A stretch of DNA of 44,425 nucleotides from Candidatus Taylorbacteria bacterium RIFCSPLOWO2_12_FULL_43_20 (GTDB lineage Bacteria > Patescibacteriota > Minisyncoccia > Phycocordibacterales > HO2-43-120), in assembly GCA_001821295.1 (NCBI GenBank), contig MHSK01000031.1, positions 1 through 44,425 on the forward strand, given 5' to 3'. Position numbers and translations under genes: made by a program. The notes beneath the pieces were generated by a model. It was not told the origin of the DNA and made no database searches. It worked only from the letters and a program-made list of their open reading frames with translations. How positions within the stretch are numbered: position 1 is the stretch's first letter; each line of letters begins with the position of its first letter. Below, in pieces: positions 1-44,425 of this stretch.

Positions 1-94
1 GCGCGTCCCACTGGTTTCCCCCCATTTTTCCAAACGAATTCAGAATTTTTGGCGCGCTTGCGCGCACTAATTTGTTTTGGAGGAGGAGGTTCGA
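1..94. repeat. Left arm of 94-bp perfect inverted repeat
   Basis: Bases 1-94 are the exact reverse complement of 1553-1646, which lie inside the 3' part of the serine recombinase gene. The right arm runs straight into a hairpin (1636-1660), so the left copy is what a fold-back at that hairpin would produce. It may be a real inverted repeat that broke the assembly, or a snap-back chimera at the contig end. Confidence 0.9.
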
Positions 95-127
95 AATCAG
101 AAGCAATTTTGACTAATAGTATTTGCT

Positions 128-157
128 TTGCAATACAAAAAGAATTTTTGCTATAAT
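128..157 (+). promoter_or_regulatory. Promoter of the serine recombinase
   Basis: TTGCAA at 128-133 and a perfect TATAAT at 152-157 are separated by 18 bp. The ATG at 164 begins 6 nt after the -10 box, so transcription should start at or next to the start codon and the mRNA would be leaderless. Confidence 0.75.
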
Positions 158-163
158 CCCTAT

Positions 164-1735
164 ATGTCACAAAAATTCTTTTTGTATGCTCGCAAGAGCA
201 CCGATGTCGAGGATAAGCAAGTTTTGAGCATTGATGCGCAAATTACGGAATTGCGCGCTTTCGCCAAAAATGAAAAGTTAGAAATCATGGAGGAGTTTGT
301 GGAGAAGCGTACGGCGAAAATTCCAGGGCGTCCCATTTTTGGCGAAATGATGAGACGAATAGAGAAAGGTGAAGTATCTGGGATTATCAGTTGGCACCCC
401 GATCGTCTGGCACGCAATTCTGTGGACGGCGGACAGATTGTCTACTTTCTCGACATCGGAAACCTTGCGAGCCTCAAATTCCCTAGCCACTGGTTTGAAA
501 ACACGCCACAGGGCAAATTCTCGCTGTCTATGGCCTTTGTACAAAGCAAATACTATATTGATTCTCTTTCCGAAAATACGAAACGCGGACTTCGCCAAAA
601 AGTACGCATGGGAATATTCCCAAGCCAAGCGCCAATCGGGTATATCAACGATTCGAGAACAAAAACAATCGTGGTGGAAAAGAAAAAATCTCGCGTTATC
701 CGCTTGGCTTTTGAACGATACACGAAAGGTAATCAACGACTGGAAGATATCGCAAACTTTTTGGCGAAGAACGGAATATCTACGCGTTCCGGAAAGAGAA
801 TCTCAAAAACAAGAACGGCTTACATTCTTGCTAATCCGTTCTATATCGGACTTTTTAACTACGCAAAAGAATTGCACGAAGGAAAGCACGAGCCAATCAT
901 TTCAAAGAAACTTTTTGACGAAGCACAGGAAATGTTGAAACTTCGTGGTCAGCCAGAGCGTAAACCACAAAATGAACCTCAACCATATTGTGGTCTCATT
1001 TCCTGTGCTTCATGTGGAATGATGATAACTGGCGAATACAAGGTGAAGAAGCAGAAAAATGGAAATGTGCATAACTATACTTACTATCACTGTACGAAGA
1101 AAAATAAAAATGTGAAATGTTCCGAACCTTGTATCCGTCAAGAAGAATTAGATCGCCAGTTATCATCTCTCATTCAAAAAGTTTCTTTACCCAAAGACTG
1201 GGCGGAGGAATTATTAAAAATGGCAGAAAAAGATTTTCAAAATTCCGCCCAGTCTTTGACTGCTTGTGTGAAAGAAAAAGAGGAAAAGATTTCTTCTTTG
1301 TCGAAAAAGTTAGAGCGACTTCTTAACGGCTATCTCGACCAAGATATTGAAAAGGAAATATATCGTGTTGAAAAAGGAAAATTGATTTTACAAAAGAAGT
1401 CGCTCGAAGAAGAAATCTCTACTTTTTCACACAAGCAGAATGATTGGCTCGAACCGTTCCAAAACTGGGTGAAAGAGGCACAAACTATGGACAAAATTGC
1501 TTCTGATAACAACTTTTTTGCTAAAAAGGTTGTTGCCAAAGAAATCTTTGGCTCGAACCTCCTCCTCCAAAACAAATTAGTGCGCGCAAGCGCGCCAAAA
1601 ATTCTGAATTCGTTTGGAAAAATGGGGGGAAACCAGTGGGACGCGCTTCGCGCGTCCCACCTTTTGGCTTCTTCAAAACCTTTGAGTTCTATTCTGGTGC
1701 CCCTGCGAGGAATCGAACCTCGATTGACGGCTTAG
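164..1735 (+). CDS. Large serine recombinase (resolvase/invertase family)
   Basis: Site-specific DNA recombinase of 523 residues. The N-terminal resolvase catalytic domain has YARKS with the presumed nucleophile Ser12, and HPDRLARN near residue 80. It is followed by a 'recombinase' DNA-binding domain, a zinc-ribbon with CxxxxCxxC and a later C...C pair (about 275-325), and a coiled-coil segment (about 365-435). The start at 164 is chosen over an upstream TTG at 128 because the protein then begins MSQKFFLYARKS, as relatives do, and because the upstream codons overlap the promoter. The last codons (GIEPRLTA, stop) are the antisense strand of tRNA-Arg. This is common in CPR recombinases and may reflect integration beside a tRNA. 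The left arm of the 94-bp inverted repeat lies just upstream. Its target site and partner element are unknown. Confidence 0.93.
   Translation: MSQKFFLYARKSTDVEDKQVLSIDAQITELRAFAKNEKLEIMEEFVEKRTAKIPGRPIFGEMMRRIEKGEVSGIISWHPDRLARNSVDGGQIVYFLDIGNLASLKFPSHWFENTPQGKFSLSMAFVQSKYYIDSLSENTKRGLRQKVRMGIFPSQAPIGYINDSRTKTIVVEKKKSRVIRLAFERYTKGNQRLEDIANFLAKNGISTRSGKRISKTRTAYILANPFYIGLFNYAKELHEGKHEPIISKKLFDEAQEMLKLRGQPERKPQNEPQPYCGLISCASCGMMITGEYKVKKQKNGNVHNYTYYHCTKKNKNVKCSEPCIRQEELDRQLSSLIQKVSLPKDWAEELLKMAEKDFQNSAQSLTACVKEKEEKISSLSKKLERLLNGYLDQDIEKEIYRVEKGKLILQKKSLEEEISTFSHKQNDWLEPFQNWVKEAQTMDKIASDNNFFAKKVVAKEIFGSNLLLQNKLVRASAPKILNSFGKMGGNQWDALRASHLLASSKPLSSILVPLRGIEPRLTA
1553..1660. repeat. Right inverted-repeat arm plus 11-bp hairpin
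   Basis: 1553-1646 is the right copy of the 94-bp inverted repeat. Overlapping its end, GTGGGACGCGC (1636-1646), loop TTC, and GCGCGTCCCAC (1650-1660) form a perfect 11-bp GC-rich hairpin. The whole stretch is in frame with the recombinase and encodes part of its C-terminal region. Confidence 0.85.
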
Positions 1736-1769
1736 AAGTCCGCAGTTCTATCCATTGAACTACAAGGGC
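1695..1769 (-). tRNA. tRNA-Arg (anticodon TCT)
   Basis: Read on the minus strand, it has a 7-bp acceptor stem (GCCCTTG/CAGGGGC), D-arm GTTC-loop-GAAC, anticodon loop CTTCTAA, T-arm CGAGG-TTCGATT-CCTCG, discriminator A and an encoded CCA (plus-strand TGG at 1695-1697). The anticodon stem GCGGA/GCCGT has a G.U pair at 27-43 and an A.G mismatch at 31-39. The recombinase reading frame ends inside this gene on the other strand. Confidence 0.93.
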
Positions 1770-1822
1770 GTTTATTTTCATTATATTATTACCGTGGATG
1801 CGGTAATACTAGGGTGGCTCAA

Positions 1823-2095
1823 TTAAATCTTCGTTCTAATATATCCGTCTTTTATAATTTTCTCAAGATAAGCTCTCCTTTTAAGTTTTTTAATTTTCCT
1901 TTCCACATTCCGCGCCATCTCTATGATTGTATATTCTTGGGTTAATACAATTTTTATATTTTTCATTCTGGCGGTTGTTCGCGTATGCTTATTTTGATGT
2001 GCTGCAAACCTTTTTTCTATGTTTGCGGTACTGCCAATGTAATATTTACCACAGCGATCCGTTATTATATATACATAGCCTTTCATAAAAAGCAT
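1823..2095 (-). CDS. GIY-YIG domain protein (UvrC-type nuclease fold)
   Basis: Single-domain GIY-YIG protein of 90 residues (87 if it starts at the second ATG, MKGYVY). It shows the two hallmark strands YVYII and YYIGST, followed by the family arginine in IEKRFAAHQ, and a basic C-terminal half. Stand-alone proteins of this size are common in bacteria and are annotated as putative endonucleases; their true substrate is generally unknown. On the minus strand a TATAAT (plus-strand 2103-2108) ends 7 nt before the first ATG, so the mRNA is probably leaderless and the first ATG is favoured. It is convergent with the recombinase/tRNA region. It may belong to a mobile or repair module, but nothing nearby proves it. 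Confidence 0.85.
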   Translation of the reverse strand: MLFMKGYVYIITDRCGKYYIGSTANIEKRFAAHQNKHTRTTARMKNIKIVLTQEYTIIEMARNVERKIKKLKRRAYLEKIIKDGYIRTKI

Positions 2096-2289
2096 ACGAG
2101 TTATTATAAGTAATCGGTTTGGCCTATTTTCATCATTAATATACCTTATTTTGTGTTTATCTCAAATTGACCCTTCTTTGTCAGAGCTGGTCCTTATTAA
2201 TTATATTGGGGATAAGTAATTGAACATTGATGAGCTTGCTGTATTATTAGATAAAGGAATGGTCCTATTATTAAGATAAATTAAAAAAT

Positions 2290-2520
2290 ATGAAATCACT
2301 CCACATCATTGCCTTCATCCTGCTTATTGTCGGAGGCCTAAATTGGCTTTTGGTAGGAATTTTCCAGTGGGATATAGGCAATTTGCTGGGCGGTATGGAT
2401 ACTGCCATTTCCAGGGTAGTATACATATTGGTTGGTTTGGCCGCTATATACGAGATCTTTTCGCACAAAAGATCATGTAAACATTGCGAAACAGCAGCCA
2501 CACCTCCTCCCGCTATGTAG
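2290..2520 (+). CDS. DUF378 family small membrane protein
   Basis: 76-residue protein with two hydrophobic helices (about residues 5-27 and 41-60). The sequence HIIAFILLIVGGLNWLLVG and the later VYILVGLAAIYEI match the DUF378 (YuzA-like) family of two-helix inner-membrane proteins of unknown function. The tail carries CKHC and a short proline-rich end, a possible metal-binding or redox pair not expected in the core family. It is monocistronic and followed 30 nt later by a strong intrinsic terminator. Confidence 0.85.
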   Translation: MKSLHIIAFILLIVGGLNWLLVGIFQWDIGNLLGGMDTAISRVVYILVGLAAIYEIFSHKRSCKHCETAATPPPAM

Positions 2521-2550
2521 TCGTCAGAGTTTTCAAATCTTAAAGTCTAA

Positions 2551-2580
2551 ATACCCGCCCCTCATTGGGGCGGGTATTTT
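2551..2580 (+). terminator. Intrinsic terminator after the DUF378 gene
   Basis: ATACCCGCCCC (2551-2561), loop TCATT, GGGGCGGGTAT (2567-2577), then a T run. Perfect 11-bp stem. Confidence 0.9.
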
Positions 2581-2821
2581 CATTGTAAATTTTAAGAGCG
2601 GTACCGCAGGGCGTTAAACCCTGCGCAATCGCAGGGTGTTCCCCATTCGTAATATTTTGTAATTTGTTATTTGGTGCTTGGTGCTTTTTTCATGACTCTT
2701 TTCGTTAAGCGGTATCTACAATTTATGAATGAGTTCTTAATGCTAATTTAATTCACAATATGTACTCTGTATACAGATGATGATCCATCATTAATTATCA
2801 GCAATAATTTTTTAAAATTAT

Positions 2822-3073
2822 ATGGGAATCGTACTTTGGATTATATTCGGAGGACTTGTCGGTTGGATAGCGTCTTTGGTCATGAAGACTGACGAGGAGC
2901 AGGGCATATTTCTCAATGTTGTTGTGGGTGTGGTCGGGGCGCTCATTGGTGGCTGGCTGATGAGTTATTTTGGAGGCACGGGTATAACCGGCTTCAATAT
3001 CTACAGTTTCATTGTAGCCCTTCTCGGAGCGATAGTGCTCATCGGTTTGATCCGAATGTTGCGGAGAGCATGA
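2822..3073 (+). CDS. GlsB/YeaQ/YmgE family stress-response membrane protein
   Basis: 83-residue protein with three hydrophobic segments. It starts MGIVLWIIFGGLVGWIAS and has the glycine-rich GVVGALIGGW repeat typical of the transglycosylase-associated (YmgE/GlsB) family, which are small inner-membrane proteins often induced by stress. The charged KTDEEQG loop and the end RMLRRA are also typical. No enzymatic activity is established for the family. It is monocistronic, with a terminator 24 nt downstream. The roughly 240 bp upstream holds only a fragment of a dispersed repeat (TTCGTTAAGCGGTATC at 2702-2717) and no further gene. Confidence 0.9.
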   Translation: MGIVLWIIFGGLVGWIASLVMKTDEEQGIFLNVVVGVVGALIGGWLMSYFGGTGITGFNIYSFIVALLGAIVLIGLIRMLRRA

Positions 3074-3096
3074 TGTGATAAAACACGAGAGAAAGG

Positions 3097-3130
3097 ACAC
3101 AAAATCCCGCCCAGGGCGGGTTTTTGTGTT
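3097..3130 (+). terminator. Intrinsic terminator after the GlsB-like gene
   Basis: ACACAAAATCCCGCC and GGCGGGTTTTTGTGT form a stem around loop CAG, with one mismatch in the A/T part, and a T run in the 3' arm. The flanking A and T tracts make it potentially bidirectional. Confidence 0.85.
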
Positions 3131-3132
3131 TT

Positions 3133-3165
3133 GAAGAATGTCAACACTAAGTGTTGACATTCTTC
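3133..3165. repeat. Perfect palindrome, copy 1 of 2
   Basis: GAAGAATGTCAACACT (3133-3148), one central base, then its exact reverse complement (3150-3165). A second copy sits at 19742-19772 with CGCT/AGCG in place of CACT/AGTG, so both arms changed together. There is no T run, so it does not look like a terminator. Confidence 0.85.
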
Positions 3166-3177
3166 CTCGCTCATTAT

Positions 3178-3254
3178 TGGTGCGGGATGCAGGGGTCGAA
3201 CCTGCGACCTTCGCTGTGTAAAAGCGCTGCTCGTACCAACTGAGCTAATCCCGC
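3178..3254 (-). tRNA. tRNA-Val (anticodon TAC)
   Basis: Minus strand. Acceptor GCGGGAT/ATCCCGC, D-arm GCTC/GAGC, anticodon loop TTTACAC, T-arm GCAGG-TTCGACC-CCTGC, discriminator A and encoded CCA (plus-strand TGG at 3178-3180). The anticodon stem has a G.A mismatch at the 27-43 position. Confidence 0.94.
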
Positions 3255-3308
3255 GATGAAACGTCCCAATTATACAGAAAAAACATTAAATTTCAACCTG
3301 TGGATAAT

Positions 3309-3338
3309 TAGACTGGTGTTATATATACTACATATAAT
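3309..3338 (+). promoter_or_regulatory. Promoter of the HTH/LAGLIDADG-like gene
   Basis: TTAGAC (3309-3314), 18-bp spacer, TATAAT (3333-3338). The ATG at 3350 follows 11 nt after the -10 box, leaving a leader of only a few nucleotides. Confidence 0.65.
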
Positions 3339-3349
3339 ATACTCTACTT

Positions 3350-4015
3350 ATGAAGCTTCTTGAGAAAGAAAAAGCTAGAGTTTTGCGCAAAAAGGGGCAC
3401 TCCATAAATCAAATTGTGAAAGAAATGAAATTTTCTAAAGCAAGCGTAAGCTTGTGGGTGCGAGATATTGTTTTAACAAAACAACAAAAGAAGATGCTCT
3501 CTGAGAGAGGAAGAAGTACGGAATCCGTAGAAAAAAGAAGAATTAATCGTCTTTTTAATGAAAATGCAAGAAGGCAAAAAATAATTGATGAAGCAAAAAA
3601 AGATTTCTATGATATTTCTTTGGAACAATTAAAATTAATTGGGGTCATTTTATATTTAGGAGAAGGCGCAAAAACTCCCAGAGGGATGGCTAGATTGTCC
3701 AATAGTGATCCTTTGATTATAAAAATCATGATGAGATTCTTTAGAGAAATTTGCGATGTTCCGGAACATAAATTCCGGGGGCATATACACACATTTGCGC
3801 ATGTTGATATTAATAAAACAGAAATGTATTGGTCTAAAATAACGGGAATACCCCGCGGTCAATTCTTTAAGACATACATAAAACCAAGTTCCGCCAGCTT
3901 GCAGAAAAGAAATACTTTGCCCTTCGGAACGTTCGATGTATGCATCTGTGATACAAAACTATTTTTAACCATCAAAGGTTGGATTGAAAAGGTAAAAGAA
4001 TTGATAATCAGGTAA
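3350..4015 (+). CDS. HTH protein with LAGLIDADG-like domain
   Basis: 221 residues. Residues 1-45 look like a homeodomain/resolvase-type helix-turn-helix (KARVLRKKGHSINQIVKEM, then KASVSLWVRDI). After a basic helix, LKLIGVILYLGEGAK (near 95-110) resembles the first LAGLIDADG helix, ending in the acidic Gly-Glu-Gly. The rest (RLSNSDPLIIKIMMRFFRE and TYIKPSSASLQKRNTLPFG) follows the alpha/beta pattern of one LAGLIDADG repeat. Such HTH plus single-repeat proteins occur in many CPR genomes as hypothetical proteins. It could be a DNA-binding regulator or a decayed homing endonuclease; the sequence does not decide. It stands alone, with its own promoter, between tRNA-Val and a coiled-coil gene. Confidence 0.75.
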   Translation: MKLLEKEKARVLRKKGHSINQIVKEMKFSKASVSLWVRDIVLTKQQKKMLSERGRSTESVEKRRINRLFNENARRQKIIDEAKKDFYDISLEQLKLIGVILYLGEGAKTPRGMARLSNSDPLIIKIMMRFFREICDVPEHKFRGHIHTFAHVDINKTEMYWSKITGIPRGQFFKTYIKPSSASLQKRNTLPFGTFDVCICDTKLFLTIKGWIEKVKELIIR

Positions 4016-4097
4016 ATTGAAAACAAAATCCATCGATGTTTAATAAAATTTGGGTTGCGTTATATAATTACAACATTATAAATATAACAAAAAAGAA

Positions 4098-4400
4098 ATG
4101 TTAAATGTAACGCAACAAGATGTAAAAAAACTGGCCGTTAGTTTGGCCGCAAAAGAGACAAGTCTGAAAGAAGAAAAGCAGAAGAGGGAGGCCTTGGCCG
4201 AAGAAGTGAAGACGATTGGGAGTGAGCTGAGTCAATTGAAGGCCAAAATAATGGAGTTGGAAAAACAACGTCAAAGAAAAATGGGCGATCTCATGGTTAT
4301 GGATAGAAAAATATCTAATGATGAGAACGAGGACAGAAGGATGAAAACTGATCTGGAAAATCTGAAGCGCCAGCTTGACCAGACTCTTAAGAAAAGATAA
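4098..4400 (+). CDS. Hypothetical coiled-coil protein
   Basis: 100 residues, almost entirely heptad-like: charged Lys/Glu-rich helices broken once near MGDLMVMDRKI. There is no signal peptide and no catalytic motif, so it is probably a soluble dimeric coiled coil. A TATAAT lies at 4063-4068, giving a short leader. The acylphosphatase ATG follows after 2 nt, so the two are likely co-transcribed and translationally coupled. No function can be assigned. Confidence 0.7.
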   Translation: MLNVTQQDVKKLAVSLAAKETSLKEEKQKREALAEEVKTIGSELSQLKAKIMELEKQRQRKMGDLMVMDRKISNDENEDRRMKTDLENLKRQLDQTLKKR

Positions 4401-4402
4401 AG

Positions 4403-4693
4403 ATGAAAAAAAAGGCGGTGTATATTATCTCCGGCCGAGTACAGGGAGTTTCCTTCAGGTATTTCACAATGAGAAAGGCCAGAAAATTAAACTTGGCGGG
4501 ATTTGTGCAAAACTTGCCCAACGGACAAGTGAAGGCCGTCGCCGAAGGCGACGAGTCTGATCTGGAAATTTTCAGGAAATATTTGGAAGAGGGGCCGATA
4601 TTCGCGCGAGTAGATAGCGTTTCCGTCGATCTACTTCCTCCTACCAATGAGTTTTCGGACTTTACTGTTACTGACTCTCACTTAATTCCTTAG
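4403..4693 (+). CDS. acyP: Acylphosphatase
   Basis: 96-residue acylphosphatase, which hydrolyses acyl phosphates such as acetyl phosphate or 1,3-bisphosphoglycerate in the cytosol. The signature GRVQGVSFR carries the phosphate-binding Arg19, and GFVQNLPNG gives the catalytic Asn37. The length and the start (ISGRVQG ten residues in) fit the family. It lies 2 nt after the coiled-coil gene. Its last eight codons form part of the left arm of a 30-bp perfect hairpin, so transcript stability or termination may be set right at its stop codon. The tail TDSHLIP is encoded by that repeat arm. Confidence 0.95.
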   Translation: MKKKAVYIISGRVQGVSFRYFTMRKARKLNLAGFVQNLPNGQVKAVAEGDESDLEIFRKYLEEGPIFARVDSVSVDLLPPTNEFSDFTVTDSHLIP

Positions 4694-4738
4694 CGAAAAA
4701 ACGGCCTGTTTCGCTAAGGAATTAAGTGAGAGTCAGTA
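4669..4738. repeat. 30-bp perfect hairpin between acyP and rluA
   Basis: Left arm 4669-4698 and right arm 4709-4738 are exact reverse complements around a 10-nt loop (4699-4708). The acyP stop codon lies in the left arm, and the rluA-type ATG is 10 nt after the right arm. The outer part AAGTGAGAGTCAGTA recurs at 14803-14818. There is no T run, so classical termination is not expected. Confidence 0.92.
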
Positions 4739-4748
4739 GATATTAAAT

Positions 4749-5495
4749 ATGAATCAAGATACTTCCATCATTTTTGAGAATAAAAATTATATCGCGGTAA
4801 ACAAACCAGCCGGTATTGCCGTTCACGCTGACGGCAGATCAAAAGAGTTAACGCTGGCTGATTGGATTGTCAGTAACTTCCCATACATGTCGGATGTTGG
4901 CGAGAACATTGTAACGGATGATGGGAGAATTATTTTGAAGCCGGGAATGGCTCATCGCATAGATAAGGAAACTTCGGGAATTATGCTGTTGGCAAAAAGT
5001 CAGACGGCTTATTTGCATTTGAAAGGACAGTTTCAAGCGCGGGAAGTGAGCAAGAAATATTTAGCTTTTCTACACGGGGAGACAAAAGAAGATCATGGGA
5101 TAATCAATCGGCCGATCGGCAGAAGTAAAAACGACTTTCGGAAATGGACGGCGGAAAGAGGCACAAGGGGCGAATTGAGAGAGGCCGTCACAAGCTACGT
5201 GGCGCTCCTAAGAAACAAAGGTTTTACATACGCCGAGATTTCGCCTAAAACCGGCAGGACTCACCAGATAAGAGTACATTTCAAGGCGATCAATCATCCG
5301 GTAGTCTGCGACAAACTTTACGCGCCCAACAAAGCGTCCGCGCTCGGTTTTACCCGTCTCGCTCTGCACGCTTTTTGTCTGGAGTTTTCCGATCTTAGCG
5401 GTGAAAGAATGAAAGTAGAGGCGCCGTTATCGGAAGATTTTCAAAAAGCGGCGCGGGAGTTGGGATTTGAACCGCGAGTTAGTCAGATAGCATAA
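4749..5495 (+). CDS. RluA-family pseudouridine synthase
   Basis: 248-residue enzyme that isomerises uridine to pseudouridine in rRNA or tRNA. Catalytic motif HRIDKETSG with Asp72. Also present are NKPAGIAVH near residue 18, the family strand KKYLAFLHG, and the RTHQIRVHF motif near 177-185. There is no N-terminal S4 domain, so it resembles the RluA/RluC-lacking-S4 or TruC-like subset; the substrate position cannot be read from sequence. It sits just behind the 30-bp hairpin after acyP. The final residues (ELGFEPRVSQIA) extend past the usual core and may be a spacer-derived tail. Confidence 0.92.
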   Translation: MNQDTSIIFENKNYIAVNKPAGIAVHADGRSKELTLADWIVSNFPYMSDVGENIVTDDGRIILKPGMAHRIDKETSGIMLLAKSQTAYLHLKGQFQAREVSKKYLAFLHGETKEDHGIINRPIGRSKNDFRKWTAERGTRGELREAVTSYVALLRNKGFTYAEISPKTGRTHQIRVHFKAINHPVVCDKLYAPNKASALGFTRLALHAFCLEFSDLSGERMKVEAPLSEDFQKAARELGFEPRVSQIA

Positions 5496-5692
5496 GTAAC
5501 AGCTCACCATGAGCCAAACCCTCCCTTTGGCTGAAAATACGCTTATTTTGTCGAACATTTTAAGATGTAAGATGATGCAAGACAGAAGACGGGCAGGCGC
5601 GGGAATAACAGAAGTTGGAGACAAGACCTAAAGCCCTATCTTGAAATGAAAATTTGCGGAAAAGAGGCAGACATGATAGATTATCTGAACTT

Positions 5693-6121
5693 ATGAACGC
5701 GACTGGAAATATACAAATTTCTCCCGTAAACATGGACGAAAGAAAGGGTTGGAATATAAAAGCGGGGGACACAATAAAAGTGTGGCAGAAGATTAAGGAA
5801 AAAGATAAGTACCGTTTACAGATGTTTGACGGGCTGGTTTTGGCTGTAAAGCATGGAACCACTGCCGGAGGTACTTTCACCGTGAGGAAAGTGGCAAGCG
5901 GAGTTGGGGTTGAGAAAATTTTTCCTTTGTATTCCCCTTTGATCGATAGAATTGAAATCACAAAAAGGGCTAAGGTGCGGCAAGCGAAGCTGTATCACAT
6001 TAGACGAAAAGCCGCCAAGGAAATACAGCGAGAAATGAGGAATTTGAGAAAGGTAGAAGTCAGGTTACCAAAGGAAACTGAAGATAAGACAGAAGAAGAG
6101 AACAAAGAGACTGCATCATAG
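5693..6121 (+). CDS. rplS: Ribosomal protein bL19
   Basis: Large-subunit protein bL19, which sits at the 30S/50S interface. The core motifs are all present: AGDTIKVWQKIKEK, FDGLVLAVKHG, TFTVRKVASGVGVEKIFPLY, and the basic RAKVRQAKLYHIR. The start at 5693 (MNATGNIQ) gives 142 residues; an in-frame TTG at 5654 would add 13 residues with no family support. The N-terminal helix of typical bL19 is shortened and the C-terminus has an acidic, Lys/Glu-rich extension. Monocistronic, with a clear terminator 9 nt after the stop. Confidence 0.95.
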   Translation: MNATGNIQISPVNMDERKGWNIKAGDTIKVWQKIKEKDKYRLQMFDGLVLAVKHGTTAGGTFTVRKVASGVGVEKIFPLYSPLIDRIEITKRAKVRQAKLYHIRRKAAKEIQREMRNLRKVEVRLPKETEDKTEEENKETAS

Positions 6122-6130
6122 AAACAATAA

Positions 6131-6152
6131 AGGAGGGTGAAGCCCTCCTTTT
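6131..6152 (+). terminator. Intrinsic terminator of rplS
   Basis: AGGAGGG (6131-6137), loop TGAAG, CCCTCCT (6143-6149), then T-rich sequence. Confidence 0.88.
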
Positions 6153-6196
6153 GCTTTTAAATTATTTTTGGCATAATTGGCAAGTCTTTATGAAAT

Positions 6197-6280
6197 GCGC
6201 AGGTGGCGGAACTGGCATACGCGCACGCTTGAGGGGCGTGTTCCTTCACCGGATTGGGGGTTCAAATCCCCCCCTGCGCA
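6197..6280 (+). tRNA. tRNA-Leu (anticodon GAG)
   Basis: Class II tRNA of 84 nt. Acceptor GCGCAGG/CCTGCGC, anticodon stem-loop CACGC-TTGAGGG-GCGTG, long variable arm, T-arm with GGTTCAAATCC, discriminator A. CCA is not encoded, unlike the Arg and Val genes in this window. Confidence 0.95.
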
Positions 6281-6526
6281 CATCACAAATAGTCTGCGAA
6301 ATTTTTGAAGCAGGTAGCAAAGCAGCTGCTTGCTTTGCGTGGGGATTTGAAAGGCGGAGTCATGTTCCGAAAGTCATCGGAACAGGCGAGCCAGGGTCGT
6401 GGAAATTTACAGCGACGGCGAGTAAATTATCCCTGACCAAGCCCCCTTGCGCACTGGGAAAATTTGGGTCTCTGACCGGCACAGGTCTTTAAAACCTCGC
6501 TTGTTGTAAAAGAGCGGGGTTTTCCG
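6281..6526 (+). ncRNA. Candidate structured RNA downstream of tRNA-Leu
   Basis: No convincing protein lies in these 245 nt, but hairpins are dense. TGTTCCGA/TCGGAACA (6363-6383) has an 8-bp stem. A longer stem in 6392-6436 pairs CAGGG with CCCTG and AATTTAC with GTAAATT. AGCAAAGCA and TGCTTGCTT face each other at 6316-6336. A terminator closes the region at 6491-6526. It may be a stable RNA co-transcribed with tRNA-Leu or its processed trailer. The family is not recognised. Confidence 0.4.
6491..6526 (+). terminator. Intrinsic terminator ending the tRNA-Leu unit
   Basis: AAAACCTCGCT (6491-6501) pairs with AGCGGGGTTTT (6513-6523) with one G.U pair and an 11-nt loop. The A and T flanks make it usable in both directions. 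Confidence 0.75.
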
Positions 6527-6977
6527 TTGTGTGGAGGGCTTAATTGTCTGACTGTTTAGATCATTGAAGCCTATCGGCGCGGAGGCTTCGACGACATCAT
6601 AATCATCGCACCGATGTCGGTCATAGCCAAAGTAGTGGAAGCGAAAGTCTTTCCTCTTTGGTCGGAGGCGGTCATTTGTCCGCGAGGACAGCATGACTGG
6701 GAAACAAACGGGCGGTATTACAGATTCGCCCGTTTTCGCCGGATTCGACGCTTGGCGTTTGAATTCGAAGATCTCGGACCTGCCGCGATGCGGTTGTCGG
6801 GGGACACCTCAGTGGGAGTTCTTTAGGCGCTGCATCGTCTTGGTTAAATCGGATGAGTTTTTGCAGAGACTCGTCCACTTTATTGAGTCCGCAATGTTAA
6901 ATGTCGCGGTACTTATTTGTTAGAGGAAATAAGCACTGGGCAAATTGCGGATTCATAGAGTTAGTTTATAAATTTTT
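6527..6977. other. Gene-poor stretch of uncertain content
   Basis: Short open frames exist on both strands (plus 6614-6826; minus 6672-6878, starting GTG with VDESLQKLIRFNQDD), but they overlap each other and none has a recognisable domain or ribosome site. AAACGGGCG/CGCCCGTTT (6707-6735 area) forms a terminator-like hairpin. GGATTCGACG near 6741 resembles the conserved tmRNA 5' motif, but no matching tRNA-like 3' end was found. Treated as unassigned. Confidence 0.35.
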
Positions 6978-7015
6978 TTATATAGCCCGCGCACCAAGAG
7001 ATATTGGTGCGGGAT

Positions 7016-7152
7016 AAATCCCCACGGGGCTAGGAGTAGTGATAGAATCAGGCAAGGAGATAGTATGAGCGATTTTTAAATCTCTCTCCTCTAAATACCA
7101 TCTCTTGGTTTGTATAATTTCTGTCATTTTGCTCTTAGCCCTGTGGGGATTT
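7016..7152. repeat. Long-range 17-bp inverted repeat
   Basis: 7016-7032 (AAATCCCCACGGGGCTA) pairs with 7136-7152 with one G.U position, enclosing about 103 nt. A second small hairpin, GCACCAA/TTGGTGC, lies just outside at 6991-7010. The minus strand is open across it but the product is not recognised. Confidence 0.6.
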
Positions 7153-7181
7153 TTGTTTTGAGAATGGTCAAACAGGCAAAT

Positions 7182-7214
7182 AAAAAGGATTATACGTGCG
7201 CGTGATCCTTTTTG
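7182..7214. terminator. Bidirectional terminator-like hairpin
   Basis: AAAAAGGAT ... ATCCTTTTT, with an inner ACG/CGT pairing in the loop region. A tracts on one side and T tracts on the other allow use on either strand. Confidence 0.6.
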
Positions 7215-7237
7215 ATTTACAATAAGAATATTCAATA

Positions 7238-7262
7238 GTTATGATAGTCAGACTATCATAAC
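7238..7262. repeat. 11-bp palindrome GTTATGATAGT/ACTATCATAAC
   Basis: Perfect 11-bp arms around CAG. It lies between two terminator hairpins, so it could be a protein-binding site or a remnant of a mobile palindromic unit. Confidence 0.6.
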
Positions 7263-7275
7263 TGACATGTTGGTT

Positions 7276-7304
7276 AAAAAAAGCGAAAGCAGATGCTTTC
7301 GCTT
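7276..7304 (-). terminator. Intrinsic terminator of the small basic protein gene
   Basis: On the minus strand AAGCGAAAGC, loop ATCT, GCTTTCGCTT, followed by a run of T (plus-strand A run at 7276-7280). It begins immediately after the stop codon of the minus-strand gene. Confidence 0.9.
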
Positions 7305-7305
7305 G

Positions 7306-7581
7306 TCAGTAACGAAGTGAACGGTACATGCTTTCCACCCGACTATACCGACCCCATGTTGTATGAGGCGGGGGAGATATTGGCCTCCGTTCTAATGTTG
7401 GCTTCGGTAGAGCTGTTGGCTGAGGAATAGCGCAAGGTGTGCCGTTTTTCCTGCGCAACTCCACCTTTTTGGCGTATACGCTCTTGCCTGATGGTTGGAT
7501 CATGCGGCGCAGTCTTTCCGCTTGCTTTTTTTCAAGCTGGAGCCGTTTTCTTGCGTCGCGATTGACTCGCATCTTGCCCAT
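7306..7581 (-). CDS. Hypothetical small basic protein
   Basis: 91 residues, Arg/Lys-rich in the first half (MGKMRVNRDARKRLQLEKKQ) and proline-rich in the second, ending RSLRY. No known domain is recognised; the N-terminal helix could bind nucleic acid. Support for a real gene: an AAAGGA ribosome-binding sequence 5-10 nt before the ATG (unusual in this window, where most genes lack one) and a strong terminator directly after the stop on the same strand. It is an isolated minus-strand gene among plus-strand neighbours, with GC-richer codons than they have. Confidence 0.65.
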   Translation of the reverse strand: MGKMRVNRDARKRLQLEKKQAERLRRMIQPSGKSVYAKKVELRRKNGTPCAIPQPTALPKPTLERRPISPPPHTTWGRYSRVESMYRSLRY

Positions 7582-7849
7582 ACCGATCCTTTCGTTTGAG
7601 TTGACGTTTGCAGCTTTCTTTAAATTAACAGATGAGCTTTAATTGTTCAAGTATTATGAATTAGCTTATAGCTTCTCAGCTTTCTACTAAGAGAAAACAC
7701 TTGACATAGACAATTGACAGCTCACAGAGAGGATTCGTTAGCTTCTTTGTAGCTCGCTAGCAAATTTTAAATTTATAATTTTAATTTTTATAATAATTTC
7801 AAAATTTTTAATTATAAATAAAAGAAGAAAGAAAGAAAAAGAACCGCCA
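7582..7849. other. Intergenic, AT-rich with AGCTT repeat
   Basis: No gene seen. It holds AGCTT-type repeat words (7656-7690), the module ACTTGACATAGACAATTGACAG (7699-7720) shared with other spacers, and an AT-rich stretch. Confidence 0.5.
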
Positions 7850-7924
7850 TCCTCCGCACCTTTTATCTGATAAAAGGTGCGGAGGACCCCCTCTATTTTT
7901 ATGAAAAAATAGAGGGGGGGGGGG
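7850..7924. repeat. Two adjoining large palindromes plus an 11-G tract
   Basis: Palindrome 1: 7850-7867 and 7869-7886 are 18-bp perfect arms (TCCTCCGCACCTTTTATC); a longer relative with 20-bp arms is at 23634-23674. Palindrome 2: 7887-7900 (CCCCCTCTATTTTT) pairs with 7905-7918. The second runs into eleven consecutive G (7914-7924), 45 nt upstream of the -10 box of the pterin dehydratase gene. Confidence 0.85.
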
Positions 7925-7981
7925 TAAGGATTCGTTCCCGGTCGACCTTTCATTTGTCCTAAAAAATATTATACTAAAACT

Positions 7982-8314
7982 ATGAATCTTACTGATAAAA
8001 AATGCGAGCCGTGTGAGATGGGCGGTGAACCTCTGAAAAAAGATGAGGTGGATTTTTATATGAAAGATGTTCCGGAATGGGAGGTGAAGGAGGGAAAGAA
8101 GATCGGTCGTAAATTTAAGCATAAGGATTTTTCCGAAGCCATGGCGTTTGTAAACAAGGTCGCGGATCTCGCGGAAGAGGAAGGGCATCATCCTGATTTT
8201 ATAATTCATTATAACGAAGTGGAGCTTGTTTTGTGGACTCACGCGGTTGGCGGTCTTTCGGTAAATGATTTTATTATGGCGGCGAAGATCAATGGATTAG
8301 CTAATAGCTGTTAG
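7982..8314 (+). CDS. phhB: Pterin-4a-carbinolamine dehydratase
   Basis: 110-residue PCD/DCoH-fold enzyme, which dehydrates 4a-hydroxytetrahydropterin; relatives also act in pterin recycling or molybdopterin/folate contexts. The active-site block EEGHHPDFIIHYNEV (His69, His70, Pro71) and WTHAVGGLS (His87) are intact. Residues 1-20 carry two Cys (CEPC) typical of some family members. A TATACT box (7970-7975) ends 6 nt before the ATG, predicting a leaderless mRNA. The last codons and stop (LANSC) fall in an AGCTT-type spacer repeat. The cobalamin adenosyltransferase follows 30 nt later, so the two may be co-transcribed. Confidence 0.93.
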   Translation: MNLTDKKCEPCEMGGEPLKKDEVDFYMKDVPEWEVKEGKKIGRKFKHKDFSEAMAFVNKVADLAEEEGHHPDFIIHYNEVELVLWTHAVGGLSVNDFIMAAKINGLANSC

Positions 8315-8344
8315 CTGTTAGGAAGTTAGCTTAAAGAAAAGAAA

Positions 8345-8905
8345 ATGTTATATACGAGGAAGGGAGATACGGGGACTACGAAAACTTTTGGCTGTGATCA
8401 GCGGGTGTCAAAGAGTTCAAAAATAGCCGAGGCGCTCGGCTCTCTTGATGAGGTTAATTCTTTTCTCGGTCTTATAAAAGTAGAGTCAAAAACTTTTAAA
8501 AATACTGTTCCCGGCACCGATAAAGGAATAACTCTTACCGATGTTGTGCATGAAATACAAGAGACGCTTTTTATAATCCAAGCAGAAGTCGCTGGATATC
8601 CTAAAAAGCTTGAAGCGGAAAAAGTTAAGAAAATTGAGAAAATTATTGACGATATTGAAACCGTCTTGCCCCCCATAAAATCCTTTTTTATTTCAGGCGG
8701 AACCAAGACCGCGGCTTTGTTTGACGTCGCCAGAACCATCGCAAGAAGGGCGGAGAGAAGGGTAGTAGACGCGAAAGAAGAAGGCGCCGAAATTTCCGCC
8801 TACGCTTTGTCATTTCTGAACCGATTGTCCAGCTTGCTATACGCATTGGCTAGATTCAGCAATCATGTCGCGGATATAAAAGAAAAGCCGCCAAAATATA
8901 GATAA
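8345..8905 (+). CDS. PduO-type cob(I)alamin adenosyltransferase
   Basis: 186-residue enzyme that transfers the adenosyl group of ATP to cob(I)alamin to make adenosylcobalamin. It begins LYTRKGDTGTTKTFG, the PduO/MMAB ATP-binding start; the helical core contains KIAEALGSLDEVNSFLG, and the C-terminal block ARTIARRAERRVV and LNRLSSLLYALARF completes the family pattern. No cobalamin-dependent enzyme or B12 synthesis gene lies in the window, so it probably supports salvage for an enzyme encoded elsewhere, for example a class II ribonucleotide reductase (inference). It follows the pterin dehydratase. Confidence 0.93.
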   Translation: MLYTRKGDTGTTKTFGCDQRVSKSSKIAEALGSLDEVNSFLGLIKVESKTFKNTVPGTDKGITLTDVVHEIQETLFIIQAEVAGYPKKLEAEKVKKIEKIIDDIETVLPPIKSFFISGGTKTAALFDVARTIARRAERRVVDAKEEGAEISAYALSFLNRLSSLLYALARFSNHVADIKEKPPKYR

Positions 8906-9170
8906 AGTGTAGTTGACAGGCAGTAGTTGTTAGAAAGATAAGCTTAATCAGCTTCCCTAAAGCTTCTCTAGCTTCTCAGCTTTTTAGGTGAAGAAGAATT
9001 GAAAAGGGTCTGGATTCCCGCCTTCCTGTCTTTGCACAAGGCTACGACAAGGCACAGCGCGGGAATGACAGAAGATATAGGATCGACACTCAACAAATGG
9101 TGGATAACTTTTGAAAATGCATGTGCTACTATTTGAAGTAGAGAACGCTTAACGAAAATTTATAAAGATC
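8906..9170. repeat. Spacer with AGCTT repeat and ATTCCCGC element
   Basis: No gene. 8925-8985 holds AGCTT-type words. 9011-9077 is a variant of the ATTCCCGC inverted element (TGGATTCCCGCC at the left, GCGGGAATGACAG at the right) with an altered middle. GAACGCTTAACGAAAA (9142-9157) is a fragment of another repeat also seen near 2702, 19970 and 32613. Confidence 0.65.
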
Positions 9171-9200
9171 GATTTTTTATAAAGCAATTAACAAAAAATT

Positions 9201-9473
9201 ATGGAACTTAATAAAAACAAATTTTCACTGGCTGCCGCCGGTGCAATGGGAATAGTGTATGTGGTATGCGCGGTTTTTGTAGCTCTTTGGCCGGAGTTTT
9301 CCCTAAAACTTTTCGGATGGCTTGTCCATCTTGTTAACGTCGATAAATTTGCCGGCGACGTCGCCATAACAACGTTCGGATTTACCGCCGGTCTTGCTCA
9401 GTCGCTTATCTATACCTATGTCGGCGCGTGGATTTTCGCTTGGCTGCACAATCGTTTCATGCGACAAAAATAA
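9201..9473 (+). CDS. DUF5676-like small membrane protein
   Basis: 90 residues with two transmembrane helices (about 9-31 and 56-80). The N-terminus MELNKNKFSLAAAGAMGIVY and the segment FAGDVAITTFGFTAGLAQSLIYTYVGAWIFAWLHN fit the DUF5676 family of small integral membrane proteins often found near heavy-metal genes in other bacteria. No such gene is adjacent here. Function unknown. Confidence 0.75.
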   Translation: MELNKNKFSLAAAGAMGIVYVVCAVFVALWPEFSLKLFGWLVHLVNVDKFAGDVAITTFGFTAGLAQSLIYTYVGAWIFAWLHNRFMRQK

Positions 9474-9522
9474 GCGGTATTTGTCCAAGCGCGAAAAAAT
9501 CTATTAAAATTATCATCATAAA

Positions 9523-10800
9523 ATGTTTACACCTGAACTTTTGGAATATATAAATAACGCGAAGCGCCGCGGTGTCAATGACGATGCCATACGCCATATC
9601 CTTACGAACAATGGCTGGGACGAAAATGATCTCAATGAAGCTTACGCAAAAATCAACAAAAGCGAGCCAAAGAATACTATTCCTGTAGCTCCCGCTCCCG
9701 CTCCCGCGGTTCCTGCTTCCGAGCCGGCGACGCCTATAATTCAAAACATTCCACAAGACGTTGAAGTGCCATTGAGTACGGATCCGTCTTTCATGCAAAC
9801 GACGGAGGGGGGAAAAAGGCCAAGTATTAAAACCTTACTGTTACTTATCCTCACGATCATGTTTGTTGGTGGAGGGACAGCGCTCGGCTATTATTCTTAT
9901 CAAAAATATTTTGGCCAAACTCCGGAAGAGAGAATTATTCAGTCACTCATCAATCTGACAGATGTTCGGGGGGCAAGAATAAATGGCGTGTATGAGGTGG
10001 TGGACCCGGAAATAACGGTTAGTTTGAAAGCTGACACGTCCGTATTAAATCCCCAAGACGGAAATTTTAAAGAAAAAGGAGTAGTTTCAATCAGGGCTCG
10101 ATATGTTTCGGAAACGCAGGAGAATGTGAGGGGTCAGTCATCTTTGCCCCCAATATCAACTCTTGATGTTCGTTTGACGATAGAGTCCATGGTCGTGGAA
10201 GAAACTCTTTATCTCAGAATAACGGAAGTCCCGTATCTTGGATTCATTTCGCTTGATGAGATTAAAGACAAGTGGATACGAATTCCTCTTAATGAAATAC
10301 GGGAAACAAAAAGCTCCGAGGATTTCCAAAGCAGGATGCTGACAAAGGAGGATTTCATGATCATAGAGGAAAAATATAAAAATAAATCCAGGTTATCCGT
10401 TCAAAGTTTGGGCAAAGAAGATATAAACGGGATGGAAACAGACCATTATTCTTTTCAGTTTACAGATGAAGCGTTTGCTTACATTGAAGAAATTTTTATC
10501 ACCATGCTTAAAAAAGCGGATGTCGATGAGGCCGAGTTGGAAGAAGAGATAAAGAAAACTCGACCGTCGCTAGCCAGTTTGAAAGAATTGAAAAATGAAG
10601 TCTGGCTTGGCAAAGACAACCTTCCGTATAAATTTGTAATCCAGGGAGAGATAGTGTCTCCGCCGACAGATTATACAGAAAGTCGGACAGCTGCTGTGCG
10701 TTTTGACGTGGAACTTGGCGAGTTCAATAAGGATTTTGAGGCAGTTGCTCCGAGTGAAAGCAAAACTGTTCAGGAGATATTCCAAGCGGTGATGCAATAG
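9523..10800 (+). CDS. Membrane-anchored protein with N-terminal UBA-like helix bundle
   Basis: 425 residues. Residues 1-45 (ELLEYINNAKRRGVNDDAIRHILTNNGW) form a short three-helix bundle seen at the N-terminus of many CPR membrane proteins. A Pro/Ala-rich linker follows, then one transmembrane helix at about 105-128 (LLLLILTIMFVGGGTALGYY) and a roughly 295-residue outer domain. The outer part is mostly beta-rich with short charged helices and resembles lipoprotein-like LppX/LolA-type folds only in general pattern; no motif proves this. The N-terminus is likely cytoplasmic. The next gene starts 11 nt later, so the two are probably one operon. Confidence 0.75.
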   Translation: MFTPELLEYINNAKRRGVNDDAIRHILTNNGWDENDLNEAYAKINKSEPKNTIPVAPAPAPAVPASEPATPIIQNIPQDVEVPLSTDPSFMQTTEGGKRPSIKTLLLLILTIMFVGGGTALGYYSYQKYFGQTPEERIIQSLINLTDVRGARINGVYEVVDPEITVSLKADTSVLNPQDGNFKEKGVVSIRARYVSETQENVRGQSSLPPISTLDVRLTIESMVVEETLYLRITEVPYLGFISLDEIKDKWIRIPLNEIRETKSSEDFQSRMLTKEDFMIIEEKYKNKSRLSVQSLGKEDINGMETDHYSFQFTDEAFAYIEEIFITMLKKADVDEAELEEEIKKTRPSLASLKELKNEVWLGKDNLPYKFVIQGEIVSPPTDYTESRTAAVRFDVELGEFNKDFEAVAPSESKTVQEIFQAVMQ

Positions 10801-10811
10801 TTTTTACAATC

Positions 10812-11168
10812 ATGCCGGAATCTTTTAATTTATTCGAGGATTCGCCTGATTTAAGCAGAGAAGTGATTGATCGTTTGAATGCCGTAGGAATTGAAGATGC
10901 CCAGACTCTTGAGATGGTAAATAAATATGTAGACCTATGTCATGCCGAGGCGAATGAGGAGGCGGCGGCAGATCCGCAAAGCGCCGAGGTCTCAAATAGA
11001 GCAAATATTAAAGCGGAGATTAGAATAGCACGGCTCTTTTTGGCCACTCTAAATTATAAAGATCGGGCAAAAGAGATATTACAAGATGTGCTTGAAGCAG
11101 CTTATCAAAACGAGTCAACTTTAGATTTGGCCAGCGAAATTGAAACCCTACTTCGAGATAGGGACTAA
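10812..11168 (+). CDS. Hypothetical helical protein (source of the 53-bp repeat)
   Basis: 118 residues, acidic, all-helical in appearance, starting MPESFNLFEDSPDL and ending IETLLRDRD. No domain recognised and no signal peptide. It lies 11 nt after the membrane-protein gene. Its last 44 bp plus the 9 bp after the stop (11125-11177) are repeated exactly at 13596-13648, and its first 20 bp recur with one mismatch at 13580-13599, so this gene marks the left border of the BrnTA-Fic-exonuclease island. Confidence 0.7.
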   Translation: MPESFNLFEDSPDLSREVIDRLNAVGIEDAQTLEMVNKYVDLCHAEANEEAAADPQSAEVSNRANIKAEIRIARLFLATLNYKDRAKEILQDVLEAAYQNESTLDLASEIETLLRDRD

Positions 11169-11177
11169 AGCCCTATC
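11125..11177. repeat. 53-bp direct repeat, left copy
   Basis: Identical to 13596-13648. It contains the last 14 sense codons and stop of the preceding gene and the small hairpin GATAGGG/CCCTATC. The two copies bracket about 2.4 kb. Confidence 0.92.
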
Positions 11178-11226
11178 TGGTGTTAGGATGGTGCCCATTC
11201 TACACACGCCATAGCCACAGAGAAGG

Positions 11227-11490
11227 TTATTTTTTTTGCGCGCCCTGTGAAATATATTGCTTCAGAAGCGTCTGGTAGGGAATATTCAACTTGTTGGCAC
11301 GTTCTTTCACACGGACAAGTAGGTGTTCCGGTATACGCAACGAAATTGAGCGAGTGGTCGGCTTAAGATTTGGGAACGATACATTTTTAAAATCTTTTGG
11401 CTGAAATTTTTCATTCAAATCAAAATCGCTCCAGAATTTTCGTTCAGAATTTTCATCCTTAAATTTTGTTTTTTTAGTATTCTTTTTCAT
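11227..11490 (-). CDS. brnA: BrnA-type antitoxin
   Basis: 87 residues. The C-terminal half (TTRSISLRIPEHLLVRVKERANKLNIPYQTLLKQYISQG) is a ribbon-helix-helix DNA-binding domain of the BrnA/CopG class. The N-terminal half is charged and would wrap the toxin. It overlaps the 3' end of the BrnT gene by 17 nt, the usual toxin-first order for this system. BrnA neutralises BrnT and, with it, represses the shared promoter. The assignment rests on the RHH domain and the clear BrnT partner. Confidence 0.9.
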   Translation of the reverse strand: MKKNTKKTKFKDENSERKFWSDFDLNEKFQPKDFKNVSFPNLKPTTRSISLRIPEHLLVRVKERANKLNIPYQTLLKQYISQGAQKK

Positions 11491-11761
11491 ACAATTTGCG
11501 TTCTTTTTTGTTAATGTCTCGCGCGGAAATAACTCGAATCCGCTCGTGCCTTATGGTAAACACTATTACCAAAAGGCGGCTCTGGGAGGTATTACCCAAA
11601 AGAAAGTAGCGGCGTTCATTTTGAGAGTGCGTTTCATCAACGGCAACTTTTTTATCCGGATCAAAAAATGCTTCTTCACACTCCTCATCGGTAACAGCGT
11701 GACTTTTCCAGTTTTTACCTGAATTGCCTGCATCCCATTCAAATCCGACCACATCTTTCAT
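11474..11761 (-). CDS. brnT: BrnT-type ribonuclease toxin
   Basis: 95 residues. The family pattern is complete: FEWD near the start, KNWKSHAVT, EEAFFDPDKK, DETHSQNERRYFLLG, and the end IRVISARDINKKERKLYE. BrnT is a RelE-fold mRNA-cleaving toxin that arrests growth until bound by BrnA. The gene has a good TTGACA-17-TACACT promoter with the -10 box 6 nt before the ATG, so it is likely leaderless. An inverted repeat, TGTATA-8-TATACA, between the -35 and -10 boxes is a plausible operator for the BrnT-BrnA complex. It sits inside the island bounded by 53-bp repeats. Confidence 0.94.
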   Translation of the reverse strand: MKDVVGFEWDAGNSGKNWKSHAVTDEECEEAFFDPDKKVAVDETHSQNERRYFLLGNTSQSRLLVIVFTIRHERIRVISARDINKKERKLYEKEY

Positions 11762-11767
11762 ACAATA

Positions 11768-11796
11768 AGTGTATATACTGGCTTATACATTGTCAA
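11768..11796 (-). promoter_or_regulatory. brnTA promoter with embedded operator
   Basis: Minus strand: -35 TTGACA (plus 11791-11796), 17-bp spacer, -10 TACACT (plus 11768-11773). The inverted repeat TGTATA (11770-11775) / TATACA (11784-11789) with 8-bp spacing lies across the spacer and -10 box, where repressor binding would block polymerase. Confidence 0.8.
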
Positions 11797-11900
11797 CAAT
11801 CAAAATTAAATAAAAATGAAAAACTAAGGTTCAGACGGCAGAAGCCAGGCATCTTTGGTGTTAGGATGGTGCCCATTCTACATGCACATCTTGAAAAAAC

Positions 11901-11969
11901 TAGTGAAATTAGTCTATTTTTTGCATATATTCACTAAAGTTTGACAATTAATAGTGAAAACCCTATAAT
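11901..11969 (+). promoter_or_regulatory. fic promoter with three TAGTGAA boxes
   Basis: TTGACA (11941-11946), 17-bp spacer, TATAAT (11964-11969): a consensus promoter. TAGTGAA occurs at 11901-11907 and 11952-11958, and its reverse complement TTCACTA at 11930-11936. One box is inside the spacer, so these are candidate repressor sites. Confidence 0.75.
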
Positions 11970-11996
11970 ATAAAGACTTATTAACTAAAAGCGCAT

Positions 11997-12899
11997 ATGG
12001 CTACGACCAAACCAATCAAAAATAAGATCCAGAGTTTAAAAACCAAATTTGATATTCTCCGCAAAGGCAGGGAGTCACTTTTGGTTATGGTCGATGAAGC
12101 TGAGGTTGCGGAAGCTGTCTATAATTCCAACGCGATCGAAAATTCCACGCTGACACTTAAAGAGACTGAAAAAATTCTACTGGAAATGGAGGTGGCTCGC
12201 GATGTGTCGGTCAGGGAAGTGTTTGAGGCAAAAAATCTGGCACGCGTCATTGAGTATATCAGGAAGAAAGCGAGTGAGGCGGAGATCAACAAGGAAACAA
12301 TTCTTTTCTTGCACAAGATGCTTATCGGAGGCATTGATGACGGCATCGCTGGTCGCTTTAGGAAGCTTGGCGAATACGTTCGCGTGGGCACTCATGTTGC
12401 CCCGGCTCCGGAGCATGTTGAACGTATGATTGATGTCATTCTTTCGGGATACACGAGCGACATGGAGGCATATTTTATAGACAAGATCGCAAAATTCCAT
12501 CTTGATTTCGAAAATATCCATCCATTTTGTGACGGCAACGGACGTATCGGCAGGGTGATTATGTGCTATCAGCTGCAGCGCCTCGGGTTCCCGGTGATCA
12601 TCATCCGTGACAAGGAAAAGAAGGAATACTACAGTACCTTTGCGGAGTATCGCGATAAAAAGACCGTTAAGAAGATGGAGAAGATACTATCTTTGGCGCT
12701 CATGGAATCTCTTCATAAGCGCACAACTTATCTCAAGGGAGAAAAGATCGTCACACTTTCTGATTACGTGAGGAAAAATGGCAAGTCCGGACCGGCTCTC
12801 GCCAATGCGGCGCGTCGGCAAAATATTCCTGCATTCAGGGAGAAAGGGGTGTGGAAGATTGCCGAGAATTTTATCTACGATGGAGCCGAACGGAAATAA
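11997..12899 (+). CDS. Fic family AMPylation-type protein
   Basis: 300 residues. The catalytic motif HPFCDGNGRIGR (175-186) is intact, with the general-base His175, so AMP or similar nucleotide transfer to a target hydroxyl is expected. SNAIEN (44-49) matches the inhibitory S/TxxxE/N motif of class II Fic proteins, where the glutamate self-inhibits the active site. The N-terminal helices up to about 90 precede the Fic core; the C-terminus (about 245-300, SDYVRKNGKSGPALANAARRQN) looks like a helix-turn-helix that could bind its own promoter. It has a consensus promoter with three TAGTGAA boxes. The exonuclease gene starts 10 nt after its stop. Confidence 0.93.
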   Translation: MATTKPIKNKIQSLKTKFDILRKGRESLLVMVDEAEVAEAVYNSNAIENSTLTLKETEKILLEMEVARDVSVREVFEAKNLARVIEYIRKKASEAEINKETILFLHKMLIGGIDDGIAGRFRKLGEYVRVGTHVAPAPEHVERMIDVILSGYTSDMEAYFIDKIAKFHLDFENIHPFCDGNGRIGRVIMCYQLQRLGFPVIIIRDKEKKEYYSTFAEYRDKKTVKKMEKILSLALMESLHKRTTYLKGEKIVTLSDYVRKNGKSGPALANAARRQNIPAFREKGVWKIAENFIYDGAERK

Positions 12900-12909
12900 G
12901 ATTTGTTCC

Positions 12910-13428
12910 ATGAATAGCGCTGAAATCAAAAACCTGATCTTTGTTGACTGCGAAGCCAACGGCAAATGTCCGAGCATGGGCAAGCTCACGGAATTCGGCG
13001 CGGTCGCGTATCCGTCGCGGGTAACATTCCATGGCATCATCATTGAAGGTCATCGCTCAGCCGATAATCCGACTACACGCATATACACCGGGAAAGTGTT
13101 CAGTGAGAAAGAGGTGTTCGAGAAATTCGAGAAGTGGCTGCTGGAGATGTGCGGAAAAGAGCGGCCGAAATTCGTCAGCGATAACCCGGCGTTCGATTGG
13201 CAATGGATCAACGATAGCTTTTGGAGAACTCTCGGCCGGAATCCATTCGGGTATTCCGCACGGAGGATCGGCGATTTCTATGCCGGCCTCATCGGAGATT
13301 TCATGGACTCGTCCTCATGGAAGCATCTGCGTATCACGAAGCATGATCACAATCCGGTTCACGATGCCATGGGTAATCTCGAAGCATTCGACAGATTGCT
13401 GAAAGGGGAAAGACCAAAAAGGAAATGA
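12910..13428 (+). CDS. DEDDh-type 3'-5' exonuclease domain protein
   Basis: 172 residues. FVDCEANG supplies the first Asp13 and Glu15, SDNPAFDW the second Asp, and HDHNPVHDAMGN the His and last Asp, completing the DEDDh metal site. This resembles small single-domain exonucleases of the RNase T/DnaQ superfamily, which trim 3' ends of RNA or DNA. An earlier in-frame ATG (12880) would overlap the end of the Fic gene; the ATG at 12910 leaves 10 nt and fits the domain start. Translational coupling with the Fic gene is likely. Association with Fic and BrnTA in one repeat-bounded island suggests a defence or addiction role, which is inference. Confidence 0.85.
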   Translation: MNSAEIKNLIFVDCEANGKCPSMGKLTEFGAVAYPSRVTFHGIIIEGHRSADNPTTRIYTGKVFSEKEVFEKFEKWLLEMCGKERPKFVSDNPAFDWQWINDSFWRTLGRNPFGYSARRIGDFYAGLIGDFMDSSSWKHLRITKHDHNPVHDAMGNLEAFDRLLKGERPKRK

Positions 13429-13442
13429 TTTTTGCTTTGATA

Positions 13443-13562
13443 GGACTTACACAGTCGGCGCATTTCTTCTCTGCAAGCTCCGTTTGCTCCCGCAATGTAT
13501 AAGCATACATTTTGGTCGCAATCCTCGCTTGCGCCTCGAACTGCATCCGACTGCGTAAGTCC
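13443..13562. mobile_element. 120-bp miniature element, type 1, copy A
   Basis: Terminal inverted repeats GGACTTAC...GTAAGTCC, with TA directly before the left end and AA after the right. It is about 95% identical along its length to 16751-16870, which is also 120 bp. The interior contains TCTTCTCTGCAAGCTCCG and TGCATCC near the right end. It encodes no protein, so it resembles a MITE moved by a transposase encoded elsewhere. Confidence 0.85.
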
Positions 13563-13579
13563 AAAGTTGCTGGAATTGT

Positions 13580-13648
13580 ATGTCGGAATCTTTTAATTTG
13601 GCCAGCGAAATTGAAACCCTACTTCGAGATAGGGACTAAAGCCCTATC
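13580..13648 (+). pseudogene. In-frame internal-deletion copy of the gene at 10812
   Basis: 13580-13599 matches the first 20 bp of the 10812 gene with one change, and 13596-13648 matches its end exactly (53 bp). The join keeps the frame, giving a 19-codon remnant MSESFNLASEIETLLRDRD plus stop. The two halves meet at a shared ATTT. It marks the right border of the island. Confidence 0.85.
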
Positions 13649-13712
13649 CGGATCCAAAAGTTATTTTCAGATAGGAACGGCTCATGCGTACGTGTGAGCC
13701 GTTCAAAATGGC

Positions 13713-13718
13713 TATAAT
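13713..13718 (+). promoter_or_regulatory. -10 box upstream of tRNA-His
   Basis: TATAAT 63 nt before the mature tRNA-His. It is preceded by a hairpin with arms GAACGGCTCA (13675-13684) and TGAGCCGTTC (13695-13704) that could be the end of the upstream unit. No good -35 was seen. Confidence 0.45.
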
Positions 13719-13781
13719 GCGCTGTTTAAGATTGCTATTACGGGGCGCGGCGTGATAATGTAGAAAAGTGAAAAGAAGTAT

Positions 13782-13853
13782 GGTGACTATAGTTTAGTGG
13801 TAAAACTCCGGTTTGTGGAACCGGTATCGAGAGTTCGATTCTCTCTAGTCACC
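13782..13853 (+). tRNA. tRNA-His (anticodon GTG)
   Basis: Anticodon stem-loop CCGGT-TTGTGGA-ACCGG, T-arm with GAGTTCGATTCTC, acceptor GTGACTA/TAGTCAC. The extra G at 13782 pairs with C73 (13853), the identity element of tRNA-His. The full CCA is not encoded. Confidence 0.95.
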
Positions 13854-13859
13854 CAAAAA

Positions 13860-14090
13860 TGTACGATATCATCAAGTTAGTCTCACTTTGTGTAAACCAA
13901 ATGATTTCGAGGACAAAACCAAATATTTTCAACAAAAAATTTGATGTTGCGGGGTGGTTTTTTTGGTTTAACAAACAAATAGGGATAAAACTCTATCTGG
14001 ATGAGGGTAATATTACACCATAAAAACTCATGGTAGGATGGTGACCATCCTACATGTCCTACATATTCTGTGTAGGTACCCAGAAATATA
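13860..14090. repeat. Spacer with TAGGATGGT palindrome
   Basis: 14033-14053 is a perfect palindrome, GTAGGATGGT-G-ACCATCCTAC. Degenerate copies occur at 11183-11203, 11861-11881, 15996-16016 and 32492-32512. The 14033 and 15996 copies also share an upstream ACACCATAAAAAC. No gene is seen in this stretch. Confidence 0.8.
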
Positions 14091-14121
14091 ATAAAAAGAC
14101 CGCAGTACATCCTGCGATCTT
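14091..14121 (-). terminator. Terminator of the 45-residue membrane protein gene
   Basis: On the minus strand AAGATCGCAG, 6-nt loop, CTGCGGTCTT with one mismatch, followed by TTTTTAT. Confidence 0.8.
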
Positions 14122-14145
14122 CGGGGTATCCACCGTGGTATCTTG

Positions 14146-14283
14146 TTAATGTCTTGTCGCCCACCACACGAGTATGGCGACGCCGGCAACAATGATTATA
14201 ACGCACACGTTTTGGATCCGGTGCACTTGTTCAAGAGTCAGTTCGAGTTTTTGCGCGGGCTTTTGTTCGGGGGGTTCATTCAT
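14146..14283 (-). CDS. Small single-pass membrane protein, 45 residues
   Basis: Short gene starting MNEPPEQKPAQKLELTLEQV, followed by one strongly hydrophobic helix (VCVIIIVAGVAILVWWA) and ending TRH. The N-terminus is probably cytoplasmic and amphipathic. Support: a GGAG ribosome-binding sequence 11 nt before the ATG, and an intrinsic terminator 25 nt after the stop on the same strand. It resembles in architecture, though not clearly in sequence, the isolated minus-strand small genes at 7306, 16108 and 39126. Function unknown. Confidence 0.65.
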   Translation of the reverse strand: MNEPPEQKPAQKLELTLEQVHRIQNVCVIIIVAGVAILVWWATRH

Positions 14284-14424
14284 GTTTCTTATTCTCCGTG
14301 CCGGTTTATGTTACAGCGACCAAGGTAAATTGTCGTTGTTGTGATTCTCAGTGTGCTGGTTTGGTCTATTCTTTATCTTTACCTACATTACTACGCATTG
14401 TTTTTATGTCAAAGAAGAAAAAAA

Positions 14425-14452
14425 TTGACATTTTATTATTATTTGGTATAAT
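14425..14452 (+). promoter_or_regulatory. Consensus promoter of the 51-residue gene
   Basis: TTGACA (14425-14430), 16-bp spacer, TATAAT (14447-14452). One of the two consensus -35/-10 pairs in the window. Confidence 0.85.
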
Positions 14453-14463
14453 TCACTTAGCGT

Positions 14464-14619
14464 ATGAATATGGATGATGCGAAACACGAACCTTTGGTTG
14501 AGTTTACGAGCTTAACCTCTGGTCAAAATCACGAACTCTTTATCAGTTTTGGGCCCGAGCATCCGCCCTTGCTCATCCCCACGACTGAAAGCGAAATAGA
14601 AACCACTATAAGTGAATAG
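14464..14619 (+). CDS. Hypothetical 51-residue protein
   Basis: Short gene starting MNMDDAKHEPLVEFTSLTSG and ending TTISE, acidic and probably soluble. No domain is recognised. Its case rests on context: a consensus promoter ends 11 nt before the ATG, and the stop codon lies within an intrinsic terminator, so the whole transcript is about 170 nt and nearly fills the frame. It could instead be a small RNA that happens to be open. There is no ribosome-binding site, as expected for a near-leaderless mRNA. Confidence 0.6.
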   Translation: MNMDDAKHEPLVEFTSLTSGQNHELFISFGPEHPPLLIPTTESEIETTISE

Positions 14620-14629
14620 TGGTTTTTTT
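14601..14629 (+). terminator. Intrinsic terminator of the 51-residue gene
   Basis: AACCACTAT (14601-14609), loop AAGTGA, ATAGTGGTT (14616-14624), then T7 in all. The stop codon TAG (14617-14619) is part of the right arm. Confidence 0.92.
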
Positions 14630-14856
14630 AATGATGATTCATTTTTTTATAACCTGTCATGTTACAGGGGATTTTGCTAAAAAGTTCCGGCAAGGTTCCC
14701 ATTTCATTTATGGGCATGTATACTTCAAATTGGAAGGAAAAACAAAAACTGGAGCTAATCTTTGGCGGGAAGAAACCAGTTATTACCGTAAAAGATTGGA
14801 ATAAGTGAGAGTCAGTAAACAGCAAAATTTTTTATATTTCTGATACAATGTTCAAT

Positions 14857-15783
14857 ATGAAAACCATACTCAACATCTCATTCAAAGCTGTTTTTTTAAC
14901 TGCTGTAATAGTAATATCGGCTATTGCTTCTTCGTCCCATGCCACGGTTGGGGGTCCGACTTACATCTACGATTTCAAATATAATCCCTCGGACGAACAT
15001 GTTTACTACACACAGAATTCTTTAAGCGGAAGAGGTTGTCCGCCGGAACTATATAAGATTTCACTAAATACCGGCAATTCGGAGGTCGTTTTTTCTTGCG
15101 CAGAGGGGGAGAGGATTATAAACGAAATGGGCCAAACGCAAGGGTTCTCGGTTGATGCTCAAATCCGTCGGATTACACAAGGTTTTAAAGAGCTTAGCCA
15201 AATAAATTTGAAAGAAAATGATATTTCCATAGACGTTAATTTTGTCAGAGTGGAAAATTTCGGTTCTGAAATTGACGAAGTTCTAAGAAGACATTTTTTA
15301 ACCGGTGTGTATCAGAACACCGATAAACTTGCGGAGTTTTCTATCACCGGATGCAGCTTAGATCAACCCTTTACTTTTGCCGGATACGCTATTCCCGGCT
15401 TCAATAAAAAAATTGTTCTTCTTCTCTCCACAAAAGGGGATTGTTTTGAGGGGGGATATGTGGGAGAGACTTTGCATGTGGTCGGTGGTCTCAACGATCT
15501 AGATAAATCATATTTGAGCAATACTCGGAAGGGCATGCACGCCCTGGTTCCGAGCGCGGCGACGCTAGGAGTTTTTGAACAGGATGGAATCTCTATAGGC
15601 AAGGAAGATCCGCCGAAAACTCCGCCGAAAACGGAGAACGGAATTACTGCAGACACGGGCGATACTCCAGACAGCGACTCGAATGATGTTGTTTATATTG
15701 TGGTCGCGATGATAGCGGGCATTATTCTCGGTTTTATTTTTGGGAGAAACATTGGAGGACGGGGGGAGCGGAAGCTTCAGTAG
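14857..15783 (+). CDS. Exported protein with C-terminal membrane anchor
   Basis: 308 residues from the ATG at 14857. A signal peptide (MKTILNISFKAVFLTAVIVI, then ...SSHA) precedes a roughly 220-residue outer domain with several Cys (e.g. RGCPPELYK, FSCAEGER, ITGCSLDQ, KGDCFEGG) that could form disulfides. A Pro/Thr/Asp-rich linker follows, then a transmembrane helix (VVYIVVAMIAGIILGFIFG) near the end. No known domain. The ATG at 14848 is rejected because it overlaps the -10 box TACAAT (14844-14849, with an upstream TG as in extended -10 sites), which ends 7 nt before 14857. The last codons (KLQ) and stop fall in an AGCTT-type repeat. Confidence 0.75.
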   Translation: MKTILNISFKAVFLTAVIVISAIASSSHATVGGPTYIYDFKYNPSDEHVYYTQNSLSGRGCPPELYKISLNTGNSEVVFSCAEGERIINEMGQTQGFSVDAQIRRITQGFKELSQINLKENDISIDVNFVRVENFGSEIDEVLRRHFLTGVYQNTDKLAEFSITGCSLDQPFTFAGYAIPGFNKKIVLLLSTKGDCFEGGYVGETLHVVGGLNDLDKSYLSNTRKGMHALVPSAATLGVFEQDGISIGKEDPPKTPPKTENGITADTGDTPDSDSNDVVYIVVAMIAGIILGFIFGRNIGGRGERKLQ

Positions 15784-16035
15784 CTTCATAAGCTTCCTTT
15801 GCTCCATTAGCTTATGGGGGGGGCTAGCTATTGGCTGTTAGCTTGCAGTAAAAAACACCTGACATGAACAATTGACATTTGACAGGGAAGAGAGAGAAAT
15901 CCTCCGGCCTCCGGCCACCTCCTTTATGAAAGGAGGAAGAAGAGGGGAGGGAGAAATTTCAAATTTCTTACTACACTACACCATAAAAACAGAATGTAGG
16001 ATGGTGCCCATTCTACATGTGGGTGGTGGGGGAAT
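15784..16035. repeat. Repeat mosaic spacer
   Basis: In order: AGCTT-type words (15774-15850); the module TGACATGAACAATTGACATT; the block with CCTCCGGCCTCCGGCCACCT and CTCCTTTATGAAAGGAGG (15899-15930), a 7-bp hairpin; and a TAGGATGGT palindrome (15996-16016). The middle block recurs at 18477-18560, 23540-23615 and 44117-44185. No gene. Confidence 0.85.
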
Positions 16036-16064
16036 GAAAAAGCCCATGGCGGTGCCATGGGCTT
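16036..16064 (-). terminator. Terminator of the coiled-coil gene
   Basis: On the minus strand AAGCCCATGGC, loop ACC, GCCATGGGCTT, then TTTC. Perfect 11-bp stem. Confidence 0.9.
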
Positions 16065-16107
16065 GTGGTGTTGAGGATGAAGAGGTGAGAGAAGATCCGG
16101 CGTGCGC

Positions 16108-16569
16108 CTAGAGTCTGTCAATGCTCTCGAGATATCCGAACAGATCGAATTTCGGGGCGATCGGCGTGTCTTGTCTGATGGGTTTGCTCGCGGTTCCGGT
16201 GCCGGTGGTAACTTGCGCCATTGCCATGATCATTTTATTGAGCTGATCAACGCGCAGGAGCAGGAAGGTGATCCTGTCCCCCGCGGTTTGTAGCTGACCC
16301 TCGAGATCCTTGATTTTTTCAACGGCGACATCATTCTCCATCAAGGACGCATCCAAGGCGTTGGTTCTGTCCCGGTTTGCTTCCCCCAAGCGCGAATTAT
16401 CCGCTTGCAATGTTCTGTATTGCGTTATCCAAGCCAGTAGGTCTCCCTCCACAACTTGTAAGCGTTTCTCCAACTCTTTGCGGCTGATCTTTGCAGTCGT
16501 TTGAGGTTGTTTGTTACGGCTCGCGGCGTTTCCGGCGCGGCCCCGTTTAGCTTCCTGAGATGTGCTCAT
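16108..16569 (-). CDS. Hypothetical coiled-coil protein
   Basis: 153 residues. A basic, Ala/Gly/Lys-rich start (MSTSQEAKRGRAGNAASRNK) precedes a long coiled coil (about 28-120; KELEKRLQVVEGDLLAWITQ, then DRITFLLLRVDQLNKM). The C-terminus is Thr/Gly-rich and ends FDLFGYLESIDRL. It may be a nucleic-acid-associated or scaffolding protein, but no family is recognised. It is monocistronic, with a strong terminator 44 nt after the stop. It points away from the helicase promoter, sharing the 16570-16616 gap. Confidence 0.7.
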   Translation of the reverse strand: MSTSQEAKRGRAGNAASRNKQPQTTAKISRKELEKRLQVVEGDLLAWITQYRTLQADNSRLGEANRDRTNALDASLMENDVAVEKIKDLEGQLQTAGDRITFLLLRVDQLNKMIMAMAQVTTGTGTASKPIRQDTPIAPKFDLFGYLESIDRL

Positions 16570-16615
16570 ACTGAGCTGAAATTATCACATTCTTGAAAAT
16601 TGTCAAGGTAGCCGC

Positions 16616-16644
16616 TTGACAATGCTTTTATCTTTGTTATTATA
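16616..16644 (+). promoter_or_regulatory. Promoter upstream of the DEAD-box helicase
   Basis: TTGACA (16616-16621) with a -10 region TATTATAG (16638-16645). The helicase ATG is about 285 nt downstream, an exceptionally long leader for this window. It has a U-rich stretch (16668-16680), and the miniature element 16751-16870 lies in it. Confidence 0.65.
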
Positions 16645-16750
16645 GCTACATAACTTAATCTCATAGGTTTTTCTTTTTTTGGAGTCATTTTCCTAAAACC
16701 GCTAAGCTCAAGCATTATATAGAGAGCTTTATCAAAAACTAACGAGACTA

Positions 16751-16870
16751 GGACTTACGCATCCGGCGCATTTCTTCTCTGCAAGCTCCGTTTGCTCCCG
16801 CAATGTATAAGCATACATTCTGGTCGCAATCCTCGCTTGCGCCTCGAACTGCATCCAACTGCGTAAGTCC
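16751..16870. mobile_element. 120-bp miniature element, type 1, copy B
   Basis: GGACTTACGC at the left end, GCGTAAGTCC at the right, flanked on both sides by TA (16749-16750 and 16871-16872), consistent with TA target duplication. Nearly identical to 13443-13562. It sits in the leader of the DEAD-box helicase mRNA. The flanking CTAG on both sides may extend the inverted repeat. Confidence 0.88.
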
Positions 16871-16930
16871 TAGAGACACTAGCCGCCTATTACTATTTAA
16901 TGGCTAGAGGTTATGTAATTAGATAAAGCT

Positions 16931-18112
16931 ATGTATAGAAATTCATTTAAAACTCGGTCTTTTAGGCCGCGTAATGACGGAGGGCGGAGATCATTCTCAC
17001 AAAATATTCATCCTTCAAAATTTATAAACAAGGCGTCTTCGGTAAACGAGACGGCGGTCTTTAAACCCGAACATACCTTCCGTGATTTCAATATTGATGA
17101 GCAATTGAAACTTGCCATAACGAAAATGGGTTATGAGACTCCGACACCGATACAAGACAAGGCAATTCCCCATATTTTAAAAAACACGGATGTTATTGGT
17201 ATCGCCAACACGGGTACGGGCAAGACCGCCGCCTTCCTCATACCGCTTATTGATAAGGTTTTGCGCAACAGGAAAGAACAGGTAATGATCATCGCGCCGA
17301 CTCGAGAGCTTGCCATACAGATAGAGGGGGAGCTCATAAAATTCGCCCGAGATTTGAAAATATACTCCGTCTGCTGTGTCGGGGGGATGAGCATAGGCCA
17401 TCAGATACGCGAACTCAGGTATTTCAACAATTTTATTATCGGTACGCCGGGAAGATTGAGAGATTTGATTGATAACAAAAAAATCTTTTTGTCCGAATAC
17501 AGAACCATAGTTCTTGATGAGGCGGACCGCATGCTGGATATGGGATTTGTAAATGAAATGCGTTTTATCATGGCCGGAATGCCAAAGGAACGCCATACGC
17601 TTTTCTTTTCCGCCACTGTCTCCTCGGAAATTGAAAAATTAATTAAAGAATTCTTGAGTCAGCCGATCAGGATTTCGGTGAAGAATCGCGACACGTCGGC
17701 CAACGTGGAGCAGGATGTTGTCAAGATAAGACGCGGCACGGATAAAGTTGACGTACTTCACGGTCTTTTGAACAAGGAGGGGTTCAGTAAGGTTTTGATT
17801 TTCGGCAGGACCAAACACGGCGTAGAAAAGCTTTCCAAAATACTTGTCGGAAAAGGTTTCAAGGCGGAGTCAATACATGGAAACAAGAATCATGTGAAGC
17901 GTCAGCAAGCGCTCCGTTTGTTCAAGAATAATCATGTCCAGATACTTGTCGCGACGGATGTGGCCGCCAGAGGGCTGGATATTGCAGACGTGAGCCATGT
18001 GATAAATTTTGACTTGCCGGCAACTTACGATGACTATGTGCACCGTATCGGCCGAACCGGCAGGGCTAATATGGTGGGCAAAGCGCTTACTTTCATAGTG
18101 GATAATGTATGA
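16931..18112 (+). CDS. DEAD-box ATP-dependent RNA helicase
   Basis: 393 residues. All motifs are present: Q motif (FRDFNIDEQLKLAI, then YETPTPIQ), Walker A ANTGTGKTAAF, PTRELAIQ, GG, TPGRL, DEAD, SAT, the C-terminal LIFGRTKHGVEKL, ATDVAARGLDI and HRIGRTGRA. It lacks an RNA-binding extension at the C-terminus, which makes it RhlE-like in size; residues 1-45 form a basic Arg-rich tail (MYRNSFKTRSFRPRNDGGRR). It unwinds RNA in ribosome assembly or mRNA decay. The long leader recalls cold-shock helicase mRNAs (inference). The end is followed by an AGCTT-type repeat. Confidence 0.96.
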   Translation: MYRNSFKTRSFRPRNDGGRRSFSQNIHPSKFINKASSVNETAVFKPEHTFRDFNIDEQLKLAITKMGYETPTPIQDKAIPHILKNTDVIGIANTGTGKTAAFLIPLIDKVLRNRKEQVMIIAPTRELAIQIEGELIKFARDLKIYSVCCVGGMSIGHQIRELRYFNNFIIGTPGRLRDLIDNKKIFLSEYRTIVLDEADRMLDMGFVNEMRFIMAGMPKERHTLFFSATVSSEIEKLIKEFLSQPIRISVKNRDTSANVEQDVVKIRRGTDKVDVLHGLLNKEGFSKVLIFGRTKHGVEKLSKILVGKGFKAESIHGNKNHVKRQQALRLFKNNHVQILVATDVAARGLDIADVSHVINFDLPATYDDYVHRIGRTGRANMVGKALTFIVDNV

Positions 18113-18189
18113 TGAATCGGGACGAGAAGCTTCGCTAGCTTCATAAGCTTCATTAGCTTGTAAGGGGGAATGAACGAAAAGTCATTAAT

Positions 18190-18387
18190 GTGAAAGCAAA
18201 AAAAATGAGGAAGCAAATAAAAAATATGCAACCATCAAAACGTACATTTCAAAAAGATGGCAAATGGATGGAAAAACCCACGAGTACCAATGTGCTTGTT
18301 TGTCTTTGTGGCAGGAAGTACATTGAAACCAGGAAAGAACAGCAAAGCTGTGTTAAATGCATGGGAGACAAGGAGAGCAATAAGTGA
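18190..18387 (+). CDS. Small zinc-ribbon-like protein
   Basis: 65 residues if started at GTG 18190; in-frame ATGs at 18205 (MRKQIKNMQPSKR) and 18226 (MQPSKRTF) are alternatives. The C-terminal half has CLCGRKYIETRKEQQSCVKC, a CxC...CxxC pattern of a small zinc ribbon. The N-terminus is highly basic. It may bind RNA or act as a stand-alone zinc finger; no family is assigned. It lies 77 nt after the helicase, with an AGCTT-type repeat between them. Confidence 0.6.
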   Translation: MKAKKMRKQIKNMQPSKRTFQKDGKWMEKPTSTNVLVCLCGRKYIETRKEQQSCVKCMGDKESNK

Positions 18388-18700
18388 CGAGAAGAAGAAG
18401 CTTCGCTAGCTGCATAAGCTTCCCCAGCTTCGTTAGCTTGTGGGGAAGCTTTTAGATATTGGCTTACTAGTAAAAAACACCTGACATGAACAGTTGACAT
18501 TTGACAGGGAAGAGAGAGAAATCCTCCGGCCTCCGGCCACCTCCTTTATGAAAGGAGGAAGAAGAGAGGAGAAAAAATTCCTAATTTCTAATATCTAATT
18601 TCTAAAGGAAGAGAGGAGGGGGACAGGAAATTTCTAATTACTAATTTCTAATATCTAATGAGAAGAGGAATAGGGGAGTAGAAGAGGCAAAGAAGTTTAC
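18388..18700. repeat. Repeat mosaic spacer
   Basis: AGCTT-type words (18397-18450), the TGACATGAACAGTTGACATT module, the CCTCCGGCCTCCGGCCACCT block (18521-18540) with AAAGGAGG hairpin, then AATTTCTAAT-type low-complexity copies (18570-18660). No gene. A TATAAT at 18740-18745 is the likely -10 box of the ZIP gene. Confidence 0.85.
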
Positions 18701-18791
18701 AATGGTCATACTTGCGAAAGCTGATAGGATAATTTGGCGTATAATTATATACTGATAGTTGCGGAAGTTACGAATTTTTTAATTATATAGC

Positions 18792-19532
18792 ATGGAACTT
18801 ATTTATTACGGTCTTATAGCGGGTGTGCTCTCGCTTGCGGGAGGGTTGCTGGTGATTTGGCGAGTCAAGGAGATTAAAAAAATAATGACCTCGCTTCTTT
18901 CCTTTGCGGCCGCCGCATTCCTTGGGGTAAGTTTTCTGGATCTCTTACCAGAAGCAGTTCTGTCAGTGGACGAGCCGCACGCCGTCTTTATCGCTTTTCT
19001 GATCGGTGTAACGGTTTTTTTCATACTGGAAAGATCGCTTATGAAATATTTGAACGCGGGCCACGAGCATACTGAAAGTGACGATCACACCGAGTCATTG
19101 CCCGCTCTGATAATACTAGGGGACAGCATGCATAATTTTCTGGATGGCATGGCTATCGTTATTGCCTACATCGCCGAACCGGCTATGGGTTTGACTACAG
19201 CTTTTGCCGTAGCCGCGCATGAAGTACCTCAAGAGATCGGAGAATTTGCCATTCTTCTGGATAGAGGGTGGTCAAGAGCGAAAGTCTTCCTGGTAAATCT
19301 GTTCTCCTCCCTGGCTATTTTTGCCGGCATAGCAGTCGGGTATGTCTTGATAGATTCATTCGCTAGTTGGCTTCCATATCTTCTCGCGGGGGTAGCCGGC
19401 ATGTTCACTTATATAGCGCTTTCCGAACTTGTGCCCGAAATACATCATAGAGCAAGACACAAGCATCTTTACAGAGTTCTCGTTCCTTTCATTGCGGGGC
19501 TTTTGCTTATCGGGTATCTTGTAACTTTTTAA
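18792..19532 (+). CDS. ZIP family divalent metal transporter
   Basis: 246 residues with about eight transmembrane helices. The metal-binding signature on helices IV and V is present: GDSMHNFLDGMAI and AAHEVPQEIGEF. The loop before it is His/Asp-rich (GHEHTESDDHTE), as in ZIP proteins that take up zinc, iron or manganese into the cytosol. Length is near the family minimum. A TATAAT sits about 47 nt upstream. Monocistronic between repeat blocks; the specific metal cannot be inferred. Confidence 0.94.
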   Translation: MELIYYGLIAGVLSLAGGLLVIWRVKEIKKIMTSLLSFAAAAFLGVSFLDLLPEAVLSVDEPHAVFIAFLIGVTVFFILERSLMKYLNAGHEHTESDDHTESLPALIILGDSMHNFLDGMAIVIAYIAEPAMGLTTAFAVAAHEVPQEIGEFAILLDRGWSRAKVFLVNLFSSLAIFAGIAVGYVLIDSFASWLPYLLAGVAGMFTYIALSELVPEIHHRARHKHLYRVLVPFIAGLLLIGYLVTF

Positions 19533-19741
19533 ATACTAATATCCCCCTTCGCTATTCATTCCGCTCCTCCTTCGCCAAAAGCTACGGAAGGACAAGTACC
19601 TACTTCGCTAAAGCTACGAAGGTCAAGGAAAGCTACGCGGGTCAAGAAGAGCTTCGGCGGGACACAGTCGGCACTTCCCCTCTAACTCCCCTTCGCTCGA
19701 AGCGAGCTACGGCGGAGCAAGGGAGGGGAAGAGGAAGAAGG

Positions 19742-19772
19742 AAGAATGTCAACGCTTAGCGTTGACATTCTT
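19742..19772. repeat. Perfect palindrome, copy 2 of 2
   Basis: AAGAATGTCAACGCT, one base, AGCGTTGACATTCTT. Same as 3133-3165 except for one position that changed in both arms. Confidence 0.88.
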
Positions 19773-19852
19773 GGGGGTGGGGGAATGCTTGCGCTTGATA
19801 CTTATGCATAAGCTTGACTCCTATAAACAATGATGTAATATACAAATGTACG

Positions 19853-19881
19853 AAGTTCGCCGATGGCGGACTTGTTTTTTT
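19853..19881 (+). terminator. Orphan intrinsic terminator
   Basis: AAGTTCGCC, loop GAT, GGCGGACTT with one G.U pair, then G and T7. No gene lies upstream for 300 bp. TTGACT (19814-19819) and TAATAT (19836-19841) just before it look like a promoter, which would give only a tiny transcript. Confidence 0.7.
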
Positions 19882-20151
19882 AGAAAAATAATGAGCGAAG
19901 CGAATATATTTTTCTCAACCCCGTGCAATATTCAATTAGAGCGCGATTGTTAAGATTTATAGTGGATACCGCTTAACGAAAAGCGCACACGAATAGGGAA
20001 CACCCCATCGCCTCGGAAACCCTCCCCCTTCGCTCTAAGAAGAGCTACGGCGGGACACAGTCGGCACTTCCCCTCTAAAGAGGGGCAGAAGGGGAACGGT
20101 CTGCGGTGCCGCTCATAAAATTTATAGTCGCTTCACTCCTAAAAATCAATT

Positions 20152-21318
20152 ATGTTTGATTTAAAAGTTATACATTCGGTTTTGGACCAGCTTGAAGAAG
20201 AGAGAGGTATTCCTAAAGAGAAAATTCTTGAGGCCATAGAAATGGCAATCGCCACTGCTTATAAAAAAGAGTATGGCAAAAAAAGCCAAATAGTAAGGGC
20301 CAAGTTTGACGTCAATTCGGGCAAAGCGGAATTCTACCAAGTGAAAATTGTGGTGGATGAGACGCGCGTTATTTCTGAAGAAGAACAGTTGGAATTGGAA
20401 AAGGAGGCGGAGGAGAAAAAAAACGACATAGCCGACGAAGAAGAAATGGATGATCGCGCCAGGTTCAATCCGGAGCATCACATAATGCTTGAAGACGCCA
20501 AGAAAATAAAAAAGGACGCGAAGCTGGACGAGGAGATTGTTTTTCCATTAGAGCAGAAAGAGGGCTACGGCAGGATCGCCGCTCAGACAGCCAAGCAGGT
20601 GATAATTCAAAAAATAAGAGAGGCGGAGAAAACATCCGTTCTCGCGGAATACGGAAAACGCCAGGGAGAGATTGTGTCCGGAACCGTTCAGAGAATAGAG
20701 AGAGGAAATCTTTTCATTGACCTCGGCCGCACCAGCGGCATGTTGCCCTATGAAGAGCAGATACCGGGAGAAAGGTACAGGCAGGGGGAGCGAGTCAGGG
20801 CTTATCTGGTCTCCGTGGAGGAGGGAAACAGAGGGGTTTTTCTCCGGCTGTCGCGTTCTCATCCGCAGTTTATCAATGAGCTCTTCAAGATTGAAGCGCC
20901 GGAGATCGCGTCCGGAGTGGTTGAGATAAAAGCCGTCGCCAGAGAGGCCGGCTCTCGTTCAAAGGTTGCCGTTGTTTCCAACGATCCGCATATAGACCCG
21001 GTGGGCTCCATGGTGGGACAAAGAGGGGTCCGTGTCGGCACTGTCATGAGTGAGCTCGGCGGGGAAAAAATTGACATTATTGAGTGGTCTGCCAAGCCGT
21101 CCAAGTTTATAGAAGATGCTCTTTCTCCCGCTAAGGTTATTTCCGTGGATATCAACGAGGATACGAAGAGCGCCAAGGTAACCGTTTCCGAAGATCAGCA
21201 GTCGCTCGCCATTGGTAAGGGCGGGCAGAATGTTCGTTTGGCCGCGAAGCTTACCAAGTGGAAAATTGACATTCAGTCCGTAAAAGGAGAGGAGGGGGGA
21301 GAAGAAATTTCCAATTGA
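20152..21318 (+). CDS. nusA: Transcription termination/antitermination factor NusA
   Basis: 388 residues with the full NusA order: N-terminal RNA-polymerase-binding domain (1 to about 160), an S1 domain (about 162-235; GEIVSGTVQRIERGNLFIDL), and two KH domains with GxxG loops GQRG and GKGG (about 240-380). There are no C-terminal AR repeats, typical outside Proteobacteria. An insertion of acidic residues (EEKKNDIADEEEMDD) lies within the N-terminal domain, as seen in CPR and several other phyla. The last residues (GEEGGEEISN) and stop are encoded by a spacer-repeat block. The rimP and infB neighbours often seen elsewhere are absent here. Confidence 0.96.
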   Translation: MFDLKVIHSVLDQLEEERGIPKEKILEAIEMAIATAYKKEYGKKSQIVRAKFDVNSGKAEFYQVKIVVDETRVISEEEQLELEKEAEEKKNDIADEEEMDDRARFNPEHHIMLEDAKKIKKDAKLDEEIVFPLEQKEGYGRIAAQTAKQVIIQKIREAEKTSVLAEYGKRQGEIVSGTVQRIERGNLFIDLGRTSGMLPYEEQIPGERYRQGERVRAYLVSVEEGNRGVFLRLSRSHPQFINELFKIEAPEIASGVVEIKAVAREAGSRSKVAVVSNDPHIDPVGSMVGQRGVRVGTVMSELGGEKIDIIEWSAKPSKFIEDALSPAKVISVDINEDTKSAKVTVSEDQQSLAIGKGGQNVRLAAKLTKWKIDIQSVKGEEGGEEISN

Positions 21319-21473
21319 AGAACATTTGACATGAACACTTGACAACTGACCAAAGCAAAGATTAGAGAGAACACCCCATCTTTAGATAAGCACCAAGCAC
21401 CAAATTACAAATTCGAAAAAGAAGAAAACGAATAGTGAAGGGACTTCCCCGAGAGGGGAAATATTTATTAACT
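21319..21473. repeat. Spacer repeat shared with the end of comEC
   Basis: The TTGACATGAACACTTGACAA module, then 21371-21420 (ACACCCCATCTTTAGATAAG, CACCAAGCACCAAATTACAA and ATTCGAAAAA). The latter recurs at 40882-40930, where it encodes the last residues of ComEC. Confidence 0.8.
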
Positions 21474-21479
21474 TATAGT
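21474..21479 (+). promoter_or_regulatory. -10 box of hppA
   Basis: TATAGT ending 6 nt before the ATG at 21486; predicts a leaderless mRNA. No clear -35. Confidence 0.5.
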
Positions 21480-21485
21480 TAGACT

Positions 21486-23483
21486 ATGAACATCTACGTG
21501 ATATTTTCGTTGGTTAGCGCAGTGTTGGCTATTTTATACGGTTTCTTTTTGATTCGTTTAATAATGAAGAAGAGCGCCGGAAACGAGGAGATGCAGAGCA
21601 TAAGCTCCGCCATTAGCGAAGGAGCTAAGGCATATCTACACAGGCAATACATCACAATCGCGAGAATAGCTATAGTACTTTTCATAATCTTGTGGATCGC
21701 ACTTGATCTTTCCACTGCCATCGGTTTCGTGGCCGGAGCATTTTTGTCCGGTCTCGCGGGATACATAGGCATGAACGTATCCGTCAGGACGAACGTGAGG
21801 ACAGCCGAAGCGGCAAGAGAAGGTCTAGAGCCCGCGCTAGTCATGGCTTTTCGCGGAGGAGCGGTAACCGGACTTCTTGTCGTAGGCCTCGCTCTTCTTG
21901 GAATTTCCGCTTTTTTTGCATTGACTGAAGGAGTCGCGCCTCTGATCGGCTTCGGATTCGGAGCCAGTTTGATCTCTGTCTTCGCGCGGCTTGGAGGAGG
22001 AATATTTACGAAGGCCGCGGATGTCGGAGCTGACCTAGTCGGAAAAGTTGAAGCGGGAATTCCTGAAGATGACCCGCGCAATCCGGCGGTTATCGCCGAC
22101 AATGTCGGAGACAATGTCGGCGATTGCGCCGGCATGGCCGCCGATCTTTTTGAAACGTATGCCGTTACTTCTGTCGCCGCCATGCTTCTCGGATCCCTGC
22201 TTTTTGCGGGTTTTGATGGCGCTTTGATTTATCCGCTTGCCATTGGAGGAGTGGCGATCATAAGTTCTATTATCGGTACATGGTTCGTGCGACTTAAGAA
22301 GGGTTCGTCAAATATAATGGGCGCGCTTTATAAAGGACTTATTGTCTCGGGCGTTTTGGCGGCCATCGGTTTTTATCCAATTACAAAATATATAATGTCC
22401 GGCAACGGGCTTTATGGTACTTGGGCTCTGTATGTGTGTTCACTTGTGGGACTAGCGGTTACGGCTCTTATGGTCGTGATAACCGAATATTACACGTCAA
22501 CAAGTTACGCTCCTGTTAAATCAATAGCTCTCGCTTCGGAATCCGGACATGGTACCAACGTGATACAGGGCCTCGCGATTTCCATGAAAGCCACCGCTTT
22601 GCCCTTGCTTACTATTGTCGGAGGTATATTGGCAACGTATTATTTCGCGGGACTTTACGGTATAGCGATCGCCGCCATGAGCATGCTGTCAATGACGGGA
22701 ATTATTGTGGCTATTGATGCCTATGGTCCCATAACGGATAACGCGGGAGGAATCGCGGAGATGGCACACTTGCCTGAATCAGTAAGAAACGTAACCGACC
22801 CTCTTGATGCTGTCGGCAATACCACGAAAGCTGTGACAAAAGGGTACGCCATCGGCTCTGCCGGATTGGCCGCTCTCGTTCTTTTTGCCTCGTATACTCA
22901 GGAATTTGCCAATCTCGGCATGCCGTTGAGTTTTGAACTTGGAGACCCTAGGGTGCTCGTGGGTCTTTTCATAGGAGGACTATTGCCTTACTATTTTGCC
23001 GCGCTCTGTATGGAGGCGGTCGGAACCACTGCTGGCAAAGTTGTGGAAGAAGTGCGCAGGCAGTTCAGAGAGATCAAAGGGATAATGGAAGGTACTGCCA
23101 GGCCAGACTATGCCAGATCTGTTGATATCGTAACCAAAGCTTCAATAAAACAAATGATAGTTCCCGCGCTCATTCCTGTCGCCGCGCCTATCGTCGTCGG
23201 TTTCGTCTTGGGTCCAGTGGCTCTCGGCGGACTTTTGGTTGGAAGCATAATTACCGGACTTTTCGTCGCCATTGCCATGACTTCAGGAGGAGGAGCTTGG
23301 GACAACGCTAAGAAATATATAGAGGAGGGACATCACGGGGGCAAAGGCAGTGACGCTCATAAGGCGTCAATAACAGGAGATACCGTCGGCGATCCATATA
23401 AAGATACGGCCGGTCCTGCCATCAATCCCATGATAAAAATTCTAAACATAGTGGCTCTGCTTCTGGTGGCGTTTATGATTTAG
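21486..23483 (+). CDS. hppA: Membrane-bound H+-pumping pyrophosphatase, K+-independent type
   Basis: 665 residues, about 16 transmembrane helices. The catalytic loop [20 protein letters not shown] and the following [18 protein letters not shown] hold the pyrophosphate and Mg2+ ligands; the third conserved segment ([18 protein letters not shown]) is at the C-terminus. [18 protein letters not shown] has Lys at the position (about 448) that distinguishes K+-independent, proton-pumping enzymes from K+-dependent ones, which have Ala. It hydrolyses cytosolic pyrophosphate and exports H+, building membrane potential cheaply. Predicted leaderless (-10 box 6 nt upstream). Monocistronic. Confidence 0.96.
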
Positions 23484-23916
23484 AAAACACAAATCAATGA
23501 ATGGGGACGAATGCTACAAATAGGGAATCCTCGACTAACATGAACAATTGACAATTGACAAGGAAGAGAGAGAAATCCTCCGGTCTACGACCACCTCCTT
23601 TACGAAAGGAGGAAGAAGAGGAGACACCCCATCCCTCCGCACCTTCTTTTATCCGATAAAAGAAGGTGCGGAGGACTTCCCCTCTAAAGAGGGGAAGAGG
23701 GGATGAAGAAATTTCTCCTTCGAGTTCCTCAGGATGGTGAAGCAATTGAACCATAATTACTAATTTCTAACAGAAGAAGAAGGGAAAGGGAGAAATAGGA
23801 AAATAGGGTTTTGTCCACAGTTTATCGCACGCTGTTTTTATTGTAGTGGTATTATATACATACGGCGCGTTTTACGCGTTGCGGATAGTTTAACAATAAA
23901 CATTAAAAGCAGAATT
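23484..23916. repeat. Repeat mosaic spacer with 20-bp palindrome
   Basis: 23542-23615 holds the TTGACA-rich module and CTCCTTTACGAAAGGAGG block. 23634-23653 and 23655-23674 form a 20-bp perfect palindrome (relative of 7850-7886). 23708-23757 is the module AAATTTCTCCTTCGAGTTCC followed by TCAGGATGGTGAAGCAATTG, also at 25566, 35010, 35776 and 41018. The last 110 bp before the next gene is non-repetitive and AT-rich. Confidence 0.85.
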
Positions 23917-24825
23917 ATGAAATTTAATAAAACAATAATTATATTTGCCGTGGTGGTAATAGCGGGTAGTTATTACCATGTGTCGGCTGAGACAGATACA
24001 GACGTTCGTTCCAGCGAAGAGGTCAGAGTGCGGCTGGATCCGTCACGCGCCCGCCGTGACATTGAAAGGCCGGAAGCGCGCGCGCAAGTTGAGACGAGGC
24101 AGAAAATTGAAATGGATAACAGAAGGGAAGAGACGCGCGTACGCGTGGATGCTCGCGGTGGAATGGAAGACGGATCCGTGGAGACACGAAGCAGAGAGGA
24201 AGTGAGGGTGATAAACAGAATTAGGTCGGATGAGGTGAGAGACAGAGCGGGAATTATTAAGCAGGAACTTATCCAACAGGCGAGGGTGAGATCGGACGCG
24301 AGGCCGAGGATTAGCGCCGAGATAATGGAAAAGAGGGAGGAGTACCGATCCATGAGTTTTGAGCAAAGGCAAGAAAAAAGAGAAGAGATAAGAGAGAAGT
24401 TGAAAAGTGAGCGCAACAAAAATATTGTCAGACGCGTACATATGCTGATAGCCAAATTAAACAGCGCCGTAGACCGATTGTTGGTGATAGGATCCAAGCT
24501 GGAGACAAGAATAGAGAAAATGGAAGAACGCGGCATAGTGCTTACAAGAGCCAAGGAGCTTGTTTCGGATTTTAAAGACAAGGCGGTGATCGCGGATGAG
24601 GATATCGCTTCCGCCGAGGCGGAGATAACGCTGATGATTTCCGGAGAAATCACCAGTGATACCGGAGCGAAAGTCAGAACGGCTTTAAAGACAGCGGAAG
24701 AAAGTGTGAGAGCGGTGCATAAAGCTTTGGTTGAAGCCACCAAAGCGGTTAAGGCCAATGTCAAAACGGAGCAGGAGACAAGCGCCGAGGTGGAGGAGGG
24801 GGATGAAGAAATTTCTAATATCTAA
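23917..24825 (+). CDS. Exported Arg/Glu-rich helical protein
   Basis: 302 residues. A signal peptide (MKFNKTIIIFAVVVIAGSYY) is followed by a low-complexity Arg/Glu/Asp-rich region (25-110; EVRVRLDPSR type) and a long helical half (about 130-285) with coiled-coil character. Similar exported, highly charged proteins are common in Parcubacteria and remain unnamed. No anchor or lipobox is clear. Its last codons (EEISNI) and stop lie in an AATTTCTAAT-type repeat. Antisense open frames across it are by-products of its codon bias. Confidence 0.8.
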   Translation: MKFNKTIIIFAVVVIAGSYYHVSAETDTDVRSSEEVRVRLDPSRARRDIERPEARAQVETRQKIEMDNRREETRVRVDARGGMEDGSVETRSREEVRVINRIRSDEVRDRAGIIKQELIQQARVRSDARPRISAEIMEKREEYRSMSFEQRQEKREEIREKLKSERNKNIVRRVHMLIAKLNSAVDRLLVIGSKLETRIEKMEERGIVLTRAKELVSDFKDKAVIADEDIASAEAEITLMISGEITSDTGAKVRTALKTAEESVRAVHKALVEATKAVKANVKTEQETSAEVEEGDEEISNI

Positions 24826-24886
24826 TTACTAATTTCTAACAGAGGAGGGGAGATCTATAAGTTTTTTAATTTAAATTAATAATACT

Positions 24887-25249
24887 ATGGACAATACACA
24901 GCAAAATTTGAATCAAAATCAAAACAAGGAGTCCGCTCCCGCGGAATCTCCAATGCCTGTCGCGCCGGAAAAGCCGAGCAAGTCAAATATCGGCGCGCTT
25001 ATCGGTTCATTAGTTTTAGTGGCGGTACTTCTCGTGGGCGGGCTTTATGTCTGGGGTGCTCGTCTTACCGATACGGAAGAAACAGCGAATCAGCCGTTGT
25101 CGTCAGAGCAGGATGAAAAAACTGAAGAAAGCTCGGAGGATGCCGGGGCCGTATCTGAATCCGACGACTTGGTTGATATAGAAGATGAATTGGCCGGCAC
25201 TGAATTTGAAGGATCGGCTGATCTTGATCTGGAGTTTGAGGCGGAGTAA
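24887..25249 (+). CDS. Single-pass membrane protein with acidic outer tail
   Basis: 120 residues. A Gln/Asn/Pro-rich cytoplasmic start (MDNTQQNLNQNQNKES) precedes one helix (IGALIGSLVLVAVLLVGGLYVW, about 35-56) and an acidic Glu/Ser/Asp-rich exterior. No domain is recognised. Strong terminator 20 nt after the stop. A short charged membrane protein of this build is often found beside other surface proteins in CPR; no specific role can be given. Confidence 0.75.
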   Translation: MDNTQQNLNQNQNKESAPAESPMPVAPEKPSKSNIGALIGSLVLVAVLLVGGLYVWGARLTDTEETANQPLSSEQDEKTEESSEDAGAVSESDDLVDIEDELAGTEFEGSADLDLEFEAE

Positions 25250-25269
25250 GGACTCTTTTGTTTGGAGGG

Positions 25270-25302
25270 AAAAAACTTGTCCACTCGTGGGGCAAGTTTT
25301 TT
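25270..25302 (+). terminator. Intrinsic terminator
   Basis: AAAAAACTTG, inner CC/GG pairs, CAAGTTTTTT. T-rich 3' side. Confidence 0.9.
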
Positions 25303-25742
25303 ATTATTGAAGTGATATAATAAATTTGATAGGTAGGGGGAAATTTCCAATTACCAAGTACCAATTTCCAAACAAATCCTAATTCTCAATTTCCAATTTC
25401 TAATTGAATAGGACTTACGTGTTTGGTGTCATTCCCGCGAAGGCGGGAATCCAGAGTATGCAGATAATATCTTGGATTCCCGCCTTCGCGGGAATGACAG
25501 ATAGGGACTGGTTGGAAAAGGCTAAAATGCACAAGTTCTATAGAAGAAAAAAAGAAGAAGGGAGAAGAAATTTCTCCTTCGAGGTCCTCAGGATGGTGAA
25601 GCAATTGAACCATAATTTCTAATGAGCACCCCATCGCCTCGGAAACCTCCACCTTCGCTAATAAGCTACGGCGGGACACAGTCGGCTCTTCCCCTCTAAA
25701 GAGGGGAAGAGGGAGACAGAGAATATATAAGAAATTGTTTCT
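25303..25742. repeat. Repeat mosaic before pilB
   Basis: AATTTCTAAT-type words (25338-25405), a type 2 miniature element (from 25411), the CTCCTTCGAGGTCC module (25566-25617), CACCCCATCGCCTCGG (25626-25641), and CGGGACACAGTCGG (25672-25685) with CCCCTCTAAAGAGGGG hairpin (25691-25706). No gene. Confidence 0.85.
25411..25536. mobile_element. Type 2 miniature element with 27-bp inverted repeat
   Basis: Starts with GGACTTACG after TA (25409-25410). 25427-25453 and 25473-25499 are perfect 27-bp inverted copies, each containing ATTCCC-N8-GGGAAT, around a 19-nt spacer. The right end is not sharply defined; the position given is approximate. Confidence 0.75.
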
Positions 25743-27497
25743 ATGTATATAGAAGAAAAACAGCTTAAAGATTTCGTCGTTGACTCCGGCCTTGTATCAA
25801 AAAAGGATTTTGACGCGGCGGAAAAAGAAGCGCTCGCCGGAAAGACAAGCATAAGCAATGTTCTTGTCCGCGCCGGAAAAATAAAAGAGGAAGAGATGAG
25901 GCGTATGCAGGCATATGTGCTGGGCATTCCTTTTGTTGATCTCAAAAATCAAAAAATTGATTTTGATATTTTGTCCCTTATTCCGGAGCCAATCGCCCGA
26001 AAACACAATATTATAGCTTTCAAAAAATCCGATGAAGGGCTTGAGGTGGCGATGACAGACACGGATGACTTGGCCGCCATAGATTTTGTCAAGAAAAAGG
26101 TAAAGCTGAAAATTCTGCCTCGCCTTACTGATGATGAATCGGTGAAGAGAGCAATTCTTCAGTACCAGAAAAGTTTAAAAGCGGAATTTGGCGACATTAT
26201 CGCGAAAGAGGCGCTAAATTTGAAAACTGTCAGTGAAGACTCTGGGGAGAGTGTTAGTGAAAGCGATCTGAAGAAAATGGCAGAAGAGTTGCCGGTCGTT
26301 AGGATTGTGGACACACTTTTGAAGCACGCGATATTGCAAAACGCGTCCGACATACATATTGAACCGCAGGAAAAGGAGGTGGTTGTCCGATATAGAATTG
26401 ACGGCATATTGCACGACACCATGATGCTGCCAAAAAACGCGGGTCCGTCTATAACCGCGAGAATTAAAGTTTTGGCCAACCTTAAGTTGGACGAGAAACG
26501 ACTGCCTCAAGACGGACGGTTCAAAATAGAAATGAACACGGAAAAGGTATCTTTCAGAGTTTCTATTTTGCCCATTTATTATGGAGAGAAAACAGTCATG
26601 CGTTTGCTTCGCGAAAACATTTCCGGTTTTTCTTTGGAAGCCATGGGGTTCCACGGCGCGGGTTTGGAGAAAATCCACTCGGCGCTAAAACAAACGACCG
26701 GAATGATTCTTACCACCGGGCCGACCGGTTCCGGAAAAACAACGACTCTGTATACCATGCTGGATATCTTAAATACGCCGGACGTTAATATTTCTACCAT
26801 AGAAGATCCCATTGAATATCAGATGAAAAGAGTGAACCAAACTCAAGTGCGGCCGGACATCGGTTTCTCTTTCGCTTCGGGATTGAGAACTTTGGTAAGG
26901 CAGGATCCGGACATAATTATGGTCGGTGAAATACGAGATAACGAGACGGCGTCGCTTGCCATTAACGCGGCGCTGACCGGACATTTAGTTCTTTCAACTC
27001 TCCACACCAATTCCGCGGCCGGCGCGACGCCCCGGCTATTGGATATGAGAGCGGAGCCATTTCTCATTGTCTCAACTGTCAATATTATAATTGGCCAACG
27101 CTTGATACGGCGTCTTAATGATGAAAATAAAGAAAGCTATTTTTTGAACTCCACGGAGATACAAGCGTTGGCCAAGATGATAGATCTAGATAGGGTCTTG
27201 GGGTTTCTTCGGGAAGAAGATGTCGTGGGCAAGACTGCCACGTGGGACAAAATTCCTTTTGCCAGGCCGAAAAAAAATAAAGATGACAGCGATTGTTTCG
27301 AGGGGCGAATAGGAATTCATGAAGTGCTTAAGGTTACCAATTCAATAAAAGAATTGATTCTTCAATCAAAAAGCAGTGATGTTATAGAAGAGAGGGCGAA
27401 GAAAGACGGTATGATGACGATGGTTGAAGACGGTATTTTCAAGGCGGCGCAGGGCATTACGACCATAGAAGAGGTGTTTAGGGTGGTGAATGAGTAG
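25743..27497 (+). CDS. pilB: Type IV pilus assembly ATPase PilB
   Basis: 584 residues. N-terminal MshEN-type domain (1 to about 150), then the GspE/PilB motor: Walker A GPTGSGKTTT (about 325-334), the Asp box STIEDPIEY, Walker B DPDIIMVGEIRD (about 387-398) and the His box TGHLVLSTLHTN. It powers pilin polymerisation at the inner membrane. The CxxC...CxxC zinc motif of classical PilB before GRIGIHEV is absent; only one Cys (DDSDCFEGRIGIHE) remains, a pattern typical of Parcubacteria. First gene of the pilus cluster; its ATG has no Shine-Dalgarno. Confidence 0.96.
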   Translation: MYIEEKQLKDFVVDSGLVSKKDFDAAEKEALAGKTSISNVLVRAGKIKEEEMRRMQAYVLGIPFVDLKNQKIDFDILSLIPEPIARKHNIIAFKKSDEGLEVAMTDTDDLAAIDFVKKKVKLKILPRLTDDESVKRAILQYQKSLKAEFGDIIAKEALNLKTVSEDSGESVSESDLKKMAEELPVVRIVDTLLKHAILQNASDIHIEPQEKEVVVRYRIDGILHDTMMLPKNAGPSITARIKVLANLKLDEKRLPQDGRFKIEMNTEKVSFRVSILPIYYGEKTVMRLLRENISGFSLEAMGFHGAGLEKIHSALKQTTGMILTTGPTGSGKTTTLYTMLDILNTPDVNISTIEDPIEYQMKRVNQTQVRPDIGFSFASGLRTLVRQDPDIIMVGEIRDNETASLAINAALTGHLVLSTLHTNSAAGATPRLLDMRAEPFLIVSTVNIIIGQRLIRRLNDENKESYFLNSTEIQALAKMIDLDRVLGFLREEDVVGKTATWDKIPFARPKKNKDDSDCFEGRIGIHEVLKVTNSIKELILQSKSSDVIEERAKKDGMMTMVEDGIFKAAQGITTIEEVFRVVNE

Positions 27498-27644
27498 GAA
27501 AGAGGATGAAGGAATTTCTAATTTCTAATATCTAATTTCTAATAGAAGAAAAGGGGGAGAAGAAATTTCTAATTGAAGAACATTTGACTTGAACAATTGA
27601 CCAAAGCAAAGATTAGAAAGAAATCTCTAATTTCTAATAGATTT

Positions 27645-28856
27645 ATGGCTGAATTTAAATACAAAACAATAGATAAGGAAGGAAAAGTATCCGAAGGCAG
27701 TCAAGAAGCCGCGGACAAGTTCGCTGTGTATCACTTGTTGAAAAAAGACGGAGTTACCGTTATTGACGTGGAAGAAAAGAAAAGGTCGTCGTTCAGCTGG
27801 GAATATATAAAAACCATAGGAGTGATTGGCGTGAGGGAAAAGATAAATTTCGCTAGAAACATGGGCAGCATGCTTGAGGCGGGCCTTTCCTTGTCCCGAG
27901 TCTTATCCGTGATGGAAAGACAAACCAAGAACGGCAAATTGATGAGGGTGCTCAGGGAAACCAATGACGATATTAGGGCAGGCAAAACACTCAGCCAGTC
28001 GCTGGCCGAAAAAGGGAAAACATTTTCGCCGCTTTTCATATCCATGGTAAAGGCGGGAGAAGAAGGAGGAACTCTATCGCAATCGCTGAAAATTCTGAGT
28101 ATTCAAATGGAGAAATCCTATCTCCTTGGTAAGCGACTGAAAGGGGCGCTTATATATCCGTCCATAATACTATGCGTTATGATCGCCATAGCAATATTAA
28201 TGCTCATATATATTGTGCCGACACTTACCGCGACATTTGAGGATTTGGACGTGGAACTTCCTTTTACCACCCAGATAGTCATAATGACAAGCGATTTTTT
28301 GAAAAACAATACGGCTACCGCGTTGTTGTTATTCCTGGCGCTGGGCGGAGTGTCCTCATGGTATTTTAGGACGAAAAAAGGTAAAAGAGTTTTTGACAAA
28401 GCGGTTCTTAAAATCCCTGTGATTTCCGGAATCATAAAAGAATCAAATTCCGCGAGAACAGCCCGCACTCTTTCATCGCTGCTTACATCAGGCGTAGATT
28501 TTATCATCGCTGTTGAGACTACGCGCGATGTCATACAAAATGTTTATTATAAAGATGTGCTGGAGGAAGCAAAAATGAAAATAGAAAAGGGCGAGCCGAT
28601 ATCTGAAGTTTTCAACAAACGAGATGATCTGTATCCTCCGTTTGTCGGTGAAATGGTAAGCGTGGGCGAAGAAACAGGAAAGCTCGGTGAAATGCTTTCA
28701 GGTGTAGCGATCTATTACGAGCAAGAAGTTGACCAAAAGACTAAGGATCTGTCCACGATAATAGAGCCGTTGCTCATGGTAATCATAGGATTCGCTGTCG
28801 GATTTTTCGCTCTGTCCATGATCACACCGATGTATTCAGTCATGAGTGGGATATAA
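27645..28856 (+). CDS. pilC: Type IV pilus inner-membrane platform protein PilC
   Basis: 403 residues from the ATG at 27645 (MAEFKYKTID). Two GspF domains (about 70-190 and 270-390), each with the family helix pattern; FARNMGSMLEAGLSL and FVGEMVSVGEETGKLGEML are hallmark segments, with transmembrane helices near 170-200, 220-240 and 375-400. It bridges PilB to the pilus base. A longer in-frame start at 27597 is rejected because the extra codons are spacer repeat. The 147-bp gap from pilB is itself low-complexity repeat. Confidence 0.95.
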   Translation: MAEFKYKTIDKEGKVSEGSQEAADKFAVYHLLKKDGVTVIDVEEKKRSSFSWEYIKTIGVIGVREKINFARNMGSMLEAGLSLSRVLSVMERQTKNGKLMRVLRETNDDIRAGKTLSQSLAEKGKTFSPLFISMVKAGEEGGTLSQSLKILSIQMEKSYLLGKRLKGALIYPSIILCVMIAIAILMLIYIVPTLTATFEDLDVELPFTTQIVIMTSDFLKNNTATALLLFLALGGVSSWYFRTKKGKRVFDKAVLKIPVISGIIKESNSARTARTLSSLLTSGVDFIIAVETTRDVIQNVYYKDVLEEAKMKIEKGEPISEVFNKRDDLYPPFVGEMVSVGEETGKLGEMLSGVAIYYEQEVDQKTKDLSTIIEPLLMVIIGFAVGFFALSMITPMYSVMSGI

Positions 28857-29001
28857 ATGTGGAGGAAGTAGTTAGTTGATAGTCGATAGTTGTTAGTAAT
28901 AATAATACAAATATCCCCCTTCGCTAAGAAGCTACGGCGGGACGCGGTATGAAAGGAGGAAGAAAAGGGGAGAATAGGGAAATGCGGTAAAATTAATCTA
29001 A

Positions 29002-29502
29002 ATGGGCTTGAGAACAAAAATCACAAATACATACAAAAAAAGCGGGTTGGCTTTGGTGGAAGCGGTTGTTGCTGTTTCCATACTTCTCATAATATTTGTG
29101 GGTGTAATTTCCGCCTACAATTATTATCTTTACTTATCAATAAACAATATACCGCTCGTAAAAGCCGCTTATTTGGCGGAAGAAGGGGTGGAAGCCGTAA
29201 AGATTTTTAGAGATTTATCTTGGAATGATAACGTCGCTACTTTGGGGAACGGAACAGGTTACCATCTGATTTTCAACGCGGGATCATACGAAGCCACGAC
29301 GACGGTTCTAATGATTGACGGCCAGTATTCAAGAATGCTGTATCTGGAAGAGGTGAGGCGAAATGCTGATAAAGATATAAGCGATAGTGGTGATGTTGAT
29401 GATAATATTAGAAAAGTGACGATCGCGGTTTCCTGGCAGGACGGCCGCGGAACAACTACGAAAAAAATATCTACTTATGTTACAAACCTTTTCAAAAATT
29501 AG
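29002..29502 (+). CDS. Type IV prepilin-like protein (PilV/PulG type)
   Basis: 166 residues. Class III signal: basic leader, then KKSG^LALVEAVVAVSILLI, with cleavage after Gly and Glu at +5, followed by the hydrophobic assembly helix. The C-terminal domain (about 55-166) is beta-rich. It is a pseudopilin or minor pilin. A TAAAAT box ends 8 nt before the ATG, so this may be a separate near-leaderless transcript after pilC. It overlaps the next prepilin by 26 nt. Confidence 0.88.
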   Translation: MGLRTKITNTYKKSGLALVEAVVAVSILLIIFVGVISAYNYYLYLSINNIPLVKAAYLAEEGVEAVKIFRDLSWNDNVATLGNGTGYHLIFNAGSYEATTTVLMIDGQYSRMLYLEEVRRNADKDISDSGDVDDNIRKVTIAVSWQDGRGTTTKKISTYVTNLFKN

Positions 29503-29968
29503 AACCAATTTCAAAAGAAAAGAGAATCGCGGATTTACTCTGGTGGAAGTTATTATAGCTATTAGCGTAATCGTCATTTTACTTTCAGTTATTCTCGGCT
29601 CGTTCTACAGCTTCAAAAAAAATCAGTCGGTGGATAAAACTTCAAGAAATGTTTTTTCTCTCATTGAAGAAGCCAGAGTTTTGACGCTTGCCTCCAGAGA
29701 AGAAGCCAGGTACGGGGTCCACTTTGAGAATGATTCAGCCGTTCTTTTTAAAAATAGCTATGTTTTAGGCAATGCCGGAAACAAAGTTGTGGACGTATCT
29801 GCCCCCGCCGTGATAAGCGAAATCAATCTTGCCGGAGGTAACAGTGTCATCTTTGATCGGCTTATAGGGAGTACGGCAAATTTTGGCACGGTTGTGATAG
29901 CGTCCGTTGATGGCACGGAAAATAAAATAATTACGATTTATAAATCCGGATTAGCGCAAATAGAATGA
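29477..29968 (+). CDS. Type IV prepilin (GspH/FimT-like)
   Basis: 163 residues. NRG^FTLVEVIIAISVIVIL is a textbook prepilin peptidase site with Glu at +5. The head domain resembles GspH/FimT minor pilins, with ARVLTLASREEARYGV typical of their first strands. Overlaps the preceding prepilin by 26 nt and the next by 4 nt (ATGA), so these three are translationally coupled. Confidence 0.9.
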   Translation: MLQTFSKIRTNFKRKENRGFTLVEVIIAISVIVILLSVILGSFYSFKKNQSVDKTSRNVFSLIEEARVLTLASREEARYGVHFENDSAVLFKNSYVLGNAGNKVVDVSAPAVISEINLAGGNSVIFDRLIGSTANFGTVVIASVDGTENKIITIYKSGLAQIE

Positions 29969-30483
29969 AAATAAAAGTCAGAAAAACAGCGGGGTTTTCA
30001 TTGGTAGAAATAATTATATATACGGCTATTTTGGCTGCCGCTTCAGCAGTCGTGGTCAGCACTTTGCTGGCCCTTACTTCATCTTTTGAAAATGTCAAAA
30101 GCGGCAAAAGTATTGCCGGCTCGGCAAACGTGGCCTTAGAGCGAATAACCCGAGAAATAAGAAATAGCAAGAGCGCTGACTTGGCGGTGAGCCAGTTCAA
30201 CGTTAATCCGGGTGTTTTGAAATTGAACGCGGTGGATCAGTCTGGAGACGAGTACACAATAAAATTTTACATTGACGGCGGAGTAGTAATGGTAGAGAAA
30301 AATTCAGAATCAGCCGTCGCTCTAACATCGTCTCAGACTGTCGCGAACGACCTCACATTTAGAAGAGTGATCACTTCAGTGGGCGAGGCGATAAGGGTAG
30401 AGCTGGCGCTGGAGTCGGATTCAAATGGACAGCTGAAAAGTGAGAAGTTTTATGCCGCGGCGGTAATGAGGGGGAGCTATTAG
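29965..30483 (+). CDS. Type IV prepilin (PilW/GspJ-like)
   Basis: 172 residues. TAG^FSLVEIIIYTAILAAASA is the prepilin signal. The domain with ALERITREIRNSKSADL fits PilW/GspJ-type minor pilins, which cap or prime the fibre. Start overlaps the preceding stop (ATGA). Confidence 0.9.
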   Translation: MKIKVRKTAGFSLVEIIIYTAILAAASAVVVSTLLALTSSFENVKSGKSIAGSANVALERITREIRNSKSADLAVSQFNVNPGVLKLNAVDQSGDEYTIKFYIDGGVVMVEKNSESAVALTSSQTVANDLTFRRVITSVGEAIRVELALESDSNGQLKSEKFYAAAVMRGSY

Positions 30484-30506
30484 TATTGCGAACGGCATTT
30501 TAAAAA

Positions 30507-32285
30507 ATGAAAAGCAAAAGAACAAAAACTATAAGAAATTCATCCGGACAGACGATGCTTATCGCTGTAATTTTTTTTCTTGTGGTATCCATGGTTATAG
30601 TCACGAGTGTCTATCAAATTGTTTTTGGCGATTACAAAAACGCAAGTACTCTTCTGTCGTCCAAAGAAAGTTATTTTTTGAGTGAAGCGGCCGCTGAAGA
30701 TGTGACATACCGTCTGACCAACGGAATCACGGTATCTTCCGAAGAAACAATTTCCATAGGAGGAAATTCCGCTACTGCAACTGTTACGAATGATTCGTCC
30801 GGGAAAATAATTACCTCTGTGGGAAACAAAAGGAATAATATCAGAAAGGTTCAGACCAGAGTGGGGGTCGGAGCCGGCATAGCGTTCAATTACGGCATTC
30901 AGGCGGGAAACGGAGGATTTGAGCTGGAAAACAATGCCGGTGTTTACGGAAATGTCTATGCCAATGGTCATATTACAGGATCAAACACATCTTTTGTAAC
31001 CGGGTCGGCGGTGGCCGCAAGCACTGTATCTATACTAAGCAATCAGTCCAACATGCTTCCCGACATACCGGCTGACTCAATAATTTTTGGCGATACGAAT
31101 TCCAAACAAGATTTCGCGCAAAGTTTTGAGGTCACGTTAGACTTGCCGATCAATAAAATCGTATTGAAAATAAAAAAAATAGGCAGTCCGCCGAGCGCTT
31201 CGGTGCGGATCGTGGAAGATTCTTCGGGATCGCCGGGCACAAACAACATATTATCGTCTAACGGAACGTTAAATTCCAACCATGTCAGCTCAACCTTCGG
31301 AAACGTAGATATAGTCTTGCCTTCCAATCCGACTTTGGTCAGCGGGACGAAATATTGGTTTGTGGTTGATCTCCCGTCAAAAAATGCATCAAACTATTAC
31401 GTCATGGCGGCGAACACTGATTATTCCGAGGGTGAGGCAGAGGCAGGTAAATATGGCGGTACATGGATAACATCGGGACTGGACGGTTATTTTGAAATAT
31501 ATCTCGGAGGATTGGTGTCCGAAATATCAGGTATGAACATTGGAGAAAGTGGAATCGGTGACGCGTGGGCTCATACTATAAATAATTCTGTCGTGGCCGG
31601 CACTTTGTACTGCGACACGGGAAGCGGAAATAGTGGCGCCTGTGATCCTTCGCTTGGAGATCCCGCGCCGGAGGTGTTTCCCGTGTCTGATGCCAACATT
31701 AACGCTTGGAAAAACGCGGCGGAGCAGGGCGGAATAGTGGCTGGTAACTACACGCCGAGTGGCTCCGTGTCGTCCTTGGGACCTGTGAAAATTGATGGCG
31801 ATTTGATTATTCCGGGCAATCACGAGTTGACGTTGACGGGTGCAGTGTGGGTGACTGGAAATATTACGATGTCCAACAACAGCGCGGCGCGTTTGTCGGC
31901 GTCCTTTGGAAACTCCGGCGGTGTTCTCGTTTCGGATGGAAGAATTTATCTTGATAATAACGTGGATTTTTATGGATCGGGCGCCGCTGACAGTTATATT
32001 CTTCTTTTGACTACCTCAGACTGTCCCACCGGAGCCGGCTGTGGGGGTGAAAGCGCTATTGTATTGAATAACAATGTCGGGGCTGACTCAAATCAAGTCA
32101 TCGTAAACGCGCAAAAAGGAAGAGTTGAATTTTTTAATAACGCAGATGTTAAATCAGTCGCCGGAGAAATTGTTTATTTGAACAATAACGCGATGATCCA
32201 TTATGACAGCGGACTTGCGAATGTAATTTTCAGTTCCGGTCCGTCGGGGGGGTATTCTATAGAAAGCTGGAAGGAGATTGAATAG
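30507..32285 (+). CDS. Large PilX-like surface protein of the pilus operon
   Basis: 592 residues. The N-terminus SSGQTMLIAVIFFLVVSMVI is a PilX-like membrane helix without a classical Gly^Phe site, followed by the typical ESYFLSEAAAEDVTYRL. About residues 110-165 and 360-580 contain bactofilin-like or beta-helix repeats (VYGNVYANGHITG, DGDLIIPGNHELTLTG, GRIYLDNNVDFYG). A jelly-roll-like insert lies between (about 190-335, FAQSFEVTLDLPINKIVLKI). It may be the tip adhesin of the pilus. It follows the prepilins by 23 nt, closing the operon. Confidence 0.75.
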   Translation: MKSKRTKTIRNSSGQTMLIAVIFFLVVSMVIVTSVYQIVFGDYKNASTLLSSKESYFLSEAAAEDVTYRLTNGITVSSEETISIGGNSATATVTNDSSGKIITSVGNKRNNIRKVQTRVGVGAGIAFNYGIQAGNGGFELENNAGVYGNVYANGHITGSNTSFVTGSAVAASTVSILSNQSNMLPDIPADSIIFGDTNSKQDFAQSFEVTLDLPINKIVLKIKKIGSPPSASVRIVEDSSGSPGTNNILSSNGTLNSNHVSSTFGNVDIVLPSNPTLVSGTKYWFVVDLPSKNASNYYVMAANTDYSEGEAEAGKYGGTWITSGLDGYFEIYLGGLVSEISGMNIGESGIGDAWAHTINNSVVAGTLYCDTGSGNSGACDPSLGDPAPEVFPVSDANINAWKNAAEQGGIVAGNYTPSGSVSSLGPVKIDGDLIIPGNHELTLTGAVWVTGNITMSNNSAARLSASFGNSGGVLVSDGRIYLDNNVDFYGSGAADSYILLLTTSDCPTGAGCGGESAIVLNNNVGADSNQVIVNAQKGRVEFFNNADVKSVAGEIVYLNNNAMIHYDSGLANVIFSSGPSGGYSIESWKEIE

Positions 32286-32600
32286 TGGATACAAATATAC
32301 AAATGGGAAGAAGTTTTTAGCTGTTAGCTATTAGCTTGCTTGTAAAAAATACAAATCAACGACCCCGACGCTTCGGTCGGAGCCCCGACCGAAGCGTCGG
32401 GGATGAATAACGCCCGCGGAGTCACCCCGTCTGTACACGGGATGTGTGGGAGGGCGCCCGATCTGCACATATTATAACATACTTCTAGGTATTAGAATGG
32501 TGCCCATCCTACACTTTCTGGGGCTAATCATAGCCCTGGAAAACACGCCAGGCGAGTGGCGTGTTTCTACCCAGGAGTGACGCTCCATAGTTTTATTGAT
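32286..32600. repeat. Repeat mosaic with twin-hairpin element
   Basis: AGCTT-type words (32309-32345), GC-rich twin hairpin copy 1 (32363-32402), TAGAATGGTGCCCATCCTA palindrome (32492-32512), and GAAACACGCCA/TGGCGTGTTTC (32540-32567). No gene. Confidence 0.8.
32363..32402. repeat. GC-rich twin hairpin, copy 1
   Basis: 18-bp arms (32363-32380 and 32385-32402; core CGACGCTTCGGTCGG) around AGCC, 78 nt after the pilus operon. The same 34-bp core is at 33442-33475, 34899-34932 and 44045-44078. Confidence 0.92.
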
Positions 32601-32653
32601 ATAATGCCATTTATAGTAGATACCGCTTGACGAAAAGCGAATACGAATGGAAT

Positions 32654-33424
32654 ATGTCAAAAAGTAAAGAAAAAAAAATCGTGGTGGCAAACTGGAAGAT
32701 GAATCCTTCCGGAATTGAGGAAGCAAATGAAATATTTTCGGCGATAAAGAAATCCGCAAAGAGAGCTAAGAATGCGACGGTAGTCGTCTGTCCGCCTTTT
32801 ACTTATCTTCATTCAGCAAAAAAACTATATGCAAAAAGCAATATTGCGCTGGGGGCGCAAGATGTCTTTTGGCAAAATTCCGGCCCTTATACCGGAGAGA
32901 TCTCTCCTGGCATGCTCAAAGATTCGGGCGCTAAATATGTGATTGTGGGCCACTCGGAAAGGAGAACACTTTTTGACACGGACGAAATTGTCTGCAAGAA
33001 AGTCGGCGCGGCCATACGCTCGGGACTCGTTACGGTACTCTGTGTTGGCGAATCCGCGAGGGACGGCGACGGTAAATATTTTCAATTTTTAAAAGAGCAA
33101 ATTTTGAGCTCACTCAAAGGCCTGCAGAAAAGGCATTTGGAAAAATTGATAATTGCTTACGAACCGATCTGGGCGATAGGCAAAGATGCCAAAAATTCCA
33201 TTCTTCCCAGGGATTTGCATGAAATTGTCATTTTAATAAGAAAAATTCTTTCTGATCATTACAAAGCCGCTGTCGCCAGCCGGGTCAAGATTCTGTATGG
33301 CGGTTCTGTCGCGGCTACGAACGCCGCGGAGCTTCTTCTTCAAGGCAATGTTGACGGTTTTATAGTCGGAAGAGAGAGTTTGTCCAAAGAGGGGTTTGAT
33401 AAGATGCTCGGGGCTTGTCTATAG
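32654..33424 (+). CDS. tpiA: Triosephosphate isomerase
   Basis: 256 residues. Catalytic residues are intact: NWKMN (Lys), VIVGHSERR (His), AYEPIWAIG (Glu). The phosphate-binding loop KILYGGSVAATNA is present. It interconverts dihydroxyacetone phosphate and glyceraldehyde 3-phosphate. The ATG at 32654 (MSKSKEKK) is chosen because the family starts about 10 residues before VVANWKMN. The leader carries GATACCGCTTGACGAAAAG, a repeat fragment also found at 2700 and 19965. A TATAAT (32600-32605) is the likely -10. Pgk follows 256 bp later across repeats. Confidence 0.96.
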   Translation: MSKSKEKKIVVANWKMNPSGIEEANEIFSAIKKSAKRAKNATVVVCPPFTYLHSAKKLYAKSNIALGAQDVFWQNSGPYTGEISPGMLKDSGAKYVIVGHSERRTLFDTDEIVCKKVGAAIRSGLVTVLCVGESARDGDGKYFQFLKEQILSSLKGLQKRHLEKLIIAYEPIWAIGKDAKNSILPRDLHEIVILIRKILSDHYKAAVASRVKILYGGSVAATNAAELLLQGNVDGFIVGRESLSKEGFDKMLGACL

Positions 33425-33680
33425 ATACGAATATACGACTCCGACGCTTCGGTCGGAGCCCCGACCGAAGCGTCGGGGATGGATACGAATCACCCCATCG
33501 CCTCGCAGACCCCCCCCTTCGCTCTAAGAAGAGCTACGGCGGGACACAGTCGGCACTTCCCCTCTAACTCCCCTTCGCTCGAAGCGAGCTTCGGCGGAGC
33601 AAGAGAGGGGAAGAGGGGGAAAAGAAATTTCTAATTACTAATTTCTAATAGAAGAAGAGGGAAAAGAAATTTAAAAAATT
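33425..33680. repeat. Repeat mosaic between tpiA and pgk
   Basis: Twin hairpin copy 2 (33442-33475) begins 17 nt after tpiA. Then CACCCCATCGCCTCGCAGAC, the CTCTAAGAAGAGCTACGGCG and CGGGACACAGTCGG modules, a TCGCTCGAAGCGAGC palindrome (33577-33591), and AATTTCTAAT-type words. Confidence 0.85.
33442..33475. repeat. GC-rich twin hairpin, copy 2
   Basis: Identical 15-bp-arm core; lies just behind tpiA. Confidence 0.92.
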
Positions 33681-34850
33681 ATGAGCAAATTGCCTTTACT
33701 TAGCCGCTTAAAATCTTCTGAAATCAAGGGTAAAATAATTTTCCTGCGGCTTGATCTCAATGTCAGTATCTTGCAGGGAAAAATTTCAGACGATTTTCGG
33801 CTCGTTAGAATTATTCCCACCATAGAATACATTAGAAGTATGGGGGGGAAAATAATTATCGGAGCGCACATGGAAAGCGAGGGGATGGAGACACTGGAGG
33901 AGGTTCATCATTATTTAAACGCGAAATTACCGGTCAAATTTATTAAGGTTCATCCGCGCAAATTGGACAGATCCATGTTCGACGCGATGCGAGATGGAGA
34001 GATAGCGCTTCTGGAAAACCTTAGACGGGATGAGGGGGAAAAATCAAACGATGAATCGTTTTCCAGACATTTGGCCGGACTGGCCGACGTATACGTGAAT
34101 GATGCCTTTTCTTCTTCTCATAGGGAGCACGCGTCTATTGTCGGCGTGCCCCGTTTTATTCCCGGATACATGGGATTACTTTTTGAAGAGGAGTATAATC
34201 ATATGTCTAGATGTCGTCGTCCGAAAAAACCCTATCTCGCGATCGTAGGCGGAGCCAAGTTTGAGACTAAGTTCGCTTTGGTAAAGAAACTGTTGGTAAT
34301 TGCCGATAATATTTTCTTGTGCGGAGCGCTGGCCAATGATGTTTACAGGAGGCGAGGTATGGAGATCGGCCGGTCTTTCCAATCAGAGTCAAATATAAAT
34401 CTTGACGCGATAATGGAGAGTAAAAAAGTGTCACTGCCTACAGATGCCTTGGTTGAAGATATCGGCGATCCTATTTATAAAAATATAGAGGAAGTGAAAA
34501 GCGACGAGATGATAGTAGACAGCGGGCCTGAGTCCTTGGAAGTTTTACGGCAGCTCGTAAGCGAGGCGCGATTCATACTTTGGAACGGTCCCTTGGGGCT
34601 TTATGAAAAAGGGTATACGGACGCCACTTTAAAAACCGCAAAAATGATATTGGAGAGTGGAGCGGAGTCTGTGATGGGTGGGGGGGATACGCTCACGGCC
34701 ATAAGCAAGATAAAGGCGGAGGTTCTCGGAGAAGACGAGGAGACGCAAAAACGCCATTTCTTATCTACGGGCGGTGGTGCCATGCTGGAATTTTTGGCGT
34801 CTGGCACATTGGCGGGAATAAAGGCGCTTAGTACAAGCACGAAGCACTAA
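33681..34850 (+). CDS. pgk: Phosphoglycerate kinase
   Basis: 389 residues, glycolytic enzyme making ATP from 1,3-bisphosphoglycerate. N-terminal domain: RLDLNVS, LLENLRRDEGEKSND and DAFSSSHREHAS; C-terminal nucleotide-binding domain: IVGGAKFETK, WNGPLGLYE and the GGGDT loop. The segment that is usually SHLGRP is AHMESEG here, so the family Arg that contacts the 3-phosphoglycerate phosphate is missing while the His remains. The other substrate Arg (DAFSSSHREH) is present. Reverse-complement or repeat-derived sequence may contribute the end (LSTSTKH). Follows tpiA, as expected for a glycolytic pair. Confidence 0.93.
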   Translation: MSKLPLLSRLKSSEIKGKIIFLRLDLNVSILQGKISDDFRLVRIIPTIEYIRSMGGKIIIGAHMESEGMETLEEVHHYLNAKLPVKFIKVHPRKLDRSMFDAMRDGEIALLENLRRDEGEKSNDESFSRHLAGLADVYVNDAFSSSHREHASIVGVPRFIPGYMGLLFEEEYNHMSRCRRPKKPYLAIVGGAKFETKFALVKKLLVIADNIFLCGALANDVYRRRGMEIGRSFQSESNINLDAIMESKKVSLPTDALVEDIGDPIYKNIEEVKSDEMIVDSGPESLEVLRQLVSEARFILWNGPLGLYEKGYTDATLKTAKMILESGAESVMGGGDTLTAISKIKAEVLGEDEETQKRHFLSTGGGAMLEFLASGTLAGIKALSTSTKH

Positions 34851-35160
34851 GTCCGATGAAATAATACCAATATACGAATTAATGCGAATATACAACTCCG
34901 ACGCTTCGGTCGGAGCCCCGACCGAAGCGTCGGGGATGAATACGAATCACCCCATCGCCTCGCAGACTCGGCACTTTCCCTCTAAAGAGGGGAAGAGGGG
35001 GGATGAGGAAATTTCTCCTTCGAGTTCCTCAGGATGGTGAAGCAATTGAACCATAATTTCTAATTTCTAATACCTAATAGAAGAGGAGAGAAAGTCAGTG
35101 GGCGGACTTCTTAGAGCCCATCCACTATCTAATGGCAGGCAAGCTATGTCTTGCTTAGTA
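34851..35160. repeat. Repeat mosaic after pgk
   Basis: Twin hairpin copy 3 (34899-34932), CACCCCATCGCCTCGCAGAC, CTCTAAAGAGGGG (34980-34992), the CTCCTTCGAGTTCC module (35010-35059). A short unique stretch with CAGTGGGCGGACTTC (35097-35111) follows. No gene. Confidence 0.8.
34899..34932. repeat. GC-rich twin hairpin, copy 3
   Basis: Same 34-bp core, 48 nt after pgk. Confidence 0.92.
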
Positions 35161-35168
35161 TTTAGCGG

Positions 35169-35546
35169 TTAGCTTGTGGATAGACTCTTAAGAGCCGATC
35201 TGATTTTTTCGGCGTTTCCTTTCAAATCGTTTTTATCGCCCTTAACTCTGTCGTTTGGAAATACCCAAATATGAGCATGAGCGACTTCGTCGCCGACTAT
35301 TTTGGAAATTATGAAATCGGTTTCAAACGAGGACTTTTGCGCCAACGCGATCTTTCTTGCGGCTTCAAAATATTCTCCGGCATTTGGTACGTCCCAAACC
35401 CAGCGGAAATGTTTTTTAGGAATGACTTGAACGTGTCCGGGTGACTGAGGGTGGATGTCCAAGAATGCTAAAAAATCATCGTCTTCGTAGACGATCTCCG
35501 ATGGAATCTGTCTATTTATGATTTTGCAAAAGATACAGTCATTCAT
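35169..35546 (-). CDS. HIT family protein
   Basis: 125 residues ([15 protein letters not shown] start). The family HxHxHxx motif reads HAHIWVFP (90-97): His90 and the nucleophile His92 are kept, but the third His is Trp94. It binds and hydrolyses or transfers nucleotides from AMP-containing compounds in most relatives. The CxxC pair at residues 4 and 7 is typical. The C-terminal tail (SLSTS) and stop lie next to an AGCTT-type repeat. On the minus strand a TATAAT (plus 35560-35565) ends 13 nt before the ATG. Confidence 0.88.
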
Positions 35547-35590
35547 TTTTATAAAATGCATTATACCGTTTAATAGAAATAGATACCATA

Positions 35591-35707
35591 GAACTTACGC
35601 ATTTTCTGTCATTCCCGTGAAAACGGGAATCCAGAGTGCGTAGTAATGCCCTGGATTCCCGCCTTCGCGGGAATGACACCGACCAGAACAAACTTTTGCG
35701 TAAGTCC
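35591..35707. mobile_element. Type 2 miniature element, best complete copy
   Basis: 117 bp with GAACTTACGCA at the left and TGCGTAAGTCC at the right, flanked by TA on both sides (35589-35590 and 35708-35709). Inside are two ATTCCC-N8-GGGAAT hairpins (TGTCATTCCCGTGAAAACGG and the fuller right one), inverted with respect to each other. Confidence 0.85.
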
Positions 35708-35890
35708 TATACCAATATCCCCCTTCGCTCTAAGAAGAGCTTCGGCGGAGCAAGAGAGGGGAAGAGGGGATGAGGAAATTTCTCCTTCGAGTTCCTCAGG
35801 ATGGTGAAGCAATTGAACCATAATTTCTAATTACTCCCTCGACAAAGCTCGGGACAAGTAATTTCTAATGAGAAGAGGGGCTGAGGGGGG
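35708..35890. repeat. Repeat mosaic before recJ
   Basis: CCCCCTTCGCTCTAAGAAGAGCTTCGGCGG module (35717-35746) in two pieces, the CTCCTTCGAGTTCC module (35776-35825), and AATTTCTAAT words. The recJ promoter region (TAAGAT at 35899-35904) follows. Confidence 0.8.
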
Positions 35891-35913
35891 AAGTGTGATA
35901 AGATCAATGTATT

Positions 35914-37635
35914 ATGGATAATTATGAGGTTTCAGAGAGATTGGCGAGCAACGTCGGGGATGAGCTGTCGGTTTATCCCGAGCTGTTAAAAATTTTACTC
36001 TTAAACAGGGGCATAAAAAGCAGGGAGGAAGCGGAAAATTTCTTGCGCCCTGATTATAACAAGCATCTGCACGATCCTTTTCTGTTCAAGGATATGGCGA
36101 AAGCGGTTGATAGAATAATTAAAGCGGTAAACGAAAATGAGAAAATAGTCATCTGGAGCGATTATGACGCGGACGGCATACCAGGAGGTATTATACTCCA
36201 CGACTTTTTTACAAAAATCCAATTTTACAGCTTTGAAATTCATATACCTGACAGAAATAATGAGGGGTTCGGCCTGAACGAAAAAACCATAAACCGTTTA
36301 GCTGACGACGGAGTCTCGCTGATAATTACCGTTGACTGCGGTATTGGCAACGTAACGGAAGTTGACTTGGCCAATAAAAAAGGTATTGACGTCATAATTA
36401 CGGATCATCATATGCCTTCGGAGAAATTGCCGCCGGCTCTCGCCATTATCAACTCCAAGCAAGAAAACTGCGGCTATCCGTTCAAAGATCTTTGCGGAGC
36501 GGGTGTGGCGTTCAAACTGGTCCAAGCGCTTACTGTCCGGATCGGCGCGTCCGAACACTCTTCCAAACTAAACCCGGGGTGGGAAAAATGGCTTTTAGAT
36601 ATGGCGGGTGTGGCCACGATTTCGGACATGGTGCCTCTTCGCGGTGAAAATCGGGCCATTTCATACTATGGTCTTATGGTTTTAAGAAAGACGCCCAGGG
36701 TCGGGCTCGGGCGGCTTTTTCAGGATTTGAAAATTCAGAGGAAACATTTAACTGAAGACGATATAGGTTTTTCAATATCACCCAGGATAAACGTTTCCTC
36801 TCGCATGGGTTCCGCCATGGACGCCTTCCGACTTTTAACGACAAGAGACGAAACGGAAGCCGGAATGCTGTCCTCGGAAATGACAAAACTCAACAATGAA
36901 CGAAAAGGCCTTGTGGCGGCGATGATAAAAGAAATAAAGAATAACCTTGGGAAAGGTGAGAAAAGCCGGCACGATATTATTGTTATGGGCAATCCGACAT
37001 GGAAGCCGTCTCTTTTGGGGTTGGCGGCGAACACGCTGTCTTCTGAATATGAATGTCCCGTTTTTCTTTGGGGAAGAGGATCGGAAGAGGATCTTAAGGG
37101 CTCGTGCAGATCACGAAATACCAACCTGATCGCTCTTATGGGCAATGTCACTCCGGGTGTTCTGGCGGAATTCGGCGGACATTTTTTTTCCGGCGGATTC
37201 AGCGTGCGTCACGATAAGATACATCATTTGGAATCGGAATTGAGAAAATCGCATGAGCTCGTAAAGAACGCCGATGATGCTAAAGAAAAAACCGTAATTG
37301 ACGCGAAGGCTTCGCTGGAAACCGTTTCGTGGGAAAACTGGGAAATGATAAGCCGTCTTGCTCCTTTTGGCATGGGTAATCCGAAACCTGTTTTTTTGTT
37401 CGAAAACATTGAAATTTATAAAATTGAAGAGTTTGGAAAAGAGAAAAACCATATCAAACTTCTTTTCAAAAAAAACAATTCTGAATATGTGACCGCCATA
37501 AGTTTTTTTACGGGAAGAAATAGTTTCAGTCGAGAGCCGAGGGAGGGGGAGAGTATCAATCTTGTTGCCTCAATGGAAAAATCCGTTTTCAGAAACTTTC
37601 CAGAATTACGTTTGCGTATAGTTGACATTATATAA
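35914..37635 (+). CDS. recJ: Single-stranded-DNA-specific exonuclease RecJ
   Basis: 573 residues. DHH-family motifs: WSDYDADGIPG (about 81-91), TVDCGIGN and ITDHHMPS (about 161-168) in the DHH domain; DHHA1 domain with LGLAANTLSSEY and GGHFFSGGFSV. The C-terminal OB domain follows to the end. It degrades single-stranded DNA 5'-3' in recombination and mismatch repair. A TAAGAT box ends 9 nt before the ATG. The 3' end overlaps the TTGACA of a candidate ncRNA promoter (37622-37627). Confidence 0.95.
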   Translation: MDNYEVSERLASNVGDELSVYPELLKILLLNRGIKSREEAENFLRPDYNKHLHDPFLFKDMAKAVDRIIKAVNENEKIVIWSDYDADGIPGGIILHDFFTKIQFYSFEIHIPDRNNEGFGLNEKTINRLADDGVSLIITVDCGIGNVTEVDLANKKGIDVIITDHHMPSEKLPPALAIINSKQENCGYPFKDLCGAGVAFKLVQALTVRIGASEHSSKLNPGWEKWLLDMAGVATISDMVPLRGENRAISYYGLMVLRKTPRVGLGRLFQDLKIQRKHLTEDDIGFSISPRINVSSRMGSAMDAFRLLTTRDETEAGMLSSEMTKLNNERKGLVAAMIKEIKNNLGKGEKSRHDIIVMGNPTWKPSLLGLAANTLSSEYECPVFLWGRGSEEDLKGSCRSRNTNLIALMGNVTPGVLAEFGGHFFSGGFSVRHDKIHHLESELRKSHELVKNADDAKEKTVIDAKASLETVSWENWEMISRLAPFGMGNPKPVFLFENIEIYKIEEFGKEKNHIKLLFKKNNSEYVTAISFFTGRNSFSREPREGESINLVASMEKSVFRNFPELRLRIVDII

Positions 37636-37653
37636 ATAATGCGATATTATAAT
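37622..37653 (+). promoter_or_regulatory. Promoter of the candidate RNA after recJ
   Basis: TTGACA at 37622-37627, overlapping the recJ 3' end, and TATTATAAT at 37645-37653. The spacing is 17 to TATTAT or 20 to TATAAT. It is the best explanation for independent transcription of the gene-free stretch. Confidence 0.6.
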
Positions 37654-37659
37654 ACCAGA

Positions 37660-38077
37660 TTTCCCGCGGTTACACCTGTCCATGAAAGCGCGTTGCGAGC
37701 CCGCCCTAAATAGGGAAACGTGAAGGACAACATATGTCTTGGCTAAACACGGCTTTCTAAAAACAAAACAGGAACTTGTAAAAGCCGACTGGTACTGACT
37801 AGGATTGGTTTACCAATCTTGTCGATAATATCTTGATGCTCATGGCGACTAGGAGTTGTTTTGTCTGCCTGTGCGTTCGGATGCGGCGGATCGTGTCGCG
37901 CGGTGCGTCATCCTAGAGCACCGCTCGGGTCATACAAGAATATGTTACAGGACGCGGGCCGGCGCGCACCTTGAGTGCGCGCCGGCATGAAAAAAGATTT
38001 ACCCGAACAAAAAAGTTTGTGTGTAGTTCGGGTGATAACCCCCTGCCGTGTGGCCGGGGGTTTGTTGTTTGTTTTTT
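37660..38077 (+). ncRNA. Candidate structured RNA of about 400 nt, family unknown
   Basis: No open frame, but strong structure. Outer helix: CCCGCG (37663-37668) and CCTGT (37675-37679) pair with ACAGG (37947-37951) and CGCGGG (37953-37958). Inside: CGGCTTT/AAAGCCG (37758-37792 area), GATTGG-TTTA-CCAATC (37802-37817), GCGGTGC/GCACCGC (37898-37924 area). A 12-bp GC hairpin (37958-37986) and terminator (38037-38077) follow. Size fits RNase P RNA or tmRNA, but their conserved core motifs were not found. Unassigned. Confidence 0.5.
38037..38077 (+). terminator. Intrinsic terminator of the candidate RNA
   Basis: AACCCCC-T-GCC, loop GTGT, GGC-C-GGGGGTT, then TGTTGTTTGTTTTTTT. Strong GC stem and long T tract. 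Confidence 0.9.
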
Positions 38078-38138
38078 TATCAAGGTTTAACCTTGATATT
38101 TTTCCAAAGGTTATGCTGTGCTACTATCCTGACTATGA

Positions 38139-38144
38139 TAAAAT
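38139..38144 (+). promoter_or_regulatory. -10 box of rnhA
   Basis: TAAAAT ending 6 nt before the ATG at 38151; predicts a leaderless mRNA. Confidence 0.5.
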
Positions 38145-38150
38145 TTGACT

Positions 38151-38939
38151 ATGATAAGAATTTATACAGACGGATCATCAAGAGGTAATCCCGGACCGGG
38201 CGGATGGGGCGCCATTGTTTTTTTTGGAGATGAATTTGTGGTGGAGCTTGGGGGTCGCGAGGCGCATACCACGAACAATCGCATGGAATTGACCGCGGCC
38301 GTCTACGCGCTTCGTTTTGTAGAGTCACACGAAAAAAAGCGTGAGGACCAAGGGAATTTTACGCGATCAAATGATTTGAAATCATACCCGATAGATTTGC
38401 GAACAGATTCGCAATATCTTATAAACGGCATTACCAAATGGATATGGGGATGGGAGAAAAATGGCTGGAAAACGGCGGCAAAAGAAAAAGTTTTAAACCA
38501 AGATCTTTGGATGGAGCTGTTTTCGCTCACCCAACAGTTCAAGGTCAATTGGAATTACGTTGCCGGTCATTCCGGTGTTATCGCCAATGAACGATGTGAT
38601 GAGATCGCCACGGCTTTCGCGGACGGCATTAAAGTACCGCTGTATTCAGGCGAACTAAGTAAATATGCTTTGGCTAATATTGCCGGCGGGGAAAATTCGC
38701 GAGGTCAGGAAAAAGATTATAAAAAATCTGATAGAGAGAAAAATAGGAAATATTCATACATCAGTATGGTAGACGGGAAAATAATGGTTCACGACAACTG
38801 GGATGAGTGCGAAAAAAGAGTCAAGGGAGTAAGCGGGGCGAAATACAAAAAAATTTCAAGCGAAACCGAGAAAGCAAGAGTCATGGAAGAGTTTACAGCT
38901 TATCTAAGAGCCCATCTCCAATCTAAGCGTAAAATATGA
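38151..38939 (+). CDS. rnhA: Ribonuclease HI with C-terminal hybrid-binding domain
   Basis: 262 residues. RNase H core (1 to about 160): Asp7 (YTDGS), Glu46 (RMELTAAV), Asp86 (RTDSQYL), His140 and Asp150 (ERCDE) complete the catalytic set. Removes RNA from RNA:DNA hybrids. After a charged linker (about 180-200), YSYISMVDGKIMVHDNWDEC (201-220) followed by KGVSGAKYKKISSETEKARV is the viroplasmin/hybrid-binding fold, which in most RNases H1 is N-terminal. Here it is C-terminal. The ATG at 38151 is preferred over TTG 38145. Confidence 0.93.
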   Translation: MIRIYTDGSSRGNPGPGGWGAIVFFGDEFVVELGGREAHTTNNRMELTAAVYALRFVESHEKKREDQGNFTRSNDLKSYPIDLRTDSQYLINGITKWIWGWEKNGWKTAAKEKVLNQDLWMELFSLTQQFKVNWNYVAGHSGVIANERCDEIATAFADGIKVPLYSGELSKYALANIAGGENSRGQEKDYKKSDREKNRKYSYISMVDGKIMVHDNWDECEKRVKGVSGAKYKKISSETEKARVMEEFTAYLRAHLQSKRKI

Positions 38940-38959
38940 AGCAAAACAACTACTTGCCT

Positions 38960-39066
38960 GCCGAAATGTTCAAAATTCTGCTGCAAATTGCGTCTTTTTC
39001 GTCAGCGTACCTCGGTATACTTCCTCAAAATACGCAATTTTCGCAACGAATTTTGAACATTTCGGC
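38960..39066. repeat. Nested 107-bp hairpin element
   Basis: Outer arms 38960-38978 and 39048-39066 are perfect 19-bp inverted copies; inner arms AAATTGCGT (38985-38993) and ACGCAATTT (39032-39040) pair within. It sits between convergent genes rnhA and the minus-strand 39126 gene. Confidence 0.85.
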
Positions 39067-39096
39067 TAGGCATTAGATTGGAGATAGGCTCTAATC

Positions 39097-39127
39097 AAAA
39101 AAAAAGAGCAAGTAATTTATCTTGCTC
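39097..39127 (-). terminator. Terminator of the 39126 gene
   Basis: On the minus strand GAGCAAG, 8-nt loop, CTTGCTC, then T9 (plus A run 39097-39105). The stop codon is in the stem. Confidence 0.9.
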
Positions 39128-39314
39128 AATGCGGCGCCAGGTTTTCCTCTATCCATCTGCCTAATAGCTCTCTGTAATGCTCATCTTTTTGTCGCTGAAC
39201 CCTTGCTTCACGCCTTTGATTCAAGAACGCGACAAACTTTCTGACTTCGGAGCGCGGGGCCACCATTACCAGAGTGAACATTAGGATGTTCACTATCGCC
39301 GGGTCTATTCTCAT
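39126..39314 (-). CDS. Small membrane/basic protein, 62 residues
   Basis: Begins MRIDPAIVNILMFTLVMVAP, one hydrophobic helix, then a basic amphipathic helix (RREARVQRQKDEHYREL) ending LAPH. An upstream in-frame ATG (39359) is less likely because it precedes the promoter-like TTGTCA-17-TACACT on the minus strand. The gene ends inside a strong terminator on its own strand. Resembles the other isolated minus-strand small genes. Function unknown. Confidence 0.65.
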   Translation of the reverse strand: MRIDPAIVNILMFTLVMVAPRSEVRKFVAFLNQRREARVQRQKDEHYRELLGRWIEENLAPH

Positions 39315-39376
39315 AACTGAAATAAGTGTAATACTGTTGAGTTTGCATGACAAGTGCATAACTGAAATAAAAAAAC

Positions 39377-40900
39377 ATGTCTGCCAATCTTCTGTATGCT
39401 TCTATTTTAAGTTTTGGGACAGGAATATTCGCTTACTCATTAACAACGCCAAGCGCTTCTTTTTTATATTTTGTTTGGCTTCTTGGTTTTACTTTCTTGG
39501 GTCTTTATTGGGCGCGACGTCTGATTCACGGAAGAAATGTCCGTGTGTTTATTTTGCTGGGTGTTTCTCTGCTTTCATTTGGGTTTGGAGGAGGGCGATA
39601 TATGTTATCGGAAGATGGCGGAGAAAGCGCGCTTGGGGGCATGGTTGGCAAAGAGGTCATAATGGCCGGAACTGTCGCGCGCGAGCCGGATACGCGGGAA
39701 AACAGTACGCGTCTTGTGGTTGTTGCCGATAGTGTGATTCTGAAAGCTCGTGATAAGGAGACCGATATCAAGCGGTATGATCGGGAAAAAATTCTCGTGG
39801 TCGCGTCGCCGTTTCCGGAGTTTGAATATGGTGACTTTGTGTCGGTGAAAGGAAAGTTGGAAAAGCCGGAAAATTTTAAGACCGAGAGCAATAAAATATT
39901 TGACTACAACGCTTATCTGGCCAAGGAAGGAATCTACTACGTCATATCTTTTGCGGATGTTAGCTTGGTGGAGCGGAAAGGGGGAAACTTTCTGAAATCC
40001 GGTCTTTATTCACTCAAACATTTGTTGATCGGAAACCTTGAAAAAGTCTTGCCGGAGCCGCACTCTTCTTTGGCTTCCGGCGTATTGGTCGGCGGAAAAA
40101 ATTCGCTGGGTAAAGAGCTGGAAGATGATTTCCGCGTCGCTGGAATAATTCATATTATCGTGTTATCCGGATACAATATTATGATCGTCGCGGACTACAT
40201 TATGAAATTTTTTTCGTTTCTTCCGCGGCTCGGGGGATTGTGGGCGGCATCGGTGGGTATAGTGGCGTTCGCGATCATGACGGGAGGATCCGCGACTGTC
40301 GTCAGGGCGTCAATCATGGCTATATTGGCTTTGGTCGCGCGCTCGGTGGGGCGAATTTATCTAGTTAACAGAGCTCTTTTTGTCGCGGGTTTCGCGATGA
40401 TCTTACACAATCCGAAAATCCTAGCGTTTGATTTTTCATTTCAATTGTCGTTTCTTGCCACTCTCGGGTTGATACATCTCGCGCCCATTGTTGAGAAACG
40501 TCTTTCGTTCATAACTAGAAAATATAATCTGAGAGAGTATATCGTGTCCACCGTAGCCACACAGATAATAGTTCTTCCACTGATTCTATATAGAATGGGG
40601 GAGATGTCTCTTGTTGCCGTGCCGGTGAACGCGCTCGTTTTATTTTTTATTCCGTGGACGATGCTTGCCAGCTTTCTCGCCAGCATAGCCGCTTTTTTCG
40701 GCGGTGTAATAGCCCTTCCTTTTTCTTTCGTAGCTTATGTATTGATAGAATATGAGCTCAAAGTGGTAGAAGTATTCGCTTCACTGCCTTACGCATCGGT
40801 CGAAGTCGGCGGCTTTGGAGTCTACGCAATGCTTTTTGCATATGCTATTTATATCGTCGGATATTGGTATTCCAAACGAAGACACCCCATCTTTAGATAA
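39377..40900 (+). CDS. ComEC-type DNA channel protein, N-terminal half
   Basis: 507 residues, about ten transmembrane helices. An N-terminal DUF4131-like OB region (about 75-200) is followed by the Competence domain (about 225-490): AGIIHIIVLSGYNIMIV, GGSATVVRASIMA, FDFSFQLSFLATLGLIHLA. It forms the inner-membrane channel for transforming DNA. It lacks the metallo-hydrolase domain, which is a separate gene at 41913. The last codons (HPIFR) come from the repeat at 40882-40930. Confidence 0.93.
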   Translation: MSANLLYASILSFGTGIFAYSLTTPSASFLYFVWLLGFTFLGLYWARRLIHGRNVRVFILLGVSLLSFGFGGGRYMLSEDGGESALGGMVGKEVIMAGTVAREPDTRENSTRLVVVADSVILKARDKETDIKRYDREKILVVASPFPEFEYGDFVSVKGKLEKPENFKTESNKIFDYNAYLAKEGIYYVISFADVSLVERKGGNFLKSGLYSLKHLLIGNLEKVLPEPHSSLASGVLVGGKNSLGKELEDDFRVAGIIHIIVLSGYNIMIVADYIMKFFSFLPRLGGLWAASVGIVAFAIMTGGSATVVRASIMAILALVARSVGRIYLVNRALFVAGFAMILHNPKILAFDFSFQLSFLATLGLIHLAPIVEKRLSFITRKYNLREYIVSTVATQIIVLPLILYRMGEMSLVAVPVNALVLFFIPWTMLASFLASIAAFFGGVIALPFSFVAYVLIEYELKVVEVFASLPYASVEVGGFGVYAMLFAYAIYIVGYWYSKRRHPIFR

Positions 40901-41075
40901 GCACCAAGTACCAAATAACAAATTCGAAAAGAAAAAAATAAGAATAAGAAAGGCAACTTCCCCTCTAACTCCACTTCGCTCGAAGCGAGCTTCGGCGGAG
41001 TGAAAGAGGGGATGAAGAAATTTCTCCTTCGAGTTCCTCAGGATGGTGAAGTAATTGAACCATAATTTCTAACAG
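40882..41075. repeat. Repeat mosaic after comEC
   Basis: 40882-40930 matches 21371-21420. Then the TCGCTCGAAGCGAGC palindrome with CTTCGGCGGAG, and the CTCCTTCGAGTTCC module (41018-41067). Confidence 0.8.
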
Positions 41076-41088
41076 AAGAAGAGAAACA

Positions 41089-41685
41089 TTAGCTTGTTAA
41101 AGAGTCTCGGAAAACATCTTCTATCGTTTTCCAATTTAAGTTTTCAAAAAAATCTTCTACATATTGTTTCTTGCCTGACGGCTGGTAATCGTATACGTAA
41201 GAATGTTCCCACATATCCAACCCAAGTATAAGCCGGCCTCCGTTGAGCTGTCCTAAGTGCTGTTCATCCACCCACGCGTGCACGAGTTTTTCAACCACTG
41301 GATCAAAGTAGAGCATAGCCCAGCCGATTCCTCTTGTGAGCGACAATAATTTGAATTCTTTTAACCAATTATCAAATGTTTCAAAATCTCTGTTTATGAT
41401 TTTTCCAAGATCACTATCGGGATTGTGGCTATAAGTTCCTCCTTGCAACGATCGGAAGTAATGCTCATGATTTCTCATGCCGTTCCACTCAAAGCTGAAT
41501 CTGCGATGAAGCTCTCCGAGTAAATACGAGTTGGTCTCAGGATCTTTTGATAGCTCGCTGATTTTTTCATATATTAAATTGGTATGCTTAACGTAGCCGC
41601 TGTATAGCTTGAGGTGTTCTTCAATGCTTTTTGTTGACATGCCTTTCAGTTTCGGTATGTCAAATTTTTGTTCTTCATATTTCAT
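41089..41685 (-). CDS. Superoxide dismutase, Fe/Mn family
   Basis: 198 residues. Metal ligands are identifiable: His24 (IEEHLKLY), His73 (RNHEHYF), Asp157 and His161 (LDMWEHSY). The IPKLKGMSTKSIEEHLKLYSG start is characteristic of one bacterial lineage of this family. Converts superoxide to O2 and H2O2. It lies on the minus strand between the two ComEC genes. A TATAAT on the minus strand (plus 41718-41723) lies 32 nt upstream. The metal (Fe or Mn) cannot be told from sequence alone. Confidence 0.93.
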   Translation of the reverse strand: MKYEEQKFDIPKLKGMSTKSIEEHLKLYSGYVKHTNLIYEKISELSKDPETNSYLLGELHRRFSFEWNGMRNHEHYFRSLQGGTYSHNPDSDLGKIINRDFETFDNWLKEFKLLSLTRGIGWAMLYFDPVVEKLVHAWVDEQHLGQLNGGRLILGLDMWEHSYVYDYQPSGKKQYVEDFFENLNWKTIEDVFRDSLTS

Positions 41686-41912
41686 GTTTATAATTTTTCT
41701 AGTTAATTAATATACACATTATACTATATACTATGCAGGTTACATTAAATATATATTACTGTCGGTTTAGGCGAATACAAAACGTTCATTTGTAAAAAAT
41801 GTAATATACTACGATCGTAGCTAAATTATAAATTTTAAGAGCTCGCCGCAGAGCGTTATTTATCCGTATCACCCTATCGCTTTGAAGCGAGCGTTTAGGG
41901 TATAATTTCTCC
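41686..41912. repeat. Spacer with ACCCTA/TAGGGT hairpin
   Basis: TAAATTTTAAGAGC (41827-41840) is shared with 2586-2599. 41870-41902 forms ACCCTA ... CGCTT/AAGCG ... TAGGGT. It leads into the TATAAT of the ComEC hydrolase gene. Confidence 0.6.
41901..41906 (+). promoter_or_regulatory. -10 box of the ComEC hydrolase gene
   Basis: TATAAT ending 6 nt before the ATG at 41913. Predicted leaderless mRNA. Confidence 0.65.
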
Positions 41913-42782
41913 ATGATTTTCTCCGGTTTTGGAACAAAGATTGCTATTGCCCTTCTTTTACTAAATATTTTTGTCTGGCACGCAGTAATTAAAGAATCTA
42001 GCAAGGGCGTTCTTACTGTTGTCTTCTTGAACGTCGGGCAAGGAGACGCTATTTTCATAGAATCTCCGAGTGGCAATCAGATGCTCATTGACGGAGGGCC
42101 TTCGCGCGTTGTTTTGCGGGAGCTTGGAAAGGTATTGCCTTTTTATGATAGAAAGCTGGACGTCATACTCGCGACTCATCCCGACAGAGACCACATAGGG
42201 GGTTTGCCTCTGGTAGTTCGAAGGTATGACGTGGGGCATGTATTGGAGTCGGATGTTTTTTCTGACTCAGGATATAGCCAAGCGTTAGAGGATGAGATTG
42301 GTAGAAAAAAAATTAACAAAATAGAGAGTGAAAGAGGAATGGTTTTGGATTTGGGAGGAGGCGCTTATTTTCAGATTTTTTTTCCTGATAGGGGCGTGTC
42401 GGCCGTTAATACCAATGATGCGTCAATAGTCGGAAAGCTTGTTTATGGCAACATATCCTTTATTCTTAGCGGTGATTCGCCTAAAAAAATAGAAGAATAC
42501 CTCGTATATTTGGACGCGGGCGCGCTCGATGCCGATGTGTTGAAGGTGGGGCATCACGGATCCAGAACGTCATCGTCGGAAAGTTTTATCCGAGCCGTTT
42601 CGCCTCAGTTTGCTGTTATTTCAGCCGCAAAAGATAATAATTACGGTCATCCCCACAAAGAAGTGACTGAAGTTTTGCGAAAAAACTTTGTTGAAACGTT
42701 AAATACAGGGGATACAGGCAGGATTATTATGAAAACTGACGGCGTTAAGCTGTGGCTGGAAAGCAAAAAATGGCTACGCTGA
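41913..42782 (+). CDS. ComEC-type metallo-hydrolase, C-terminal half
   Basis: 289 residues. N-terminal membrane or signal segment (GTKIAIALLLLNIFVWHAV), then a metallo-beta-lactamase fold: FLNVGQGDAIFIE, THPDRDHIGG (about 87-96), and KVGHHGSRTSSSE. This is the exonuclease-like domain normally fused behind ComEC. Here it is a separate secreted or anchored protein, encoded 1 kb after the channel gene with the superoxide dismutase between. Confidence 0.93.
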   Translation: MIFSGFGTKIAIALLLLNIFVWHAVIKESSKGVLTVVFLNVGQGDAIFIESPSGNQMLIDGGPSRVVLRELGKVLPFYDRKLDVILATHPDRDHIGGLPLVVRRYDVGHVLESDVFSDSGYSQALEDEIGRKKINKIESERGMVLDLGGGAYFQIFFPDRGVSAVNTNDASIVGKLVYGNISFILSGDSPKKIEEYLVYLDAGALDADVLKVGHHGSRTSSSESFIRAVSPQFAVISAAKDNNYGHPHKEVTEVLRKNFVETLNTGDTGRIIMKTDGVKLWLESKKWLR

Positions 42783-42845
42783 AACTCTGTAGGAGTTTGA
42801 CTCCTACATGGGGATTTTAAATAAGTCGAACACGCAAGTCATGTA

Positions 42846-43091
42846 TTAGTTAATTAACCCGGCTTTTTTGAGAGTTTTGAAGGCGCCGTTTTTATTGATT
42901 GTCTTTATTCCCCTGGCAGAGACCGTAATAGTAACGCTTTTTTTAAGTTCAGGTATGTAGATCTTCTTTTTTTGGAGATTGGGGTATTTTCTTACCATTC
43001 CCGTGGGGTTAAATTGGGTAGCACGAGTGCGGTTGGAGTACCCCCCACCCATTCTTGACCCTTTTTTTGTTATTTGACAGACTTTTGACAT
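42846..43091 (-). CDS. rpmB: Ribosomal protein bL28
   Basis: 81 residues. Typical segments: MSKVCQITKKGSRMGGGYS, QFNPTGMVRKYPNLQKKKIY, VTITVSARGIKTINKNG. It lacks the zinc-binding Cys pairs of some bL28. It lies on the minus strand, convergent with the preceding gene. Component of the large subunit. Confidence 0.93.
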   Translation of the reverse strand: MSKVCQITKKGSRMGGGYSNRTRATQFNPTGMVRKYPNLQKKKIYIPELKKSVTITVSARGIKTINKNGAFKTLKKAGLIN

Positions 43092-43207
43092 ATTTTTCAG
43101 TTGTTTTGGAATGCGGCATCAAGCATTAACTTGGTGATTCATTCGGAATTAATACATGGCTATGATAGCATGATATATGAAATATGCAAAAAAATTGAAT
43201 ATTCTAA

Positions 43208-43330
43208 GAACTTACGCATTTGATGTCATTCCCGCTTCCCCCCCCCTTCGCTCTAAGAAGAGCTACGAGAGGGCGCAGCGCGGGAATGGCAGATAGAGAA
43301 TGGTTTAAATAAGCTGAAAGGTGAAAGTCC
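43208..43330. mobile_element. Type 2 miniature element, rearranged copy
   Basis: GAACTTACGCA after TA at the left, AAAGTCC followed by TA at the right. The interior ATTCCCGC hairpin pair is interrupted by a CCCTTCGCTCTAAGAAGAGC module. It ends only 7 nt before the ATG of the metalloprotease gene, so it must supply that gene's leader. Confidence 0.7.
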
Positions 43331-43337
43331 TAAATAT

Positions 43338-43943
43338 ATGGAAACAAATATAATCTTTACATTGGCAATAATATTGATGTCGGTAGTCATACACGAGGTA
43401 TCCCATGGGTACGCCGCACTTATGCTGGGGGATTATACAGCCAAGTATGAAGGACGGCTTACGTTAAATCCTCTCAAACATATTGATCCCATTGGATCGG
43501 TTCTTGTGCCTATAATAACGAGTTTGGCCGGCTTTACCTTCGGCTGGGCCAAACCGGTGCCTTATAACCCTTTTAACCTGCGCAACCAGCGATGGGGGGA
43601 GGCAATGGTTGCGTTTGCCGGGCCATTATCCAATATCACAATTGCTGTTGTTTTTTCAATCATCATCAGAGCCGGAAACGGCAAACTTTCCTATAATTTT
43701 ATAGTGCTAAGCGGCGTTATAGTGCTGATAAATCTGGTTTTGGCCTTTTTTAATTTAATACCCGTGCCTCCTTTGGATGGTTCAAAGATATTGTATGCTT
43801 TTTTGCCCCAACGCATGTATCACATTCGGAGCAGTATGGAACGATACGGTTTCTTTCTCGTTTTGGCTATAGTTTTTCTGTTCTGGAGCATGATAAGCCC
43901 GGTTATTTTTTATCTATTTTCTCTTTTTACGGGTCTTGGATAA
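43338..43943 (+). CDS. Site-2 protease family metalloprotease (M50)
   Basis: 201 residues, about six transmembrane helices. HEVSH (19-23) is the zinc motif; NLIPVPPLDGSK carries the conserved Asp. It is a small Rip-type intramembrane protease without PDZ domain, common in Firmicutes and CPR. It cleaves membrane-bound regulators in relatives; no substrate is apparent here. Its start is just behind a miniature element. Confidence 0.94.
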   Translation: METNIIFTLAIILMSVVIHEVSHGYAALMLGDYTAKYEGRLTLNPLKHIDPIGSVLVPIITSLAGFTFGWAKPVPYNPFNLRNQRWGEAMVAFAGPLSNITIAVVFSIIIRAGNGKLSYNFIVLSGVIVLINLVLAFFNLIPVPPLDGSKILYAFLPQRMYHIRSSMERYGFFLVLAIVFLFWSMISPVIFYLFSLFTGLG

Positions 43944-44425
43944 GCTTCGCTAGCTTCATAAACTTCGTTAGCTTCAATAGCTTATGCGGAAGCTTTTAGC
44001 TATTGGCTGTTAGCTTGCTGATATAAAACACAAATTAACGACTCCGACGCTTCGGTCGGAGCCCCGACCGAAGCGTCGGGGATGAAGACGAATGCTACAA
44101 ATGAGGAACCCTCGACTGACATGAACAATTGACATTTGACAGGGAAGAGAGAGAAATCCTCCGGCCTCCGGCCACCTCCTTTGCTCCTTCGCTACCCCCT
44201 CCGCTCCTCCTTCGCCAAAGGCTACGGAAGGACAAGTAAAGATACGCGGGTCAAGAAAAGTTACGGAGGCACATGGTATGAAAGGAGGAAGGAGAGGGGA
44301 AGAAATTACTAATAACTAATTTCTAATGAGAAGAGGGAGGGGGAAGAGGTAAATAAATTACTATTTACTAATAACTAATTTCTAATGAGCACCCCATCGC
44401 CTCGCAGACTCGGCACTTCCCCTCT
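43944..44425. repeat. Terminal repeat mosaic, no gene
   Basis: AGCTT-type words (43940-44010), twin hairpin copy 4 (44045-44078), the TTGACA-rich module with CCTCCGGCCTCCGGCCACCT (44158-44177), CTCCTTCGCC...GCTACGGAAGGACAAG (44204-44238), AATTTCTAAT words, and finally CACCCCATCGCCTCGCAGAC (44389-44408). The window ends inside this last module, which also occurs at 33491 and 34946. Confidence 0.85.
44045..44078. repeat. GC-rich twin hairpin, copy 4
   Basis: Same 34-bp core as the other three copies, 101 nt after the metalloprotease gene. Confidence 0.92.

Follow-up and report, generated by a model that had tools for sequence, protein, structure and literature searches.

A candidate orphan structured-RNA gene between recJ and rnhA in a Candidatus Taylorbacteria genome

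The gap between the DNA-repair genes recJ and rnhA in the genome of Candidatus Taylorbacteria bacterium RIFCSPLOWO2_12_FULL_43_20, an ultra-small bacterium that is uncultured, holds a credible candidate for an orphan structured-RNA gene. We are moderately inclined to regard positions 37657-38079 (+ strand) of the window, i.e., of the whole 44,425-nucleotide stretch of DNA analysed here, as a free-standing non-coding RNA gene, the product of which would be a structured RNA restricted to this lineage, transcribed on its own and acting in trans. The computed basis consists of a promoter match, the definedness of the fold, the lack of coding capacity, and the lack of catalogued or detectable relatives; from these, we infer transcription, the transcript ends, action in trans and any function.

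Transcription signals and predicted fold

The gap occupies positions 37636-38150 between two genes of the + strand, recJ (single-strand exonuclease, 35914-37635, stop codon 37633-37635) and rnhA (ribonuclease HI, 38151-38939, or starting at 38145 if TTG is used). A sigma-70-type promoter on the + strand (37622-37650), TTGACA (37622-37627) and TATTAT (37645-37650) with a 17-nt spacer, matches 11 of the 12 consensus bases and is the sole promoter-like site detected in 37500-38300; shuffled sequences yield 1.5±1.2 sites at the laxer 9/12 threshold of the scanner. The -35 element lies within the last recJ codons, and the promoter overlaps the recJ stop, as the original prediction had proposed. A transcription unit of ~415 nt (37657-38079) is predicted from the promoter, the fold and the T-tract, with the putative start placed ~7 nt past the -10 element and the putative end placed from the T-tract. 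The predicted terminator also holds up, as does the promoter-to-terminator order: the intrinsic-terminator-like hairpin AACCCCCtGCCgtgtGGCcGGGGGTT with a T-rich tract (38037-38079, + strand) has a stem of AACCCCC/GGGGGTT plus GCC/GGC (38037-38062, pair probability ~0.93-0.99) followed by TTTGTTGTTTGTTTTTTT, and is located ~70 nt upstream of rnhA on the same strand. The consensus terminator scanner did not list this hairpin but did list another at 38078-38098, which is really a dispersed palindrome (discussed below). An extended -10 element, TGCTACTAT, which ends at ~38126 just upstream of rnhA, might represent a separate rnhA promoter. There is no ORF longer than 57 aa in the gap, and none of its six-frame conceptual translations produces a Pfam match at E<=1, in agreement with the claim that this region has no reading frame.

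The structured core (37658-37960, + strand) comprises 303 nt and 97 predicted pairs, with a mean pair probability of 0.93, and is closed by a long-range helix. Its minimum free energy is -106.6 kcal/mol compared to -90.0±4.9 in dinucleotide shuffles (2 of 300 as low), and its ensemble diversity is 19.0 compared to 73±21 (0 of 300 as low). Among 148 segments of the same length on the + strand across the 44 kb, the core has the lowest ensemble diversity but ranks only 22nd by folding-energy z-score, so that definedness, not stability, is its unusual property; by ensemble diversity, the fold is better defined than expected by chance, relative to both the shuffles and the 148 segments.

The predicted architecture includes both elements that had been described for this RNA, a long-range closing helix and at least four internal hairpins. 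The closing helix P1 pairs CCGCG at 37664-37668 with CGCGG at 37953-37957 (mean pair probability 0.87) and is continued by P2 (CCTGT/ACAGG, 37675-37679/37947-37951, pair probability 0.61) and by the CTTGTA/TACAAG stem of the 3' domain. The 5' domain (37684-37757, probabilities 0.93-0.995) consists of a GAAAGC/GCTTTC stem around two hairpins, 37704-37715 and 37724-37740. In the 3' domain (37775-37938, probabilities mostly >0.9), the stem 37775-37788/37925-37938, with CTTGTA/TACAAG (0.97) and CCGA/TCGG, opens a multiloop from which four hairpins branch (37796-37824, 37830-37882, 37883-37899 and 37900-37924). Downstream, a 12-bp GC-rich hairpin without a T tail adjoins P1 (37958-37986, probability 0.99) and is followed by a 10-bp hairpin with a 17-nt loop (37999-38035, probability 0.95). 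Two functional readings of the core were rejected: the octamer GACTAGGA, which occurs in two hairpins, is not a convincing duplicated protein site because an 8-mer pair in 300 nt is expected by chance, and a CsrA-sponge role finds no backing in the GGA motifs, which show no clear excess and lie mostly inside predicted stems.

Other structured stretches are present in the window. The segment 6540-6985, downstream of tRNA-Leu, is predicted to be very strongly structured (z -6.4), matches nothing in Rfam, and is possibly another orphan ncRNA. The adjacent segment 6985-7165 is predicted to form a rod-like hairpin of ~137 nt with a 21-bp closing helix (7016-7036/7132-7152) and a T tail (z -9.1); it also has no Rfam match, and in outline it resembles 6S RNA or a long inverted repeat. 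At 25427-25499 and 35607-35678, the window contains dispersed, palindromic repeats (TGTCATTCCCGCGAAGGCGGGAATCCA type).

Comparison with known RNA families

A search of the whole window with Rfam 15 at the gathering score identifies nothing but three tRNAs, and at E<=10 the gap region gives chance matches only (best E=1.9). In particular, the gap RNA has no match to 6S RNA (RF00013), SRP RNA, ROOL, GOLLD or OLE, nor to the intron, HEARO and retron families, and no riboswitch or leader family scores above the gathering threshold in the gap region. The Rfam covariance search that the original prediction had called for reveals no significant match to any known family, and the description of this region as a structured RNA without family assignment, equipped with a promoter and a terminator of its own, is supported.

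Two known families had been named as possible homes for a divergent RNA of this size. The gap RNA resembles bacterial RNase P RNA (RF00010) in size class, in the long-range closing helix and in being a free-standing gene, but lacks the conserved core motifs, and shows no match to the RNase P RNA models RF00010 and RF00011 even at E<=10. The RNase P RNA of this genome is encoded on another contig (G000:C7:10952-11491), where the canonical motifs GAGGAAAGTCC, ACAGAAttcGGCTTA and ACAGAATTCGGCTTA are present, which refutes the assignment of the gap RNA to this family. That RNA is 540 nt long and, at 51.8 bits, stays below the cut-off of 100; standard Rfam cut-offs have been found to miss diverged RNase P RNA in CPR genomes (PMC8172020). 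Within this RNase P RNA (L032), a GGGGCAATGAAAGCACGAAAT...TTTCACTGCTCTGCAGTGG segment occurs as two near-repeats, which look like duplicated inserts.

The gap RNA is similar to tmRNA (RF00023) in its size of ~350-400 nt, its free-standing gene and its own terminator. However, searches with ARAGORN and RF00023 detect no tRNA-like 5'/3' ends with a T-loop, no A-rich degradation tag frame is seen in the three forward frames, and SmpB is not found anywhere in the assembly with the SmpB of the congener (G001) as the query, so that the proposal of a divergent tmRNA is not supported. The assembly also yields no canonical tmRNA, with weak matches only, the best of which is tRNA-Ala; above the cut-off, tmRNA is detected in 53 of the 60 genomes of the order searched, including the congener. 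In the latter, smpB-tmRNA lies between dapA and secF, and the secF-recG interval holds ftsH-dapA-smpB-tmRNA (G001:C5, L183). In the genome analysed here, secF is followed after ~0.9 kb by recG on one contig (G000:C15, L219), and this contiguous interval contains neither smpB nor tmRNA. The most economical interpretation is the loss of smpB-tmRNA from the secF-recG locus or its location in an unassembled place elsewhere. These observations suggest the loss of trans-translation in this genome. A tmRNA functioning without SmpB is unlikely. A genome whose assembly seems to be without trans-translation, i.e., with neither tmRNA nor SmpB, thus comes to light.

The recJ-rnhA gap and the search for relatives

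The RNA core is present in a single copy in the genome and in the window. A blastn search started with the gap against 98 relatives gives cross-genome matches only to 38061-38108, centred on the palindrome and not on the core; for the core itself, the best match among 397 genomes of the order has an E-value of 6e-4 over 28 nt, which is the chance level for that many genomes. The 303-nt core with its predicted fold served as the sole input for a covariance model, which recovers only the core itself in the 397 genomes of the order and 384 genomes of the class (overlapping samples), and gives one chance match (E 1.3) in 82 recJ loci. Neither blastn against phage and plasmid collections nor an exact 29-mer scan of viral contigs matches the gap RNA. 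In total, no relative is detected in ~700 related genomes, including a genome of the same genus, by searches that begin with a coarse screen of the genomes and would overlook highly diverged RNAs. In permutation-tested alignments with 23 other recJ-rnhA gaps, the gap of the congener (L043) gives p=0.3, and another gap, L071, gives p=0.001-0.003 with loose gap penalties and 0.2-0.4 with stricter ones; given this dependence on the penalties and the 23 tests made, the L071 gap is a marginal and unconvincing homologue. The homologues that the original prediction hoped to find in other recJ-rnhA gaps were therefore not recovered by blastn, the covariance model or permutation alignment. The lack of conservation in relatives, which was expected to argue against function, weakens the case for a broadly conserved function but not for a lineage-specific one.

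The sequence shared with other genomes is a 21-bp palindrome, TATCAAGGTTTAACCTTGATA (type TATCAAGGTTnAACCTTGATA), at 38078-38098, between the ncRNA and rnhA and outside the RNA. The same genome has at least six copies, and the palindrome is present in many families of the order (L010, L011, L013-L016, L018, L020, L024-L030, L129 and L186), with variants that carry matched changes in both arms, TATCGAGGTTTAACCTCGATA in G016 and TATCAAGGTCTGACCTTGATA in G017. L010 carries two copies, which border or overlap a reading frame with an apparent resemblance to a REP-associated (Y1) tyrosine transposase; given this location, the palindrome is best read as a REP/RAYT-like dispersed repeat. It recurs without the window RNA and hence is not specific to it.

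In 112 distinct recJ 3' flanks, rnhA often follows almost immediately, or a small ORF lies in between; in most relatives, such an RNA is missing at this place, the recJ and rnhA genes being either nearly adjacent or separated by a protein gene. A long stretch without the usual intervening gene is found in a few flanks only (the window, L071, L049, L076, L087 and L086), and L071, L076 and L087 have TTGACA-17-TATANT promoters after recJ, a point in favour of an ncRNA gene in the window. L076 and L087 come from two Candidatus Taylorbacteria MAGs and contain mutually homologous non-coding sequences of ~370 nt (L076:6840-7215 and L087:6865-7270; nhmmer 1e-16 to 2e-21), with a promoter and a terminator and without an Rfam match; a search of 397 genomes with the L087 sequence finds it in its own genome only. 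A normal tmRNA is encoded elsewhere in both genomes, so these sequences are not tmRNAs. They share with the window RNA the gene gap, the TTGACA-17-TATANT promoter, a similar length and a terminator-like 3' hairpin, but no detectable sequence or covariance-model similarity. The L071 gap holds a structured non-coding sequence of ~400 nt (L071:3390-3800) with a TTGACA-17-TATACT promoter, a terminator and a well-defined fold (ensemble diversity 33 vs 98, 0 of 40); no canonical tmRNA scores above the cut-off in its genome. These comparisons hint that, depending on the lineage, the recJ-rnhA locus harbours distinct RNAs or versions of a single RNA that evolves extremely fast. We consider it rather unlikely that the window RNA, L076/L087 and possibly L071 belong to a novel class of large structured RNAs, evolving fast or confined to a lineage, that resides in this gap in the Parcubacteria-type bacteria of the order and whose members have diverged beyond alignment.

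Alternative readings and significance

The absence of a homologue, even in a genome of the same genus, and the only moderately unusual folding energy (22nd of 148) speak against an ncRNA gene and are compatible with non-functional intergenic sequence, e.g., a decayed insertion, that folds by chance, next to a chance promoter and a terminator that ends recJ transcription. The high variability of the recJ-rnhA gap across the order, the 9/12 promoter matches that arise by chance (1.5 expected in the region) and the several other segments with stronger folding-energy z-scores point in the same direction. Such an origin is nevertheless unlikely: an 11/12 promoter, a defined 303-nt fold (0 of 300 shuffles) and a terminator occur together and in the correct order, and no protein trace is apparent in six frames. 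The region could alternatively be a cis-acting 5' leader or attenuator of rnhA, in which read-through of a conditional terminator would express the gene, as the shared strand and the short distance from terminator to rnhA would allow. We consider this quite improbable because the palindrome and the possible rnhA promoter TGCTACTAT intervene between the terminator and rnhA; in addition, the gap is almost nil in many relatives, and no riboswitch or leader model matches above the gathering score.

A highly diverged housekeeping RNA, chiefly tmRNA, would fit the size and would account for the canonical tmRNA that is missing from this assembly yet common in the order. It is very improbable in view of the lack of a tRNA-like domain, tag and SmpB, the RNase P RNA located elsewhere, and the normal tmRNAs of two genomes with other non-coding sequences in this gap (G365 and that of L076). 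A remnant of a mobile-element guide or structural RNA (e.g., omega-RNA, retron or intron) would be in line with the orphan distribution and the REP/RAYT-like palindrome directly downstream; the chance of this appears equally slim, considering that the RNA is single-copy, matches no intron, HEARO or retron family and nothing in phage or plasmid collections, that no adjacent listed ORF resembles a transposase or reverse transcriptase (as judged by eye), and that the palindrome recurs independently of this RNA.

Under the favoured reading, that of a free-standing ncRNA gene, transcription would start from the strong sigma-70-type promoter in the last part of recJ, run for ~415 nt and end at the terminator that precedes rnhA. 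The 5'-most 300 nt would fold into a single compact multibranched structure, closed end to end, with three further hairpins on its 3' side, of which the last is the terminator. Such an RNA would most likely act in trans, as a structural RNA that binds a protein or the ribosome and is specific to this genus-level lineage.

The large orphan structured RNAs OLE, ROOL and GOLLD of bacteria are widespread families, backed by both sequence and covariation, whereas the window RNA has no detected relative and no Rfam match. Oligomeric cryo-EM structures of these three RNAs are reported in one study (PMC12286853). The window RNA is like them in being non-coding and intergenic, with an ornate predicted fold.

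The Candidate Phyla Radiation has, to our knowledge, yielded few described non-coding RNAs. If transcribed, the RNA described here would be an example of a large structured RNA that a ~1-Mb genome has retained, and would offer a case in which to study lineage-specific RNAs of reduced genomes.
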